From Lentilactobacillus parabuchneri DSM 5707 = NBRC 107865 (GTDB lineage Bacteria > Bacillota > Bacilli > Lactobacillales > Lactobacillaceae), in NCBI RefSeq assembly GCF_001435315.1, contig NZ_AZGK01000010.1, forward strand, positions 1-64,000: a stretch of DNA of 64,000 nt. Direction: 5' to 3'. A program made the translations under genes and the position numbers. The notes beneath the pieces are model-generated. The model ran no database searches, was not told the DNA's origin, and saw only the letters and a list, made by a program, of their open reading frames with translations. Positions 1 through 64,000 of this stretch are shown here, in pieces (positions within the stretch are counted from its first letter, which is position 1; each line of letters begins with the position of its first letter).

Positions 1-3
1 CGT

Positions 4-28
4 GAGCTGAGACTTTTGTCCCAGCCTC
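4..28 (-). terminator. Possible terminator-like hairpin at the left edge
   Basis: The arms GAGCTGAGAC and GTCCCAGCCTC flank a TTTT loop with a few mismatches. It lies about 90 bases downstream of the glutamate dehydrogenase stop codon on the same strand. The T-rich side cannot be judged because the window ends, so a terminator role is only probable. Confidence 0.35.
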
Positions 29-118
29 TCGTTTTCCTGTGAGTGGATATCATCTAATCAAAATCCGCGACAATCCGCTGATCCAAAAAGACATTTTATT
101 CCACCACACTCATCCAAA

Positions 119-1793
<1,675 letters not shown>

Positions 1794-1873
1794 AGGATAG
1801 GCCAAATAAAGACACAATCCCAGCCATGCGAATAATCGCATAACTGGGATTGTGTCTTTATTTGGCCTATCCT
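1794..1873. repeat. Perfect 30-bp inverted repeat, 20-base loop
   Basis: The left arm at 1794-1823 and the right arm at 1844-1873 are exact reverse complements over 30 bases. The loop contains a further TGCGA/TCGCA mini-stem. The element is 25 bases beyond the oleate hydratase stop and so could end that transcript, but no T-run follows the stem on either strand, which is atypical for an intrinsic terminator. Other readings are an RNA-stability hairpin or the relic of a small palindromic repeat element. Confidence 0.8.
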
Positions 1874-1897
1874 AAACGGTTTGTTGCGCTCTCTGTT

Positions 1898-3592
1898 TTA
1901 TTCAAACATCTTCTTCGTCGCCTTGGCTAACGTCTTTATATCCTTATCATAACGCGGATTTTTGACCAACTTGGCCATTGGGACCCCCGCAAAGTGGTAC
2001 GCTGCGATTTCACCCGAGCGGACCGCACTTTGTTCCGTAAAGACCATTTGGTATGGCTGCTCTACGAATTCGCCCGTAAATGCCAAATTAGTTGAGTGTT
2101 CCGGAATAACCTTTGGCCGATCCGTCTTGGCCCGGTTATTGAATAGCGCGGACGCATACGGCATATATGCTGGAATGCAGTTGATGACGCTGTCCATAAT
2201 TTCTTGCTTCTTATCCATGATGTTACCCGGACCTGGGTCAACCTTTGAGAGCTGTCCGAGCAATTCCTCAAGCATTTCCTTACCCGTCATCTTGATGTAC
2301 TGCTTATCAACGAACTCACCCTTTCGACGTGGATACAAGAAGTAACCCCAGATAACCGCCTCGTTTGCCTTTTGGGTCGTGAAATGAGGCTGGTGGTGGA
2401 CCACAATCGACATGTTAACGTCTTTATTGCCCATTGGTGTAATCGGTGTCGTCGAGATAAATGAGTTCAAAGCATTCCCAGGAACTTGAGTCGTAATCCT
2501 GGTAATTTCATTGAGTAAAATATGATCCTTGGTCGTCAGCGTGAAACTAATCCACTCACTGGCATTCCGGTCGTTGAAGAACTTATCCGGATTACCCAAG
2601 TTGTAAAAGCGGTTGGTTGCTTTCTTCCACAAGCTGGCAGCAGCGCCGTAGTCCATGTTTTCGGCAGCTGGCGTATTGAAATCGCCAAGTGTTGCCGAGT
2701 CGGTGATTGAACCGTTGGTGAAAATAACCGCCGTATCATCGTCAACCGCAACGTCTTCTTCCTCGCCGGTTTCGGTATTGGTCATGCGCAAAGCAGTCAC
2801 AGTAATTTCATCCTGCATCGGTGTGTCCTTGAATTCAAAGTTCGTCACCCGTTGATTGAGAACAATCTTGACGCCCTGCTCCTTCAAATAATTAATCAGC
2901 GGCAACATGATACTTTCGTATTGATTGTATCGGGTCCGGTTAACGCCGACCAAGTGCTCAATCTGTGTAAACTCATAAATCATTTGGTGCATGTAACGGC
3001 GCAGTTCTTGCGCTGAACTCTGGGTTCTAAACGCAAAGGTTGTCTCCCACATGTACCAGAAGTTGGTGGTAAACATGTGAGGATCATCCTTAAAGTAGTC
3101 AGCAATCGTCACATTATCAAGCTTTTCTTCCTTAGAATCCGGCATCAACAAAAGTTCAGTCAACTTCATTCTGTCCTTATTATTAAAACCAAGCTTACCG
3201 CCATTAATAATTCCCTTGCCGCCTTCCATTAAACGGGCTTTATCAAAGGTCCGGTGGTTGGCATCAAATTCACGGGTATCCTCTGCGGCAGTCATCCCCG
3301 GTTCAGTTGCCGATGGGACACGACTGAGCAGATCCATTAAATCCACGTAGGTTCGGTAGTTGAGCATCCGACCGCCACGAGCAACGAAGCCTTTCGTATT
3401 TTCAAGGGGGTGAACCTTGTTCCAATACTCCCCTGCAGCCTCGTTGGCGGGTGAGCCATCATTCGAACCGTGATCATCAATTGAATAAAAGGTGATTTGG
3501 TCACCCTGCCAGTGGCCTTCTTGAATTAAATAAACAGCCGCAGCCATATTGGCCAAACCGGCACCAATTAGAATTGCTTTATTTTTTGTCAT
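1898..3592 (-). CDS. ohyA: Oleate hydratase (fatty acid double-bond hydratase)
   Basis: This FAD-dependent enzyme, formerly called myosin-cross-reactive antigen, adds water to cis-9 or cis-12 double bonds of unsaturated fatty acids to form hydroxy acids; in lactobacilli it serves detoxification. The 564-residue protein begins MTKNKAILIGAGLANMAAA, an N-terminal FAD-binding glycine motif, and has the family regions YRTYVDLMDLL and GEFVEQPYQMVFTEQSAVRSGE near the C-terminus. The ATG at 3592 is chosen because GGAGG lies eight bases upstream; the longer start at 3607 would run through that ribosome site. It follows a 40-codon membrane peptide gene and is divergent from a drug/lipid efflux gene, which suggests a fatty-acid stress module (inference). 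Confidence 0.95.
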   Translation of the reverse strand: MTKNKAILIGAGLANMAAAVYLIQEGHWQGDQITFYSIDDHGSNDGSPANEAAGEYWNKVHPLENTKGFVARGGRMLNYRTYVDLMDLLSRVPSATEPGMTAAEDTREFDANHRTFDKARLMEGGKGIINGGKLGFNNKDRMKLTELLLMPDSKEEKLDNVTIADYFKDDPHMFTTNFWYMWETTFAFRTQSSAQELRRYMHQMIYEFTQIEHLVGVNRTRYNQYESIMLPLINYLKEQGVKIVLNQRVTNFEFKDTPMQDEITVTALRMTNTETGEEEDVAVDDDTAVIFTNGSITDSATLGDFNTPAAENMDYGAAASLWKKATNRFYNLGNPDKFFNDRNASEWISFTLTTKDHILLNEITRITTQVPGNALNSFISTTPITPMGNKDVNMSIVVHHQPHFTTQKANEAVIWGYFLYPRRKGEFVDKQYIKMTGKEMLEELLGQLSKVDPGPGNIMDKKQEIMDSVINCIPAYMPYASALFNNRAKTDRPKVIPEHSTNLAFTGEFVEQPYQMVFTEQSAVRSGEIAAYHFAGVPMAKLVKNPRYDKDIKTLAKATKKMFE

Positions 3593-3617
3593 TAAAAATT
3601 CCTCCAAACAAACTCAA

Positions 3618-3740
3618 TTATTTTGCCTCGTACTCATCATACAGGTGTGAATCGTCTTCAAACCAGCCGATTGATTTCAAGAAGCAGGCACCGGCAACAA
3701 TGACACCCACCCCAGTTAAAATTAATACTGTGTGTTTCAT
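3618..3740 (-). CDS. Small single-pass membrane peptide, 40 residues, upstream of ohyA
   Basis: An ATG at 3740 with GGGGAGC nine bases upstream opens a 40-residue frame. It starts MKHTVLILTGVGVIVAGACF, a hydrophobic helix, then has a polar acidic tail rich in D, E and Y ending EYEAK. The stop is 25 bases before the oleate hydratase ATG, so the two are probably co-transcribed and may be co-translated. I do not recognise a named family. The good ribosome site, codon-like composition and operon position support it as real; a role in membrane targeting or sensing of fatty acid damage is speculation. Confidence 0.7.
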   Translation of the reverse strand: MKHTVLILTGVGVIVAGACFLKSIGWFEDDSHLYDEYEAK

Positions 3741-3827
3741 ATCCAATCGCTCCCCGTTTCAAATTTCAGCGAAAATGACGTTGTTCTTTGTATCTGCCTC
3801 TATTGTAGTAGAAATTCGGCATAAGTG

Positions 3828-3856
3828 TATGGACAATGTCTACATAACTGTCCATA
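3828..3856. promoter_or_regulatory. Palindromic operator candidate between ohyA and efflux gene
   Basis: TATGGACA at 3828-3835 and TGTCCATA at 3849-3856 are perfect inverted 8-mers separated by 13 bases, with an inner GACAATGTC dyad. A -10-like TACAAT toward ohyA lies at 3802-3807 and has a poor -35, so the palindrome covers the -35 region. The spacing resembles TetR-family operators. No regulator gene is adjacent. Confidence 0.5.
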
Positions 3857-4013
3857 TTTTGGGAAACGTTCTCACAAATCCCCACGGTGCTTGTTTTCAG
3901 AAATTTATGAAAGTAATTGAAAATAAAACTTACGAGATATCTTTTTTTATGGTAGTGTAATCAATTGTCGTGAATAATTATTTTTTAGAATTTAGAATTA
4001 GGAGAAACATTTT

Positions 4014-5453
4014 ATGGAAAAATCGTTAACCGCAGATCAAACAATTGCACAACCAAAACAAAAGCAGGCTGCTAAGCCCGTTGACCGACCATTTCTTGCC
4101 ATGCTGGGAATGCTCATCGGCGGCTTCGTCGGAATGTTGAGTGAAACATCACTGAATATCGCCCTGCCAAGCTTAATTACCGAGCTTCACACCAGCATTG
4201 GTACCATGCAATGGTTAGTGACCGGCTACATGCTGGTCATCGGAATTGTCCTGCCAATGTCATCACTACTACAAAGAATTTTTACCACCCGTTCACTGGT
4301 CTTATTCGCCCTGTGTGACTTTATCGTCGGCGCCGTCATCTCCGCGTTGGCACCAAACTTTGCTATTTTATTAGTCGGTCGAATGATTCAGGGAATTGCG
4401 ACCGGATTGATTTTACCACTGATGTTTACCGTGGCCACTTTAATCTTTCCACCCTATAAGTTAGGGTCCGCGATGGGGATGATTGGTTTGGTCATCATGT
4501 TTGCGCCAGCTGTTGGCCCAACACTTGCCGGAATGATCTTGGGAATTCTTTCATGGCACTGGATTTTCTGGTTATTCGTCCCATTCTTGTTAATCGCGTT
4601 CGTTTTAGCTGTTAAATTTTTGCCAAACGTCGGCGACATCACCAAGCCCAAAATCGACTGGTTATCACTGATCCTTTCAACAATTGGTTTTGGTGGTTTA
4701 GTGACCGGTGTCAGCTTGGCCAGTGATTCTGGTTGGACCTCACCTGAGGTATTGGGTACTCTGATCGTTTCATTACTGGTTCTTGCATGGTACATCCGAC
4801 GTCAATTAGTTTCTGAAACGCCCATCTTAAACTTCAGAGTTTTCAAGAAGAGCCAGTTTACAGTTGGCTCCGTTCTGGTAATGCTCGACTTTGCGATCAT
4901 CCTTTCATCCATGTACCTCTTGCCAATGTTCTGGCAAAATGGGTTGGCAATTCCAGTTGCTTTAACCGGAGTTGTGATGCTGCCCGGTGGACTGGTTAAC
5001 GCCATTGTATCCGCAGTTGCCGGCCGATTCTCAGACACTGTCAGCACCAAGTTATTAACGACCTTAGGCTTTGGTATCACCATTATCGGAATTGTGATGT
5101 TGCTGCTTGCCAGTTCAACGTCACCAATGTGGTATGTCATCTTAGCTCATATTGTCATCATGATGGGTGTGCCAATGGCAATGTCTCCTGCCCAAACATT
5201 TGGATTGGGTGCCTTGGATGAACAGACTTCTGGCGACGGAAGTACCATCATGAACACCTTCCAACAAATTGTCGGCGCCATTGCCACGGCGATTGCAACC
5301 AGCCTCTTGGCATTCGGCCAAAACGCCGCTGGCCAAGTCAGTCATCAAATCGCATTTACCAATGGTGTTCACGTTGGTTTATGGTTTACATTGATTGTCG
5401 CTGCCGTTGCCTTCCTGCTTTCATTTACCATTAAGGATCGCAAGCGGGCTTAA
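4014..5453 (+). CDS. DHA2-family MFS multidrug/lipid efflux transporter
   Basis: A 479-residue membrane protein with about 14 hydrophobic segments, the size and layout of EmrB/QacA-type proton-drug antiporters. The antiporter signature in TM5 reads APAVGPTLAG, and the TM2-3 region holds VGRMIQGIATGLILPL. GGAGA lies nine bases before the ATG. It is divergent from the oleate hydratase unit across a region with a palindrome, so joint control by fatty acids or other amphiphiles is plausible. Substrate cannot be read from sequence. Confidence 0.85.
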   Translation: MEKSLTADQTIAQPKQKQAAKPVDRPFLAMLGMLIGGFVGMLSETSLNIALPSLITELHTSIGTMQWLVTGYMLVIGIVLPMSSLLQRIFTTRSLVLFALCDFIVGAVISALAPNFAILLVGRMIQGIATGLILPLMFTVATLIFPPYKLGSAMGMIGLVIMFAPAVGPTLAGMILGILSWHWIFWLFVPFLLIAFVLAVKFLPNVGDITKPKIDWLSLILSTIGFGGLVTGVSLASDSGWTSPEVLGTLIVSLLVLAWYIRRQLVSETPILNFRVFKKSQFTVGSVLVMLDFAIILSSMYLLPMFWQNGLAIPVALTGVVMLPGGLVNAIVSAVAGRFSDTVSTKLLTTLGFGITIIGIVMLLLASSTSPMWYVILAHIVIMMGVPMAMSPAQTFGLGALDEQTSGDGSTIMNTFQQIVGAIATAIATSLLAFGQNAAGQVSHQIAFTNGVHVGLWFTLIVAAVAFLLSFTIKDRKRA

Positions 5454-5469
5454 CAAAATAGTTCCAATC

Positions 5470-5503
5470 AAAAAGTCGCCGGACAAAATCCAGCGACTTT
5501 TTC
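5470..5503. terminator. Bidirectional intrinsic terminator
   Basis: AAAAGTCGC and GCGACTTTT form a stem with a 15-base loop, with A-run and T-run on opposite sides. It sits between the converging efflux and aminotransferase genes and can serve both. Confidence 0.8.
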
Positions 5504-5517
5504 ATACATAGTATTAA

Positions 5518-6693
5518 TTATTCAGTCGTCTTCTCAGAATGTTCCGCCACCAACTGCTTGACCGCCTTCATTGCAGCTGCCAATGCTTCATCGCTGGCTG
5601 CGTAGCTAACTCGGACGTAGCCATTATCACCAAATGGATCTCCTGGCATCAAACCAATGTGATAATCCTTTGCCAAAACGTTAACGAAATCCCAGCTGTT
5701 CATATGCAGATTTTCAGGGATTTTCGCAAAGACGTAGAAGGCCCCACCAGGGTGAACAACGTCAAAGCCGGCTTCCGCCATCTCTTTGGCGACAAAATCA
5801 CGCCGCTTCTCATATTCCACCAACATTGGTTTGGAGTCATCTTGGCCATGAGTTAACGCCTCGATTGCGGCAAACTGCACGATTGAGGCTGCAGCAGTGA
5901 CCGTGTATTGGTGAACTTTAGCGATTTCATCAATAAATCCGCTGGGACCAAAGACCAATCCCAATCGATATCCAGTCATGGCATGTGACTTGGAAAGGCC
6001 ATTTACCACCACGGTTTGATCAGGAAGGACATTTGAGATCGAGTAATGTTTCTGCCCGTATGTCAGTTCGCCATAAATTTCATCGCTAATGACCCAAATG
6101 CCATTGTCCTTCAAAACCGTCGCAAGTGCAGCGATTTGTTCTTCCGTATAAGCCACACCGGTTGGGTTGTTTGGATCTGTCAGAATCAGGCCTTTGACAT
6201 CCCAATCAGGATGGTCGTTAATTGCTTGTTGGACTTTTTCTGGAGTTAAGATAAAGCCATCATCACTGGTATCAATTAAAATCGTATTCAGCTCGTTTAA
6301 GGTCGTCAACGCATTATACAGCGGATAAGCCGGCGTTGGGATAATCACGGCGTCACCGGGCTTAAACAGGGCCTTAATGGACGATGCAACAGCTTCAGTT
6401 GCACCGACGGTTACCAAAATTTGGTCAGCGGTGTAATGATAACCAAATTTTTCCTGATAATACGTGGAAGCTGCCTCTCTCAGCGGCTGATAGCCCCAAT
6501 AGTATGGATAATGAGATTCGTTATTGTTAATCGCGTCAATTGCTGCTTGCTTAATGTGTTCAGGAACATTGAAGTTGGGCTCTCCCAAAGTCAACTTAAT
6601 AATCTTTGGGTCGGCGCTGATGTCATGATCGAATTTCCGCATTGCGGAAGGCATGACTTTTAACACATAAGGATTAATCTTATCTAATTCCAT
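5518..6693 (-). CDS. Class I/II PLP aminotransferase (AraT/PatA-like)
   Basis: A 391-residue fold-type I aminotransferase. It has LTLGEPNFNVPEHI near the N-terminus, LTDPNNPTGV in the middle, and the PLP-lysine segment VVNGLSKSHAMTGYRLG. Lactobacillus proteins of this type are annotated either as aromatic amino acid aminotransferase or as N-acetyl-diaminopimelate aminotransferase PatA; the sequence alone does not decide between them. GGAGG nine bases before the ATG supports the start. It is monocistronic, with a promoter candidate just upstream and a shared terminator downstream. Confidence 0.88.
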   Translation of the reverse strand: MELDKINPYVLKVMPSAMRKFDHDISADPKIIKLTLGEPNFNVPEHIKQAAIDAINNNESHYPYYWGYQPLREAASTYYQEKFGYHYTADQILVTVGATEAVASSIKALFKPGDAVIIPTPAYPLYNALTTLNELNTILIDTSDDGFILTPEKVQQAINDHPDWDVKGLILTDPNNPTGVAYTEEQIAALATVLKDNGIWVISDEIYGELTYGQKHYSISNVLPDQTVVVNGLSKSHAMTGYRLGLVFGPSGFIDEIAKVHQYTVTAAASIVQFAAIEALTHGQDDSKPMLVEYEKRRDFVAKEMAEAGFDVVHPGGAFYVFAKIPENLHMNSWDFVNVLAKDYHIGLMPGDPFGDNGYVRVSYAASDEALAAAMKAVKQLVAEHSEKTTE

Positions 6694-6718
6694 GATGGTA
6701 GCCTCCAGAAAAATCTAT

Positions 6719-6747
6719 ATTTTACAAATCTGTCATCAAACGGCAAA
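6719..6747 (-). promoter_or_regulatory. Promoter candidate for the aminotransferase
   Basis: Reading leftward, TTTGCC at 6747-6742 and TAAAAT at 6724-6719 are separated by 17 bases, about 25 bases before the start codon. A palindrome with arms TTGTTA and TAACAA lies just upstream near 6753-6770 and could be an operator. Confidence 0.45.
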
Positions 6748-6900
6748 AGTTATTGTTAATAATATAACAATTTCATGAGAAGTCAATGCTAATCCGCAGA
6801 ATTGTATAATTATTCTTTAATCTATCGAACCATGAGTATTGCTCAAGCAGCATTTAAATATTTTGGGTATTCTTTCATTGGGATGTCAGGTAAGAAAGGC

Positions 6901-7538
6901 TTATTTTTCCGGGAAGGGCTCTACTTGCAACACATTTTCACGATACGTTGCCCAGTAAACATCCCGGATATTATCGATTCCCTGCTTGGAAAGCTCAGCG
7001 TCCAGCCACTCCTGGTCTTTTCCCATCACATCCAAAACATCGGGATCAATTTGGCCATCGACAATCACAGGATAGCGAATGCTGCCTTCTCCCCGATTCA
7101 AAACAGTTAGTTGGCCGTTTTGCTCCAAAATAGCCCGCTTAACATCTCTAATATCGTAAACTCCGGCTGTTCTAAGCTTGAAGTCCACGTCTTTGGCGGA
7201 TAAGTTGGCGCGAATACAATTTTCGACCAGCATCTCACCGTTTCGAACCAGCGTGATCGGTTCGCCTTCAATAAACTTGCCAAACCAATGAATGTGGGTC
7301 TTGAGATAACGGGTCACCAGAATTAACAGCGCCCATAACAGAAGAATCACCAAGAATTGAGCCATTGTAATCGCCGGATTATAAATCACCCCACCGATAA
7401 TGCCACCAAGGACATAGTTTTGTAGTTGATCCATCGCCGATGTGGGTGCTAAATTTCCTTTACCGGTTAGATTGATAAGACCGTAATAAATAAGAAACCA
7501 ACGATTAGTTTTAATGCAACATCTGAATATGTAAACAT
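6901..7538 (-). pseudogene. DUF421 membrane protein (YetF-like), frameshifted
   Basis: The natural start is the ATG at 7538, with GAGGAGG nine bases upstream inside the end of the DUF3290 gene. It encodes MFTYSDVALKLIVGFLFITV and then meets a stop after 23 codons. Shifting frame by one base near 7473-7477 continues as INLTGKGNLAPTSAMDQLQN and on through the full DUF421 domain (LNRGEGSIRYPVIVDGQID) to 6901. The region is one base short of 213 codons, so a single base has been lost. An internal ATG at 7434 leaves a 177-residue open frame without a ribosome site. DUF421 proteins are membrane proteins of unknown function that travel with DUF3290. It is either a decayed gene or a sequencing error. 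Confidence 0.85.
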
Positions 7539-7539
7539 G

Positions 7540-7992
7540 TTAGCGTGCCTCCTCAACTTTAATGCGACTGGATGAATCCAGCTCAACTTTTTCCAACACA
7601 AAGGCCGTTCCATCAGCATTGTAATCCACTCGATAGAAGCCATTCGGTGCCTTGACCATCAAATTTGCATTTTGGGTGGTCGAGTTAACGCTGACCTTTT
7701 CGGGTGGCAGTTCAAGCCGCTTGGCAACCTGCCTGACGGTTTGGGTAATCTGCCCGGTTTGTTTGGATGAAGATTGAATGGCACTAAAATCGTTATATTG
7801 AACTGCCAGCACTAACAGAAGCAGTGTCGCGACAATGATGCTTAAATCCTTGTATTTAATGTCCAACCGGTTGCGCAAATAGTGAATCAAAAACAAGATG
7901 AAAATAACTGCCAGCACGCTTAAAGCGATCACTCGCGCGTACTGCCAGTTACTTTGGGAACTTTTGAGATAGTCATACGTATAAAAAGTCAT
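7540..7992 (-). CDS. DUF3290 family membrane protein
   Basis: A 150-residue protein with two hydrophobic helices (about residues 19-40 and 50-66) and an extracellular-type tail (NGFYRVDYNADGTAFVLEKV). DUF3290 genes in lactobacilli are nearly always followed by a DUF421 gene, and that is the case here, with the DUF421 ATG beginning one base after this stop. GGGGGA before the ATG supports the start. Function is unknown. Its partner is broken, so the pair may no longer work. Confidence 0.82.
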   Translation of the reverse strand: MTFYTYDYLKSSQSNWQYARVIALSVLAVIFILFLIHYLRNRLDIKYKDLSIIVATLLLLVLAVQYNDFSAIQSSSKQTGQITQTVRQVAKRLELPPEKVSVNSTTQNANLMVKAPNGFYRVDYNADGTAFVLEKVELDSSSRIKVEEAR

Positions 7993-8061
7993 TGCGTTTC
8001 CCCCGCTTTATTTAAAGTCTTCTTAATTCTATCTCAAAGTTCATTTTTGGTAAAATGATTG

Positions 8062-8952
8062 CTAGTTGTTAATCCATTTCTTAATACTATTCCAACTGTA
8101 GTTATTGACAATAATCCGTGGCGTCTGCTTGAGATTACTGTGATTGGTCACAATGCCGTCATTCAACGTCAAAATCACCTTTAAGCCGGGTTGGTTGGAA
8201 AGAAACTTCTGGATCTGGGAATCACCACTTCCGTATGGATAGGTAAAAATCGGCGACCGGTAGCCCACTTTTTCCTTCAAAACTCTTTGGCTGGTCGCAT
8301 AATCACGTGTAAACCTCGTGTAGTTGGACGGAATATTAAAAACTGGCGTCCCGTGATCGACCATGTAGTGCATATTGTTGGTGTGGACCCCAAAGGTCAC
8401 CAGACCGTGAGCACGTTTTTGAAGCCGTTGAATCGCCGGCCAAGTTGCCAGTTTAGTCCCCTGCTTGTACCAGCCAGTATTGCCGGTAATAATCGATTGG
8501 GTAAATGGATAATGTAACTTTTGGAGAACCGGGAAGGCATTTTCAATCGATGTCCGGTCGATATCATCAAACGTAATGACGACATACTTGCCATGAATGG
8601 GACGCTTGCTGTGGGCCATGGCCATCATTTGCTTAATTGAAATCACCTTGACGTGATGTGAGCGCAAATAATACATCTGCTTTTTAAATGACGGCAGGTT
8701 GACGTTAAAATCATGGAACTGGGTGTTAGGCGACACCGCCTCGTCAAATTTGACAAGCCCGGTTGGATTGAGAATGCGATGGTACGAAAAGACCATAATG
8801 CCATTTTTGACTCGTTGGTCCCGCTTCGAAATCGCAAAATCCGGCCGGTTTCCCAATTGATACTCAATATTGTGTCGAACGCTCACAGCCAGCAGTGCTA
8901 GAAAAATCACAATAAATCCGCTTAAAATCCACTTACGACTTGTCCTGCTCAT
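8062..8952 (-). CDS. pgaB: Polysaccharide deacetylase, IcaB/PgaB type
   Basis: Predicted to remove N-acetyl groups from poly-beta-1,6-N-acetylglucosamine at the cell surface. The 296-residue protein has an N-terminal membrane anchor (ILSGFIVIFLALLAV), then a CE4-type NodB domain: FSYHRI, the metal-binding VVITFDDID and FTYPYGSGDSQ. The ATG at 8952 is chosen because GGGAGG lies nine bases upstream; a longer frame to 8997 lacks this. It overlaps the preceding small membrane gene by 20 bases and is the last gene of the exopolysaccharide operon. Confidence 0.88.
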   Translation of the reverse strand: MSRTSRKWILSGFIVIFLALLAVSVRHNIEYQLGNRPDFAISKRDQRVKNGIMVFSYHRILNPTGLVKFDEAVSPNTQFHDFNVNLPSFKKQMYYLRSHHVKVISIKQMMAMAHSKRPIHGKYVVITFDDIDRTSIENAFPVLQKLHYPFTQSIITGNTGWYKQGTKLATWPAIQRLQKRAHGLVTFGVHTNNMHYMVDHGTPVFNIPSNYTRFTRDYATSQRVLKEKVGYRSPIFTYPYGSGDSQIQKFLSNQPGLKVILTLNDGIVTNHSNLKQTPRIIVNNYSWNSIKKWINN

Positions 8953-9250
8953 GGCGTTTTGCCTCCCGTTCCAATTTTTTAATCCGCAGCCAGCCAAAGA
9001 CTGTCATGAAACCAACCATTACCAACACCAGCATCGCAAATCTTGCGTAGGCATAATACGACAGGTTCAAGAATAAATAGTCCGACACTAACGTATCCGA
9101 ATAGGCATTGAGTAAAAAACAAATGTTGACGTAGATAATGTAAATTGTCATCGCCCACAACATCACTAAGAAGATGAACCGTTCCAACCGTTTAAAAATC
9201 GAAGACCGTTTTCGAATAATCAGATTCGTTTCCTGTTTGTCTTTTTTCAT
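8933..9250 (-). CDS. Small two-helix membrane protein, IcaD/PgaD-like position
   Basis: A 105-residue protein with a basic N-terminus, two transmembrane helices (about residues 24-46 and 68-90) and a charged C-terminal tail. Size, topology and position directly after the PNAG synthase match IcaD or PgaD, the accessory subunit required for polymer synthesis; sequence similarity of such subunits is weak, so the call rests on context. The ATG at 9250 follows GGGGG in the end of the synthase gene, whose TGA overlaps the region. Confidence 0.7.
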   Translation of the reverse strand: MKKDKQETNLIIRKRSSIFKRLERFIFLVMLWAMTIYIIYVNICFLLNAYSDTLVSDYLFLNLSYYAYARFAMLVLVMVGFMTVFGWLRIKKLEREAKRHEQDKS

Positions 9251-9252
9251 CG

Positions 9253-10467
9253 TCAAAGCCCCCGATCCGGACTGCTCCAGCTGCCGGAACGCTCAGGGTC
9301 AAGAAAGAATGATCCAAGGGCAGTCAAACAGCTGACCAGATTGATAAACCAGTAGAAAACAACGTATAACGGCAGCAGTGACAAGTCCTGCCATTTGATG
9401 AAATCAGATTCCTTGGAATCGGCATAGCCAATCCAAAACTGCACCAGACTAATCAGCAACAGCAAGAATAAAATCACGCCATCCATAATGATGTCACCAG
9501 TAAATAAAATGGTGATCAGATAAAAAAGCGTTACGAACGAACAACTAATCGCCCACAAATCACTGATAATCATATCAAGTAGCAGCCATTGTTCACTCAA
9601 ATGGCCGGTAATAAACATTCCCCGGTTGCGGAACAAGACTTCAAAGCCACCCCGAGCCCAACGTCTTCTTTGGTGAATCAGGTCCATAATCTTTTCAGGA
9701 ACCAGGATCCAGGCCACGGATTGCGGACAGTAACGGACTTGCCAACCGTGTTGGTATAATCGCCAGGTGATGTCAATGTCTTCCGTGATTGCGTCAACGT
9801 TCCACCAACCGGCGTCGATGATCGCTGCTCTGCGATAGGCAACCACCACACCTGAAACCGTGGTGATATGGCCGATGACAAACGCCTGACCACGTTTGAT
9901 GATGTCAATCACGCCCACGTATTCCAATAGCTGAAGTCGGCCCAAAATACTCGTCCGATTTCGAACAATTGGCTTACCGGCAACTGCACCTACTTTAGGA
10001 TTGTCGTAAAAGCGTGCTAACATCGGCTCTAAGACATTTTTGTCAACGTAGCAGTCGGCATCCAGGCAAAGTAGGAATTCACCAGAAGCGACCTTCGTAC
10101 CCTCGTTTAACGCGTTGGCTTTTCCCTTGTTGATCCTAATATCGACAATTTTAATTGGAAATTGCTCGTGATACCTTTTTTTAAGCGAATCCATGACCGC
10201 CAGCGTATTATCGTGACTGCCGTCATTAATCAAAACCAACTCGATCTTTTGATACGTAATCTTGGCGATCGACTCCACCACTTGCCCAAGCGTTTCTTCT
10301 TCATTGTGGGCTGGAACCAAAATCGAAACCAACTCGTCAGGCTGTCCTGCATGAGTATTTCGAAGTGGAATCCGTCGTTCTTGAATCGAAAAAAAGATGG
10401 ATCCGGTAATCCAAACGGTCGATACAATAACCGGATATAAAATCACAAAGTAACTGATTGTGTTCAT
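9253..10467 (-). CDS. pgaC: Poly-beta-1,6-N-acetylglucosamine synthase (GT2)
   Basis: A membrane-embedded family 2 glycosyltransferase of 404 residues that would polymerise UDP-GlcNAc. Processive GT2 motifs are present in order: LCLDADCYVD, ITEDIDITWRL and QRRRWARGG, flanked by one N-terminal and several C-terminal membrane helices. The ATG at 10467 has GGGGGG about eight bases upstream; a TTG at 10482 would run through that site. It lies between a GH20 lipoprotein gene and the small membrane subunit gene, which is the ica/pga arrangement. Confidence 0.92.
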   Translation of the reverse strand: MNTISYFVILYPVIVSTVWITGSIFFSIQERRIPLRNTHAGQPDELVSILVPAHNEEETLGQVVESIAKITYQKIELVLINDGSHDNTLAVMDSLKKRYHEQFPIKIVDIRINKGKANALNEGTKVASGEFLLCLDADCYVDKNVLEPMLARFYDNPKVGAVAGKPIVRNRTSILGRLQLLEYVGVIDIIKRGQAFVIGHITTVSGVVVAYRRAAIIDAGWWNVDAITEDIDITWRLYQHGWQVRYCPQSVAWILVPEKIMDLIHQRRRWARGGFEVLFRNRGMFITGHLSEQWLLLDMIISDLWAISCSFVTLFYLITILFTGDIIMDGVILFLLLLISLVQFWIGYADSKESDFIKWQDLSLLPLYVVFYWFINLVSCLTALGSFFLDPERSGSWSSPDRGL

Positions 10468-10491
10468 AAGTAATCCCCCCAAACAAATATG

Positions 10492-11631
10492 TTACCGATC
10501 CTCTGCTAGCTTTAAGAACGTTTTAATGAACTTATTGCTTGCCTGGTATACCTGCTGGTCCGTAATCGATCCAGCGGCGTCTGCCCAAAGTGAAACACTG
10601 CTGCCAACAATTCCCCGTTTCGACTTCAATGTTGTGTCATTATCGTTGTGCCAAAGTGTCGGTTTCCAATACTGCTTCATGTCACTAATCATGTAGTTCA
10701 CGTTTTTCTTGGAAATATTTGCCTTCGAAAGGTTGAAATACAGGTAATAATCGTTATAGTTCAGCACCTTAAACCCGTGTTTGATCAGCTTCGGCATTGA
10801 GGCCCAGTACTTTTGTCGTTGTTTCCCGAGACTTCCGTGTTGATCGGCCGTCCAACTCCAGTAGGTCACTTGAATGTCTTTATTGAGCTTGCTTAAGCTG
10901 CTGTTCAAGAAGCCATCGTTCCATGCTTCAGGAATAAAGCCCATTTTCTCCACGTTTTGACTCGTTGCGTTCAAGTATTTAACGTAGGGCGCATTACTTT
11001 TCACCTTGTCTGTAAATTCATCCCCGCCTAAATGAAATCGGGCATTACTCTGATTGGCAAAGTCTTCTCCGACTTCATCATTGAGCTTGTTAACAAACTG
11101 AATGCCAGCCTGATTAAGATGAATTTCATCACGATAACTCTTGGAATACCAGCTGACCTGCTTAGCCAACTTGGCCTTGCCGTTTGCTTTCATGGTTTCA
11201 ACCAAGGCCGTGACGTGGGCCGGTGTATCAATTTCTGGAATCAACGTAATCCCCTGCCGCTTAGCGTCTTTAACCAGGCTTTTGATCTCTGCTTGGCTAT
11301 AGAAAAACTGATTGGTTTTCTTGTTATGCCAAACGCCGTTAATTTTCCTGGCGTTTTTGATCGATTGGCCAACGTAGTTATTTTCAATCGCAAAGTCCTT
11401 GTCATCGCTAAAATGAAGCTGGATAAAGCTGCCGTGGTTATCGGCAACCAAGTGAATATACCTTCTCAACGTTGATACCCGGTAGTGTCTCCGCGACACA
11501 TCCAGCGTCACACCGTTGAATTTCCCGTATTCCGTATTTGAACTTGAATGGGTTGTTGCGGCTTTATGAGCTGTGCATCCCATCAATAAGACCATTAAAG
11601 GCATTAATACCAGCCAACTCTTATGTACCAT
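10492..11631 (-). CDS. GH20 lipoprotein, dispersin B-like hexosaminidase
   Basis: A 379-residue secreted lipoprotein. MVHKSWLVLMPLMVLLMGC is a lipoprotein signal peptide with the cysteine at the lipobox. The rest is a single GH20 catalytic barrel: GVTLDVSRRHY, FIQLHFSDD, LIPEIDTPAH and the catalytic Asp-Glu pair in FHLGGDEFTD. This is the dispersin B architecture, a hydrolase of beta-1,6-linked poly-N-acetylglucosamine. GGGGGA seven bases before 11631 supports this start. It is the first gene of the PNAG operon, so synthesis and trimming or release of the polymer appear coupled. Confidence 0.88.
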   Translation of the reverse strand: MVHKSWLVLMPLMVLLMGCTAHKAATTHSSSNTEYGKFNGVTLDVSRRHYRVSTLRRYIHLVADNHGSFIQLHFSDDKDFAIENNYVGQSIKNARKINGVWHNKKTNQFFYSQAEIKSLVKDAKRQGITLIPEIDTPAHVTALVETMKANGKAKLAKQVSWYSKSYRDEIHLNQAGIQFVNKLNDEVGEDFANQSNARFHLGGDEFTDKVKSNAPYVKYLNATSQNVEKMGFIPEAWNDGFLNSSLSKLNKDIQVTYWSWTADQHGSLGKQRQKYWASMPKLIKHGFKVLNYNDYYLYFNLSKANISKKNVNYMISDMKQYWKPTLWHNDNDTTLKSKRGIVGSSVSLWADAAGSITDQQVYQASNKFIKTFLKLAEDR

Positions 11632-11824
11632 GTAAGGTTCCCCCGATAATTCAAATTTTGAAACATATTTGTAACATTTAATCAGGGTCCATATTAACAA
11701 ACTTCAAAAAAAATTCTATCAACAAGTCCATTTTCCAACGAAACGTTAGACTCTCTTAACAATTAATAAGATTATTATTAGAATGACTTGTTATTGTGAA
11801 CAAATTGGGAATAGGGCAATTAAA

Positions 11825-11863
11825 AGAGGGCCACATCAGCTTTCTCGGCTAATGCGGCCCTCT
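11825..11863 (-). terminator. Intrinsic terminator of the ABC-2 transporter unit
   Basis: AGAGGGCC and GGCCCTCT arms extend to a 16-base imperfect stem. On the minus strand it is followed by TTTTAATT. It lies 40 bases after the permease stop. Confidence 0.8.
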
Positions 11864-11902
11864 CATCAAAAGGTCATATTATTATATTTTAATCACTTCG
11901 AC

Positions 11903-12679
11903 TTAAACACTTCGACGCTTGAAGATAACGTAGCTGATCGCCATAAAGATCGCGGTGTACACTAAACTTCCAGCGATCATTTCAGGTGTTGAAAGCAGCG
12001 TCATTTTATGAAACGAGCTTGAGACCAGTTGATTTGATAGATTCATCATGTTCAGCGGGTTCCACTTGAGCCATTCCCACTTTTGCATCAATACGAACAT
12101 GATGCTGGAAACGATGTTAAGCGCAAAGTAGCCGATAATTCCAATTGAAATTGCGGCAGCTGTACTTTTGAAAATGTTGGCCAGTAATAAAACCAGACTC
12201 AGTACCAACCAAATGGTTAAAAAGGACCCAACAATTCCCAGCCATTGCGTTTCCATCACCGTATGACCACCTGAATATTTATCGGAAAGCTGAAATTTGT
12301 CGTTGAACAACACAACCTTCATAAGAAGTGACCAGACGAATGCGACAACGTAAAAATAAATTGAGTAAAGCAGCATGGTGATCCATTTACTGACAAGAAT
12401 CTCACCACGGTAATACTTTCGATACAGTAGTTCTTTTATCGTGCCATACTGAAACTCCATGGCAATAATCGAACTGCAGGCTGCAATCATGAACAACACA
12501 ATCCAGTTGATACCGGTGAACAGTTGGACAAACTGATCCTGCGGCTGACCCCAGTACTTCGGATGGCTACGACTCAACACCGCAAACAAAGTCATCAAAA
12601 TCAAAAGCGTTGCCGAAACCGCATAGGTACTTTTCTTGTGGAGCAACTTAAAAGTTTCTTGTTTTACTAACGTTATCAT
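11903..12679 (-). CDS. ABC-2 type transporter permease
   Basis: A 258-residue membrane protein with six hydrophobic segments. The N-terminus (LVKQETFKLLHKKSTY) and the layout are those of permeases that pair with BcrA-type ATPases. It starts directly after the ATPase gene (TAG then ATG one base later), so they are translationally coupled. Such pairs export bacitracin-like peptides, lantibiotics or lipids, or act in envelope stress; no substrate can be inferred. Confidence 0.85.
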   Translation of the reverse strand: MITLVKQETFKLLHKKSTYAVSATLLILMTLFAVLSRSHPKYWGQPQDQFVQLFTGINWIVLFMIAACSSIIAMEFQYGTIKELLYRKYYRGEILVSKWITMLLYSIYFYVVAFVWSLLMKVVLFNDKFQLSDKYSGGHTVMETQWLGIVGSFLTIWLVLSLVLLLANIFKSTAAAISIGIIGYFALNIVSSIMFVLMQKWEWLKWNPLNMMNLSNQLVSSSFHKMTLLSTPEMIAGSLVYTAIFMAISYVIFKRRSV

Positions 12680-12680
12680 T

Positions 12681-13592
12681 CTATGACTCCTTTACTTTGT
12701 CGTTTTTAAGCAGGTTCAAAAGGGATGTTTCCAAATCACTGTGGACATGTTGAACGTCTTCAATATCAACGCCATTATCAGACAATAATTTGATCACATC
12801 GGCCATCTTGGTCTGCTCAGTTTCGATGATGCTCAGCTTATCGCCGTCATCAAGCTGATAGCCATTTTGGCTCAACACGTCCTTGGCTTTGGCATCGTCA
12901 GAAGTCTTCAAAACAAGTAACTTCTTGCTACCACTTTCAAGCTCGGCCATGCTTTGGGTGTATACGATCTGCCCCTTGTCAATGACAACCAGATCATCAA
13001 CCAACTTTTCCAATTCACTTAGGATATGACTGGAAATTAAGAAAGTTGTGCCTTGCTTAGCCAAGTCCAAGATAATTTTCCGCAAATCCTTGTTAGCTTG
13101 TGGATCAAGCCCATTCATCGGTTCGTCCAGGATGACAAACTTAGGCCGATCAACCAGAGCCAATGCGATCCCAAGCTTTTGTTTCATACCTAAAGAGTAG
13201 GTCTTGGCCTTGCGGTTTATGTATGAATCCATCTTCATCTTATCGACAATATCCATAATTTGGTCTTTGGAAGTCGATTCCTTTGAAAATAGCTGCAAGT
13301 GTTGGTAACCGGTCAAAAATGGGTAAATGCCCGGATACTCAATCAAGGCGCCCACCTTGTCCATTGCTTTATGGCTGGTTGGTGAAACTAATTCGCCGTC
13401 AATTGTAATTTTTCCGCTCGAGTAGTTAAATAGTCCTAGTACGGCTTTCATGATTGTTGATTTACCAGCACCGTTTGGGCCAACTAAACCAACAATGTGA
13501 CCAGTCTGAACTGAAAATGAAACATCTTTAAGAACCTGTTTACGACCAAAGTTCTTGTTAAGGTGTTCCACGTTTAATATTGCGTCTGTCAT
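12681..13592 (-). CDS. ABC transporter ATP-binding protein (BcrA-like)
   Basis: A 303-residue ATPase with Walker A GPNGAGKST, signature YSLGMKQKLGIALAL, Walker B KFVILDEPMNGLD and a following H-loop. The C-terminal 80 residues are the extension seen in BcrA-like antibiotic or lantibiotic transporters. AGGAGG sits six bases before the ATG. It forms a two-gene unit with the permease and is divergent from the DJ-1-like gene. Confidence 0.9.
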   Translation of the reverse strand: MTDAILNVEHLNKNFGRKQVLKDVSFSVQTGHIVGLVGPNGAGKSTIMKAVLGLFNYSSGKITIDGELVSPTSHKAMDKVGALIEYPGIYPFLTGYQHLQLFSKESTSKDQIMDIVDKMKMDSYINRKAKTYSLGMKQKLGIALALVDRPKFVILDEPMNGLDPQANKDLRKIILDLAKQGTTFLISSHILSELEKLVDDLVVIDKGQIVYTQSMAELESGSKKLLVLKTSDDAKAKDVLSQNGYQLDDGDKLSIIETEQTKMADVIKLLSDNGVDIEDVQHVHSDLETSLLNLLKNDKVKES

Positions 13593-13798
13593 GTGTTCCT
13601 CCTAAATAATGTGTGTGAGCACGGTTCTACAAGTAAAATCCCATTCAATTTTAGCGAATGGTTGGTCCTAAGGATAACATATGTGTTAAAACTTATACAA
13701 CACCCCACTTCTCATCATTTCGGCAAAATATCTGCTATGATGGGGTTGGGAATGAACGAAATGTATATCAGAATTAAGAAATCGAGGTAATTCTGCTT

Positions 13799-14485
13799 AT
13801 GACAAAAGCTTTAATGGTGGTCACAAATAACCCGAAGTTCAAGAAAATTCAGCGGGCAACCGGCATCTGGTTAAAAGAAGCCACCCATTTCAACAAAGTG
13901 ATGGTGGATAATGGCATTGACGTTGACTATGTCAGTCCGCAGGGTGGCTACGTCCCAATTGACCCACTGAGTATGGGAACTGACGATATGGATATGATTG
14001 ATTGGGAATACTACTCGGATGATGTTTTTAGAAATCAACACCTGGCAGCCTCCAAAAAGCCAAGCGATATTAATCCAAACGACTATGACGTCATTTATTT
14101 TGTGGGTGGTCACGGCACCATGGGCGACTTTCCAGATAACAAGGACCTGGCTCAACTCGCCGAAACGATTTATCAAAACGGCGGCATTGTGTCAGCGAAT
14201 TGTGTTGGTGTTTGCGGTTTGCTGGCGATGCGCTCAGAAGATGGCCAGCGTTTTATCCACGGACGCAAGCTGACCGGCTTTACAAACGATGAGGAAGCAC
14301 TCAATGGCCTCACCAACGATGTTGATTTTCTGCTTGAGGATGAGCTGGCAAAAGCCGGGGCTGCCTTTTCAAAAGGAACGCCATTTGAATCGCACGTTGT
14401 CGTCGACGATCGACTGATCACCGGGCAAAATCCCAATTCAGCCGCAGGGGTTGGCGAAGCAGTGATTAAAGAATTATTGCAATAA
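13799..14485 (+). CDS. DJ-1/PfpI (class I glutamine amidotransferase-like) protein
   Basis: A 228-residue protein of the Hsp31-like DJ-1 branch. It has VIYFVGGHGTMGDFP and a nucleophile elbow reading GGIVSANCVGVCGLL. In active relatives the cysteine is followed by histidine (CHG); here the codon after the cysteine is GTT, valine. A second cysteine lies four residues later. The usual His of the triad is therefore missing at that position, and glyoxalase or chaperone activity should not be assumed. GAGGTAA lies eight bases before the ATG. Confidence 0.82.
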   Translation: MTKALMVVTNNPKFKKIQRATGIWLKEATHFNKVMVDNGIDVDYVSPQGGYVPIDPLSMGTDDMDMIDWEYYSDDVFRNQHLAASKKPSDINPNDYDVIYFVGGHGTMGDFPDNKDLAQLAETIYQNGGIVSANCVGVCGLLAMRSEDGQRFIHGRKLTGFTNDEEALNGLTNDVDFLLEDELAKAGAAFSKGTPFESHVVVDDRLITGQNPNSAAGVGEAVIKELLQ

Positions 14486-14488
14486 ATT

Positions 14489-14542
14489 AAGCTGTGTGAA
14501 GGATAATCCATTAAGGATGATCTCAGAACACAGCTTATTTTT
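14489..14542 (+). terminator. Intrinsic terminator of the DJ-1-like gene
   Basis: AAGCTGTGT pairs with ACACAGCTT across an internal smaller hairpin and is followed by ATTTTTTAT. Confidence 0.75.
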
Positions 14543-14548
14543 TATAAA

Positions 14549-14576
14549 AAAGATCCGCCATCAACGGCGGATCTTT
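14549..14576 (-). terminator. Intrinsic terminator of the sugar porter gene
   Basis: AAAGATCCGCC and GGCGGATCTTT make a perfect 11-bp stem with a six-base loop. On the minus strand a T-run follows. It is 33 bases past the porter stop. Confidence 0.85.
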
Positions 14577-14608
14577 GAAGATTAATTCATGTTTAGTAAC
14601 TGATACTT

Positions 14609-15994
14609 CTACTGATTAATATTTTCTTCTTCGATATCTTCCAAACTACGGCCCTTGGTTTCTGGAACACATGAGTGAATGAACCAAACACCCAATAGAC
14701 AGATGACACCAAAAATTGCGAATACGGCGTCTTGTGGCATGCTGGCAGTCATAATAGGGAAAAGAAGTCCAACTGCGAAGGAACCAACCCAGTTAGCCGA
14801 TGAAGCGGCTCCTGAAGCCCGACCACGAATGGCCAACGGGAAGACTTCACCAATCAAAACCCAAGTTAATGGTGCCCATGTAAATGAGTAAGCCGCAACA
14901 TAAATACTCAAGAATGCCACAATTAATAACGGGCTTGAGTTCGGCAGCAACATTTTAATCACTGTTGGCAGCAGGAATGATAATCCCATCACTGTCCCGC
15001 CAAGAATCAGCAGCGTTCGTCGCTTAAATTTATCGGCAATTACAAGGAACACTAACGAGCCAATCACTAAGATAATGCCTTGAATAATTGGCCACATCAA
15101 AGCTGAATTTGCGGCCGTGCCTGTTGCTTTTTCAACAATCAACGGAATGTAGTAGAAAATCGCATTGGCTCCTTGGAATTGTTGGAAGGCCGCAACTCCA
15201 ATTCCGGCAATTGCCAGATAACGATACTTGGAACTGAAAACCGTTCCCCAAGTCGTTGCTTTTGAAATTTTCTTCTCTTGTGAGGCAGTGTCTTGAATCT
15301 GTTCAAGCTCATCGTCAATTTCCTGATCATTTTCGCGAATGTAACTTAAAACGCGTCGGGCATCATCTGAACGACCATTTTTTACTAAAAATCGTGGTGA
15401 TTCAGGGAGCTTCAAAACGCCAAAGAACAAAATCAGAGCTGGCAATGCCGCTAAGCCCAGCATTGAGCGCCAAGCCATATTTTCTGGAAGATCTTTTAAT
15501 ACGAAATCCATGATATAAGATAGCAGCATCCCTGAAACAATCATCGTTTGGTTAACACCGGTCAATCGGCCACGCATCTTAGCAGGCGCCATTTCTGACA
15601 TGTATGCTGGAACCAGCGCTGATGAAGCCCCAACTGCCAGTCCCAGGAATACACGAACGGCAATTAAATAAAATTGGCCATCATGTGGCGAAACAGCTGA
15701 CAGAAGAGAGCCCAGCATAAATACCAGTGCGGAAAGCAAAATCATCTTACGGCGGCCCAATTTGTCAGAAAGCTGTCCGGCAATTGCACCCCCGAATATT
15801 GCGCCCAACATAACGGCAGACGTTATCCAGCCGACAATTCCAGCATTGTTCTGCAGACCCCAATCAGTTTGCAAAAATGGCAGTGCGCCAGTCATAACAC
15901 CAATATCATATCCAAATAGAATCCCACCAAATGAACCAAAGAAATAAATAAATCCACTTGAGATTTTCTTTTCAGTTACTGCAGCTTTTTCCAT
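14609..15994 (-). CDS. Sugar porter family MFS transporter (XylE/AraE/GalP-like)
   Basis: A 461-residue proton-sugar symporter with 12 predicted helices. Family signatures are GYDIGVMTGALPFL in TM1, GRLTGVNQTMIVSGML, RFLVKNGRSDDARR at the central loop, FQQFQGANAIFYY in TM7 and VPETKGRSLEDIEE at the C-terminus. Three ATGs lie in a row after AGGAGA; the third, at 15994, has the best spacing. A cre-like site and two AraR-like half-sites upstream hint at a pentose such as arabinose, but the substrate is not readable from the protein. Confidence 0.9.
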   Translation of the reverse strand: MEKAAVTEKKISSGFIYFFGSFGGILFGYDIGVMTGALPFLQTDWGLQNNAGIVGWITSAVMLGAIFGGAIAGQLSDKLGRRKMILLSALVFMLGSLLSAVSPHDGQFYLIAVRVFLGLAVGASSALVPAYMSEMAPAKMRGRLTGVNQTMIVSGMLLSYIMDFVLKDLPENMAWRSMLGLAALPALILFFGVLKLPESPRFLVKNGRSDDARRVLSYIRENDQEIDDELEQIQDTASQEKKISKATTWGTVFSSKYRYLAIAGIGVAAFQQFQGANAIFYYIPLIVEKATGTAANSALMWPIIQGIILVIGSLVFLVIADKFKRRTLLILGGTVMGLSFLLPTVIKMLLPNSSPLLIVAFLSIYVAAYSFTWAPLTWVLIGEVFPLAIRGRASGAASSANWVGSFAVGLLFPIMTASMPQDAVFAIFGVICLLGVWFIHSCVPETKGRSLEDIEEENINQ

Positions 15995-16125
15995 CATCAT
16001 TCTCCTTTAGTCGTCTAACTAACATTTTGACTTAATCCCAGACACCAAATTGAAAGGGGTTACAATACAAATCAGATGAATTCCATTTGCTTTATATTAA
16101 ACTAAGCTCTCTCTAATCCTAGTAA

Positions 16126-16140
16126 TCATAACGCTTACAT
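16126..16140. promoter_or_regulatory. cre-like catabolite control site
   Basis: Read on the minus strand the site is ATGTAAGCGTTATGA, one mismatch from the CcpA consensus WTGNAANCGNWNNCW. It lies about 130 bases upstream of the sugar porter, a reasonable place for glucose repression. Confidence 0.5.
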
Positions 16141-16216
16141 TCGTCTGAACAACGTTTGTCTGGTCATCATTCATCAATATCCTATTTCTATAATTGGTTA
16201 TGATACCGGATTCATC

Positions 16217-16254
16217 CGTACAAATCAAGTAGTAAAACCAGTTATCGTACAAAT
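16217..16254. promoter_or_regulatory. Two direct CGTACAAAT half-sites (AraR-like)
   Basis: CGTACAAAT occurs at 16217-16225 and again at 16246-16254, 29 bases apart. This is one half of the palindrome recognised by Bacillus AraR (ATTTGTACGTACAAAT). The other halves are poorly conserved. Upstream of a sugar porter this may be an arabinose-type operator, but no araR gene is in the window. Confidence 0.35.
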
Positions 16255-16270
16255 AACCAGATTACGCTAC

Positions 16271-16315
16271 AAAAAATGCCCTCACCACAGTATTTGTGGC
16301 GGGGACACATTTTTT
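16271..16315 (-). terminator. Intrinsic terminator of alsD
   Basis: TGTCCCCGCCACA and TGTGGTGAGGGCA pair on the minus strand around a five-base loop and are followed by TTTTTT. It is about 90 bases after the stop of acetolactate decarboxylase. Confidence 0.7.
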
Positions 16316-16402
16316 ACTAATATCAGTATTACGTTTACTAAAAGGTTATAACCCAGTCAATTTATAATTACTATAGATGATATAGATAGTATCAGAGGTG
16401 TT

Positions 16403-17113
16403 TCATTCTGACTTCTGAATGCTTCCCTGAATGTCGTCATTGGAAAAGTCATGTTGCATATAATCCTTATCGCTGACCGGAAGATGCTGTTCAAACGTAT
16501 CAAACAATTGATAACTGACATCGCCCTTTACGAGGTGGAAGCCCAAAACATGTCCACCAAATTGATGATCGTCTGAAATGAAGTGGTGATGAAAACCACC
16601 AACGGCCGCCCCATTGAACACTTGTGGCGAATAATAGCCAAGTAGCGTCCCAGTTATTTGGTCCCGTGTGAAGACACTCTGATTTTCAGCAGTCTCCGTC
16701 AGCGTTTTATATGGCGGTGTCGATTTAGCAGCTGCGCGGGTCTGAATATTAGAGAAAGTCCCCTTAACTTCAATCGAGAAAAACGTATTAGAGGCCCGGC
16801 TTAAAGAAACGATTTGTCGGTTCAGCTCTTCTTCATCAACATTTTCAAGTTCTGCCAGCGGAGCATATCTGGCAAAGTGGGCATTGGCAAACGGCATCGT
16901 CAATGAATCCGAAGCGAGTGTGATGTCTCCAGTCGCATGGACATGATATGGTTTGCCAGCTAAGATAATCAGCTCACCATCCAAGCCTTCGCCAGTGCCG
17001 ATTCCAGTATCGCCGTGTTTTAAAAGCTCACCCATACTGATGGTGCCCTTTAACAATCCCGGAACTAATAACGCTAAAGTACCGTGCTGATACAACGTAA
17101 TGTGATTTGGCAT
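16403..17113 (-). CDS. alsD: Alpha-acetolactate decarboxylase
   Basis: Converts alpha-acetolactate to acetoin in the cytosol, a pyruvate-disposal and pH-homeostasis step. The 236-residue length is typical. The metal-binding histidines are in GGFHHHFISDDHQFGGHV, and HVHATGDITLASDS is the usual N-terminal strand region. The start at 17113 has GGGAG seven bases upstream; the ATG at 17131 lies before that site and is less likely. No acetolactate synthase gene is adjacent, so it is a solo gene. Confidence 0.93.
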   Translation of the reverse strand: MPNHITLYQHGTLALLVPGLLKGTISMGELLKHGDTGIGTGEGLDGELIILAGKPYHVHATGDITLASDSLTMPFANAHFARYAPLAELENVDEEELNRQIVSLSRASNTFFSIEVKGTFSNIQTRAAAKSTPPYKTLTETAENQSVFTRDQITGTLLGYYSPQVFNGAAVGGFHHHFISDDHQFGGHVLGFHLVKGDVSYQLFDTFEQHLPVSDKDYMQHDFSNDDIQGSIQKSE

Positions 17114-17273
17114 GTCAAGACTCCCTATCATTTCAAAATAAAAGATCGATCAATTTTATGTTAGCACTTCCGCATTATGATATGACAGTATTTGTGAAAA
17201 GTTTGTGAATTGTCCCCGACTTACGAGAGATTTGTGATAAAATTTAGCCAAAATGAGGATGAGGTATCGCTTA

Positions 17274-17954
17274 ATGAAATATTCCACTTTACTATTTGAC
17301 GTTGATGATACGCTGCTGAACTTTCAGGCCGCTGAACACGCCGCAATGAAAAAACTGTTTGAAAGTATCGGGCAACCACTGACCCCTGCTGTCTACCAGG
17401 ATTACCATCAGCTAAACGAAAGCTTGTGGCAACGATATGAGCTTGGTGAAATTAGCCGCCAAGAACTGTTGGACACACGCTTTACCCTGTTTTTCAGTAA
17501 ATACGGGCAAGCAGTCGATGGGCAAGCTTACGAGAAACGATATCGTGACTACTTGGCAGAAGGACACAGTCCAATGCCCCAGGCAAAACAATTATTGGCA
17601 GACCTTAATGCCAACCATGACATCTTTGTGGTGACAAACGGCATCGCCAAAACTCAGCATCGCCGCTTAAATGAATCCGGATTGGCACCATATTTCACCA
17701 ACGTTTTTGCCTCGGAGACCGTTGGGGTTCAAAAACCGGATCCAAAGTTTTTCGACTATGTCGCCCAACGGATTAACGGTTTTTCAAAACCCAAGTCGCT
17801 GGTTATCGGTGATTCGCTGACTTCAGACATTAAGGGTGCGACCGCTTATGGTTTGGATTCCGTTTGGTTCAATCCGACTCACAAAATTAACAAAACGCCT
17901 GCCAAACCGACCTATGAAATTGACCAATTATTACGCTTAGAAGCAATTGTTTAG
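17274..17954 (+). CDS. HAD phosphatase, YjjG-like nucleotidase
   Basis: A 226-residue HAD-IA hydrolase. Motif I is FDVDDTLLNF, motif II VVTNGIA, motif III lysine in GVQKPDPKFF and motif IV VIGDSLTSDIKGA, all intact. The closest family I recognise is YjjG/YfnB, which dephosphorylates non-canonical pyrimidine nucleotides. The ATG at 17274 has GATGAGGT nine bases before it and an extended -10 (TGATAAAAT, 17235-17243) precedes the gene. It is divergent from alsD. Confidence 0.85.
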   Translation: MKYSTLLFDVDDTLLNFQAAEHAAMKKLFESIGQPLTPAVYQDYHQLNESLWQRYELGEISRQELLDTRFTLFFSKYGQAVDGQAYEKRYRDYLAEGHSPMPQAKQLLADLNANHDIFVVTNGIAKTQHRRLNESGLAPYFTNVFASETVGVQKPDPKFFDYVAQRINGFSKPKSLVIGDSLTSDIKGATAYGLDSVWFNPTHKINKTPAKPTYEIDQLLRLEAIV

Positions 17955-17966
17955 GTGAACGCTTAC

Positions 17967-17999
17967 AAACCAGCCATGAATAACATTGGCTGGTTTTTT
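17967..17999 (+). terminator. Intrinsic terminator of the HAD gene
   Basis: AACCAGCCA pairs with TGGCTGGTT around a ten-base loop and is followed by TTTT. Confidence 0.88.
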
Positions 18000-18071
18000 G
18001 TTAGCTTCTCATGTCAGATAACATCACAATTGTTCTTGCATCCCCTTAATCATTAACATATACTAAGTAGT

Positions 18072-18092
18072 TAATTAGAATATATCTAATTA
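18072..18092. promoter_or_regulatory. Perfect palindrome upstream of MHS transporter
   Basis: TAATTAGA and TCTAATTA flank five bases, 37 bases before the transporter start codon. Position and symmetry suggest a repressor operator near the promoter. No regulator is adjacent, and AT-rich palindromes can arise by chance. Confidence 0.35.
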
Positions 18093-18128
18093 TATGTTAA
18101 TCTTATTCAGAATTAAGGAGGTTCAAAC

Positions 18129-19466
18129 ATGCAAGTATTCAGCCAAAAACGGATTACCAGCAACATTATCAAAGGTTCTTTAGGGAATATGATTGAATGG
18201 TTCGACTGGTATATTTATGCATCATTTGCAATTTATTTTGCGGGCTCATTTTTCCCCGACGGGAGTCAAACCGTCGAACTTTTGAGTGCTGCTGCTATTT
18301 TCGCGGTTGGCTTCCTGATGCGACCATTCGGAAGCTTTATTATGGGTAAATACGCTGATCGAAAAGGCCGGCGAGCTGCGCTGACTCTCTCCGTCAGCAT
18401 CATGGCCACCGGGTCACTTTTAATCGCGGTTATTCCAACCTACAGTTCTATCGGAATCTTTGCGCCTTTGCTGCTGGTATGTATCCGACTTGTTCAAGGA
18501 CTCTCCTTGGGTGGCGAATACGGAATTTCTGCCACCTATCTTTCTGAAATGGCTACTCCTGGACGCCGAGGTTATTACGCATCGTTTCAATACGTGACCC
18601 TCATCAGCGGCCAACTCATTGCGCTGACCGTTCAAATTATCCTTCAGGCGATCTTATCCGATGCACAGCTGCGGGCATTTGGCTGGCGAATTCCATTTGT
18701 CATCGGGGCGATCGGGGCAGTTGTCGTCTTATACCTGCGACTGTCGATGGACGAAACGAACCAATTTAAAAATACTGAGAAAACACAACCGGTCAGAGGG
18801 ACGTTGCACGAATTAGCCAAGTATCCCAACCAAGTCTTAACGGTTGTTGGCCTCACGTTCGGCGGCACGATCGCCTTTTATACGTATACGACCTATATGC
18901 AAAAATATATGATTAATTCACTTGGCTTGCCTCCAAAACTCGTAACCATGATTAACTTTGTGGCCTTATTGATCTTCATGGCCCTTCAACCAGTATTTGG
19001 GCATCTCTCAGACAAAATTGGTCGCAAGCCGCTTCTATATTGGTTTGGCATTGGCGGCACATTGCTGACGGTTCCCATCTTTTTGTGTCTCAAAGCATTT
19101 GATACGCCAGTGGCCTCATTTTTCCTGATGCTTTCCGGCCTGCTGATTGTCAGTGGTTATACCTCAATTAATGCGATTGTTAAAGCAGAACTGTTTCCAA
19201 CCGAAATCCGGGCACTGGGTGTTGGTTTCCCGTACGGGCTGACTGTTGCGATCTTTGGTGGGAGTGTCGAGTATATCGCCCTTTGGCTCAAGAATATCGG
19301 CCACGAAGATTGGTTCTTCTACTATGTTTCAGCAGCGGCGTTTGTCAGCTTCCTCGTCTACGTTCGCATGTTGGAAACATCCAAGAATTCCAAGCTCGAA
19401 GAAGACGTTGTTTCTGTGCCTGATGAACCACAAAAGCCAACGGTCGCCGGCCCACGGGATCATTAA
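18129..19466 (+). CDS. MHS-family MFS transporter (ProP/KgtP-like)
   Basis: A 445-residue metabolite:H+ symporter with 12 predicted helices. The N-terminus GNMIEWFDWYIYASFAIYF and the loop KYADRKGRRAALTLSV are characteristic of the metabolite-H+ symporter branch, as is LVQGLSLGGEYG. Members move carboxylates, betaine, proline or shikimate; the substrate here is not determinable. AAGGAGG lies eight bases before the ATG. It stands alone. Confidence 0.87.
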   Translation: MQVFSQKRITSNIIKGSLGNMIEWFDWYIYASFAIYFAGSFFPDGSQTVELLSAAAIFAVGFLMRPFGSFIMGKYADRKGRRAALTLSVSIMATGSLLIAVIPTYSSIGIFAPLLLVCIRLVQGLSLGGEYGISATYLSEMATPGRRGYYASFQYVTLISGQLIALTVQIILQAILSDAQLRAFGWRIPFVIGAIGAVVVLYLRLSMDETNQFKNTEKTQPVRGTLHELAKYPNQVLTVVGLTFGGTIAFYTYTTYMQKYMINSLGLPPKLVTMINFVALLIFMALQPVFGHLSDKIGRKPLLYWFGIGGTLLTVPIFLCLKAFDTPVASFFLMLSGLLIVSGYTSINAIVKAELFPTEIRALGVGFPYGLTVAIFGGSVEYIALWLKNIGHEDWFFYYVSAAAFVSFLVYVRMLETSKNSKLEEDVVSVPDEPQKPTVAGPRDH

Positions 19467-19487
19467 GATTCTCAACCGTCAACTTCC

Positions 19488-19516
19488 TTGAAACTCTGTC
19501 ACCCAGCCGGTACACT
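19488..19516 (+). promoter_or_regulatory. Promoter of dps
   Basis: TTGAAA at 19488-19493 and TACACT at 19511-19516 are 17 bases apart, 41 bases before the dps start codon. Confidence 0.55.
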
Positions 19517-19557
19517 ATGGTTGTATCTGACATCATCGTTATTGGGGAGGCAAAAAA

Positions 19558-20037
19558 ATGGCAGAGAATTACGATTTTCCGAAAACACGTGAACAGTTAA
19601 ACCAATTGGTCGCTGATCTCAGTCAGCTGCAAACCAACATCCAACAGACACATTGGTACATGCGTGGCGAGAACTTCTTTCGTCTTCATCCATTAATGGA
19701 CGACTACAACGACGAGCTGGCGGACCAATTGGATAACGTTGCTGAACGATTGATTGCGATCAACGGTTCACCGTTTGCAACCACGCATGAATTCATCGAG
19801 AACACTGGCTTACCTGACGAAAAGGTTACCTGGGATCAATTGACCATGCGTGATTTCATTCAACGACTGGTTGATCAATTCAAGTACTTGCGCGATCAAT
19901 ATCAAAAGGGAATCGAAATCACTGACGAGGAAAAAGACTTTCCAACTCAAGATATGTTAAACGGCTTTAAGGAAGCGATCGATAAGAACATTTGGATGCT
20001 CAACGCTTACCTTGGCAAGGGTCCATACGACGAATAA
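19558..20037 (+). CDS. dps: Dps-like ferritin (DNA-binding/iron-storage)
   Basis: A 159-residue Dps/MrgA-type miniferritin that oxidises and stores iron with peroxide and protects DNA. The inter-subunit ferroxidase residues are in QTHWYMRGENFFRLHPLMDD (His) and LADQLDNVAERLIAING (Asp, Glu). The N-terminus is short and moderately charged. GGGGAGG precedes the ATG. A promoter candidate and a terminator make it a single-gene unit. Confidence 0.9.
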   Translation: MAENYDFPKTREQLNQLVADLSQLQTNIQQTHWYMRGENFFRLHPLMDDYNDELADQLDNVAERLIAINGSPFATTHEFIENTGLPDEKVTWDQLTMRDFIQRLVDQFKYLRDQYQKGIEITDEEKDFPTQDMLNGFKEAIDKNIWMLNAYLGKGPYDE

Positions 20038-20061
20038 GGTCTAATAGGTAAATACGAAAAT

Positions 20062-20097
20062 GGGTTGAAATCAATTTGTTTCAGCCCTATTTTTATT
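20062..20097 (+). terminator. Intrinsic terminator of dps
   Basis: GGGTTGAAA pairs with TTTCAGCCC (one G-U pair) and is followed by TATTTTTATT. The same sequence could double as a promoter (TTGAAA, 17 bases, TATTTT) for the next gene. Confidence 0.65.
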
Positions 20098-20125
20098 GAA
20101 AATAGGTTTTAAGGAGGAATTCATT

Positions 20126-21034
20126 TTGGTTAACTCAGTAAAAATTGGTAAAAGCGATGTCCTCAGCGGTCCACTTGGACTTGGGACAAACAAGGTCGGT
20201 GGCCACAACCTGTTTGATGGCTTGAAAGATGAAGATGGCGCTGAAGTTGTGAAAACCGCCCTCAACGATGGCATCAGCTTGCTTGATACGGCATTTATGT
20301 ATGGACTAGGCAAATCCGAAGAAATTATTGGAGATGTCACTCAGAATTTTGATCGTTCCAAATTCGTTATTGCCTCTAAGGCTGCCCAGGATCCAAATAA
20401 CGACTTAAAGCCCAACAACGATCCCAAGTTCCTCACCAAATCAATTGATGAGGCGTTGGAACGCTTAAAAACCGATTATATCGATATCTTCTATATTCAC
20501 TTTCCAGATGATCACACACCAAAGGCCGAAGCAGTTGATGCACTGGCCCAAGCAAAGAAAGCCGGAAAAATTCGAGCAATCGGAATTTCTAACTTTACGC
20601 TCGACCAAATTAAAGAAGCTAATGCGGACGACCAGGTTGATGTTGTCGAAAATCACTATAGTCTATTACACCGGGATGCCGAAAAAGAAGTTTTCCCTTA
20701 CCTTAAGGCCAATCATATTTCGTTTGTTCCTTATTTTCCACTGGCCTCGGGTTTACTGACTGGTAAGTATCACCAAAACGATGCCGGTAAATTCAGCCAG
20801 TTCTCTACAGATGAATTTAGCAACATCATCGCCAGTTTGGCGAGAGTCAAAGCAATTGCCGACAAACATCAAGCGACAATCGCCCAGACCATTTTAGCCT
20901 GGTATATTGCTAACCCTAACATTGCTGTGGTAATTCCTGGCGCCAGACTTCCCGAACAGGTTGACAGCAACGCCAAAGCGCTGGACGTCCAGTTGAGCCA
21001 GGCAGAATTCAATGAAATTGATCAGTTGTTTTAG
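20126..21034 (+). CDS. Aldo/keto reductase
   Basis: A 302-residue NADPH-dependent carbonyl reductase. The catalytic tetrad is visible as Asp and Tyr in LLDTAFMYGLGKSEE, Lys in FVIASKAAQ and His in FYIHFPDD. The phosphate-binding end GARLPEQVDSN is also present. The start is the TTG at 20126, with AAGGAGG eight bases before it; an upstream TTG at 20096 would run through the ribosome site. Physiological substrate unknown; aldehyde detoxification is typical. Confidence 0.87.
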   Translation: MVNSVKIGKSDVLSGPLGLGTNKVGGHNLFDGLKDEDGAEVVKTALNDGISLLDTAFMYGLGKSEEIIGDVTQNFDRSKFVIASKAAQDPNNDLKPNNDPKFLTKSIDEALERLKTDYIDIFYIHFPDDHTPKAEAVDALAQAKKAGKIRAIGISNFTLDQIKEANADDQVDVVENHYSLLHRDAEKEVFPYLKANHISFVPYFPLASGLLTGKYHQNDAGKFSQFSTDEFSNIIASLARVKAIADKHQATIAQTILAWYIANPNIAVVIPGARLPEQVDSNAKALDVQLSQAEFNEIDQLF

Positions 21035-21069
21035 TGGATTCAAATAATCGATTACAAATTAATAGTTGA

Positions 21070-21116
21070 AATAAGGCCGAGTCGGAAGCGAACACTTTTG
21101 ACTCGGCCTTATTTGT
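21070..21116. terminator. Bidirectional intrinsic terminator
   Basis: AATAAGGCCGAGTC and GACTCGGCCTTATT form a perfect 14-bp stem with a 16-base loop, between the converging aldo/keto reductase and flavoprotein genes. Confidence 0.85.
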
Positions 21117-21177
21117 CTGGTAATTCCATATTATCTAATTGAACGCGCTCCAACCTGGCTGATGCTAACAAACGGCA

Positions 21178-22559
21178 TCACATCTCAAAAATATAATCAC
21201 GTACCTGCTGGGCGGCTCGCAAACCAAAGACAACAGTTTCCGATAGCGAGTTTCCACCGATGCGATTACCCCCATGAAGCCCGCCAACCACTTCGCCGAC
21301 CGCATATAGACCGGGAATTGGCTGACCATCGTCTCTTAATACTTCGGCCTGATCGTTGGTTTTAACGCCACCCATTGTGTAATGAATCGCAGGAGCAACG
21401 TGAATTGCGGCGTATGGTGGCGTTTCAAGCAAGTAACGCCCTGTCTTGCGACCAAATGCAATATCCAGTCGATTAGAAACCGACTCATTCCACTTGTCAA
21501 CAGTTCGAGAAAGGGTTTCACCATCCACGCCAAGCTCTTGAGCAAGACTGGTTAGATTATCAGCGGACTTAACTAAGCCCACATGATCATAAAAGTCAAT
21601 GGCTTTGGCACGGCTTCGAACAGCCGCATCAAAAATTAGATATGCACCGGTACCGCCTAATTTTTCGATCGCAGCTGTGACCTTGTCGCGGGTTTCCAGT
21701 TCATTCACAAACCGGTTACCGTTTTGATCAACCAGGATTGCACCCTCGCCGCGGACGGTTTCGCCGATCAGATAAACATGATCGGTATCTTGCTGGACGG
21801 TTGGGTGAACTTGAATTCGATCCATATCAACCAACCTTGCGCCAATGTCTTTAGCAAGTAAAATGCCGTCCCCGGTGTTGCCCGGTTGATTAGTCGTCTG
21901 ATACTTGTTTAAATCAGGTCGGTACTCGCTAATCAATTTCTTGCTTGCCCCAAAACCACCCGTAGCGATGATAACGGCCCTCGATTGGATTATTTGTTGA
22001 CCCACCTCGGTTTGAATTTGAACGCCCGTCACTTTGACTTCGGTCAAAATGCGAGTCACTTTAACATTGCAGAACAAGGGAATTTGCCTAGCCTGGACCT
22101 GCTTTAATAAGCCATTGACCAGGTAGGCGCCAATCGCTTCTTTTGAACGTGGCCGATGTGTCCGCGGAACGCTCATCCCGCCACTAATCGTTAGGTCGTC
22201 AAGTTGGACCCCTTCTTTGTAGAGCCACTCGCGGCGCGCGCACCATGTTCGGTAAAGTACTTAAGTAAGTCCGGGTCATTTTGCCCATGACCGCCACGCA
22301 GGGTTTCATAGTAGAATTGACCAACGCTGTCTTGAATCCCCTGTTCGGTCTGGACAAATGTTTCAGCCGCGTTCATCCCGGAAGACGCCCGCTTGGTATC
22401 CCCTCCAACAGTAAGCATTTTTTCCAAAATGACCGGATGAAGCCCCAATTCTGCCGCTTTAATGGCGGTGGTCAATCCGGCGCTTCCTGATCCAATCACG
22501 ACGAGATCATATTGCTTTTCTAATTTATCTAAAGAAGTCGGTTCAAATCTTTCTGACAT
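21178..22559 (-). pseudogene. Fumarate reductase/flavocytochrome c-like flavoprotein, frameshifted
   Basis: Two adjacent frames form one FAD_binding_2 protein of about 460 residues. The first part (from 22559) has the FAD motif VVIGSGSAGLTTAIKAAELG and runs to HGARAA, then goes out of frame near 22228-22234 and stops at 22191. The second frame reads EWLYKEGVQLDDLTISGGMS and continues through HRPRSKEAIG, HYTMGG and GGNRIGGNSLSETVVFGLRA to 21178. One base is missing. Homologues reduce fumarate or related alkenes; cytochrome and FMN domains are absent here. The start at 22559 follows GGAAG by eight bases. It is 23 bases behind the OYE gene in one operon. Confidence 0.85.
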
Positions 22560-22582
22560 GGGTTTCTTCCAATCTTTCAAAT

Positions 22583-23776
22583 TTATTGTGCCCGTCTTGG
22601 CGCGAGTCCATTCGGGCCGTGCATTTTAACGCTTGCGGCAAGTGCCCGCCAGGCGCTGGTATAAAGTTGTGGCCGCTGACCGTTCCCAAGTCTTCTGGCT
22701 TGTTGTTCACAATACGCAGTCACAAATGTTGGCGAATACTTATCATCCAATCGTTGCCCACCTAAGGTTAACGGCAGCTTGATTGGTTTGTAGTTTCCAC
22801 TTAAGATTGCGTTTGGCAAATCGGGTTGAAGAACCATTGGTGTGCAAATCCCGATCATATCAGCATCGTGTTTGCCTAATGCTTCTTCCATGGTCGAGAT
22901 GTTTCGAAAACCACCACTTAGGACAATCGGGACGTTTACAAGTTGATGCATCATATGTGCATATCCGGAAAAGCCCACCGCCGAATTCTCGTAGTCATCA
23001 CCAGAAATTTCAATCAGATCAATTCCCAGCGCTGCCATTTTTTGAATCACAGCGATCGAATCGTGTTCGGTAAACCCGTCCACGTTAAGGTCCAATGCGC
23101 TCATCTTGAGACTAATCGAAAACTGCGCACCACAAGATTCGCGAATCCCTTCATAAATATCAACCAAAAAGCGCATCCGGTTTTCCAGTGAGCCGCCAAA
23201 CTCGTCGTTTCTGTGATTATCAGTTCGCGATAGAAACTGATTGACCAGGTAGCCGTAAGCTCCGTGAATTTGAACTCCCGTAAAGCCGGCGTTTTGGGCA
23301 ATTTCAGCCGTTCGCACGTACTTGGCAATTATCTCATGGACTTCGGCGTTTGTGAGCTCACGTGGTGGATTAAAGGCTTTGGCATTCGGCCCATAAATTG
23401 GAATCGCGCTTGGTGCCACCGGTTGTGACGACAAATATTTTGGCGACTGTTTTCCTGGATGATTAAGTTGCATCCACAATTGAGTATGGTTTGCGGTACC
23501 TGCCTCAGCCCACTGTTTTAAAATTGGTAAGCTTTGTTCATCTTCGACAACCACATTGCCGGGTTCTGCGATAGCGCGATGGTCAACCATGACATTTCCG
23601 GTCACCACAATTCCAGCTCCGCCAGCCGCCCAGGTTTGGTAGAGCTTTGCATAGGCTTCAGTCGGTTGATGGGCATCAGTTGCCATCGTCTCACTCATTG
23701 CGGATTTAAAAAAGCGATTTTTAATCCGTTGTCCGTTCGGCAACGTCAGCGGTTTGGCAATTTGTAAATAGTTCAT
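22583..23776 (-). CDS. Old yellow enzyme family NADH:flavin oxidoreductase
   Basis: A 397-residue single-domain FMN enzyme that reduces activated C=C bonds. OYE features are LPNGQRIKNRFFKSAMSE at the N-terminus, VQIHGAYGYLVNQFLS, and NHRNDEFGGSLENRMRFL. The C-terminal iron-sulfur and NAD domains of 2,4-dienoyl-CoA reductase are absent. AAGGAGC lies before the ATG. It is the first gene of an operon with the frameshifted flavoprotein. Confidence 0.87.
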   Translation of the reverse strand: MNYLQIAKPLTLPNGQRIKNRFFKSAMSETMATDAHQPTEAYAKLYQTWAAGGAGIVVTGNVMVDHRAIAEPGNVVVEDEQSLPILKQWAEAGTANHTQLWMQLNHPGKQSPKYLSSQPVAPSAIPIYGPNAKAFNPPRELTNAEVHEIIAKYVRTAEIAQNAGFTGVQIHGAYGYLVNQFLSRTDNHRNDEFGGSLENRMRFLVDIYEGIRESCGAQFSISLKMSALDLNVDGFTEHDSIAVIQKMAALGIDLIEISGDDYENSAVGFSGYAHMMHQLVNVPIVLSGGFRNISTMEEALGKHDADMIGICTPMVLQPDLPNAILSGNYKPIKLPLTLGGQRLDDKYSPTFVTAYCEQQARRLGNGQRPQLYTSAWRALAASVKMHGPNGLAPRRAQ

Positions 23777-23917
23777 TTCAATCGCTCCTTTCAGTCAATC
23801 TCTTTTAATTTCGGTTGAGTTTGTTTTAATGGTAACCCGAAACTTTTTCAAGGGCAATTATCATTACCAACATTAAATCAAATTTTCAGTTACAATAAAC
23901 CTAGAGGTGATTATTCA

Positions 23918-24775
23918 ATGGATGATCAATGGCTATCTCAACTGCCAATCAAGGGGATTACCAAAGCAATCCCGGTTGGCGGCGGTGATGTAAATCAAGC
24001 ATTTCGCTTAGAAACTAAAGATGACACCTATTTCCTGTTGGTTCAGCCCAATACCAAAGCCGATTTTTATGCCGGTGAAATCGCTGGACTCAAAGCATTC
24101 GAAAAAGCCGATGTCTTGGCACCCAGAGTCCTTGGAAACGGCCAAATTAACGGCAACGCTTATTTGGTGCTTAATTACTTGGAACCTGGTTCTGGCGACC
24201 AAAGCGACCTTGGCGAACTGGTTGCGAAGCTGCACCAGCATTACAGTCCTAATGGGCAATTTGGCTTTGACCTGCCCTATGTTAGCAACGATGAGAGCTT
24301 CGACAACAGTTGGACAGATTCATGGAGCGAGTTATTCGTCGACCACCGTTTGGACCGACTCCGGGACGCATTGATGAAGAAGCACTTGTGGAATGATCGT
24401 GATGCCGAAAAATACCAACAGGCGCGAGAAGTGATTTTAGATAAGTTGTCAAAACACGAAAGTGAGCCTTCATTACTTCACGGTGATTTATGGGGCGGAA
24501 ATTACATGTTCCTGACGGACGGCCGACCGGCGCTTATTGATCCAGCGTCGTTTTACGGTGACCGGGAATTTGACCTGGGGATCACCACTGTGTTTGGCGG
24601 CTTTGATGCTGACTTTTATGCCGCTTATAACGCTGTTTATCCACTGGATCCGGGCGCAAACGAACGGCTCAACTTTTACCGTCTGTACTACCTGATGGTC
24701 CACACCAACAAATTTGGTACCATGTACAAGAGCAGCGCGGATAGTGCAATGACCCAGATTTTGGAACATAAATAA
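23918..24775 (+). CDS. Fructosamine kinase family protein
   Basis: A 285-residue kinase-fold protein that would phosphorylate ketosamines (ribulosamine or fructosamine) on glycated amines as a repair step. The catalytic loop is LLHGDLWGGNYM and the metal-binding motif LIDPASFYGDREFDLG, which is specific to this family within the aminoglycoside-kinase fold. GAGGTGA precedes the ATG. It stands alone with its own terminator. Confidence 0.88.
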   Translation: MDDQWLSQLPIKGITKAIPVGGGDVNQAFRLETKDDTYFLLVQPNTKADFYAGEIAGLKAFEKADVLAPRVLGNGQINGNAYLVLNYLEPGSGDQSDLGELVAKLHQHYSPNGQFGFDLPYVSNDESFDNSWTDSWSELFVDHRLDRLRDALMKKHLWNDRDAEKYQQAREVILDKLSKHESEPSLLHGDLWGGNYMFLTDGRPALIDPASFYGDREFDLGITTVFGGFDADFYAAYNAVYPLDPGANERLNFYRLYYLMVHTNKFGTMYKSSADSAMTQILEHK

Positions 24776-24794
24776 GATGAATAATTCAACATGC

Positions 24795-24838
24795 AAAAAA
24801 CGCTTTGAATCCTGCAAACAGGGTCCAAAGCGTTTTTT
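24795..24838. terminator. Bidirectional intrinsic terminator
   Basis: AAAAAACGCTTTG pairs with CAAAGCGTTTTTT, with an inner CCTG/CAGG stem. It ends both the fructosamine kinase gene and the long suf-Nramp operon. Confidence 0.85.
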
Positions 24839-24862
24839 ACGTCCAAGCTAACTGACGTTACT

Positions 24863-26134
24863 TTACCACCAGCCAACTATCGGTCCCACCATGTACAAAC
24901 CAAATGCCATCACAGTCAGGCATAGAGTCGTCACAAGGTATCGGTACCACCCGTGCATCCGGTATTTTGCGGGAAGGGCTTTGGCTTCCAACATCAGCAA
25001 CAGCCCCAACACAATCGGCAGCATGAGCGCATTAAGGACTTCAACGCCAACCGCCATATCAACGAGTTGAACATTCGCCAATACCAATACGGCACCAATA
25101 ACGTGTGCCAGGGTATAAATCACATAAAAGCCCATATTTTTCTTATTAAACGGTTCGTTTAAACTGTGTTTCCAGTTAAGAACCTCGGTGACGCCCCACG
25201 TCCCGGCCAAGGCGACCACCAATGCGGCAACCAGGGAGCCGCCAAGCAAGCTGACGCCGATCAATAGTTTGGCTGTCTGGCCGCCAATATAAGGGCCGAG
25301 GGCAGCAGCCAGATCACCCACGGACCCAAGCGGTTGGTTATGCCCATTTTTGCCAACCGTTGCTGCAAAGACAACCACGAACAGAATCATGATCCCCTGG
25401 GTTAAAAACGTCCCAACCAAAGTATCATGCTTGGCCTTTTTAATTGATGACGGTTGAAGCTGCTTATCAACGACGGCGCTTTGCTGGTAAAAAATCATCC
25501 AGGGCATAATGACCGCGCCGACGTTGGCTGCAACTAAGTATATGTATGAACGATGTTTCCAAGGAATGGTTGTGAGACCGTTTAAAATGTCTCCGGGTTG
25601 CGGCTTGACGAGAAATATCGCCCCAATAAATGCCAGTTCCGCCAAGCCAATGATGACGCCGATTTTTTCGGTCCTCCGATAACTTCCTGTAAATGCCACT
25701 GCAATCAATCCCACCGTGGCAATGGGAATCGTGATCCATTTTGAAACACCAAACAGTTCGCCGACGCCGGCGACTCCCACAAATTCTGTCAACAACGCAC
25801 CAATTGAAGAAATGGCCAGGGTGGCCGCTGACACCCAGGCCCATCCCTTACCGAAATTCTCCCTGATCAATTCGCCGTGGCCCTTTCCAGTGACAATCCC
25901 CAACCTGACGGTCATTTCCTGAGCCATATACAAAATCGGAATGAGCAACAATTGGGGAAGAACCATCGCGTAGCCCCATTGAGCACCAGACTGGGCCGCG
26001 GTGATGAGACACCCCGCATCCGTGTCGGCAAGCATCACAATGAGTCCGGGTCCAAAGACCTTCAGCCAATGACCCACTCCTTCTCGCTGGCCCAATTCAT
26101 TAATCGGGCCGGAAATATCAACAACTTCTTTCAT
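24863..26134 (-). CDS. Nramp-related metal ion transporter with altered metal-site motifs
   Basis: A 423-residue Nramp/SLC11-family membrane protein with about 11 helices. Aligned to canonical MntH, TM1 reads TDAGCLITAAQSGAQWGY where MntH has MDPGNWATDIAGGAQFGY, so DPGN is DAGC. TM6 reads AVIMPWMIFYQQSA where MntH has MPHN. The Asp and Met ligand positions are kept; Asn is replaced by Cys and His by Trp. Ion choice may therefore differ from Mn(II)/Fe(II). The ATG at 26134 has GGAG eight bases before it and lies 15 bases after the DUF59 gene, so it is the last gene of the suf operon. A canonical MntH is encoded separately at 47180-48508. Confidence 0.88.
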   Translation of the reverse strand: MKEVVDISGPINELGQREGVGHWLKVFGPGLIVMLADTDAGCLITAAQSGAQWGYAMVLPQLLLIPILYMAQEMTVRLGIVTGKGHGELIRENFGKGWAWVSAATLAISSIGALLTEFVGVAGVGELFGVSKWITIPIATVGLIAVAFTGSYRRTEKIGVIIGLAELAFIGAIFLVKPQPGDILNGLTTIPWKHRSYIYLVAANVGAVIMPWMIFYQQSAVVDKQLQPSSIKKAKHDTLVGTFLTQGIMILFVVVFAATVGKNGHNQPLGSVGDLAAALGPYIGGQTAKLLIGVSLLGGSLVAALVVALAGTWGVTEVLNWKHSLNEPFNKKNMGFYVIYTLAHVIGAVLVLANVQLVDMAVGVEVLNALMLPIVLGLLLMLEAKALPAKYRMHGWYRYLVTTLCLTVMAFGLYMVGPIVGWW

Positions 26135-26149
26135 AAGCATTTCTCCTTT

Positions 26150-26464
26150 TTAGTGAATGCCCAGTTCAAGTTTGGCCTCACGTGACATTTTATCAATCGA
26201 CCACGCCGGTTCCCAAACCAGGTTGATTTTGACCTGCTTGACCTGTTCCAAGGCCATTAACTCCTCTTCGATTGCAGCATTCAGGTATTCGGTTAACGGA
26301 CACCCCGCAATCGTTAAGGTCATCGTCACGGTACAGAGACCCTGCTCATCTAATTCAACGTTATAAATCAGGCCGAGATTCACGATATCAATGGCAAGTT
26401 CTGGATCAACCACGTCTTCGAGAACCGCCATTGCCTGATCTTTAAATGACCGCTCAGTGTTCAT
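26150..26464 (-). CDS. DUF59/MIP18 family Fe-S assembly factor (SufT-like)
   Basis: A 104-residue single-domain protein: VLEDVVDPELAIDIVNLGL is the family core, with TLTIAGCPLTEYLNAAIEEE carrying the conserved cysteine. Such proteins help Fe-S cluster maturation. It is 12 bases after sufB and 15 bases before the Nramp-related gene. GGAG precedes the ATG. Confidence 0.9.
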   Translation of the reverse strand: MNTERSFKDQAMAVLEDVVDPELAIDIVNLGLIYNVELDEQGLCTVTMTLTIAGCPLTEYLNAAIEEELMALEQVKQVKINLVWEPAWSIDKMSREAKLELGIH

Positions 26465-26475
26465 AAGCTCATCTC

Positions 26476-27879
26476 CTATCCAATCGATCCTTCCATTTCA
26501 AAGCTGATGAGTCGATTAAGCTCGACAGCATACTCCATCGGCAACTCTTTGGTGAATGGCTCCACGAAGCTCATAATAATCATTTCAGTTGCTTTGGCCT
26601 CTGGGATGCCCCGGCTCATCAAATAATACAATTGTTCCTCAGAAATTTTCGAAACTTTTGTCTCATGTTCCATCGATACGTTATTGTTCAAAATTTCGTT
26701 ATAGGGGATCGTATCACTGGATGATTGGTCATCCATAATAATCGTGTCGCACTCCACGTGGGCAAACGAGCCATCTGAATGACGGCCAAACTTAATTTTG
26801 CCACGATAATCAACCGCACCGCCGTCTTTGGCAATTGATTTGGAAACAACCGATGACGAGGTGTTTGGCGCATTATGAATCATCTGAGCACCGGTATCAG
26901 AGTCAATGTTTCGACCGGCAACCGCAATTGACAGCATCGTCCCCCGTGCCCCCTCACCGTTTAAATAAACGGAGGGATACTTCATCGTTACCTTTGAGCC
27001 CAGGTTGCCATCCACCCACTCCATAATTGCGCCTTCCAGTGCTTGGGCCCGTTTGGTTTCCAAGCTGTAGACGTTGTTGGACCAATTCTGAATGGTCGTG
27101 TATCGGCAGTAGGCGTGCGGCAAGACGTTGACTTCAACAACCGCTGCGTGCAGGCTGTCGCTCTTGTATGTCGGTGCCGTACAGCCTTCAACGTATTCGA
27201 CGTGGGCCCCTTCGTCAACAATAATCAAAGTGCGTTCAAACTGCCCGGATTTTTCGGCGTTAATTCGAAAATACGATTGAATCGGAGTCGTCAACGAAAC
27301 CCCCTTAGGAACATAGATAAACGTTCCGCCAGACCAGACAGCCGAGTTTAGCGCCGCATACTTATTGTTTGTCGGTTTAACTAGTTTGCCGAACCACTTT
27401 TTAAACAACTCCGGATACTTTTGTAGCGCCGTATCGGTATCGGTAAAAATAATCCCCAGCTTTTCAAACTGTTCTTGCATATTGTGATAAACCACTTCCG
27501 ACTCGTACTGGGCAGATGAACCCGCCAAATACTTTCGCTCGGCTTGAGGAACCCCCAACCGGTCAAAAGTCGTTTTAATTTTGTCTGGAACGTCATCCCA
27601 GTCCCGGTACTGCTTATCCGTTGCTTTTTGATAAAACGTCATATTCTCTAAATCAAGTTTGGTCAAGTCCGGCCCGAAATCAGGTTCCGGCATTTTGAGA
27701 TAAGCTTGATACGCTGCCAGCCGATAATCAAGCATCCATTTGGGTTCATGCTTTTCAGCGGAAATCTCTCTCACAATGGCTTCCGTTAATCCCTTACCCG
27801 TTGAATAAACGGGCGTGACATTATCGTGAAATCCGTATTCATAGTCCTTGTCTTTAATAATCTCAGAAACATCAGTCAT
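26476..27879 (-). CDS. sufB: Fe-S cluster scaffold SufB
   Basis: A 467-residue SufB, the scaffold subunit of the SufBCD complex. Family regions are [33 protein letters not shown] and the C-terminal [20 protein letters not shown]. The ATG at 27879 has AAGGAG eight bases before it; a frame extension to 27912 lacks support. It overlaps the end of sufU by eight bases, indicating translational coupling. Confidence 0.96.
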
Positions 27880-28327
27880 TGAAATCAGCTCCTTTTTGTC
27901 CCAGTATCTCATCGACTGCGTGCCAAGCTAAGGCCGCACACTTAATTCTTGCGGGAAATTCCGCCACCGACCCGACTAACGCCGCATCCCCCAGTGCATC
28001 TTCATCCGTCGACGTAATGGACTCGCCAGTAATTAAATGAGAAAACGCCATCACCAACTCACGGGCTCTTGATACCGGCTGGTGAAGCAACGCCATTGTC
28101 ATCAGACTGGCTGATGCCTGCGAAATCGTGCAACCAGACCCCGAAAATGACAAGTCTTCAATTTGGTCATGGTCAATCAAAACTGAGACGTTGATCACGT
28201 CACCGCACGTCGGATTGCGTAACTGCAGCTTCCCAGTTGCTTGCGGTAAGTCACCGTAATGCTTCGGGTGCTGGGCATTTTCCAAAATAACTTCTTTATA
28301 CAATTCGTTTAATTTAGCTAATCCCAT
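27872..28327 (-). CDS. sufU: SufU sulfur-transfer protein
   Basis: A 151-residue zinc protein that accepts persulfide sulfur from SufS. The three conserved cysteines are in [20 protein letters not shown] and RIKCAALAW, with the metal-binding Asp after the first. The ATG at 28327 has GGAG ten bases upstream; it overlaps sufS by 14 bases. Confidence 0.93.
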
Positions 28328-29552
28328 CGGCAAAAAACTCCTTTACTGCGGTGATTGCGTGAATGAAACGGTCGGCATCCTGTTGTGTGTTATAAAAATA
28401 AAAGCTGGCTCGAGCAGTTGCCTCAACGTTCAAATATTCCATGAGTGGCTGAGCGCAGTGGTGCCCCGCACGAACCGCGATTCCCTCCATATCAAGACCG
28501 GTCGCAAGGTCGTGGGGATGAAGCCCCCAAACATTAAATGAGAGCACCCCCGTGTGTTTATCGGGATCGGGTGGCCCATACACCCGGACGCCGTCGATTG
28601 CCAACAGACGAGGCAACGTATACTTCACCAAGTCTTTTTCGTAAGCCAATACATTGTCCATTCCCAACTCATTTAAATAGTCAATTGCCCTGCCCAACGC
28701 AATTGCGCCGCTAATGTTGGGTGTTCCTGCTTCAAATTTCCAAGGCAACTCTTTAAACGAAGCATCCTGGTGGTGGACAAAATCGATCATCTCACCGCCA
28801 AACTGGGCTGGCGGCATCATATTTAGTAAAGCTTCTTTACCGTATAATACGCCGATACCGGTCGGCGCCAACATTTTATGTCCTGAAAGTGCGTAAAAAT
28901 CAACATCCAGGTCCGAAACGTCAATCGGCATGTGCGGTGCAGCCTGAGCCCCGTCAGCAATTATGTATGCACCGTGCTGATGGGCCAGCTTGGCGAGTTC
29001 TTTAATTGGATTAACAACACCCATCACATTTGACGCGTGGGCAATTGCCACAATTTTTGTCCGGTCAGTAATTAGCTCACGAGCGCTTTGTATGTCCAAT
29101 TCTCCGTCAGCGGTTAAACCAATGTATTTTAAAGTTGCATGCTGTTTTTGGGCAACTTGTTGCCAAGGAACGATATTGCTGTGATGTTCCAATTCAGAAA
29201 TCACAATTTCATCGCCCTCGGAAACGACCAGGTTACCAAAGCTGGCCGCAATCCAATTAAGGCTTTCGGTTGTGGAGCGGGTAAAAATGATCGACCGCCT
29301 GGATGGCGCATTGATGAATTCGGCAACCTTATCTCGGGAAGCTTCGTAGCTTTCGGTCGCCCGCTCAGCTAATGTATGGACCCCACGGTGGACGTTTGCG
29401 TTGTCGTGTTGGTAATAGTCCATAATGGCGTTTAAAACCGCCAGCGGCTTTTGTGTGGTGGCCGCATTGTCCAGATAGACTAATGGTTCACCATTAACTT
29501 GTTGGTTAAGTATCGGAAAATCTTGTCTGGAATTATTCAGTCCCTTGTCCAT
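28314..29552 (-). CDS. sufS: Cysteine desulfurase SufS
   Basis: A 412-residue PLP enzyme that takes sulfur from cysteine. The PLP lysine is in ALSGHKMLAPTGIGVLYG and the active-site cysteine in RAGHHCAQPLME, the group II pattern. GAGGAAG lies before the ATG, which overlaps the end of sufD by 20 bases. Confidence 0.95.
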   Translation of the reverse strand: MDKGLNNSRQDFPILNQQVNGEPLVYLDNAATTQKPLAVLNAIMDYYQHDNANVHRGVHTLAERATESYEASRDKVAEFINAPSRRSIIFTRSTTESLNWIAASFGNLVVSEGDEIVISELEHHSNIVPWQQVAQKQHATLKYIGLTADGELDIQSARELITDRTKIVAIAHASNVMGVVNPIKELAKLAHQHGAYIIADGAQAAPHMPIDVSDLDVDFYALSGHKMLAPTGIGVLYGKEALLNMMPPAQFGGEMIDFVHHQDASFKELPWKFEAGTPNISGAIALGRAIDYLNELGMDNVLAYEKDLVKYTLPRLLAIDGVRVYGPPDPDKHTGVLSFNVWGLHPHDLATGLDMEGIAVRAGHHCAQPLMEYLNVEATARASFYFYNTQQDADRFIHAITAVKEFFADGIS

Positions 29553-30825
29553 TTGTCAGCTTCCTCTCGATTAGTGCGATCATTTGCTGGCGAACCTCGG
29601 CAACTGGAATGTCTGACAGAACGACACCCAGAAAGCCACGAGCAACCAGCCTTTGTGCGACATCTTTTGTCAGTCCTCTGCTCATCAAATAATAAAGTTG
29701 ATCCTGGTTAATCCGGCCAACGCTGGCTGCGTGACCGGCGATGACATCATTTTCATCAATTAACAAAATCGGATTGGCATCCCCACGTGCCTTTGGTGAC
29801 AGCATCAAAACCCTGTTTTCCTGTTGGGCCTTTGCGCCGTGAGCGCCTTTGATAATCTTGCCGATCCCATTGAAGACCAAAGCTGAACGCCCCAATAAAA
29901 TCCCACGCTGCAAAATATTTCCTTCGGAGTGGCGACCGTAGTTGGTCACTTGGGTATCAATCCCTTGGGTTTGACGATCGGTCGAAATCGCCACCGTCTG
30001 CATCTCGGTATGCGAGCCACTACCCACTAGATCAGAGTCAAAGTCGGCGATCGTATTCCCGTCATTTAAGATACCGACTGTCCAGTCGATCCTGGCATCC
30101 TGCGCCAAAAAGCCGCGACGGTTAATGTAAGAATGCGTCGTTTCTCCCAACGAATCCAGTGCAGAGAATCTAACGTAACTGCCCGCTTGTGCCACAATTT
30201 CTACCATGATATGGGCGGGGTTGGCCGTTTCTCCGAGTGTTTCCGAGCGTTGAAGCACTTGAAACCGACTATTTTCTCCGGCGACGATTAAGGTGTGGTT
30301 GACAAAGTTTTCGGCCTGACGGCTATCCTGAACTTGAAGGAGATTAATGGGGGCCTTGACCTCAACGTTGTCAGGAACGTATAGAAATGCCCCGCCATTT
30401 AGGAGGGCCGCGTTAACTGCCGTGAGCCGATTTTCATCAACATGAACGGCTTTTTGAAATAAAAATTTGCGAACCAGGTCACTGTGTTGATGAATCGCCG
30501 TGCCTATGTCACATAAAATAACGCCTTGAGCGGCTAATTCATCGGGCAACGCCGTTTTCACAACCAGTTGTCCAAGGCTGGCAAATTGGTAGCCAGTTGC
30601 GTCATTTTGGATACTTTCAGGAACGGTTACATTTAAGACCGGTTGGTTGGTGAACGCCAGCAGTGGCCAACTGTGGTAATTGATTTTAGCAAAGACCGGC
30701 ATCGCCAACGTGGGAATTTGCTGCCAAGCTTGGTTTCTTAACGTTTGGAGCCACTCGGGTTCATTTGAAAATGCCGCGTTCTGTAACAAAACCGGGTTCA
30801 TTTCCAACGTTGTGGTTTTCATCAT
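29533..30825 (-). CDS. sufD: Fe-S assembly protein SufD
   Basis: A 430-residue SufD, paralogue of SufB, with the beta-helix core and the C-terminal [21 protein letters not shown]. The preferred ATG at 30825 has GGGGG about eight bases before it and begins directly after the sufC stop; a frame extension to 30864 would overlap sufC. Confidence 0.93.
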   Translation of the reverse strand: MMKTTTLEMNPVLLQNAAFSNEPEWLQTLRNQAWQQIPTLAMPVFAKINYHSWPLLAFTNQPVLNVTVPESIQNDATGYQFASLGQLVVKTALPDELAAQGVILCDIGTAIHQHSDLVRKFLFQKAVHVDENRLTAVNAALLNGGAFLYVPDNVEVKAPINLLQVQDSRQAENFVNHTLIVAGENSRFQVLQRSETLGETANPAHIMVEIVAQAGSYVRFSALDSLGETTHSYINRRGFLAQDARIDWTVGILNDGNTIADFDSDLVGSGSHTEMQTVAISTDRQTQGIDTQVTNYGRHSEGNILQRGILLGRSALVFNGIGKIIKGAHGAKAQQENRVLMLSPKARGDANPILLIDENDVIAGHAASVGRINQDQLYYLMSRGLTKDVAQRLVARGFLGVVLSDIPVAEVRQQMIALIERKLTNGQGTE

Positions 30826-30826
30826 G

Positions 30827-31645
30827 TTACTTACCCCCGTTTCCTGCCGGGACGTCTTCATCAACTAGATTAACTTCAAGCCCAAGTTCGTCTCTTAAGC
30901 CGGCGTAACCGGTTGATTCAAGCTCATTTGCAAGCGTTGCATCGCCAGTCTTAACAATTTTTCCGCCCATCATCACATGGACCTGATCGGGGTGAATGTA
31001 ATTCAACAAGCGCTGATAATGGGTAATCATCAAAACGCCGAAGTCTGGACTGGCCATTTGATTTACCCCCTTAGCAACGACTTGAAGTGCGTCAATATCA
31101 AGTCCCGAATCAATTTCATCCAAGATAGCGAAGGTTGGCTTAATCGTCATTAATTGAAGAATTTCATTGCGCTTTTTTTCACCGCCTGAAAAGCCTTCAT
31201 TCAAGTAGCGCTCCGTCATGTCGTCGGACATATTTAAAACTTCCAAATTCCGATCTAAATCTTTTAAGAATGTGCGAATTGGAATCGGATCCTCAGCAGG
31301 TCGGGTGGCATTCACAGCGGCTCTCATAAACTCGAGGTTCGTAATGCCCTTAATTTCAGCCGGGTACTGCATGGCTAAAAATAGTCCTGCTCTTGCCCGT
31401 TCGTCAACCGGCTTACCCAACAGGCTCACACCATCTAATGTAATGTCGCCCTGTGTCACAAGATACTTTGGATTTCCCATGATGGTCTCCGATAAAGTCG
31501 ACTTACCGGTTCCGTTGGGGCCCATAATGGCATGGGTCTCCCCCGTGTTCATGGTGAGATTGACACCTTTTAGAATTTCCTTGGTTGCTTTTGTCTCTTC
31601 ATCAGACACGCTGACGTGAAGATCAGTTACTTTCAAAGTTGGCAT
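30827..31645 (-). CDS. sufC: Fe-S assembly ATPase SufC
   Basis: A 272-residue ABC-type ATPase of the SufBCD scaffold. Walker A is GPNGTGKST, the signature LNEGFSGGEKKRNEIL is SufC-specific, and Walker B is FAILDEIDSGLD. The ATG at 31645 has AAGGGG nine bases upstream. It is the first gene of the operon sufC-D-S-U-B, DUF59, Nramp, about 6.8 kb, with no terminator-like hairpin inside. Confidence 0.95.
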   Translation of the reverse strand: MPTLKVTDLHVSVSDEETKATKEILKGVNLTMNTGETHAIMGPNGTGKSTLSETIMGNPKYLVTQGDITLDGVSLLGKPVDERARAGLFLAMQYPAEIKGITNLEFMRAAVNATRPAEDPIPIRTFLKDLDRNLEVLNMSDDMTERYLNEGFSGGEKKRNEILQLMTIKPTFAILDEIDSGLDIDALQVVAKGVNQMASPDFGVLMITHYQRLLNYIHPDQVHVMMGGKIVKTGDATLANELESTGYAGLRDELGLEVNLVDEDVPAGNGGK

Positions 31646-31709
31646 CAGGTAAGCCCCTTTCATCTATCAGCTTCATTATGAGATTATGGTTAAAATCAAA
31701 TTAATTCAA

Positions 31710-31738
31710 ATAATAAACGCGTCGGCGTCATAACGCAA
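31710..31738 (-). promoter_or_regulatory. Promoter candidate of the suf operon
   Basis: Reading leftward, TTGCGT at 31738-31733 and TATTAT at 31715-31710 are 17 bases apart. A second option just downstream is TTGAAT, 17 bases, TAATCT. The spacer holds ATGACGCCGACGCG, which resembles the MerR promoter region at 38.67 kb. Confidence 0.45.
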
Positions 31739-31854
31739 TAACTGATTTTTTCCTCACTCCCTTAGAGCGGAGCTGATTGCCTTTATATTGGGAATGAGCG
31801 TTGCAAGGTAAAGTTGAGAAAAAAATAAAACTGAACAATATTTCCAAAAAAAGA

Positions 31855-31882
31855 TTGTTTTATCATCAGATTATCATATTAT
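31855..31882 (+). promoter_or_regulatory. Promoter candidate of gltBD
   Basis: TTGTTT at 31855-31860 and TATTAT at 31877-31882 are separated by 16 bases, 46 bases before the gltB start codon. Confidence 0.5.
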
Positions 31883-31928
31883 TAAAACATAACTGAAAAA
31901 ATAACACATATCTTAAGTAGGTGACGAA

Positions 31929-34900
31929 ATGAGTAAATTATCACGATCGCAGAAGTTAATGTATTCTCCTGAATTCGAACACGATGCTTGTGGAATGGGA
32001 TTTATCACCCAAGTCGATGGCCATCCCAGTCATGAACTCGTTGAAAAAGCTTTGACGATGCTTCAGCGGATGAATCACCGTGGTGGAACAGGAGCCGAAC
32101 CCGATACGGGTGATGGCGCCGGAATCTTAATGTCGATGCCGGATGCCTTTTTTCGGAGTCAAATGGCAGAACATGAACTGACGCTTCCACCGAAGGGCGA
32201 CTATGCCGTTGCCCAACTATTTCTTCCTCACGATGAAGAAAAACGTGACGCAATGCTCTCTGCAGTCATTTCACGAATCAAAGACGCCGGTTTTCCAGTA
32301 CTGTGGACCCGCTCCGTTCCCTTCGTTTACGAAAGCTGCGGTCCAGCAGCCCAACAATCGATGCCGGGGTTTGTCCAAGTGATTTTAAAACGGTCGGTTG
32401 ATATGAAGGCCGGGCGGGATTTTGAAGACCGGTTGTACCGCCTAAGACGACAGTTGGAAAAAACGTTTGATCGCCAGTCAATGTATATTTGTTCATTATC
32501 CAGCCAAACGATTGTATATAAGGGCATGCTGCACGCCTACCAAGTCAGCCGCTTTTACTCTGACTTACACGACCCTGAGATGAAGAGCTGCATTTGTTTG
32601 ATTCACTCCCGCTTCTCAACCAACACTTTTCCAAGCTGGGATCGGGCTCAGCCATTTCGTTTTCTGGCGCATAACGGTGAAATCAACACGTTAAAGGGTG
32701 CTGAAAACTGGATGACCAGCCATAACATTGAAATTTATGATGAAGATGATTCAGATTCAGCAAAGCTCGAAAACTGCATGGAACATTTGTACCGCCACGG
32801 TCGCTCAATTCCACAGTCGTTAATGATGATGATCCCGGAAGCTTGGGAAAAAGACGCCCAAATGTCGACGAGTCAACGAGCATTTGACGAATATAATGCG
32901 TCCTTTACAGCACCGTGGGATGGCCCGGCAGCGCTCTGCTTCACGGACGGCATTCAAGTTGGGGCCTTCCTGGATCGAAACGGCTTACGGCCATCGCGAT
33001 TTACCCTGACCAAAGATAATCTGTTGGTGGTTGCCTCTGAGTCCGGTGTCGTCGATATCGCTCCTCAAGACATAGCCGATAAAGGGATTCTTTCACCTGC
33101 CCAAATGATTCTGGTCGATACACAAAAGGGCAAAATCTATAAGACCGATGATCTCAAACAGCAATATGCAAAGGCCCATCCTTACGCCCAGTGGTTAGCT
33201 GCCAATCGACTGACCTTAAACGATCTGCCGGAAGTTAAATCCGAACCAAAAGTTGCCGGCAGTCAGCTGCAAACCCTCTGGCGAAGAAACGGCTACACCC
33301 ATGAAGTCATCGAAACGGCCTTAATCCCGATGGCCAAAAATGGTGGCGAGCCCGTTGTCGCAATGGGGTTTGACTCCCCTTTGGCTGTCTTGAGTCATAA
33401 ATCAGAATCACTGTTTACCTACTTTAAACAGTCATTTGCGCAAGTCACGAATCCACCAATTGATCCCTTACGAGAAAAAGTTGTCATCAGTACCACCCTC
33501 TTCTTGGGCCGCGATGATGACATTACAAAAGATACCAGCGGAAACTGTCAAAAGCTCAAAATTGACAGCCCGATTTTGACTGACCAAGATTATGCAAAAC
33601 TGATGGCGCTGGATCTTCCCGCTTTCAAGGTGACGAAGCTTTCACTGGCTTATGACCTAACAGCGACACCCAATCGATTGGCCCACGTCTTGGAACACCT
33701 TTTCAAGCAGGCTGAAAATGCGATTGATGCCGGATCCACCATTCTGATTTTATCCGACCGTCCAGTTGCCAAGGGACAGATGACAATCCCCGTATTGCTA
33801 GCAGTTGCCGGCTTAAACAATTACCTGGTCCGCCAGGGAAAAGGTACTGCGGCATCAATCGTCGTTGACACTGCCGAAGCATGTGAAATCCACCACTTTG
33901 CCTGTTTAATCGGCTATGGTGCCATGGCCATTCATCCCTACGGCGCATTTTCCACCCTTGCGCAACGTGGATACGCCCAACAAATTCCCAATTATGCCAA
34001 AGCAGCCACCAAAGGGGTTATCAAGATCATGAGTCGGATGGGTATCTCGACGGTTGCCGGATATAAGGGTGCTCAATTGTTCGAAGCAGTTGGCTTGGCG
34101 GACTCCGTCATTGACCAATACTTCACTGGCACCCCAAGCAGAATTGGCGGCATTGACCTCAACCAAATTGAGGCTGAATATCAACAACGCTATGATTTAG
34201 CCTTCAGCAGCCATTCGATCGATGATTTGCCTTCGGGCGGCAGTTTCCAATACAAAGCCGATGGTGAATATCATTTATATAATCCAAAATCAATTTATCA
34301 GTTTCAAAAGGCCGTTCGAACAGATGATTATCAAGAATATCAAAAATACGCGATCGAAATGAACCAAGACGCGTTGGATAACCCAACGACGTTAAGATCC
34401 ATGTGGACCATTAAACAGGCCGGCAACACCCCGGTTCCGTTAAGTGAAGTTGAGCCGGTCAGTTCAATTGTCAAGCGTTTTAAAGCCGGTGCCATGAGTT
34501 TTGGGGCACTTTCACAAGAAGCTCACGAAACCATTGCAATTGCCATGAATCGTTTAGGTGCCCGCAGCAACACGGGTGAAGGCGGTGAGAACCGCAACCG
34601 ATTCAAAGTGGGACCAGACGGCATTGACCGCAATAGCAAAATTAAGCAGGTATCCACTGCTCGTTTTGGCGTCAACACAGAATATCTGATGAGTGCCGAC
34701 GAAATCCAAATCAAAATGGCACAAGGTGCAAAGCCGGGTGAAGGTGGCCAGTTACCCGCCGGAAAAGCTTATCCCTGGGTCGCCAACATCCGTGGGTCAA
34801 TTGCCGGCGTTCAGCTGATTTCGCCGCCGCCCCACCATGATATTTATTCAATCGAAGACTTGGCCCAATTGATCTATGACTTAAAGCAGGTCAATCCATA

Positions 34901-36392
34901 CGCCATTATCAACGTTAAATTGGTTTCCTCAACGGGCGTTGGAACGATTGCCGCCGGAGTGGTGAAGGCCGGCGCCAATACCGTTGTAATTTCCGGATAC
35001 GACGGCGGTACCGGAGCAGCGCCCAGAAACTCCACAAGAGACTGTGGCCTGCCCTGGGAAATGGGCTTGGCGGACGCGCACCAAACGCTGGCCTTAAACC
35101 ATCTGCGACAGCGAACCACACTGGAAGTTGACGGTAAATTACTCACCGGACGAGACATCGCGATTGCGATTATGCTGGGGGCAGAAGAATTTAGCTTTGC
35201 GACCCTGACAATGGTGGCAATTGGCTGTGTCATGATGCGCAAATGCAACTTAAATACGTGTCCCGTCGGCATTACCACTCAAAATCCGGATCTCAGAAAG
35301 CTGTATGCCGGAAAGCCGGAACACATTATCAGCATGATGCACTTTTTGGCACAGGATTTGCGGGAACAAATGGCCCAACTTGGGTATCGAACGGTTGATC
35401 AAATGGTTGGCCACGGAGAGCATTTGGCCCCACGTTATGTTCCTTCAGGAAAAGCAAAAACCCTTGATTATGACCGGATTTTAAACAAGACCATTCCAAT
35501 TGAACGCAAAGTCAAAAATCCATTTAAGCCCAAATACGACTGGCCAGATCTTGATACATTTGCTAAAGCCAGCTTAAAAAACGGAACTTCAACCAGTGTT
35601 GACCTGCCAATTGATAACACGATGCGAGCCGTCGGAACAAGAATGGGCGGCTGGATCGCGGCGCACTTCGGCAACTACGGGTTGGCCCCCGGCGCAATGA
35701 AATTCAATTACGTTGGAATTGCCGGTCAAAGTTTTGGCGCCTTCATTACCCAGGGCATGGAAGTAAAATTAACTGGTGAAGCCAACGACTATGTTGGTAA
35801 AGGACTTTCGGGTGGCCGGTTGATTGTCGCCTCTCCAAAGCAGGCCCGTGCTATCTATGCCCATTCGCCAATCATCGGAAACGTCGCTTGCTTCGGCGCA
35901 ACTGGTGGCGAAGCTTACTTTAACGGCCGGGCTGGTGAACGTTTCTGCGTCCGAAATTCCGGTGCAAAGGTTGTCGTTGAAGGAATCGGGAATAATGGCT
36001 GTGAATATATGACCGGCGGGGTGGCCGTTATTTTAGGCCGAACCGGTCGCAATTTCGCAGCTGGAATGTCTGGCGGGGTCGCCTATGTCTATGATTGGAC
36101 ACAGACCTTCGAACAAAACTGCAATCAAGAGCTGGTCGACCTGTACCACATTGGTGAAAATGGTGATGACCGCATCCTACTGGACTTGCTAAAAAAACAC
36201 TACAAGTACACTGGTTCAGAAATAGCCAAACATATTATTGATAACTGGCAAACCGAAAAACAAACGTTTATCAAAGTCTATCCGCGTGATTATCACCGAA
36301 TGAAAGACCTAATTAATCAATTTACCAAGCCCGGCATTTCTCAAGAACAAATCATTGAAAAGGCCTTTTACACGGCCACCGGTCAAGAATAG
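31929..36392 (+). CDS. gltB: Glutamate synthase large subunit
   Basis: A 1487-residue GltB that makes two glutamates from glutamine and 2-oxoglutarate. The N-terminal amidotransferase nucleophile is Cys21 in EHDACGMGF, preceded by a propeptide that is normally cleaved. The central and FMN-barrel domains include LGARSNTGEGGENRNRF and KPGEGGQLPAGKAYPWVA; the 3Fe-4S cysteines are in GCVMMRKCNLNTCPVG; the C-terminal GXGXG-type beta-helix runs from about residue 1250. AGGTGA precedes the ATG. gltD follows 11 bases later. Confidence 0.96.
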   Translation: MSKLSRSQKLMYSPEFEHDACGMGFITQVDGHPSHELVEKALTMLQRMNHRGGTGAEPDTGDGAGILMSMPDAFFRSQMAEHELTLPPKGDYAVAQLFLPHDEEKRDAMLSAVISRIKDAGFPVLWTRSVPFVYESCGPAAQQSMPGFVQVILKRSVDMKAGRDFEDRLYRLRRQLEKTFDRQSMYICSLSSQTIVYKGMLHAYQVSRFYSDLHDPEMKSCICLIHSRFSTNTFPSWDRAQPFRFLAHNGEINTLKGAENWMTSHNIEIYDEDDSDSAKLENCMEHLYRHGRSIPQSLMMMIPEAWEKDAQMSTSQRAFDEYNASFTAPWDGPAALCFTDGIQVGAFLDRNGLRPSRFTLTKDNLLVVASESGVVDIAPQDIADKGILSPAQMILVDTQKGKIYKTDDLKQQYAKAHPYAQWLAANRLTLNDLPEVKSEPKVAGSQLQTLWRRNGYTHEVIETALIPMAKNGGEPVVAMGFDSPLAVLSHKSESLFTYFKQSFAQVTNPPIDPLREKVVISTTLFLGRDDDITKDTSGNCQKLKIDSPILTDQDYAKLMALDLPAFKVTKLSLAYDLTATPNRLAHVLEHLFKQAENAIDAGSTILILSDRPVAKGQMTIPVLLAVAGLNNYLVRQGKGTAASIVVDTAEACEIHHFACLIGYGAMAIHPYGAFSTLAQRGYAQQIPNYAKAATKGVIKIMSRMGISTVAGYKGAQLFEAVGLADSVIDQYFTGTPSRIGGIDLNQIEAEYQQRYDLAFSSHSIDDLPSGGSFQYKADGEYHLYNPKSIYQFQKAVRTDDYQEYQKYAIEMNQDALDNPTTLRSMWTIKQAGNTPVPLSEVEPVSSIVKRFKAGAMSFGALSQEAHETIAIAMNRLGARSNTGEGGENRNRFKVGPDGIDRNSKIKQVSTARFGVNTEYLMSADEIQIKMAQGAKPGEGGQLPAGKAYPWVANIRGSIAGVQLISPPPHHDIYSIEDLAQLIYDLKQVNPYAIINVKLVSSTGVGTIAAGVVKAGANTVVISGYDGGTGAAPRNSTRDCGLPWEMGLADAHQTLALNHLRQRTTLEVDGKLLTGRDIAIAIMLGAEEFSFATLTMVAIGCVMMRKCNLNTCPVGITTQNPDLRKLYAGKPEHIISMMHFLAQDLREQMAQLGYRTVDQMVGHGEHLAPRYVPSGKAKTLDYDRILNKTIPIERKVKNPFKPKYDWPDLDTFAKASLKNGTSTSVDLPIDNTMRAVGTRMGGWIAAHFGNYGLAPGAMKFNYVGIAGQSFGAFITQGMEVKLTGEANDYVGKGLSGGRLIVASPKQARAIYAHSPIIGNVACFGATGGEAYFNGRAGERFCVRNSGAKVVVEGIGNNGCEYMTGGVAVILGRTGRNFAAGMSGGVAYVYDWTQTFEQNCNQELVDLYHIGENGDDRILLDLLKKHYKYTGSEIAKHIIDNWQTEKQTFIKVYPRDYHRMKDLINQFTKPGISQEQIIEKAFYTATGQE

Positions 36393-36403
36393 GGGGAAAC
36401 AAT

Positions 36404-37819
36404 ATGGCAGATCCAAAAGGCTTTCTCAAATACGGCCGTAAAGACAATCCAATGCGTCCAATCATGCAGCGGATCAAAGATTTTGACGCAATGGAATTAG
36501 ACTTGGATGATGGCGACCGAAGACAGCAGGCGGCACGGTGTATGAACTGTGGGATTCCTTTTTGTCACCACGGCGTTTTCTACGGTGGCGGCCGGGCAGT
36601 AGCCGGTTGTCCAAACGATAATCTAATCCCCGAGTGGAATGACTTGGTGTATCAAAGCCGCGATCAGCAAGCTTTCGAGCGATTAACCAAGACGAACTAT
36701 CTACCGGACATGACCGGTAGAGTTTGTCCTGCGCCGTGTGAAGCGGCCTGTGTGCAAGCATTGAATGGCCCCGGCATTACCATTCGGAACAACGAGAAAT
36801 TCATTATCGAACAGGGATTCAAATACGGCTGGGTGGTCGACTCCGGCAAACCACTGCATCGAACCGGCAAAAAGATCGCCGTTATCGGTAGCGGCCCTGC
36901 CGGGATTTCAGTTGCCTGGCGACTGAATCAACTTGGCCATTCTGTCACAATTTTTGAACGTGACGATCGTTTTGGCGGCCTCCTCATGTATGGGATTCCA
37001 AATATGAAGCTTCCAAAAAACATCGTTGAACGCCGGATTGAAACCCTACGTCAAGTTGGCATCGAGCTGGTCGCAAATACTGAAGTCGGCAAGGATATTT
37101 CCGCGGATGAATTGCGCAATCGGTTTGACCGAATTGTCATCTGCACCGGCGCACGTGAAGCCAGAAACCTTGATGTTGAAGGTCGTGACCTCAAAGGGAT
37201 TTATCAAGCTGTTGATTACCTGCGCCTGTCGACTCAAGCCATCATGAATGATGGTGTCGCCGCAACCACCAGTCTAAAAGGAAAACACGTATTGGTTCTT
37301 GGTGGCGGCGATACGGGAAATGATTGTATCGGCACTGTCATTCGCCAGGGCTGCGCCGGAATTACCCAGTTGGAAATTAATCCGTCTCTTCCAAAGGAAC
37401 GAACCGAAGCCAATCAGTGGCCAGAGTGGCCAATGGTTCAAAAAAATGGTTACGGCCAAAAAGAAGCCAGAGCGCTGTTTGGTGACATTACCAGTTACTC
37501 AAAAACAGCAACGGCCTTTTACGGCAAGAATGGCGTTGTCACCGAGGCACGAATTAGTCACGTCAAAAATCACCAACCGATTCCAGGTGATGAAACCACC
37601 GTCAAAGCCGACCTCGTCTTATTGGCCATGGGGTTCAAGGGTGCAGAACAGTGGTTATTTGATCAGTTCAATGTCACCAAGCGTAATAAGGATTATACGA
37701 CCAATGACAGTCAGGTCTTTGTCGCAGGCGATTGCCGTCGCGGCCCCAGCTTAGTTATTTGGGGCATCCACGAAGGGCGAATGTGTGCGGAAAAAGTTGA
37801 TGCCACGCTTAATGTGTAA
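36404..37819 (+). CDS. gltD: Glutamate synthase small subunit
   Basis: A 471-residue GltD that passes electrons from NAD(P)H to GltB. The N-terminal Fe-S ligands are in CMNCGIPFCHHG and GRVCPAPCEAACV. The FAD site is VIGSGPAGISVAWRL and the NAD(P) site VLGGGDTGNDCIG, followed by VFVAGDCRRGPSLVIWGIHE. GGGGGAAAC lies before the ATG. It forms an operon with gltB, closed by a strong terminator. Confidence 0.95.
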   Translation: MADPKGFLKYGRKDNPMRPIMQRIKDFDAMELDLDDGDRRQQAARCMNCGIPFCHHGVFYGGGRAVAGCPNDNLIPEWNDLVYQSRDQQAFERLTKTNYLPDMTGRVCPAPCEAACVQALNGPGITIRNNEKFIIEQGFKYGWVVDSGKPLHRTGKKIAVIGSGPAGISVAWRLNQLGHSVTIFERDDRFGGLLMYGIPNMKLPKNIVERRIETLRQVGIELVANTEVGKDISADELRNRFDRIVICTGAREARNLDVEGRDLKGIYQAVDYLRLSTQAIMNDGVAATTSLKGKHVLVLGGGDTGNDCIGTVIRQGCAGITQLEINPSLPKERTEANQWPEWPMVQKNGYGQKEARALFGDITSYSKTATAFYGKNGVVTEARISHVKNHQPIPGDETTVKADLVLLAMGFKGAEQWLFDQFNVTKRNKDYTTNDSQVFVAGDCRRGPSLVIWGIHEGRMCAEKVDATLNV

Positions 37820-37844
37820 TGAATCGAACCAATTTTGATAGCAG

Positions 37845-37889
37845 GAGGGACTGAAAACCATCGAGTTTGTGGTTTTCAGTCCCTCTTTT
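37845..37889 (+). terminator. Strong intrinsic terminator of gltBD
   Basis: A perfect 16-bp stem (GAGGGACTGAAAACCA and its complement) with a nine-base loop followed by TTTT. Also suitable for the converging MerR gene. Confidence 0.9.
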
Positions 37890-37900
37890 ATTGCAAGTGC

Positions 37901-38638
37901 TTATTTAATTCTGAGATCTTGGTCGACATCATAAACTTCGACGCAGTATCCACGATACCCGCAGTGTGGACAAGTTAATTTCCGTGTCTTTGGGGTATGT
38001 TTTGAAAACGCAAAATCCCGCCAACTCGGCTTAAAGTGCTGATGACAGTTTGGGCAGATGTAGGCGACTTTCTTGTAATAATCCCAGACAATCCAAATGG
38101 CCATGATGACCACAAGTGGGAAAATAATTGCAGCTGGAATCCAATTCCCCGACATGATCCAGACAATGACGGCAAAGATCTCCAACCCATCCATCATTAG
38201 CCCCCATGTGATCATCCACCAACGGAACCGCGTTAACTTTGGTTTGCTTTCCATAATATTTTCGATGCCGTCTAAATCAGTTTGAGAGATTAGCGAATAA
38301 TCTGTTAGACTGTCTTGAACTTTGCGAATCATTTCCAATTGAGATCTCGTTGTTTTCATTTCGTGTTTGAGGTTTTTCTCCTGTTCTTGAAGCATCAGTG
38401 ATAAGACCTGCGTCGAGTTGTCCTCTGATAGCAGGTCTTTAATTGTCGCCAATGACAACCCCATTGATTTAAGCAGGATAATCAGGCGCAAAGTTTTAAG
38501 CTCCCGGTCGGTATATAAGCGCCGGCCGCCTTCAGAAATCGTCGTTGGATTTAAAATGCCCTTTTGATCATAATATTGAATCGTTCGCACTGAGACGCCA
38601 CCCAGTTTTGCAAATTCTCCTGTTGTATAAGTCGACAT
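37901..38638 (-). CDS. Membrane-anchored MerR-type regulator with C-terminal zinc ribbon
   Basis: A 245-residue protein with an unusual layout. Residues 1-70 are a MerR winged helix (YTTGEFAKLGGVSVRTIQYY, then GGRRLYTDREL). Residues about 75-125 are a coiled-coil. Two hydrophobic helices follow (WWMITWGLMMDGLEIFAVIV and AAIIFPLVVIMAIWIVWDYY). The tail has CPNCHQHF and CPHCGYRGYC, a four-cysteine zinc ribbon. The ATG at 38638 has AGGAGG eight bases upstream. The promoter has a 19-bp spacer with a dyad, so autoregulation is likely. The signal sensed is unknown; envelope or metal/redox sensing is conjecture. Confidence 0.85.
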   Translation of the reverse strand: MSTYTTGEFAKLGGVSVRTIQYYDQKGILNPTTISEGGRRLYTDRELKTLRLIILLKSMGLSLATIKDLLSEDNSTQVLSLMLQEQEKNLKHEMKTTRSQLEMIRKVQDSLTDYSLISQTDLDGIENIMESKPKLTRFRWWMITWGLMMDGLEIFAVIVWIMSGNWIPAAIIFPLVVIMAIWIVWDYYKKVAYICPNCHQHFKPSWRDFAFSKHTPKTRKLTCPHCGYRGYCVEVYDVDQDLRIK

Positions 38639-38658
38639 CGTTCTCACCTCCTGATTCT

Positions 38659-38689
38659 TTTATATCCTATGACGCCGCGTAATGAGCAA
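38659..38689 (-). promoter_or_regulatory. MerR-type promoter with 19-bp spacer and dyad
   Basis: Reading leftward, TTGCTC at 38689-38684 and TATAAA at 38664-38659 are 19 bases apart. The spacer holds ATTACGCGGCGTCAT, a 15-mer palindrome with one mismatched pair. Long spacers with a central dyad mark promoters activated by MerR proteins. Confidence 0.6.
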
Positions 38690-38780
38690 GAAAAAAACTA
38701 AAATGGTTAAATTAAGCGTCATCGCAAACCAATCACAAACCAGGTTATCGTTTTTGTTGCTTTTTTTTAAGCATACAGCA

Positions 38781-38816
38781 AAAGCGTCCCGTCAGCCACA
38801 GCCGATAGGACGCTTT
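38781..38816 (-). terminator. Intrinsic terminator of the alcohol dehydrogenase gene
   Basis: AAAGCGTCC and GGACGCTTT arms with an 18-base partly paired loop; on the minus strand TTTTGCTG follows. Confidence 0.7.
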
Positions 38817-38849
38817 AAGAGTTGTTAGAATTATTTGCGAAGTTAAAAT

Positions 38850-39608
38850 TTATTGAGCAGTGTAACCACCATCAACAACGAATTCTGCTCCAGTTGCGAA
38901 TTTGGCTTCATCTGATGCCAAGTAAACGCAGATCCAAGCAATATCGTTAGGCTCACCAATGTGGCCCATTGGGGTCTTTGTCCGTTGTGACATCATTTCT
39001 TCGGCACCTTCAAGATCATCAACCAGTGGTGTCTTGATGTAGCCTGGGTGAACCGTATTAACTCGGACGTCGTAGTCCTTTAAAGCACAGTCCAAAGCGG
39101 CTGATTTTGACATAATTCTAACCGCACCCTTTGAAGCATTGTAAGCACCCAAAGTTGGGTCGCCGACAAAGCCTTCAATAGAAGACATGTTGATGATTGA
39201 AGCGCCGAGGCCCTTGTTTTTCATCCGTTGGATACCCAAACGTGTTCCAAAGAAGACACCGTCTAAGTTGACAGAGAGTAGCTTACGCCATTCTTCAGTC
39301 GTTGTTTCCTCAACACTCTTGCTAACCGCAATTCCGGCATTGTTCACAACAGTGGTAACCGGTCCAAATGCGTTTTCGGTTGTATCAAATAACTCAGTCC
39401 AACCTGCTTCATCAGAAGCATCGTGTTGAACGAATCGAATAACGTCTGGTCCACCGATTGATTTTGCGGCTTTTTCACCGATATCAGCATGGCGGCCAGT
39501 AATCACAACTTTTGCGCCTTCTTCAACAAACTTGTCGGCAATTGCCAAGCCGATTCCAAGTGTTCCACCAGTTACAATAGCAACCTTGCCTTTTAAACGA
39601 TCAGTCAT
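38850..39608 (-). CDS. (R)-specific short-chain alcohol dehydrogenase
   Basis: A 252-residue NADPH-dependent SDR that reduces ketones such as acetophenone to (R)-alcohols. From memory it differs from the L. kefiri enzyme at only about ten positions, and the L. brevis enzyme is also close. It has TGGTLGIG (cofactor), NNAGIAV, INMSSIEGF (Ser), YNASKGAV (Tyr and Lys) and the C-terminal GGYTAQ whose end helps bind Mg2+. GGAGG precedes the ATG. This gene is the best taxonomic clue in the window. Confidence 0.95.
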   Translation of the reverse strand: MTDRLKGKVAIVTGGTLGIGLAIADKFVEEGAKVVITGRHADIGEKAAKSIGGPDVIRFVQHDASDEAGWTELFDTTENAFGPVTTVVNNAGIAVSKSVEETTTEEWRKLLSVNLDGVFFGTRLGIQRMKNKGLGASIINMSSIEGFVGDPTLGAYNASKGAVRIMSKSAALDCALKDYDVRVNTVHPGYIKTPLVDDLEGAEEMMSQRTKTPMGHIGEPNDIAWICVYLASDEAKFATGAEFVVDGGYTAQ

Positions 39609-39662
39609 TTGAGTTCCTCCATAAGGGTATTTTTATTTGTTAGTGATTTATTTCACTAGTTC

Positions 39663-39691
39663 AGAATACACTGTGTGCAATCGTTTGTAAA
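39663..39691 (-). promoter_or_regulatory. Promoter of the alcohol dehydrogenase gene
   Basis: Reading leftward, TTTACA at 39691-39686 and TATTCT at 39668-39663 are exactly 17 bases apart. A small hairpin (TAGTGA/TCACTA, 39641-39658) lies in the 5' leader. Confidence 0.65.
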
Positions 39692-39775
39692 CAATTTTTT
39701 TATTAAAAGCATCATATTGTGATTAATCAAATTAAAAAGAATCCCGAAAATGAGGATTCTCCTTTAACTAAATCG

Positions 39776-40510
39776 TTATTTTAAAGCCGTCATGATTCCC
39801 ATCACAGTCAGCAAAACACCAACAACTGGTTTGACGTACTTGGTAAATTTTTGTGGATCCAACTTCCCCAATAACACCGGAGCCAAAAACGACCCGATGA
39901 TGGCACCAAACATCAGACCAAGGCCAACCGACCAATCGACATTTCCGGCTGATAAATGAAATACGAGTCCGGTCGCTGTCATAACCACCAACACTAATGA
40001 AGAGGTTGCGGCCGCGGTGACCATATCGACTCCCATAACCAGTAAGCCGGCGACAACCGGGCCACCGCCACTTAATCCACCAATCCCAACCATCAACCCA
40101 CTCAATATGCCATAAAATGGAACAAGCCACTTATTCGACTTTTTATGGTCATTCTGCTTGCTGAATAAGGTCTGAATACCCAAAATTGCAAGTACCGCCC
40201 CAATAATATAAGAATAGATTTTAACTGGAATATGTGGTGACAAAAGAGATCCCACAATTACTGCCGGAACAGCAAATATGATCATTTGCCAAGCCACCTC
40301 GACCTTAATTTTATGTTGACGAAAGTATGAGTACGAGCCAATCAACAATGACGGAAACGACGTCACCAGCGAAGTGGCAGCCGCACTTGCAGGACCCAGG
40401 CCAAAGACGGTCGTCAAAATCCCCAAATAAAATGCCGCACCGCCACCACCCAGGGTAATCACGATCGTTCCAATAATAAAGCCAACCACAATTAGCAACA
40501 AGATATTCAT
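39776..40510 (-). CDS. TauE/SafE family membrane exporter
   Basis: A 244-residue protein with about eight hydrophobic helices and the family pattern: LGGGGAAFYLGILTTVFGLGP in the first repeat and YGILSGLMVGIGGLSGGGPV in the second. Members move sulfite, sulfoacetate or other organosulfur anions; the substrate here is unknown. AAAGGA lies before the ATG. It stands alone. Confidence 0.85.
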   Translation of the reverse strand: MNILLLIVVGFIIGTIVITLGGGGAAFYLGILTTVFGLGPASAAATSLVTSFPSLLIGSYSYFRQHKIKVEVAWQMIIFAVPAVIVGSLLSPHIPVKIYSYIIGAVLAILGIQTLFSKQNDHKKSNKWLVPFYGILSGLMVGIGGLSGGGPVVAGLLVMGVDMVTAAATSSLVLVVMTATGLVFHLSAGNVDWSVGLGLMFGAIIGSFLAPVLLGKLDPQKFTKYVKPVVGVLLTVMGIMTALK

Positions 40511-40619
40511 GATATTGATCCTTTCAAAAAAACATAATGGAATTATTGTACACCTTGATCAACATTGATTATCGCCACAATTTTGGCCGTTAATCTTTTT
40601 TCTCCAAAATAGTCAGAGA

Positions 40620-40649
40620 TTGTGATACATTTAATGTGTATCCTATTTC
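40620..40649 (+). promoter_or_regulatory. Promoter with dyad in the spacer
   Basis: TTGTGA at 40620-40625 and TATTTC at 40644-40649 are 18 bases apart. GATACA at 40624-40629 and TGTATC at 40637-40642 are inverted repeats within it, a possible repressor or activator site for the small membrane protein gene. Confidence 0.4.
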
Positions 40650-40682
40650 CGAATTAAACGGATTTCTAACGGGGTGATATAA

Positions 40683-41066
40683 ATGAACGAGAAAGAAAAA
40701 GCACAAAATGCGAAGCGGGCCAACATTATGTGGATCATGCTTTCGCTTATGGTGCTGGTGGTGCTTGCCGGAATTGTCGGCATTATCATGAAGAGCCATC
40801 AAACCAGCCAGTATAAAGATATGATTCGACAAAGTGTGGTTGCCTATAATAAAACAGATCCGGCAACCAAGCTGTCGCCAACCAGCAAAACAAAAGTGTA
40901 TCGTGTTCGCAAATCGGGTGACGGGCAATTCTTTGTTCAGCTAAACGGAACCACGCCGAAGTTTGTGTATCAAAAAACAAAGGGGCAATGGACATCCGTT
41001 GGCACTCAGAAAAAAGTCAACATGGTTCTAAAATACCGTCCCGTCTACACTTCGACCCAACCTTAA
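40683..41066 (+). CDS. Hypothetical single-pass membrane protein
   Basis: A 127-residue protein with a charged N-terminus (MNEKEKAQNAKRAN), one transmembrane helix (about residues 15-39) and an outward domain of about 85 residues rich in Lys, Thr and Val (KVYRVRKSGDGQFFVQLNG). GGGGTGA precedes the ATG, and a promoter and a terminator frame it. I do not recognise the family. Confidence 0.75.
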   Translation: MNEKEKAQNAKRANIMWIMLSLMVLVVLAGIVGIIMKSHQTSQYKDMIRQSVVAYNKTDPATKLSPTSKTKVYRVRKSGDGQFFVQLNGTTPKFVYQKTKGQWTSVGTQKKVNMVLKYRPVYTSTQP

Positions 41067-41097
41067 TTAACCAGATAATAAACAACAAATAAGAAGA

Positions 41098-41126
41098 AAG
41101 GCAGCCAGAAATCGGCTGCCTTTTAA
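41098..41126 (+). terminator. Intrinsic terminator
   Basis: AAGGCAGCC and GGCTGCCTT with a seven-base loop and a following TTTT; it lies between converging genes and can serve both. Confidence 0.85.
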
Positions 41127-41140
41127 TCTCCATAAATCAC

Positions 41141-42145
41141 TTATTGAACTGGGCTTTGAGCCGCCAAAATATCATCAATTCTCTGTAATTCTTCCCTTGA
41201 GAAGGACAAATTATCCAACGCTTTAACGTTATCCAGAAGTTGTTCGGGACGACTGGCACCAATCAAAACACTGGCAATTTCCGGTTCGCGCAAGTTCCAA
41301 GCCAGTGCCATTTCGGCAAGTGTCTGGCCACGGTCGGCTGCGACTTGGTTTAATTGTTTAACTGTCTTAATCGTTTCTTCAACCTGTTCTTCATGCAGGA
41401 AGGGACTCGTTGACTTGTGTGCCCGTGAATCAGCTGGAATGCCATTCAAATACTTATCAGTTAGCAATCCCTGCGCCAATGAGCTAAAGCTGACGGCAGC
41501 CTTATGTTCCTTCTTCAAAACCGGCAGGAGATCACTTTCAATATGACGGTCAAACATATTGTACCGAGGTTGGTGAATCACAAACGGGGTTTTTAAATCA
41601 TTGAAAATTTTAGTGATTTCGGCTGTCTGTTGACCATTATAATTAGAAATTCCCACGTAAAGGGCCTTTCCTTCGTGAACCAATTCATCCAATGCCAAAG
41701 CCGTTTCTTCCAACGGTGTTTCCGGATCAAACCGGTGAGAATAAAAAATATCGACGTAATCAAGATCCATTCGTTTGAGGCTCTGATTGGCGCTGGCAAT
41801 AATATTTTTGCGAGATCCCCATTCACCGTATGGGCCCGGCCACATGTAGTAACCGGCCTTGCTGGCAATAATCATTTCATCTCGATAGGCCTTCATGTCA
41901 CCCGCCATAATCCGGCCAAAGTTTTCTTCGGCACTGCCCGGTTCTGGACCATAGTTGTTTGCCAAGTCAAAGTAAGTGATCCCCAAATCAAAAGCCTGGT
42001 GAATAATGGCTTTTTGATTTTCGAAGGAATCAACACTCCCAAAATTGTGCCAGAGACCAAGACTTAAAGCGGGTAATTTTAAGCCACTTTGGCCAACGCG
42101 TTTATAAACCATTTTATCGTAACGATCTTTGGATGCTGAGTACAT
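41141..42145 (-). CDS. Aldo/keto reductase, YghZ-like
   Basis: A 334-residue reductase of the YghZ (L-glyceraldehyde-3-phosphate reductase) type, shown by GITYFDLANNYGPEPGSAEE, the lysine in MIIASKAGYYMWPGPYGEWG, DIFYSHRFDPETP and SFSSLAQGLLTDKYL. It would reduce toxic aldehydes such as methylglyoxal. GGAG precedes the ATG. It is divergent from a MerR regulator and has a MerR-type promoter, which suggests aldehyde-induced expression. Confidence 0.9.
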   Translation of the reverse strand: MYSASKDRYDKMVYKRVGQSGLKLPALSLGLWHNFGSVDSFENQKAIIHQAFDLGITYFDLANNYGPEPGSAEENFGRIMAGDMKAYRDEMIIASKAGYYMWPGPYGEWGSRKNIIASANQSLKRMDLDYVDIFYSHRFDPETPLEETALALDELVHEGKALYVGISNYNGQQTAEITKIFNDLKTPFVIHQPRYNMFDRHIESDLLPVLKKEHKAAVSFSSLAQGLLTDKYLNGIPADSRAHKSTSPFLHEEQVEETIKTVKQLNQVAADRGQTLAEMALAWNLREPEIASVLIGASRPEQLLDNVKALDNLSFSREELQRIDDILAAQSPVQ

Positions 42146-42173
42146 TTTGCCATCTCCTAAATTGTTTAGCTAA

Positions 42174-42204
42174 AATATACCACTTCAAGTATACTTGAAG
42201 TAAA
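42174..42204 (-). promoter_or_regulatory. MerR-activated promoter with 20-bp perfect palindrome
   Basis: Reading leftward, TTTACT at 42204-42199 and TATATT at 42179-42174 are 19 bases apart. A perfect 20-bp palindrome, ACTTCAAGTATACTTGAAGT (42182-42201), fills the spacer. This is the textbook layout of a MerR-family activated promoter and it drives the aldo/keto reductase gene. Confidence 0.75.
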
Positions 42205-42231
42205 ATCATTTCGACTTAGGGGGCAGCCAAC

Positions 42232-42657
42232 TTGAAAACAATCGCTAAAACCTATTCAATCACTGAGGTTTCTAAAATGTACCACCTACCTACAACCACA
42301 CTTCGCTATTATGAAGACTTGGGATTGCTCTATGATATTCCCCGAGTAAAGGGCCGCCGGGTATACACCCAAGAACACCTCAACCGTCTGGGGGCAATCT
42401 GCTGCTTCAAAGACACCGGAATGACGTTAAAGGAACTGCAGGAATTGTTCCAAGCACAGGCCGATGATTCCGGCTTGGACAAAACCTGTGAGATTCTTGA
42501 CATCCACTACCAGCGGGTGTTGGACCAACTTACCCTTTTGAAGAAAAACGAACGTCATATCAAGCGTAAGGTTAGATTTTATCACGACATTAGAACTGCC
42601 AAGGAGAATCATTCGAAGATGCCGGATTGGAATGATTATCGAGATCGGGAATTTTAA
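42232..42657 (+). CDS. MerR family transcriptional regulator
   Basis: A 141-residue regulator. The N-terminal winged helix reads YSITEVSKMYHLPTTTLRYY and GRRVYTQEHLNRL, followed by a dimerisation coiled-coil (VLDQLTLLKKNERHIKRKV). The start is TTG, preceded by GGGGG at eight bases. The C-terminal part is short with a single Cys in the effector region (KTCEIL), near the NmlR/AdhR aldehyde-sensing subgroup in size. It is divergent from, and probably activates, the YghZ-like reductase gene. Confidence 0.87.
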   Translation: MKTIAKTYSITEVSKMYHLPTTTLRYYEDLGLLYDIPRVKGRRVYTQEHLNRLGAICCFKDTGMTLKELQELFQAQADDSGLDKTCEILDIHYQRVLDQLTLLKKNERHIKRKVRFYHDIRTAKENHSKMPDWNDYRDREF

Positions 42658-42668
42658 TTTGGAACGAT

Positions 42669-42712
42669 CAAAAAAGAACTTTGAGAAAACGCAAACTCAA
42701 AGTTCTTTTTTA
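42669..42712. terminator. Bidirectional intrinsic terminator
   Basis: AAAAAAGAACTTTGAG and its complement form a perfect 16-bp stem with a ten-base loop, between the MerR gene and the converging peptide-binding protein gene. Confidence 0.9.
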
Positions 42713-42715
42713 AAC

Positions 42716-44512
42716 TCATTTCAGATCCCTAGAAGTTAATTCCAATTGATCCCAGAAAGTCGGGAACAGATAATTATTATAAGCAGCCTGCTTGAAGTTC
42801 TTCACCCGATGATTGACGGGTGTGAAGCTCAACAGCGTACTCTGTGGTGCATAAGCTGCTTCTTTATTCATATAAACCTGCCACTTCTTAAACTGCTTGA
42901 TCCGATACTTTTGATTCCAAGCTTTATTGTTATTAAGACTATTGAGTAATTTGGTATTTTTCTTGGTGACAAAATGCCCCATGTTATAAGTAGCATCTTC
43001 GCCGTAGAACTGAGTTGGGGTTGGTTCGTAAGTCAATTGCCAGCCACCGACGAAAACGTCAATTTTATTTTGCTTCGGTTCACCCAGAATTGAGTAGAAA
43101 CTATTAATTTCAAGTGGTCGGCCATTTGTCATTTGAACATTTAAACCCAATTTACGCCACTGCTGAACCTCGTAGCGAGAAATTTCGTTGCTGGCTGCAG
43201 ATCCCTGCATGGCACCGAAGTGAATTGTCAACTTCTTGCCATTGGGTTGAACGTACCATTTTCCCTTCTTCTTGTACCCAGCCTCTTGAAGCAGCTTCTT
43301 GGCCTTGGCCATATCATACGGGAAGCCGGCTGCCTTTGAATCATGGTATTTTTTAAAAATCGGTGGAATTAGGGTATTGGGTCGCCATTGAACACCACTT
43401 AATAGCTTCTTATTGACCTTGTCCAAATCAACCGAGTACAGCATCGCTTTTCTCAGGTTCTTATTGCCCATCTTACTGTGTTTATCCATCACATTCTTGT
43501 TTTTCTTGGTATCAAAGTGACCGACATTAAACCCAAAATAGCCATAACTGAGTCCGGGGGCTCCGGCTAAGGTATAACCCTTGATGTCCTTAACTGATTT
43601 ATATTGACTAGCGGGCAAACCGCCAAGCGCAAAATCATACTTTTTCGCTTTAAAGGCGGCAGCGGCGTTGCTTGAAGAAACGACTTGGATATTGATGTGT
43701 TTGATCTTTGGTTGCTGACCCCAATAATATTTATTGGGAACCCAAGCAGTTGATTCACCTTGAACCTGATTATGCAGCTTGTAAGGTCCGACAAAGATTG
43801 GGTGTTTTCGAACTGCTGGCGCTGACGAGAGTTTTGAAATTTTCACATTCTTTATGTGATTGTATGGAACCACCGTCCCCCATAAGAAAGAGTTTCCGGC
43901 GTACTGCATGGCTGGTGAAAGATGGGTGTAGGAAATCACGACCTGCTTACCATTTTGACCATGAGGATAGGTAATTCCGGAAATACTTTTGGCTTTTCCC
44001 TTGTGGTAAGCGGCCATTCCCTTAATCGTCGCCATGTCGGCCGAATACTGTTGGGCAGTCGTATTCTGATTGCCGATAATTTCATATGCATATTCAACGT
44101 CCTTGGCAATAACCGGGCTGCCATTCGACCAGCGGGCATTCTTTCGAATCGTAATGGTTGCCGTGTTGTTTTTTCGGTCTAACTTTAGATTGGCTAATCC
44201 ACCCTTAACGATCTTGAAGTCTTTGTTGCTCTTAAAAAGCTGATCACCGCCACCCGGAGAATAAACATCAGAATCTTCGACATTATCCTGTAAAACTGCC
44301 AGCGTGATTCCTGTGAAGGGTGCATCAACGACCTCTGCAGCATTCAATGTGCTGTCATTCCCCGCCTTGGTCGCCTTTTCGGGAGCACTGTAGGTTGTCG
44401 GCATGGAAATTGGTTTGGATTGAGACTCAGAACTTTTATTCGAACAGGCCGCAACGGCCAGAGCTGAAAAGCTAACGGCTCCTAACACCAACCACTTCTT
44501 ATTCATCTTCAT
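42716..44512 (-). CDS. Oligopeptide-binding lipoprotein (SBP family 5), solo
   Basis: A 598-residue extracellular solute-binding protein. The signal peptide ends FSALAVAACS with the lipobox cysteine. Family 5 signatures include ARWSNGSPVIAKDVEYAYE and LRKAMLYSVDLDKVN. Peptide uptake through an Opp system is expected, but no permease or ATPase genes are adjacent, so it must share them. GGGG lies eight bases before the ATG and a near-consensus promoter is upstream. Confidence 0.88.
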   Translation of the reverse strand: MKMNKKWLVLGAVSFSALAVAACSNKSSESQSKPISMPTTYSAPEKATKAGNDSTLNAAEVVDAPFTGITLAVLQDNVEDSDVYSPGGGDQLFKSNKDFKIVKGGLANLKLDRKNNTATITIRKNARWSNGSPVIAKDVEYAYEIIGNQNTTAQQYSADMATIKGMAAYHKGKAKSISGITYPHGQNGKQVVISYTHLSPAMQYAGNSFLWGTVVPYNHIKNVKISKLSSAPAVRKHPIFVGPYKLHNQVQGESTAWVPNKYYWGQQPKIKHINIQVVSSSNAAAAFKAKKYDFALGGLPASQYKSVKDIKGYTLAGAPGLSYGYFGFNVGHFDTKKNKNVMDKHSKMGNKNLRKAMLYSVDLDKVNKKLLSGVQWRPNTLIPPIFKKYHDSKAAGFPYDMAKAKKLLQEAGYKKKGKWYVQPNGKKLTIHFGAMQGSAASNEISRYEVQQWRKLGLNVQMTNGRPLEINSFYSILGEPKQNKIDVFVGGWQLTYEPTPTQFYGEDATYNMGHFVTKKNTKLLNSLNNNKAWNQKYRIKQFKKWQVYMNKEAAYAPQSTLLSFTPVNHRVKNFKQAAYNNYLFPTFWDQLELTSRDLK

Positions 44513-44567
44513 AGCAATATCCCCTCGAAATATTATATTTAAATGAGAACCCTCTAATATTAATTTA

Positions 44568-44596
44568 ATTATATATCCTCAGGGTTGGCTTATCAA
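44568..44596 (-). promoter_or_regulatory. Near-consensus promoter of the peptide-binding gene
   Basis: Reading leftward, TTGATA at 44596-44591 and TATAAT at 44573-44568 are exactly 17 bases apart. Confidence 0.75.
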
Positions 44597-44989
44597 TACG
44601 GAAACCGCAAACCAAACAAAAAAGGTCGAAGATTTCTCCCCGGCCAGATCCTAGTGATTGCAAAATATTTCTTTTTAATTTGGGATTTAGCTCCCGTAAC
44701 AATCATACCACATTCTGGTGCCTTTTAGACACCCAGTCAGGTAAGCATTCGCATATTCTCTGTTAAAAGGTAATTCGCAAACTCATCATGAGCCAGCCTC
44801 GCCTTGATTTGTGCCTCTTTCAAATCATAGGCATCCTGTTATGAATCATTGAAATCATTGAAGAAGACACCTCAGAAAAATTGTAATTTTTCCAGTTATT
44901 TCAAGCTCTGAAAGCGCTGGCAGACAACTTAAGAATATGATAATATCGACTTGACTATTCCGATAGTGTAAGAGGAGGGTGTACCTAAG
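44597..44989. other. Intergenic region with coding-like relic and cre-like site
   Basis: No complete gene is seen. On the minus strand 44838-44737 is a 33-codon open stretch without a start (QDAYDLKEAQIKARLAHDEF and onward, ending NMRMLT, stop), which looks like the end of a decayed gene. At 44909-44922 TGAAAGCGCTGGCA is one mismatch from a CcpA cre site, upstream of the 465-residue gene. Confidence 0.4.
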
Positions 44990-46387
44990 ATGAATTCAGA
45001 AGAAAAACAGTCACTTATCAAGTCTGTCAACGAAGCCTCACCAGATCGCCTACGTCAGTTTATCATTAACCAGGCACAATACGACCCCTCATTTTTCCAA
45101 GACGTTACCGCGCAATTTGGTGAGTTGGATACAGATGCTGAATTTGCTAAAACAAAAAAGCTCATCCAAAGTACGATTCGCCATAATAAGACCTACGGAT
45201 TCATTGATTATCAGGGATGTATTGACGTCTGCAATACCCTGGATGACATTATTAACAAGTACATGCTTCGATTCCGTCAGGGACATTACCAACACGCGTT
45301 ATCCGGATTATTACTGGTGGTTACCACATGTGGCCGGATGCTCTCAACGGCGGATAGTAGTTCCGGTGCCCTCACCGATACCTTTGACCGCGTCTTTTCC
45401 GCGATGAAAAATTTAAGCACCAACATTGCGCCAACCCTCTTGGACACTCAAAAAGATGCACTCGTCAAAGAAGCCATTCGCACATTCAAACGGAAACTAT
45501 TTGCCGATTGGGCTGAGCAACGTTATAAGATTCTGTATAATGTGTTACCGCTCATCACCGAAAAATCCGCAAAATTAATACAAACTGCTTCCAAAAATGT
45601 TATCAAGTCAGTTGAAGCCGGCTATGACCAGGTCCAATCGCAAATTCAAGATAAAATCTTAAATGCCCGGATTTTAATTCAACTAGGCCAAACTGATGCG
45701 GCCTATGAATTTATGAACGAAAATAAAGATATTCCAGAAATCCGTGAAGTTGCCATTCAAAATGCAATTCAAAATAAGGATTATCCATTAGCCGAACGAC
45801 TGTCCTTGCAGGCATCTGAAAAAGATCCGGGCTGGCGACGAATTTGGGAGCGGTATCTGATCAAGATTTATGACGCCACCGACCAACAGCAAAAGCAGCA
45901 GGAGGTTCTCGAAAAACGCTTATTCGCAAACTATCCGGATGCGTTTGAACCACTCAAAAAATTATTGAAGCAGACCGGCCAGTGGAACAATGAGCGCCCA
46001 CGCATCATGCAACTGGCCGCCAAGCATCTGACACCCGAGAACAACGCCTATGTTTTAGACAAAGAGGGCCAATGGGACCAGTTGATCCAACTTGTGATGC
46101 AGAATCCTTCACTAACGGAAACCTACAGCGAACACCTTTACAACAGCTATCCCGATATGGTGAGTCGCATCTACTACCAAAACGTGATCTTAAATGACAA
46201 GAACCCCAGCAGACAAGCCTATCGTCGAATGGGTCGCAGAATTAAGAATTACGCGGAATTTGGAAATCCCAAGACCGCAATTAAGTGGATTGATGGCTTG
46301 ATCGAAAAATACCCAACTCGTCCAGCAATGGCTGAAGAATTGGGTAAGGTAAAAGATAAACTGATTAAAAAGGGCGAGTTGCATTAA
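44990..46387 (+). CDS. Hypothetical 465-residue helical-repeat protein
   Basis: A soluble, mostly alpha-helical protein with no signal peptide. Regions such as LIQLGQTDAAYEFMNENKDI, LAERLSLQASEKDPGWRRIW and FGNPKTAIKWIDGLIEKYPT look like TPR-type helical pairs. I do not recognise a named family; the arrangement resembles the C-terminal helical part of SWIM-finger proteins, but no zinc finger is seen. GAGGAGGG precedes the ATG by 11 bases. Its stop overlaps the stop of the converging flavodoxin-like gene. Confidence 0.75.
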   Translation: MNSEEKQSLIKSVNEASPDRLRQFIINQAQYDPSFFQDVTAQFGELDTDAEFAKTKKLIQSTIRHNKTYGFIDYQGCIDVCNTLDDIINKYMLRFRQGHYQHALSGLLLVVTTCGRMLSTADSSSGALTDTFDRVFSAMKNLSTNIAPTLLDTQKDALVKEAIRTFKRKLFADWAEQRYKILYNVLPLITEKSAKLIQTASKNVIKSVEAGYDQVQSQIQDKILNARILIQLGQTDAAYEFMNENKDIPEIREVAIQNAIQNKDYPLAERLSLQASEKDPGWRRIWERYLIKIYDATDQQQKQQEVLEKRLFANYPDAFEPLKKLLKQTGQWNNERPRIMQLAAKHLTPENNAYVLDKEGQWDQLIQLVMQNPSLTETYSEHLYNSYPDMVSRIYYQNVILNDKNPSRQAYRRMGRRIKNYAEFGNPKTAIKWIDGLIEKYPTRPAMAEELGKVKDKLIKKGELH

Positions 46388-47145
46388 CGACGACGATGTT
46401 TAACGACCGTGAAGAAATGAAGAATACATCCTAACAACACGTAGAAGATAACCACAAACGATGCGTAACGCCACCAAAAATCGGCAGTGGAAACCAACCG
46501 CAAACCAACTTGAATACCCATTGTTAACAGGGCCATTACAGCAACCATGAAGAACAATTCAATATATCGTTTCAATGTACTATCATCTCTCTTTTTGACT
46601 GAATTCAGGCGATGTCCCCATTTGAGGCAGGCCTGTTTTTTATTTTCCGGTAATTCTTTCATGCCCCAGGTGTTGGTCAAAACCAATTCATGGATTTTGA
46701 TGACCCCGGCAGCTGACATCACCTTATCGATCGTTCGAAAACTTTGATCGGTCACACCGGTAACCCAGTTTTCGAATGCACCGGTATAACAATCCGTAAT
46801 GCTTAAGTAGTGCTTATCTTTAAACCGATCCGGATGCGTGCCGCCATCATGATCAAAACGCACCAAGCGCTGGCGCATGCAGTCAAAGAAGTCCTTCATT
46901 TTTCCTGCTAATCCGCCCCAATAAGTTGGTGCTGCAATAATCCAAACGTCACTTTCCAGCATCTTTTGTTCAAGTTGATCCAATACCGGATCCTTTTGAT
47001 CCCCCTGGTCCGGCTTAAATGGAAAGTCTTCCAGATAAACAGTTTCAGTGGTATTGGGTGCTTGGACCCCTGATAAGACCGTATCCATCATCATTTTCGT
47101 CACGCCGTCACTTCTATGTGACCCTAAAATACCAAGTATTTTCAA
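46384..47145 (-). CDS. Flavodoxin-like NAD(P)H:FMN reductase with membrane tail
   Basis: A 253-residue fusion. Residues 1-185 are a flavodoxin-like reductase: ILGSHRSDGVTKMMMD (FMN phosphate loop), IIAAPTYWGGLAGKMKDFFD and GGTHPDRFKDKHYLSITDCY. The C-terminal 60 residues carry two transmembrane helices (YIELFFMVAVMALLTMGIQV and YASFVVIFYVLLGCILHFF). The start is the TTG at 47145, six bases after GGGGGA. It follows mntH by 34 bases without a terminator, so it probably belongs to the hemH-mntH transcript. A ferric or quinone reductase role at the membrane is inference. Confidence 0.82.
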   Translation of the reverse strand: MKILGILGSHRSDGVTKMMMDTVLSGVQAPNTTETVYLEDFPFKPDQGDQKDPVLDQLEQKMLESDVWIIAAPTYWGGLAGKMKDFFDCMRQRLVRFDHDGGTHPDRFKDKHYLSITDCYTGAFENWVTGVTDQSFRTIDKVMSAAGVIKIHELVLTNTWGMKELPENKKQACLKWGHRLNSVKKRDDSTLKRYIELFFMVAVMALLTMGIQVGLRLVSTADFWWRYASFVVIFYVLLGCILHFFTVVKHRRR

Positions 47146-47179
47146 GATCAATCCCCCTTTAACATTTTTTGATCATAAC

Positions 47180-48508
47180 CTAAAATGCTGCGAACACAAA
47201 CTGAAGATTTAAGACTGTAATGATCGCCGTCAGTAGATAACCGATAATGGTGACGTATTTTTGATTGGTATGAACACCCATTAAATCCCGGTTGCTGGTC
47301 AATGCCACCATCGGAAATAAGGTAAATGGCAGTGCAATTGATAAGGCAATCTGGGCGTAAACAATAATTTGTTCAAAGTCATGATCGTTAAATCCAACCA
47401 AAAACCCAATTGCCAAAATCGGAATCAAAGTCACAAACCGGGTGAGCAATCGACGTTCCCAAAGCGGCAATCGAATATGGAGGTAACCCTCCATTACAAT
47501 CTGCCCAGACAAGGTGCTGGTAATTGAGGATATCATCCCCGTAATCAGTAACGCGAACGCAAACAATGTACTCATCAACGGACTTGCCAAGCTGCCAACC
47601 ACTGCCGAATTTTTCAATCCATTATAGACATCTTGAAATGCAGACAGCTGACCGCCAGTGTGAAAGAACAGCGTTCCACCCAATATCAGGAGTAAGGCGT
47701 TAATTAGGAACGCCGCCACCAAATGCACATTCGAATCCCATTTCGCAAACCGCAAAGCCTCTTTGACCTGCTTGGGATCGTGATAATCGTAACGGCGACT
47801 TTGCGCCAACGATGAATGCAAGTAAACGTTGTGCGGCATAATCGTTGCCCCAACAATCCCTAAACTCATAATCAGCATTTCATGATTGGTGAGAATTTTC
47901 GAAGTTGGCACCATACCGCTAATAATCTGCACCATATTCGGGTTGGATCGGCCAACTTCAATGCCAAAAATAATCCCAACCGTCAATATTGATGCCAAAA
48001 CAATTAATTCAATTCTTCTAATTCCAAATCTTAAAAATAATAGCACTAACAAAACATCTAAAATCGTTAATAAAATACCGTACAACAGTGGCAGGCCAAA
48101 TAAGAGTTTCAATGCAATCGCTGTTCCAACAACGCCTGTCATATCCGTCGCCATCATCGCTAATTCATTAATAATCCATAATGTATACCGGCCGGACTTG
48201 GGGACCTTCTGGGCAATCGCCTGGGCCAAATCCAAGCGTGCCACAACCCCCAATTTGATTGATAGCGTCTGCATAAACATTGCGACGAGAATGGACATCA
48301 GCAGAACCGATAATAATGAATATCGAAATTGACTACCACCCGACAAGGACGTGAGCCAGTTTCCGGGATCCATATAGCCAACGGCAACCAATGCGCCCGG
48401 TCCACTATAGGCTAAAAATTTTTGGACAAATGACGTTTCATAAACACTTGGAACCTCGACGCTTTGATTAATTTCGTCAAGGCTTCTATGCGTTTCATTT
48501 TGACTCAT
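47180..48508 (-). CDS. mntH: Nramp Mn(II)/Fe(II) transporter MntH
   Basis: A 442-residue Nramp transporter with intact metal-site motifs: MDPGNWLTS in TM1 and TIMPHNVYLHSSLAQSR in TM6. It imports Mn(II), and often Fe(II), with protons; manganese is central to oxidative defence in lactobacilli. The ATG overlaps the last base of the ferrochelatase stop, so the two are translationally coupled. It contrasts with the altered Nramp at 24863-26134. Confidence 0.95.
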   Translation of the reverse strand: MSQNETHRSLDEINQSVEVPSVYETSFVQKFLAYSGPGALVAVGYMDPGNWLTSLSGGSQFRYSLLSVLLMSILVAMFMQTLSIKLGVVARLDLAQAIAQKVPKSGRYTLWIINELAMMATDMTGVVGTAIALKLLFGLPLLYGILLTILDVLLVLLFLRFGIRRIELIVLASILTVGIIFGIEVGRSNPNMVQIISGMVPTSKILTNHEMLIMSLGIVGATIMPHNVYLHSSLAQSRRYDYHDPKQVKEALRFAKWDSNVHLVAAFLINALLLILGGTLFFHTGGQLSAFQDVYNGLKNSAVVGSLASPLMSTLFAFALLITGMISSITSTLSGQIVMEGYLHIRLPLWERRLLTRFVTLIPILAIGFLVGFNDHDFEQIIVYAQIALSIALPFTLFPMVALTSNRDLMGVHTNQKYVTIIGYLLTAIITVLNLQFVFAAF

Positions 48509-49461
48509 CAGTCAGCCCCCTCAGATAATTGTTTCACACTGAGATCGGCCAAGAACTGGCAAAAGTCATCACTTCCATTCATCGGCTTTACGGCATCAAA
48601 GGTATTGCCACCGCTAGCCTTGAAAGTTTGGTAATTTTGAACATTATTTTCTTCAAGTGTCTCCAGACAATCCTCAACAAAAGATGGTGTCACTAATAAC
48701 ACGCTTCGTTTGCCCATTGCCGCCAGTTCCATCAACGTATTCTTTAAATATGGCTTTAGCCATGGCATCGGTCCAAACTTTGACTGATAGACGGTCTGCA
48801 CCTTTTCTGCAGGAACCTTGCGGAGATATTTCTGAACCCCTTGGGTGGTTGCCACACATTCCTGAGGATAGGGGTCACCCTTCTTAACCATCGACATCGG
48901 AATGCCGTGGTAACTGAAGATAACCGCATCATAATCCTTCTTCGCGTATGCATCATCGACTTGCCGAGCTAAAATTTGTCGATAGGTTGGCTGATCATCA
49001 AAATTTTTAACCAGGTGTGTTTTAACCCCGGACGCCTGGACCTTTTCGATAATCGTATCGTGCGTACTCTGGGTATAATTAGGAAACAATGGAATAACAA
49101 CAATATCGCTATCCCCATTTTGATGCATTTGCCGCAACACGTCTACAATCCGTGGCTGCCCATAGTTCATCGCATACTGGACGTCCCAATCCGCCAAAAT
49201 CTGTTGAACTTTTTGCTGCATGATCTCTGTGTAAGCTGTTAATGGCGATCCCGCCTTAGTCCACATATGCTGGTAAAAAGTCGCTGAGCGCCAAGTCCGC
49301 ATGGGCAATACCATTCCACGCAAAATTGGCTGCCAAAACCATTTCGGCAGCGTCACAACATTTTGATCGCTTAAAAATTCTGTCAGATATGCTTTTACGT
49401 CGGTGTTGCTTGGTGAAACTGGTGACCCTAGATTCACCAGTAACAAGCCCTTTTTTCCCAT
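48508..49461 (-). CDS. hemH: Ferrochelatase
   Basis: A 317-residue ferrochelatase that inserts iron into a porphyrin. The active-site histidine is in VIFSYHGIPMS and the glutamate in TPSFVEDCLETLEE. The N-terminus LLLVNLGSPVSPSNTDVKAYL and FLSDQNVV follow the E. coli HemH pattern, and the tyrosine typical of Firmicute coproporphyrin ferrochelatases is not at that site. No other heme genes are in the window. The ATG at 49461 has GGAGGGG six bases before it. A promoter candidate is TTCACA, 16 bases, TATAGG near 49513-49486. Confidence 0.93.
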   Translation of the reverse strand: MGKKGLLLVNLGSPVSPSNTDVKAYLTEFLSDQNVVTLPKWFWQPILRGMVLPMRTWRSATFYQHMWTKAGSPLTAYTEIMQQKVQQILADWDVQYAMNYGQPRIVDVLRQMHQNGDSDIVVIPLFPNYTQSTHDTIIEKVQASGVKTHLVKNFDDQPTYRQILARQVDDAYAKKDYDAVIFSYHGIPMSMVKKGDPYPQECVATTQGVQKYLRKVPAEKVQTVYQSKFGPMPWLKPYLKNTLMELAAMGKRSVLLVTPSFVEDCLETLEENNVQNYQTFKASGGNTFDAVKPMNGSDDFCQFLADLSVKQLSEGAD

Positions 49462-49640
49462 GACGATCCCCTCCTCGCCGTATATCCTATATTTTAGAGG
49501 TTTCCTATGTGAAAAACAATTCAATACCTGTAAATAATTAAGGTAGGTACTGAAAAATTCTTTTTATCACTTAATTCTGCGTCAACCATGAAATTATGCG
49601 CCATGTTGGTTACAATGGAAAGTGGGAAGGACGTGATACC

Positions 49641-49937
49641 TTGAACGACTCCAAAGACTATCTGGATTTTTTTAACCAGACGTATAACGATCCCAGCAAG
49701 CATAGTGGGTACAGCACCAATAGTAATCTCCGGTTCGAAAGTCGAGCCGATGCCTTGGCGGTCAAAAATCTTTTGATCGAAAAAAGTCCAAGCGCAAAAC
49801 AATATGAGTTTAGTGTTGAATATATTAACCCGAATAAATCGATGCAGGTCGGCTGGTACATCACCGTCAAAAAAATTGAGCAGGAGCCGGTCAAGGATCC
49901 CGCTTCTAAACCAATAAAAAATAAAAAGAATCCATAG
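49641..49937 (+). CDS. Hypothetical small protein
   Basis: A 98-residue soluble protein of unknown family with a basic, proline-rich tail (PVKDPASKPIKNKKNP). The TTG at 49641 is preferred because GGAAGGA lies nine bases upstream; an ATG at 49596 gives 113 residues without a ribosome site. The core (LRFESRADALAVKNLLIEKS, then a beta-like stretch VGWYITVKKIE) has codon-like composition. Its neighbours give no functional hint. Confidence 0.6.
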   Translation: MNDSKDYLDFFNQTYNDPSKHSGYSTNSNLRFESRADALAVKNLLIEKSPSAKQYEFSVEYINPNKSMQVGWYITVKKIEQEPVKDPASKPIKNKKNP

Positions 49938-49994
49938 CCTTTTAACGTAATTAATATATAGACGGCTATGAGTTAAGTGTGTGGAGGTAAAGCA

Positions 49995-50843
49995 ATGGCA
50001 AATGATTCAATTCCAGAAATGACAATGAACGATGGCTACACCATCCCTGAAGTCCAGTTTGGCACCTACCAAATTCGCGGTGGCGCTGGACTTCAACAGG
50101 TCATGGAAGCTATCAAGCAAGGTTATCGAGGCCTTGATACGGCAACCAACTACGATAATGAGGGAATGGTTGGCGAAGCGATTCGTCGATCAGGCATGCC
50201 GCGGGCACATTTCTTTGTGACGTCTAAGTTACCAGGAAAGTATCATCAATACGATGAAGCTACAATGGCTATTCAAGAAACGCTGTATCGACTTGGTTTG
50301 GACTATTTGGATCTTTATCTCATCCACTGGCCGTTGCCAAAGCGCAATCACTACGTTGAGGCCTTTCAGGCAATGATTGATGCCCAGAAGCGCGGCTTAA
50401 TTCGCTCAATTGGCGTTTCTAATTTTGAACCGGAACATCTGGACCGGCTCATTAATGAAACCGGCGTTACACCGGCCGTTAACCAAATTGAAGTTCATCC
50501 TTACTGGAATAACGAGCGCATGGTTAACGAAGACCAAAAGCGCGGAATTGTCACCGAAGCGTGGAGTCCGCTTGGTCGAGGAAGTGCCGCATTAAAGGAA
50601 CCCGTGATCCAAGATTTGGCCAAAAAATATGACAAAAATGCTGCCCAAATCATTCTAAGGTGGCATTCTCAAAGAGGCGTTATTCCTGTTCCTCGTTCAA
50701 GTAATTTAGTTCACCAAAAATCAAATAAGGACATTTTTGACTTTAAGCTTACTGATCAAGAAATTCAGGCAATTAACCAATTATCAAAGCCTGATGGTCG
50801 AGTTGATGGCCAAGACCCTAATGAGTATGAAGAATTTGAATAA
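49995..50843 (+). CDS. Aldo/keto reductase, 2,5-diketo-gluconate reductase-like
   Basis: A 282-residue reductase of the AKR5 type. The tetrad is seen in GLDTATNYDNEGMVGEAI (Asp, Tyr), FVTSKLPGKYH (Lys) and DLYLIHWPLP (His); NQIEVHPYW and GVIPVPRSSN are the cofactor-end motifs. The ATG at 49995 has GGAGG seven bases before it. Substrate unknown. Confidence 0.9.
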   Translation: MANDSIPEMTMNDGYTIPEVQFGTYQIRGGAGLQQVMEAIKQGYRGLDTATNYDNEGMVGEAIRRSGMPRAHFFVTSKLPGKYHQYDEATMAIQETLYRLGLDYLDLYLIHWPLPKRNHYVEAFQAMIDAQKRGLIRSIGVSNFEPEHLDRLINETGVTPAVNQIEVHPYWNNERMVNEDQKRGIVTEAWSPLGRGSAALKEPVIQDLAKKYDKNAAQIILRWHSQRGVIPVPRSSNLVHQKSNKDIFDFKLTDQEIQAINQLSKPDGRVDGQDPNEYEEFE

Positions 50844-50982
50844 AATGGACCTTATTTTATGATTTAAAATGCAACTTTGACTTAGTCCCTTTGATCGGGC
50901 TTGGCCAAAGCTGTTTTAGTCACTGCTCTTAGCCGGTTCCCTGATTCCCACAACGCCAATCATGCTATTTAATGAACCATAT

Positions 50983-51011
50983 TTGCCACGTGCGCCATTC
51001 CATGATAGGAT
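50983..51011 (+). promoter_or_regulatory. Promoter of the second peptide-binding protein gene
   Basis: TTGCCA at 50983-50988 and TAGGAT at 51006-51011 are 17 bases apart. Transcription from here would pass through the hairpin at 51061-51095 before the gene. Confidence 0.5.
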
Positions 51012-51060
51012 AGTAGCCTTGGTACTAACAAATTCAAAGTAACTCAACAAATTAATAAAA

Positions 51061-51095
51061 AACTGACCAGCAGGTTTTTGATGCTGGCAGTTTTT
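51061..51095 (+). terminator. Terminator hairpin in the leader of the peptide-binding gene
   Basis: AACTGACCAGC and GCTGGCAGTT pair with one bulged base and are followed by TTTT. It lies 24 bases before the GTG start of the binding protein and after its likely promoter, so it may be a transcription attenuator; it could equally be a distant terminator for the preceding reductase gene. Confidence 0.6.
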
Positions 51096-51118
51096 ATGTC
51101 GAAAAAGAGGTTTAAATC

Positions 51119-52768
51119 GTGAAATTCAATAAACACTTACTAATGATCACTGGCGTTCTCGCTGTTATGCTGGTACTTGCCGGCTGCGGTAACAACAGCT
51201 CTTCCACTAAATCCAGTAAACAGATGGCAAAGGACCAAACGATCAATCTCAGTACCAGTTCAGAGATTTCTACTTTGGACATCGCTAAAGCCTCTGATAG
51301 CGGCAGCTTGACGCCCCTCTACCAAATTAGTGAAGGAATTTATCGCTTGGGGCCAAAATCAAAAATTGAAAACGCCCTCGCTACCAGCACCAAAGTTTCC
51401 AACGATGGCTTAACTTATACGTTCAAATTGCGGACAAACGACAAATGGAATAACGGCCAACCTGTGACCGCCAAAGACTTTGTCTACGGCTGGCGGCGAG
51501 TTGTCAATCCAAAAACGGCTGCTGGGTATTCCTATTTATTTGAAGGTGTCAAGAACTACAGTGCCATCCAAAAGGGCCATCTGTCTGCCAATAAATTAGG
51601 TGTTTATGCGCCAAACAGCCACACATTGGTGGTCAAACTTAGCCACCCGGTTCCTTACTTCAAACTATTACTGGCATTTCCAACCTTTTTCCCACAACAG
51701 GAATCCGCAGTTAAGAAGTATGGCAGTCGATATGGAACCAGTAGTGCAACCACCGCGTACAATGGTCCGTTTGTCCTCTCCAAATGGAACGGGACCAGCG
51801 ATACTTGGACTATGACAAAGAACCCCAATTATTGGGACAAGAAACACGTTAAGGCGCACCAACTCGACTTCCAAGTGATCAAAACACCAAGTACGGGATT
51901 GTCACTCTACCAACAAAATAAACTCGATGTGATTAGTCTATCGGGAGAAGAAGTCCCAACCTACAAGAATCGACCCGAGTTTAAAAAGTTTGTCGGCGGC
52001 TCGACCATGTACCTGGAGATGAACCAAAAACGGGTGAAGGCATTGAAGAATACCAAAGTTCGTCAAGCACTTTCTCGTATCATTAACAAACAAACTTTGG
52101 CCAGCCAAGTTCTTCGTGACGGCTCAACGGCACCCAAGGGATTTGTTTCAACCAACTTCTTCCGTAATCCAAAGACCGGTGCTGATTTTGCCAAGGATGC
52201 CTATGAAAAAGATGGGGTCGCCTATAATCAGTCCCAGGCGAAGAAACTTTGGCAGCAAGGCATGAAACAAGTTGGTCAAAAGAAGCTCCACTTATCGCTT
52301 CTAAGTGACGATACAGATCAGTCAAAAAAGACGACTCAATACCTGCAGAGTCAATTCAACAAGCTACCTGGATTGAGCATCACGATTCATAACGTACCCA
52401 CCAAGAGCAAATTGTCCCGCTCAACCAGCGGTGATTTTGACTTAGTCGTTTCCTCGTGGGGCGCTGACTTCGCGGACCCAATCAATTTCTTGGACCTGCT
52501 GACAAAGAGCAATCCAACTAACAACGGTCATTGGGTGAACGCGACTTACGATAAGTATATTGAAGCATCTAAGACAACCGATGCCAACAATCCTGACAAG
52601 CGTTATGACGATTTGGTGAATGCTGAAAAAGTCCTAATGAAAGATCAAGGAATTGTCCCACTGTACCAGCCAGCAACGACGCAACTCTGGCGGACGAATA
52701 TCCATGGATTTGTGTGGAATCCGGCCGGCATGAGCAACGGCTATAAAGGCTTGTACGTTACGAAATAA
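51119..52768 (+). CDS. Oligopeptide-binding lipoprotein OppA-like, solo
   Basis: A 549-residue family 5 solute-binding protein. The signal peptide MKFNKHLLMITGVLAVMLVL ends in the lipobox LAGC. Domain signatures include RTNDKWNNGQPVTAKDFVYG and RQALSRIINKQTLA. It starts at GTG with GAGGT seven bases upstream. No transport genes adjoin it. It is of the DppE/OppA branch and differs clearly from the 598-residue binding protein at 42716-44512. Confidence 0.9.
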   Translation: MKFNKHLLMITGVLAVMLVLAGCGNNSSSTKSSKQMAKDQTINLSTSSEISTLDIAKASDSGSLTPLYQISEGIYRLGPKSKIENALATSTKVSNDGLTYTFKLRTNDKWNNGQPVTAKDFVYGWRRVVNPKTAAGYSYLFEGVKNYSAIQKGHLSANKLGVYAPNSHTLVVKLSHPVPYFKLLLAFPTFFPQQESAVKKYGSRYGTSSATTAYNGPFVLSKWNGTSDTWTMTKNPNYWDKKHVKAHQLDFQVIKTPSTGLSLYQQNKLDVISLSGEEVPTYKNRPEFKKFVGGSTMYLEMNQKRVKALKNTKVRQALSRIINKQTLASQVLRDGSTAPKGFVSTNFFRNPKTGADFAKDAYEKDGVAYNQSQAKKLWQQGMKQVGQKKLHLSLLSDDTDQSKKTTQYLQSQFNKLPGLSITIHNVPTKSKLSRSTSGDFDLVVSSWGADFADPINFLDLLTKSNPTNNGHWVNATYDKYIEASKTTDANNPDKRYDDLVNAEKVLMKDQGIVPLYQPATTQLWRTNIHGFVWNPAGMSNGYKGLYVTK

Positions 52769-52774
52769 TGAAGC

Positions 52775-52844
52775 AAAAATCTAGGATCAGATTCCGTCAA
52801 AGCCACTTTTCGGCTGCTGACGAAACCCGATCCTAGATTTTTTT
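52775..52844 (+). terminator. Intrinsic terminator
   Basis: AAAAATCTAGGATC and GATCCTAGATTTTT enclose a 40-base region with a smaller inner hairpin and are followed by more T residues. Confidence 0.8.
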
Positions 52845-53074
52845 GTTTTCTATCACAAATTCCCGTTATTCCTGTGGTATGAACCACGAGGACGTCCCAG
52901 GTTAAGCAACGAACCAATCTGCCCGTAGTCGAAACTTTGGCAACATCGATCGAAACAACTTGCTTGTCCGTGTAACTTTGAATGATTCTGTGTGGCTGAA
53001 AAGATTGGGTTTGCCAGCCTTGGTTGAATGATTAGTTTAAATACTAAAAGAAAAGATTGTGACAGAAGGCGCCA
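52845..53074. other. Intergenic region of unknown content
   Basis: An 88-codon frame on the minus strand (53119-52853) has no ribosome site and unconvincing composition. A second minus frame reads QVVSIDVAKVSTTGR, faintly like the start of an IS110-type transposase, but it is short and without context. I see no supported feature. Confidence 0.3.
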
Positions 53075-53127
53075 TAACAAAAGTGATTCACCGAACAAAC
53101 TAAGTTGTCGATGAATCACTTTTGTTA
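53075..53127 (-). terminator. Perfect 16-bp inverted repeat after the MarR gene
   Basis: TAACAAAAGTGATTCA at 53075-53090 is exactly repeated inverted at 53112-53127 around a 21-base loop. It is 55 bases past the MarR gene stop and probably ends that operon, though the T-tract is only TTTTGTTA. Confidence 0.6.
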
Positions 53128-53182
53128 CAGTCTAAATCTAGTTGCTTTTAGAGATTGGTGTCGCAAAACTGCCTTTTATTCG

Positions 53183-53632
53183 TTATTTTTGTAGATTTTT
53201 CAAGCAAATTCCAAGCAAGGTCCTGAACGTTTCAACATCATTTTCAGTCATCCCCTTGGTCATCTGACCTTCAATCCGAACAAATATATTTTCAAAATCC
53301 TTTTGGTGTGCCTCCATTTGTTCTCGTGTCGTTTTTGTTAACTGAACCTGTTTGAATCTTTTGTCTTCAGATGATGGAAAAACGGTGATAAAATTATTTT
53401 CCCTCAATCGTTTGACTAGTCCGTTAATAGTTGGCCGGCTTAAATGAAATATATTTTCCAGATCACGCTGATAAACAATCGTTTCGGCGTGGGTTAACAG
53501 GTATCCCAACAGTCTAGCTTGTGCTCCGGTCAAACTTGGAACATCGGTTCTTGCAGAAAGTTGGTTATCCAGTTCCCGTTCAAACAGCGTATTAACAGCT
53601 TTGATTAATGGCCCTAATTGAAAATTATTCAT
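53183..53632 (-). CDS. MarR family transcriptional regulator
   Basis: A 149-residue MarR protein: dimerisation helices at the ends and a winged helix with LENIFHLSRPTINGLVKRLRENNFI and SSEDKRFKQVQLT. GAGGAG precedes the ATG. It is the third gene of an operon with two ABC exporter genes and very likely represses that operon through the twin palindromes upstream of the first gene. Confidence 0.92.
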   Translation of the reverse strand: MNNFQLGPLIKAVNTLFERELDNQLSARTDVPSLTGAQARLLGYLLTHAETIVYQRDLENIFHLSRPTINGLVKRLRENNFITVFPSSEDKRFKQVQLTKTTREQMEAHQKDFENIFVRIEGQMTKGMTENDVETFRTLLGICLKNLQK

Positions 53633-53645
53633 TTGTGCTCCTCTC

Positions 53646-55397
53646 TTATGCAGTTAGACTTTCAAATTGACTGTTGTACAGACTAGCATAGAAGCCATTT
53701 TCATTCATCAATTCTTGATGATTTCCTGTCTCTAAGATTTTACCATCTTTAAGCACAATAATTTTGTCGGCATTTTTGATTGTTGACAATCGATGGGCAA
53801 TTACCAGCGATGTGCGTCCTTTGGTCAAAATGTCCATGGCTTTTTGAAGCTGTTCTTCAGTTCGAGTATCAACTGAACTAGTAGCTTCATCCAAAATCAA
53901 CATTGGCCGATTTCGAACAAGCGCTCTTGCAATTGTCATTAACTGTTTTTGGCCAACAGATAGCGTTACTGAATCATTAAGAACGGTATCGTACCCTTTT
54001 GGCAACGTTCGGATAAAATGATCAATACCAACCGCTTTGGCCGCTTCAATTACTTGATCATCATCAATGTTTGGATCATTATATTTCAAATTGTTCATGA
54101 TGGTATCTTCAAAGAGCCAAGCATCCTGGAGAACCATATCAAACTGATCACGGATGCTTTGCTTCGTGATGGTGTTAATGTTTTTATTATCAATCTTAAT
54201 CGAGCCTTCGTCAATTTGATAAAAGCCCATTAATAAACTAATTAACGTCGTCTTTCCTGAACCTGTTGGGCCAACAATGGCTACTTTTTCGCCAGGTTCG
54301 ATATGGGCATTAAAGTCCTTAATAATTGTTTCATTGTGATTATAACCAAAAGAAACGTGTTCGAAATCAATCCGGCCTTTGACATCCTTTAATTCAGTGT
54401 CTGCATCCTGGTCAGCTTGATCATCTGGTTCTTCGAGAAACTCAAAGACTCGGTGCAATGCAGCTTTAGCTGACTGGAGGCTGGAAAATGCTTGAGTGAC
54501 TTGAGAAAGTGGTTGTGTGAAAATTCTAACATATACCATGAAGGCGACAACTACGCCGATTGAAATTGTATTGTTTAACACCAGCAAAGCGCCAATTACA
54601 CTCACGGAAACGTAACTTAAGTTCCCGATAAATGTCATCAATGGCTGCATAATTCCGGAAATGAATTGAGATTTCCAAACACTGCTTGCCAATTTCTGGT
54701 TGCGGTCTGTAAATTCTTTCTTCGCATTTTTAGTGCCATTATAAGTTTTGACCACCTGATGGCCGGAATAAACTTCTTCAACATAGCCCGATACGTCAGC
54801 GAGATTGTTCTGTTGCTGGTTAAAATACTTTTGAGAGTGCTGAAGAAGAACAACGGTTAGAACAATTCCGATAAAGGCGGACACAATTGCCGTGAGACTC
54901 AGAATCCAGTTAGTGACCGTCATCATGAGAATGGTTCCAACAATCAACACAATAGATGATATGAGTGTTCCTAAGCTTTGGTTGAGGGCCTGACCAAAAG
55001 TATCCAAGTCATTGGTAACCCGACTTAAGGTGTCACCCTCATCGTGCTTGTCATAATAGGAAATCGGTAAACGATTAATCTTCTGACTAATCTTAGTTCT
55101 CAAATCTCGGGTAAAATTCTGCGAAACATTTGCCATCAAAAACCCTTGTCCGTAAGACATCAGTGCGCCGACGCCATAGATGATCCCTAAGATTACCACA
55201 ATTCTCATAACCTGGCTGACATCAATGCTCCCCCGAAGCCCCTTGGAAATTAAGTTCGTAATTTTACTTAGTTGATTAGGACCCACAATTGTCGCAATAT
55301 TGCCAAATGCCGCAAGGAAAACAGCAATAATTACTTGAGGAATATAAGGTCTACCATATTTTTTGATACCGGGAATTAAATTCGTTTGTTTTGTCAT
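53646..55397 (-). CDS. Heterodimeric ABC exporter subunit (LmrD/EfrB-like)
   Basis: A 583-residue half-transporter: six membrane helices, then an ATPase with Walker A GPTGSGKTT, signature LSVGQKQ and Walker B MLILDEATSSVD. The catalytic Glu is kept but the signature is LSVGQ rather than LSGGQ, the pattern of the partner that carries the degenerate signature in LmrCD-type exporters. GGAGG precedes the ATG, which overlaps the stop of the first subunit. Multidrug or lipid export is expected. Confidence 0.93.
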   Translation of the reverse strand: MTKQTNLIPGIKKYGRPYIPQVIIAVFLAAFGNIATIVGPNQLSKITNLISKGLRGSIDVSQVMRIVVILGIIYGVGALMSYGQGFLMANVSQNFTRDLRTKISQKINRLPISYYDKHDEGDTLSRVTNDLDTFGQALNQSLGTLISSIVLIVGTILMMTVTNWILSLTAIVSAFIGIVLTVVLLQHSQKYFNQQQNNLADVSGYVEEVYSGHQVVKTYNGTKNAKKEFTDRNQKLASSVWKSQFISGIMQPLMTFIGNLSYVSVSVIGALLVLNNTISIGVVVAFMVYVRIFTQPLSQVTQAFSSLQSAKAALHRVFEFLEEPDDQADQDADTELKDVKGRIDFEHVSFGYNHNETIIKDFNAHIEPGEKVAIVGPTGSGKTTLISLLMGFYQIDEGSIKIDNKNINTITKQSIRDQFDMVLQDAWLFEDTIMNNLKYNDPNIDDDQVIEAAKAVGIDHFIRTLPKGYDTVLNDSVTLSVGQKQLMTIARALVRNRPMLILDEATSSVDTRTEEQLQKAMDILTKGRTSLVIAHRLSTIKNADKIIVLKDGKILETGNHQELMNENGFYASLYNSQFESLTA

Positions 55398-57160
55398 TAC
55401 GCCAATTCCTCCTTTGACAGCTGTGAGTATGCGATTTCTTGATACACGTCATTATTTTTCAATAATTGTTGATGGGTTCCTTGACCCACAACTTTACCTT
55501 TATCTAGTACCACAATCTCATCTGCATCCATAATTGTACTAATCCGCTGTGCCACAATGAGTTTCGTTGTGCGACGGCGATTTTGTTTCAAGGCATCCCG
55601 AAGTCTCCGGTCAGTTGCATAATCCAAAGCCGAAAAGGAATCATCAAACATCAATACTTCAGGGTTTCGCGCAATTGCCCGTGCAATCGCCAATCGTTGT
55701 TTTTGGCCGCCAGAGAAGTTATCCCCGTGCTGCGCAACCGGTGCATCCAGCTTCTTTTCGTTCGAACTAACAAATTCCCATGCTTGAGCTGTCTTAAGAG
55801 CATCGATAATCTGTTGATCACTCATTGGACTTGTTTGATTGGTTTTACCAAAATTAATATTTGAACGAATCGTTCCACTAAATAGAACAGCTTTCTGTGG
55901 AATATAGCCTAAACGATTATTCAAATCCGATTCAGAGTAGTCACGAATGTCCACGCCATCGACTAATATTTGTCCGCTGGTAATGTCATATTGATGTGAA
56001 AGCAAGTTCAAAACGGTACTTTTCCCACTACCGGTCGATCCGATGAAAGCGACTGTTTGTCCTGGTTCAGCCTTGAATGACAAATGTGCAATGGCACTTG
56101 CTTCGGCATCCTTAAATTTAAAGGAAACATCCCTAAATTCAACTGTTCCCATGGATGTGGGCGTCTGCTGGGTTTTGTCCGGATAATTAATGTTTGGTTT
56201 AACACTCAAAACCTGATTGATTCGGCCAGCTGAAACTGTCACCCGGGGCAGAATGACAAAAATAATTGATAGCAGCAGGAACGCTAAAATAACCTGCATC
56301 GCATACGATGAGAAAACGATCATATTGCTAAACAGTGTTAGCCGTCCAGCACCCATTGCTGCATTTTCAATTAATACCGCACCAATTGCGTAGACTGCCA
56401 AGGTAAGACCATTAGAGATTAACGTCATTACTGGGTTCATCAAAGCGAGAACCCGGTTGGCAAATAAGTTAGCTCCGGTCAGTTCATGATTAGCTTTATC
56501 AAATTTTTGATTTTGGAATTGTTCAGCATTGAAAGCATGCACAACCCGCAGTCCACTTAAGTTTTCACGAGTTGTTTGATTTAATTTATCGGTTAACTTC
56601 TGAACCATCTTAAATTTTGGCTGTACCAAAGATAGGATAATCGTCAACGCAATTACTAAAAGTGCTACAGCGATTCCTGTGGCTAAAGTCCATTGCCATC
56701 CTTTATTTGCAATCTTCGTGATGGCCCATACTGCCGTGATAGGTGCTTTAATGATAACTTGCATCCCCATTGCAATGAATGTTTGAATCTGAGTAATATC
56801 ATTTGTTGACCGGGTCAACAAGCTTGGAATTGAGAACTGATTAATATCTTCAGTTGAGTAATCCATCACTTGGTTAAAGACTTTGCCCCGAATTCTGGCA
56901 CTAAATCCAGCAGCAACGTGTGCGGCAAAGTAACCGACAATAATTGCCGAACACATACTCAGAATAGAAAGAGCCAACATTTTTAATCCAGGATCCAAAA
57001 TATCCGTTGTCGTACTTCCTGAAGTTCCCAAAGCAGTGGTAATTTGGGTCATATAATCAGGAATTTTCAATTCAAGCCATACTTGAATGGCGATGAATAT
57101 CGTACTGATTGCGATCATGGCATATTCTCGCTTATTAAGTCGTTTTAGTAGTTTAAACAT
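55397..57160 (-). CDS. Heterodimeric ABC exporter subunit (LmrC/EfrA-like)
   Basis: A 587-residue half-transporter with six membrane helices and an ATPase: Walker A GSTGSGKST, signature FSGGQKQRLAIARA, and Walker B VLMFDDSFSALD, where the usual catalytic Glu is Asp. This makes one degenerate ATP site in the dimer, as in LmrCD and BmrCD. It is the first gene of the operon, behind a strong promoter and two identical palindromes. Confidence 0.93.
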   Translation of the reverse strand: MFKLLKRLNKREYAMIAISTIFIAIQVWLELKIPDYMTQITTALGTSGSTTTDILDPGLKMLALSILSMCSAIIVGYFAAHVAAGFSARIRGKVFNQVMDYSTEDINQFSIPSLLTRSTNDITQIQTFIAMGMQVIIKAPITAVWAITKIANKGWQWTLATGIAVALLVIALTIILSLVQPKFKMVQKLTDKLNQTTRENLSGLRVVHAFNAEQFQNQKFDKANHELTGANLFANRVLALMNPVMTLISNGLTLAVYAIGAVLIENAAMGAGRLTLFSNMIVFSSYAMQVILAFLLLSIIFVILPRVTVSAGRINQVLSVKPNINYPDKTQQTPTSMGTVEFRDVSFKFKDAEASAIAHLSFKAEPGQTVAFIGSTGSGKSTVLNLLSHQYDITSGQILVDGVDIRDYSESDLNNRLGYIPQKAVLFSGTIRSNINFGKTNQTSPMSDQQIIDALKTAQAWEFVSSNEKKLDAPVAQHGDNFSGGQKQRLAIARAIARNPEVLMFDDSFSALDYATDRRLRDALKQNRRRTTKLIVAQRISTIMDADEIVVLDKGKVVGQGTHQQLLKNNDVYQEIAYSQLSKEELA

Positions 57161-57184
57161 TTCTTCATCTCCATTAAGCTTTTA

Positions 57185-57256
57185 TTAGCATGCTAACTAT
57201 ATGTGGAGTTTGTGCATGAAAAAGTCACATAGCACCCCAATTAATTAGCATGCTAA
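57185..57256. promoter_or_regulatory. Twin MarR operator palindromes
   Basis: TTAGCATGCTAA occurs at 57185-57196 and 57245-57256, within an identical ATTAGCATGCTAACTAT, 60 bases apart. The upstream copy adjoins the -10 box of the ABC exporter promoter. Perfect dyads of this size at the promoter of an operon that encodes a MarR protein are its likely operators. Confidence 0.75.
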
Positions 57257-57258
57257 CT

Positions 57259-57286
57259 ATTATATCCGCTTAATTTTAATTGTCAA
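57259..57286 (-). promoter_or_regulatory. Strong promoter of the ABC exporter-marR operon
   Basis: Reading leftward, TTGACA at 57286-57281 and TATAAT at 57264-57259 are 16 bases apart; both hexamers are perfect. Confidence 0.85.
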
Positions 57287-57312
57287 CACTTTTAATACCA
57301 AATCCCAAACCA

Positions 57313-57342
57313 ACAAAAAAAGGAACCAAAATACAGTTCCTT
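57313..57342 (-). terminator. Intrinsic terminator of the ugp-glpQ operon
   Basis: AAGGAAC and GTTCCTT pair around a nine-base loop and on the minus strand are followed by seven T residues, 18 bases after the glpQ stop. Confidence 0.85.
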
Positions 57343-57360
57343 AATTTAAAACGTCCAAAG

Positions 57361-58056
57361 TTACATTGCAACTGGACGATTCTTCAACCGAATCGCCTGC
57401 TCAAAATTATCTGTGATAATCCCGGCAACGTGATCCGCCAGCAGCTTCTCTTGCGTCTTTGGATCATCCACCGTCCAAATTCGCTCATCAACGTTTGCTA
57501 ACGGCTGATAGTGACTCAAGTGAAGTCCGGCGAGGTGCTCCTTGATGATCAGGGCTTTAGCATCCTTAATCACGTGATCAGACAACAGGCAATATTGTTG
57601 GCTTGGATCAATCTGGTAAGCCTTCTTTAATGAGTCCAGGTTAAACGAGGAGTAGATCACCGGATACGTCAAGTCATACTGCTTAACCAAGTCAAGAACG
57701 ATTTGCTCAATGTTGGGATAATGAATCTTGTTGGTCTTGAACTCAAGATTCAAATGAACTGGACGGTGAACGGCCAATGACAACAGGTCTTTTAGCATCG
57801 GAATGGTCTCGCCATCCCGCATATGAAACTGTTGAAGTTCCTTCAAAGTATACGAACGAATCAGTCCGCTACCGTCTGTCGTTCGGTTAATCTTTTCATC
57901 GTGCATGATGACGGGAACATTGTCTTTAGTCAGGTGAACATCAAATTCTAAGCCATCAATACCATGATCAATGGCATATTTGAATCCTTTTAAAGAATTT
58001 TCGGGGAATTTAAATGGGTACCCGCGGTGTCCAAAAATCAGTGTTCTATTAGTCAA
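57361..58056 (-). CDS. glpQ: Glycerophosphodiester phosphodiesterase
   Basis: A 231-residue cytosolic-type GDPD (UgpQ-like, no signal peptide) that splits glycerophosphodiesters to glycerol-3-phosphate. It has the family start FGHRGYPFKFPENSLKGFKY, then GLEFDVHLTKDNVPVIMHD with metal-binding Glu and Asp, and LNLEFKTN. The start is TTG with AAAGGAAG eight bases before it. It closes the ugpCAEB operon, which would import its substrate. Confidence 0.93.
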   Translation of the reverse strand: MTNRTLIFGHRGYPFKFPENSLKGFKYAIDHGIDGLEFDVHLTKDNVPVIMHDEKINRTTDGSGLIRSYTLKELQQFHMRDGETIPMLKDLLSLAVHRPVHLNLEFKTNKIHYPNIEQIVLDLVKQYDLTYPVIYSSFNLDSLKKAYQIDPSQQYCLLSDHVIKDAKALIIKEHLAGLHLSHYQPLANVDERIWTVDDPKTQEKLLADHVAGIITDNFEQAIRLKNRPVAM

Positions 58057-58131
58057 TATTATGACTTCCTTTCAGTCCTTCAACTCTCTTAATATGCTTC
58101 CCTTCAAGACGTCTTCATGCCTTAATGGAAG

Positions 58132-59496
58132 CTATCTGCCATTTGCTTTGTTGGTCGTCTTCAGGTTCGCATTCATCGCCTTATTAGCGGTGTTTAATGC
58201 GCTGTTGATATTGCCGCCGTCATAAACGGTTTCCATCGCCGTTTCTTCCAGTTCACGAGTCAACTGCATCCCCTCCATCAAAATTCCGGAGTTGGTGTTA
58301 TTTGGCTTGGCACTGGCCAACTGCTCGCCAGGAACTTTGGCCGCAGGAATCTTTTTGTACAAGTCTTGCAAGACTTTTTCCTTCTGTGAGTTCTTGTTCA
58401 AAGCCAAGTAGCCGGTGGCCTTTTGCCATTCAGCTTGATTCTTGGATTTTTCGGCGAATTTGATGAATTCCCATGCACCTCTTTGCGTCTTTTTAGGCTT
58501 GTCATTTGAAATCCACAGAGCCGCACCACCGATCCCGACACCATTGGCTTTAACACCATCTGGATGTGGGAAGTATGAAATACCCAGCTTGTTCTTGGTC
58601 CCGGTCGTTAACTGACCGATGTAGGCTGATGATTGAACAAAGATACCCAACTTATTTGCCAGGAATGCGGCAATTTCGTTGTTTTCGGCACTCGAACCAG
58701 AGCCATAGTTGACGAAGTCGCCGGATTTAATATTCGTTCGAATCCAGCTCAAAAACTTTTTAGTCGTTGGATTATTCAAATTAATCTTAGTTGGCGTTCC
58801 CGTATGACCATCACCGTTATTGATGAGTGACGTATGTGCGTTGGCAAGAGCTTCTTCCATCAGCCAGCCATAAATCTCCATCGTCATCCCCTTAACCTTG
58901 TGATGAGACTTTTCGTAAAGCTCTTTAGCTGCTCGGGTAACCTCACTATAACTTGGTGATTTGGAAGGTGGCGTTACACCATACTTTTTGAACAATGATG
59001 CGTTGTAGTATAACACCGGTTGTGACGTATTAAACGGCATGGCCAGCTGCTTACCCTTGTTTGAGTAAAACGATCGGGCAACAGGTGAAATGTCACTGAC
59101 GTCATAGTTGTCTTCATCAATAAACTTCTGAACAGGGGTGGTGTACTTACTGTGCATCATTTGCGCGGTTGAAATATCAAACGACTGGAATAATGCAGGC
59201 GACGCACTCGTTCCGTGACTTTGGATAATCTTTTGAACCGCTTCATCATAAGCCCCTTGGTATTGAGGAATTACCTCGTACTTGTTTTGTGACTTGTTAA
59301 AATCATCCACTAGTTTATCAAGTGCAACTTCAGCTGGGCCACCCATTTCATTCCAGAAAACAACTGGTGTGCGACCGGCCTTGGCAGAGGTCGCATTTTT
59401 GGAGCCATTTACAAAAACGATACCCAAGACAATGGCAAAAACCGCAAAAATCGGTAACGCATATGCTTTGAGGAATGCTGTCAATTTTTTCATCAT
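58132..59496 (-). CDS. ugpB: Glycerol-3-phosphate/glycerophosphodiester-binding protein UgpB
   Basis: A 454-residue family 1 extracellular binding protein (VVFWNEMGGPAEVALDKLV; MPFNTSQPVLYYNASLFKKY). The N-terminal hydrophobic stretch (LPIFAVFAIVLGIVFVNG) has no lipobox cysteine, unlike most Gram-positive binding proteins. It is either held by an uncleaved helix or cut by signal peptidase I after SAKA. It overlaps ugpE by four bases. Confidence 0.9.
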   Translation of the reverse strand: MMKKLTAFLKAYALPIFAVFAIVLGIVFVNGSKNATSAKAGRTPVVFWNEMGGPAEVALDKLVDDFNKSQNKYEVIPQYQGAYDEAVQKIIQSHGTSASPALFQSFDISTAQMMHSKYTTPVQKFIDEDNYDVSDISPVARSFYSNKGKQLAMPFNTSQPVLYYNASLFKKYGVTPPSKSPSYSEVTRAAKELYEKSHHKVKGMTMEIYGWLMEEALANAHTSLINNGDGHTGTPTKINLNNPTTKKFLSWIRTNIKSGDFVNYGSGSSAENNEIAAFLANKLGIFVQSSAYIGQLTTGTKNKLGISYFPHPDGVKANGVGIGGAALWISNDKPKKTQRGAWEFIKFAEKSKNQAEWQKATGYLALNKNSQKEKVLQDLYKKIPAAKVPGEQLASAKPNNTNSGILMEGMQLTRELEETAMETVYDGGNINSALNTANKAMNANLKTTNKANGR

Positions 59497-60323
59497 TTAC
59501 CAGCACCTTCATTCACACCTGACTTGAAGTAATGTTGTCCGATAAAAAGGACAATTAAGGTTGGAATGACCACGATCGCTGCAGTAGCTTGAATCATGCC
59601 CCAATCGTTAAATGTCTCTTCAGATTGAAGTTGACGCAATCCATTTTGAACCGGGCGAAAATCATTACTGAAGGTGGTCAGCATTGGCCACAAGTACTGA
59701 TTCCAAGCGCCCAAGAAGCTGTAGGCACCCAAAGTCATCAGCGGAATGCGGTTATAGGGTAGCACCATTTTCCAATAAAATTGAAAGTGACCGAGCCCTT
59801 CAATATCAGCAGCTTCCTTTAACTCAATTGGCATTTGCATAAATGACTGACGGAGCATAAAGACACCAAAAGCTGATGTTAGAAATGGAATCACCATTAC
59901 TGAGTAGCTGTTTAACAGGCCCATTGCTTTAACTGTTTGAAAGTTGGGAATGATTTCAGCTTCAAACGGCAGCATCATCGTTGCCAAAAATAAACCAAAT
60001 AAGAATTTACGACCCCTGAACTTCAAGAAGACAAATGCATAGGCACTCATCGAACAAAAGATCAGTTGGGCAATCATGGTAGCCGTTGAAATCACCAGAC
60101 TATTTCCCAGATACCTGAGAATTGGCGTTTGCGTAAAGGCATCAATATAGTTCTGGAAGGAAACTTTGGTGCTCAAGAAATTTCCCTGAGCAATTTGCAT
60201 TGTTGGTAAAAAGCTGGTCCACAGACCGATCAGAAACGGTGCTAAAACAACAATTGCGAGAATTGTCAGTAGTGCATAGTCCCAAATTCGCCGGGACAAC
60301 TTCGGCTTTGTGACGATATCCAT
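59493..60323 (-). CDS. ugpE: ABC permease UgpE
   Basis: A 276-residue MalG-type permease with six helices. The coupling EAA loop reads ELKEAADIEGLGHFQFYWKM, contacting the ATPase. ATG overlaps the ugpA stop. It pairs with UgpA to import glycerol-3-phosphate or glycerophosphodiesters. Confidence 0.92.
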   Translation of the reverse strand: MDIVTKPKLSRRIWDYALLTILAIVVLAPFLIGLWTSFLPTMQIAQGNFLSTKVSFQNYIDAFTQTPILRYLGNSLVISTATMIAQLIFCSMSAYAFVFLKFRGRKFLFGLFLATMMLPFEAEIIPNFQTVKAMGLLNSYSVMVIPFLTSAFGVFMLRQSFMQMPIELKEAADIEGLGHFQFYWKMVLPYNRIPLMTLGAYSFLGAWNQYLWPMLTTFSNDFRPVQNGLRQLQSEETFNDWGMIQATAAIVVIPTLIVLFIGQHYFKSGVNEGAGK

Positions 60324-61285
60324 TAGTAATTCACCCGCTTTTCTAAGACTTTGAATTGAAGGTATGTGAAGGCAGCGATAATAATTGTGAGAATAATGGA
60401 TTCGGCACTTGCCTGAGCATAATTACCGCTGTAAAAGGCATCCTTGTAAATACGGTAGACCAGCATATTTGTTGCGTTCGTTGGGCCACCTTTTGTCATC
60501 AAATCAATCAGGCCAAAGCTCTTAAATGATTCAATCAAGGTAATGATGGATACGAAGAACAAGGTTGGCGAGATTGATGGCACCGTGATGTGAAAGAATT
60601 GGAACCGAGAAGAAGCCCCCTCAATGTTGGCTGCTTCATACAACGTGGTTGGAACTGAGGACATTGCGCCAAGTAAAATCAAGAACGTAAAGCCCAGGTT
60701 CATCCAAACGGTGGTAATAATGACTGCCCACATCGCTGCAGTCGGATTCGTTAACCAGGGGATTTGCGGCAAATGCATCCAGGTACTGATCAAGGACAAG
60801 AACCCAGTTGACGGGTTAAAAATGAATAGCCAGAAGATAGCGGCAACGGAGACTGAAACCCCCATAGTTGCCGAAAATAATGTCCTAAAAATCCCAATTC
60901 CAGGAAGGCGTTTGCTTGCCAGGTTGGCCAACAATAGCCCTAACGCAATCGTGATGATGGTCACTGCAAATACATAGAAGAGCGTAACTCCAACACTGGA
61001 GATATAATCAGCTGAGGTTAGCAAATTAATATAATTGGAGAGACCAACAAACACCGTGGCCTTGCCGACAGTATTGGTTAAAAATAAACTCAGGTAAAGG
61101 GTCCGAAACATTGGGTAAAAAATGAAAACGCCTAAGATCAATAGTGAAGGTCCCAAGAATATCCAAGCAAAATACTTATCCTTGGCATTTAAGGAAAAAT
61201 GAGCTTCCTGGGCTTTCAGCTTATTCTTCGTCTTTTCAACCGAAAGTGGTGTGGTCGGCGTACTCTGTGCTGGTGATTTAAGCAT
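60323..61285 (-). CDS. ugpA: ABC permease UgpA
   Basis: A 320-residue MalF-type permease with six helices and a 40-residue cytoplasmic N-terminal extension. The EAA loop reads LYEAANIEGASSRFQFFHIT. The ATG at 61285 is preferred because AAGGAGG lies nine bases upstream; another ATG at 61291 is too close. It overlaps the end of ugpC by eight bases. Confidence 0.92.
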   Translation of the reverse strand: MLKSPAQSTPTTPLSVEKTKNKLKAQEAHFSLNAKDKYFAWIFLGPSLLILGVFIFYPMFRTLYLSLFLTNTVGKATVFVGLSNYINLLTSADYISSVGVTLFYVFAVTIITIALGLLLANLASKRLPGIGIFRTLFSATMGVSVSVAAIFWLFIFNPSTGFLSLISTWMHLPQIPWLTNPTAAMWAVIITTVWMNLGFTFLILLGAMSSVPTTLYEAANIEGASSRFQFFHITVPSISPTLFFVSIITLIESFKSFGLIDLMTKGGPTNATNMLVYRIYKDAFYSGNYAQASAESIILTIIIAAFTYLQFKVLEKRVNY

Positions 61286-62366
61286 GTACATAAGCCTCCT
61301 TAGAAATGTTTAATCGATCGCCTTTTGCATCAAAAAACATCAAGTTGGAATCTGCACTGACTTTGATTGGTTGGTAGATTCGGTAGTTAACTTGGCCGGG
61401 AACAACAACGTGAATGTTCTCTCCACTATTAAGCGTGGCGTAGACGATTGTTTCGTCTCCCAGAAATTCAGTGTTTTTAACGACTGCGTTGGATTCGATG
61501 CTGTCCGCGGCTTCAGCTTTCATATCATCTGGGCGAATCCCAATTTTGACATCTTCTGCCGGTACTTCTTGATCAAGGGCAATTTCCAAGTCTGATGAAA
61601 CGTTCAATACGTGATGATCAGTCTTGGAACGTTTGGCTGATAAAATATTAATTTGTGGTGTCCCAAAGAATTTTGCCACGAAGTCATTGGCTGGGTTTTG
61701 GTAAATTTCGCTTGGCGTGCCAATTTGCTGCACGTGTTTGTCGTTGAGCACCATAATGTGGTCGGCCATGGTCATTGCTTCCACTTGATCATGGGTTACA
61801 TAAATTAACGTCAGCCCAAGTTTTCTTTGCAGTGCGTAAATTTCTTGACGCATTTTAATTCGGAGTTGGGCATCCAAGTTGGACAATGGTTCGTCCATCA
61901 AACAAATTTTGGCATCACTGGCAACCGCACGGGCAAGTGCCACCCGTTGTCGTTGACCGCCGGATAGTTCACGGGGCTTGCGTTTACCCAGTTCTGTCAA
62001 ATTAACCATTTTAAGTGCTTTATCAACGCGTTGTTTAATATCTGATTGATCCATTTTGCGCGCCTTTAAGCCAAACGCAACGTTGTCCCAAACACTCATG
62101 AATGGGAACAAGGCATAGTTTTGAAAGACCATCGTTAATTTTCGAGCCTTAGGTGGTAAGTCATTGACGACCTTATCATCGATACTGACCTCGCCTGCTG
62201 TAATTGGCGTCAAGCCGGCAATCATTCTGAGCAGCGTACTTTTCCCACATCCGGAGGGGCCGACGATGACGAAGAACTCGCCAGTCTCAACCTTTACCGA
62301 AATATCCTCCAGGACATCTGTTTGGGCGTCGTAATCTTTACGGACGTTTCTTAAAGTAATTGACAA
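61278..62366 (-). CDS. ugpC: ABC ATPase UgpC
   Basis: A 362-residue sugar-type ATPase: Walker A GPSGCGKSTLL, signature LSGGQRQRVALARA, Walker B ICLMDEPLSNLD, then a C-terminal TOBE domain (VKIGIRPDDMKAE). The start is the TTG at 62366, eight bases after GAGG; the in-frame ATG at 62420 is within the regulatory region and unlikely. It is the first gene of ugpC-A-E-B-glpQ. Confidence 0.92.
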   Translation of the reverse strand: MSITLRNVRKDYDAQTDVLEDISVKVETGEFFVIVGPSGCGKSTLLRMIAGLTPITAGEVSIDDKVVNDLPPKARKLTMVFQNYALFPFMSVWDNVAFGLKARKMDQSDIKQRVDKALKMVNLTELGKRKPRELSGGQRQRVALARAVASDAKICLMDEPLSNLDAQLRIKMRQEIYALQRKLGLTLIYVTHDQVEAMTMADHIMVLNDKHVQQIGTPSEIYQNPANDFVAKFFGTPQINILSAKRSKTDHHVLNVSSDLEIALDQEVPAEDVKIGIRPDDMKAEAADSIESNAVVKNTEFLGDETIVYATLNSGENIHVVVPGQVNYRIYQPIKVSADSNLMFFDAKGDRLNISKEAYVHA

Positions 62367-62420
62367 ATATCTCACCTCAAAATCATTTATTTCGTTACAA
62401 ACATTATTGTGGGGGTTCAA

Positions 62421-62459
62421 TGTAAATTGCCCGTTTCATTAATGTAAATTGAAAGTAAA
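62421..62459 (-). promoter_or_regulatory. Pho-box-like direct repeats upstream of ugpC
   Basis: Read on the minus strand, TTTACT at 62459-62454, TTTACA at 62448-62443 and TTTACA at 62426-62421 sit on an 11-base grid (62454, 62443, 62432, 62421), with the 62432 position degenerate. PhoP of Gram-positive bacteria binds TTWACA-type repeats at 11-base spacing. The position, 55-95 bases before the ugpC start codon, fits control by phosphate starvation. Confidence 0.55.
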
Positions 62460-62563
62460 AAAATGATATTGTTTGTAAATATTTGATTAGGTTTCATATA
62501 AAGTGGGATTGATTATGCTATAACTTGAGAAAATAGTAATTGCATAGTATAGGAGAAACTTAA

Positions 62564-62695
62564 ATGCGCCATTAGTTCCATTTGTTATTTATAATCGGTG
62601 GCCTTATTTCTTTTGCCGGTGTTTATTTTTCTGAAAAAGGGCTCTTGTCGTACTTCGGGGGAATCTTCATGATATCTGCTGAGATGGTATTATAA
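62564..62695 (+). pseudogene. Small membrane protein gene interrupted by an amber codon
   Basis: AGGAGA eight bases before the ATG at 62564 is a strong ribosome site. The frame reads M-R-H, then TAG at 62573-62575, and continues open with FHLLFIIGGLISFAGVYF and on to VL and a TAA at 62693-62695, 43 codons in all. The reading after TAG is a hydrophobic membrane peptide. A single point mutation would explain it. A strong terminator follows. Family unknown. Confidence 0.6.
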
Positions 62696-62704
62696 CCGCA
62701 ATAA

Positions 62705-62755
62705 AATAAGGAGATATCGAAGTTGTAGTTGCTTTCGATATCTCCTTATTATTAA
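62705..62755. terminator. Bidirectional intrinsic terminator
   Basis: A perfect 17-bp stem (AATAAGGAGATATCGAA and its complement) with a 12-base loop, between the small membrane gene and the converging XRE gene. Confidence 0.88.
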
Positions 62756-62793
62756 TTTGAAACATGATCCTATCTTCTAGAGAAAACGTCACA

Positions 62794-63315
62794 TTATTCA
62801 GCCATTCCTTGAATAAATCCCTGAACAAAGCTATATATATTGGGTACAATCAGCGAAGTCAAGAAAATAATTCCCAAGATTATGGCAGGCTTAGATAAAG
62901 AACGATTCAGTTGCCGCCAGTTAACTGTAAAAACCAGCCCGGCGAAACTCACAATTAGTGGTAATTGAATCCACTCATTTAGGCTTTTTTCTCCAACCCC
63001 AGCTACCATCAAAATCACGTACATCATAATTGCAATTCCAAAGGCCCACCATATCATTTTTGCCACTGGACTCATTTTTTTGTTAGTCATCAACTTGCTC
63101 ATCAGCTCGTCATCTCCTCTAATAAGATCATCCAGTGATATTTTGAATAGATCACTGATCGCAACAACGTTAGCAAAACTTGGAAGGCTCACATCCTGTT
63201 CCCACTTAGAAATTGACTGGCGAGAAATATTTAACTTATCAGCTAATTCAGCTTGTGACCAGTGATGCTGAATCCTTTGTTGCTGAAGTACTTTTCCAAT
63301 TTGCACTAAATTCAA
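62794..63315 (-). CDS. XRE-type regulator with membrane-spanning tail
   Basis: A 173-residue protein. Residues 5-60 are a Cro/CI helix-turn-helix (LQQQRIQHHWSQAELADKLN, ISRQSISKWEQDVSLPS). The second half has three hydrophobic helices (MIWWAFGIAIMMYVILMVAG, then LPLIVSFAGLVFTV and ILGIIFLTSLIVPNIYSF). Such membrane-tethered regulators are common in lactobacilli; the signal is unknown. The start is TTG at 63315 or possibly GTG at 63306, since the ribosome site (AGAAAG) is weak. Confidence 0.85.
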   Translation of the reverse strand: MNLVQIGKVLQQQRIQHHWSQAELADKLNISRQSISKWEQDVSLPSFANVVAISDLFKISLDDLIRGDDELMSKLMTNKKMSPVAKMIWWAFGIAIMMYVILMVAGVGEKSLNEWIQLPLIVSFAGLVFTVNWRQLNRSLSKPAIILGIIFLTSLIVPNIYSFVQGFIQGMAE

Positions 63316-63407
63316 CTTCTTTCTAAAATAATTGATTGGTTGTCCCTAATATACAAATAACTTTTCGGAAAGTCTACCCATCAGCTAGCACCAAGTGGTT
63401 GCACAAA

Positions 63408-63442
63408 AAAATAACGCAAACTTTACATTTTTAAGTTTGCGT
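63408..63442 (-). terminator. Intrinsic terminator
   Basis: ACGCAAACTT and AAGTTTGCGT form a 10-bp stem; on the minus strand TTATTTTTTT follows. It ends the transcript coming from the GNAT region. Confidence 0.75.
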
Positions 63443-63694
63443 CGGTTTCCGTTTGTTTAACTCTTGAATCCTTAATTTGTCGACACTTATAGACAACGTC
63501 AACTTCGGAAGATCAACTGCTCCGAGCCCGCTTGACTGGTTACAAAACCGTATTCGGTGAACTGGTTTAATAAAAATATGAGCTGTTTTCAGTATCATTC
63601 GGTGTTTGCAATTGGACTTGATTGTGTCATGCACAAAAAATGCTTGAGAAGTTAGCTCGGGACTAATAAATACTGGTTCCAGTCTCTTTCTCAT
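63431..63694 (-). CDS. Doubtful 87-residue open frame
   Basis: An ATG-started frame that overlaps the end of the GNAT gene and whose stop lies inside the terminator stem. It has no clear ribosome site, no recognised domain and odd composition. It may be the 3' untranslated part of the GNAT transcript or decayed sequence. Listed because a terminator follows it directly. Confidence 0.2.
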   Translation of the reverse strand: MRKRLEPVFISPELTSQAFFVHDTIKSNCKHRMILKTAHIFIKPVHRIRFCNQSSGLGAVDLPKLTLSISVDKLRIQELNKRKPTQT

Positions 63695-64000
63695 AAATTT
63701 CAGTCAGGTAGTTTAAATCCAAATACATTGGATAAGATTGTTCAATCTGGCCGAATTGATCAAAATCTTTGTGTAAGTATCTAAATCCAAACTGCTCATA
63801 AAATTCTACTGCACCCGGAAGCGCGCTCACAATGACATCACTAAATCCATATTATAAATATACCTAGAACGGATGATATCTTCAAATAATGTAACCATCA
63901 TGCTTGTTCCAATGGTCCTTCTTTGCATTTCTATGCTGACACCAAACCAGCCAATTTCGATTGCAGGAAACGACGCTCCTAAGGGATTTTCTTCTGGCAT
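63663..64000 (-). pseudogene. GNAT acetyltransferase, frameshifted and cut by the window edge
   Basis: From the window end the minus strand reads SFPAIEIGWFGVSIEMQRRT and GTSMMVTLFEDIIRS, the acetyl-CoA-binding core of a GNAT fold. The frame then closes. One frame over it continues as SDVIVSALPGAVEFYEQFGF, the conserved C-terminal part, and ends NYLTEIYEKETGTSIY at a TAG at 63665-63663. One base is missing near 63841-63850, in a short T-run. The N-terminal part lies beyond the window; the ATG at 64000 is probably internal. Confidence 0.75.

Follow-up and report, generated by a model that had tools for sequence, protein, structure and literature searches.

A ferrochelatase-linked Nramp carrier without the TM3 glutamate: a possible natural rewiring of iron delivery to heme in manganese-filled lactobacilli

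In part of the Lactobacillaceae a ferrochelatase gene (hemH) is followed directly by a gene for an Nramp-family metal carrier (mntH), and every distinct carrier of this linked clade lacks the TM3 glutamate of the Nramp proton path. We propose, at about even odds, that in lactobacilli rich in manganese and equipped with cytochrome bd this carrier is dedicated to supplying ferrochelatase with Fe(II), and that its proton coupling is altered. The two genes would then form an operon for the final step of heme assembly in hosts that have cytochrome bd and lack porphyrin synthesis: HemH would put Fe(II) into scavenged protoporphyrin, and the co-translated MntH, of the clade that follows this ferrochelatase, would provide HemH with that Fe(II). 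Such an arrangement would explain in concrete terms how lactobacilli rich in manganese put iron, not manganese, into heme.

Locus layout and conservation of the linkage

The window, that is, the whole 64,000-nucleotide stretch of DNA that was analyzed, comes from a Lentilactobacillus genome whose nearest relatives are L. sunkii, L. parakefiri, L. otakiensis, and L. kefiri (third protein 87–91%). Three genes follow one another on its minus strand in the order hemH, mntH, and a flavodoxin-fold third gene:

49484..49513, minus strand: promoter-like site upstream of hemH, TTCACA-18-TAGGAT, 9/12
48508..49461, minus strand: hemH, protoporphyrin-type ferrochelatase, 317 aa, ATG start (PF00762, E 8.8e-91)
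47180..48508, minus strand: mntH, Nramp-family metal carrier of the ferrochelatase-linked clade, 442 aa, 1-base overlap with hemH
47146..47179, minus strand: gap of 34 bases between mntH and the third gene, with the ribosome-binding sequence AAAGGGGGA inside and terminator and promoter absent
46384..47145, minus strand: third gene, flavodoxin-fold FMN reductase-like protein, 253 aa, TTG start

As a sequence-only reading of this DNA had noted, the hemH stop and the mntH start overlap (TGATG, with base 48508 in common), and the third gene begins 34 bases beyond the mntH stop (47180) with no terminator between them. Its TTG start at 47145 is better placed behind AAAGGGGGA than the alternative TTG at 47151. 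A separate promoter and terminator between mntH and the flavodoxin gene, which would have spoken against a common transcript, were found by neither of two scans: the site scan returned no minus-strand promoter-like or terminator-like site in the gap, and a hairpin-plus-T scan returned no terminator there. Over the whole scan the number of promoter-like sites was close to that expected by chance (16 against 11.2 ± 3.3). The segment TTTCACA...AAACCTCTAAAATA upstream of hemH is found again in 5 of the 10 Lentilactobacillus that were aligned, and a motif search upstream of hemH yielded no convincing regulator box. Downstream of the third gene lies a convergent gene with a weak TPR match (44990–46387, plus strand). 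Divergent from hemH is a gene for a 101-aa protein (49632–49937, plus strand) that recurs in Lentilactobacillus (cluster of 11) and has no Pfam match. Oligopeptide-binding-type proteins (SBP_bac_5) are encoded on both flanks (42716–44512, minus strand; 51119–52768, plus strand), and a set resembling an ABC sugar-phosphate importer stands beside a glycerophosphodiesterase-like gene at 57361–62420 on the minus strand (ORF list, by eye).

One draw of 201 Lactobacillaceae genomes was searched with each of the three proteins: 56 genomes have HemH, 76 have the third protein, and 197 have some kind of MntH. The hemH and mntH genes are adjacent, mntH directly after hemH, in 18 of the 201, spread over 7 genera, and they overlap or almost touch in 10 of 10 named loci (gaps of −23 to +2 bases, counted up to where the protein alignment begins). 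The linkage is more than chance. Loci were read for 41 of the 56 hemH genomes; for the other 15, known from sequence searches only, the family search found no linked-clade MntH, and another MntH copy could lie beside their hemH. The pair is not obligatory, because three HemH proteins of the linked clade (G102, G193, G018) have no mntH alongside. In a further genome, G045 (L055:4502–5740), hemH is intact and the adjoining mntH is split into two reading frames, perhaps through gene decay or through an error in the sequence.

Beyond the family, the linked MntH clade was not seen in a draw of 295 genomes from the order, where the best MntH of another family reached 53%. No MntH gene lay near hemH in the 20 genomes inspected among the 36 non-family genomes with hemH. 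The linked carrier was likewise absent from plasmids, the MntH of 208 of 208 plasmid records falling below 60% identity, and the one Levilactobacillus brevis plasmid Nramp inspected is not adjacent to hemH. In the open-licence PMC literature, as distinct from subscription journals, we found no paper on the hemH-mntH pair or the linked clade.

In Lentilactobacillus the third gene comes next after the pair in all 5 pair genomes of the draw and in another 6 named species, which makes 11 distinct members of the genus. In the 13 pair genomes from other genera it never does so, and 9 of these have it at another site. Four Lentilactobacillus genomes without the pair are alike without the third gene and without CydA. 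Directly 3′ of mntH, 7 of the 13 other-genus pair loci (L047–L053) have a hairpin and T run (−10 to −32 kcal/mol); in the other 6 (L054–L059) the hairpin scan gave no clear terminator, with a GC-rich stem obvious by eye in L057. The interval between mntH and the third gene in Lentilactobacillus held only weak chance hairpins (−0.6 to −5.2) and no convincing terminator, in a scan that extended past the start in 5 loci where the start motif was unmatched. The trio amounts to an older hemH-mntH operon that was extended within a single genus. Of the earlier reading of the three genes as one module, the hemH-mntH part stands across the 7 genera, and the whole-trio part is rejected, the third gene being joined to the pair only in Lentilactobacillus.

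The carrier and its proton path

The carrier belongs to the Nramp family (PF01566, E 3.7e-96, 322.7 bits against a cut-off of 29.8) and exceeds the NCBIfam MntH cut-off (NF001923, 473.9 against 430 bits). We built a tree from 27 linked rows, 4 of them duplicates (23 distinct proteins), and 60 other MntH, which were best-scoring hits rather than a random sample (48 from Lactobacillaceae, 12 from other families of the order). The linked proteins form one clade with support 1.0, and in the 201-genome draw this clade never occurs without hemH (18 hits at 58–100% identity, next best 51%). The positions that matter are these:

48359..48370, minus strand: DPGN metal-binding motif, TM1 (alignments)
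48134..48136, minus strand: mntH codon 125, Gly for the usual Glu (EcoDMT E129 / DraNramp E134; PDB alignment with 5M87 and 5M8A)
47828..47839, minus strand: MPHN metal-binding and proton motif, TM6 (alignments)
47723..47725, minus strand: mntH codon 262, His in 23/23 linked proteins; the 60 others have Gln (59) or Glu (1)

The absence of the conserved TM3 glutamate had escaped the sequence-only reading. The alignment to PDB sequences, which include EcoDMT (5M87) and its E129A mutant (5M8A), is gap-free at position 125. All 23 distinct linked proteins carry a small residue here (Gly in 22, Ser in 1), as against Glu in 60 of 60 others; the lone Ser belongs to G112, the deepest branch in a further MntH tree. 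The broken mntH of G045, kept outside these counts, likewise reads ATDLTG. The metal site is retained: every aligned linked row (27, of which 23 distinct) has D47, N50, M224, and H226, and the full DPGN/MPH motifs are present in 17 of 17. Also kept in all 27 are E115, D122, H231, R352, R353, and R357, and with them the rest of the proton path (EcoDMT E119, D126, H236, R368, R369, R373). The DraNramp numbering of metal-site and proton-path residues other than the TM3 glutamate follows the literature rather than our own alignment. An AlphaFold2 model of MntH was set aside (mean pLDDT 47.8).

The TM3 glutamate is reported to be 98% conserved in canonical Nramp proteins (PMC6398981), and mutants described in the passages cited here indicate what its loss may do. 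EcoDMT E129A still carries Mn at a moderately lower rate, loses its pH dependence, and leaks protons, and E129Q behaves much like wild type and couples protons likewise (PMC5230734). In DraNramp, neutralizing E134 abolishes proton uniport and severely reduces the Mn-associated proton flux, with significant metal transport remaining (PMC6398981). The matching E116A in the clade B protein BfraNramp abolishes metal transport (PMC12873925). EcoDMT and DraNramp thus disagree on the effect of losing the glutamate, a leak in one and a lost proton flux in the other, and since E129Q couples like wild type the glutamate would not be the sole proton acceptor. These E129 and E134 mutants nevertheless make altered coupling a sound prediction for the linked MntH. 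Because the clade has swapped the glutamate for Gly or Ser, its members probably move metal without normal proton coupling, as uniport or leaky transport. Against this stands the persistence of H226 and D122; an outright loss of function is argued against by 23 conserved proteins with predicted intact metal sites.

The strongest competing account, which we rate as rather unlikely, is that the two genes are an ordinary metal pair, the linked MntH being a proton-coupled Mn(II)/Fe(II) importer that tolerates Gly125 and makes up for it through His262 or other changes. It draws on the full retention of the remaining proton-path residues, on the 12 positions with disjoint residue sets in linked and other MntH (including A124T, E125G, and Q262H), of which A124T and Q262H might compensate, and on the wild-type-like behavior of EcoDMT E129Q (PMC5230734). 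The replacements in the clade, however, are never Gln; they are uniformly small and free of a carboxylate. A more specific form of our proposal, that a clade C Nramp lineage was uncoupled by loss of the TM3 glutamate and captured by ferrochelatase as its dedicated Fe(II) feeder, is a tentative one that we rate as somewhat less likely than not. If true, this would be a natural uncoupled Nramp that delivers iron to heme in manganese-loaded, acid-making cells, perhaps with Fe(II) passed directly to ferrochelatase at the membrane. Why Nramp proteins co-transport protons is not yet fully explained, according to a 2026 preprint (PMC12873925), and a clade beside ferrochelatase that has lost the TM3 glutamate and kept the other examined proton-path residues is a ready-made test case.

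Porphyrin supply, heme use, and the third gene

HemH has its catalytic His at residue 185 (codon 48907–48909) and its catalytic Glu at residue 267 (codon 48661–48663), both aligned with human ferrochelatase and present in 60/60 and 59/60 aligned HemH, respectively. Its best solved relatives are human ferrochelatases (2PO7, E 7.7e-30); the Gram-positive coproporphyrin ferrochelatases trail far behind at about 1e-11, and the score against the Bacillus-type coproporphyrin model NF009095 (60.2) is below the cut-off of 455. HemH proteins of the pair group together, 18 linked with 3 unlinked nested among them (support 0.958). Searches of the window genome found neither URO-D nor ChdC (PF06778, present in 4 of 201 family genomes), which points to dependence on imported porphyrin and bears out the earlier picture of a ferrochelatase-Nramp transcription unit that needs it. 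Coproporphyrin, which that reading had also entertained, is an unlikely substrate, because HemH fits the protoporphyrin type far better and ChdC, the enzyme required downstream of a coproporphyrin ferrochelatase, is absent; judged from these matches, HemH should act on imported protoporphyrin.

A user for the heme is at hand. CydA occurs in the window genome and in 18 of 18 pair genomes, as against 132 of 201 in the family overall; permuting the labels inside each genus gives an expectation of 14.7 for the pair genomes (P 0.0014). The association is missing for unlinked hemH (28 seen against 27.8 expected, P 0.61). At four loci of a genus labelled g33 (L066, L065, L078, L079), unlinked hemH follows a gene for a sortase-looking protein of 226–232 aa (by eye). 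Catalase and FeoB were both absent from the window genome. FeoB is present in 6 of 18 pair genomes and 23 of 38 unlinked-hemH genomes (Fisher P 0.086, kinship ignored), which is only suggestive of MntH as a FeoB substitute. Lactobacillales are described as manganese-centric (PMC10606218, PMC9606685), and in E. coli excess Mn with low Fe is reported to stall ferrochelatase (PMC4361602); a carrier linked to ferrochelatase would ensure that Fe(II) arrives when it is required.

HemH and MntH might instead form a protective module that handles excess porphyrin, heme, or metal, by metallating phototoxic porphyrin or by releasing iron from heme, and not build cytochromes. The lack of URO-D in the host agrees with this, as does the Zn-protoporphyrin reported to be formed by lactic bacteria in meat (PMC7692285), but the presence of the heme user CydA in every pair genome, an association that holds within genera, makes such a role improbable.

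The third protein matches FMN_red (PF03358, E 2.7e-16, 60 bits, cut-off 24) and falls short of the SsuE and MsuE equivalog cut-offs (23.6 against 164.05 and 27.8 against 212.5). At E 0.001 only FMN_red and Flavodoxin_2 were reported, with no match to a HemG-type family. We take HemG to be a member of a different flavodoxin family. The C-terminus adds one further feature:

46396..46584, minus strand: two-helix membrane hairpin of the third protein, residues 188–250 (hydropathy, AlphaFold2)

The two membrane helices of the earlier description are borne out by hydrophobic stretches in windows starting at residues 193–201 and 223–232, and by helices 188–214 and 220–250 in an AlphaFold2 model of moderate quality (mean pLDDT 68), of which we use the fold class alone. 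Charges flanking the hairpin (KKR...LKR before, KHRRR after) predict a cytoplasmic flavin domain. Its polar residues Q212, H243, and H250 are conserved at 95% or more in 47 aligned loci, some of them duplicates, a conservation beyond what a plain anchor would call for. The third protein tracks CydA: of the 76 genomes that have it, 72 also have CydA, where the within-genus expectation is 65.3 (P 5e-5), and 43 lack hemH. G007, which is counted among the 76, has fragments only. Its neighborhoods in other genera (20 regions, by clustering and by eye) have no constant partner; genes for thiol-peroxidase-like, MFS-like, and NAD-binding proteins recur nearby in two or three genera (by eye). A close relative with an in-frame stop occurs at L041:6001–6759 (Ligilactobacillus pobuzihii, other genus name).

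The sequence-only reading had the third protein reduce iron at the membrane ahead of import by MntH. The adjacency without a terminator in Lentilactobacillus and the FMN reductase family speak for it; the predicted cytoplasmic side of the flavin domain weakens it, and with the gene unlinked to the pair in every other genus and so many carriers devoid of hemH we think it very unlikely. Less likely still is a HemG-like protoporphyrinogen oxidase acting before ferrochelatase, which the flavodoxin fold, the membrane hairpin, the neighboring hemH, and the CydA association would suit and the matched families and the 43 genomes without hemH do not. A respiratory or redox role fits the third protein better than ferric reduction. 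On this view the Lentilactobacillus operon would have acquired a flavin or quinone reductase that is anchored in the membrane, faces the cytoplasm, and has its role more probably in respiration or redox balance than in the uptake of iron.

Comparison with known systems

Over the whole carrier, the best PDB matches of the linked MntH are the clade C importers ScaDMT (5M94, E 3e-115) and EcoDMT (5M87, E 4e-109). Like them it keeps DPGN and MPHN; unlike them it has Gly or Ser for the TM3 glutamate (EcoDMT E129) and His for Gln at 262, and its gene is co-directional and overlapping with that of a ferrochelatase. The proton-independent clade B protein BfraNramp provides a precedent for an Nramp without proton co-transport and is, in the account of PMC12873925, the reverse case: it keeps the glutamate and is without the charged TM3/TM9 residues. 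For HemH the closest solved relative is the human protoporphyrin ferrochelatase (2PO7), with which it aligns at the catalytic His and Glu; the window enzyme differs in being bacterial, in a host without URO-D. The third protein appears to share its fold with SsuE, MdaB, azoreductases, and NQO (TM-score by query 0.37–0.50, from the predicted model), and differs from these flavoproteins in its extra conserved two-helix membrane hairpin.
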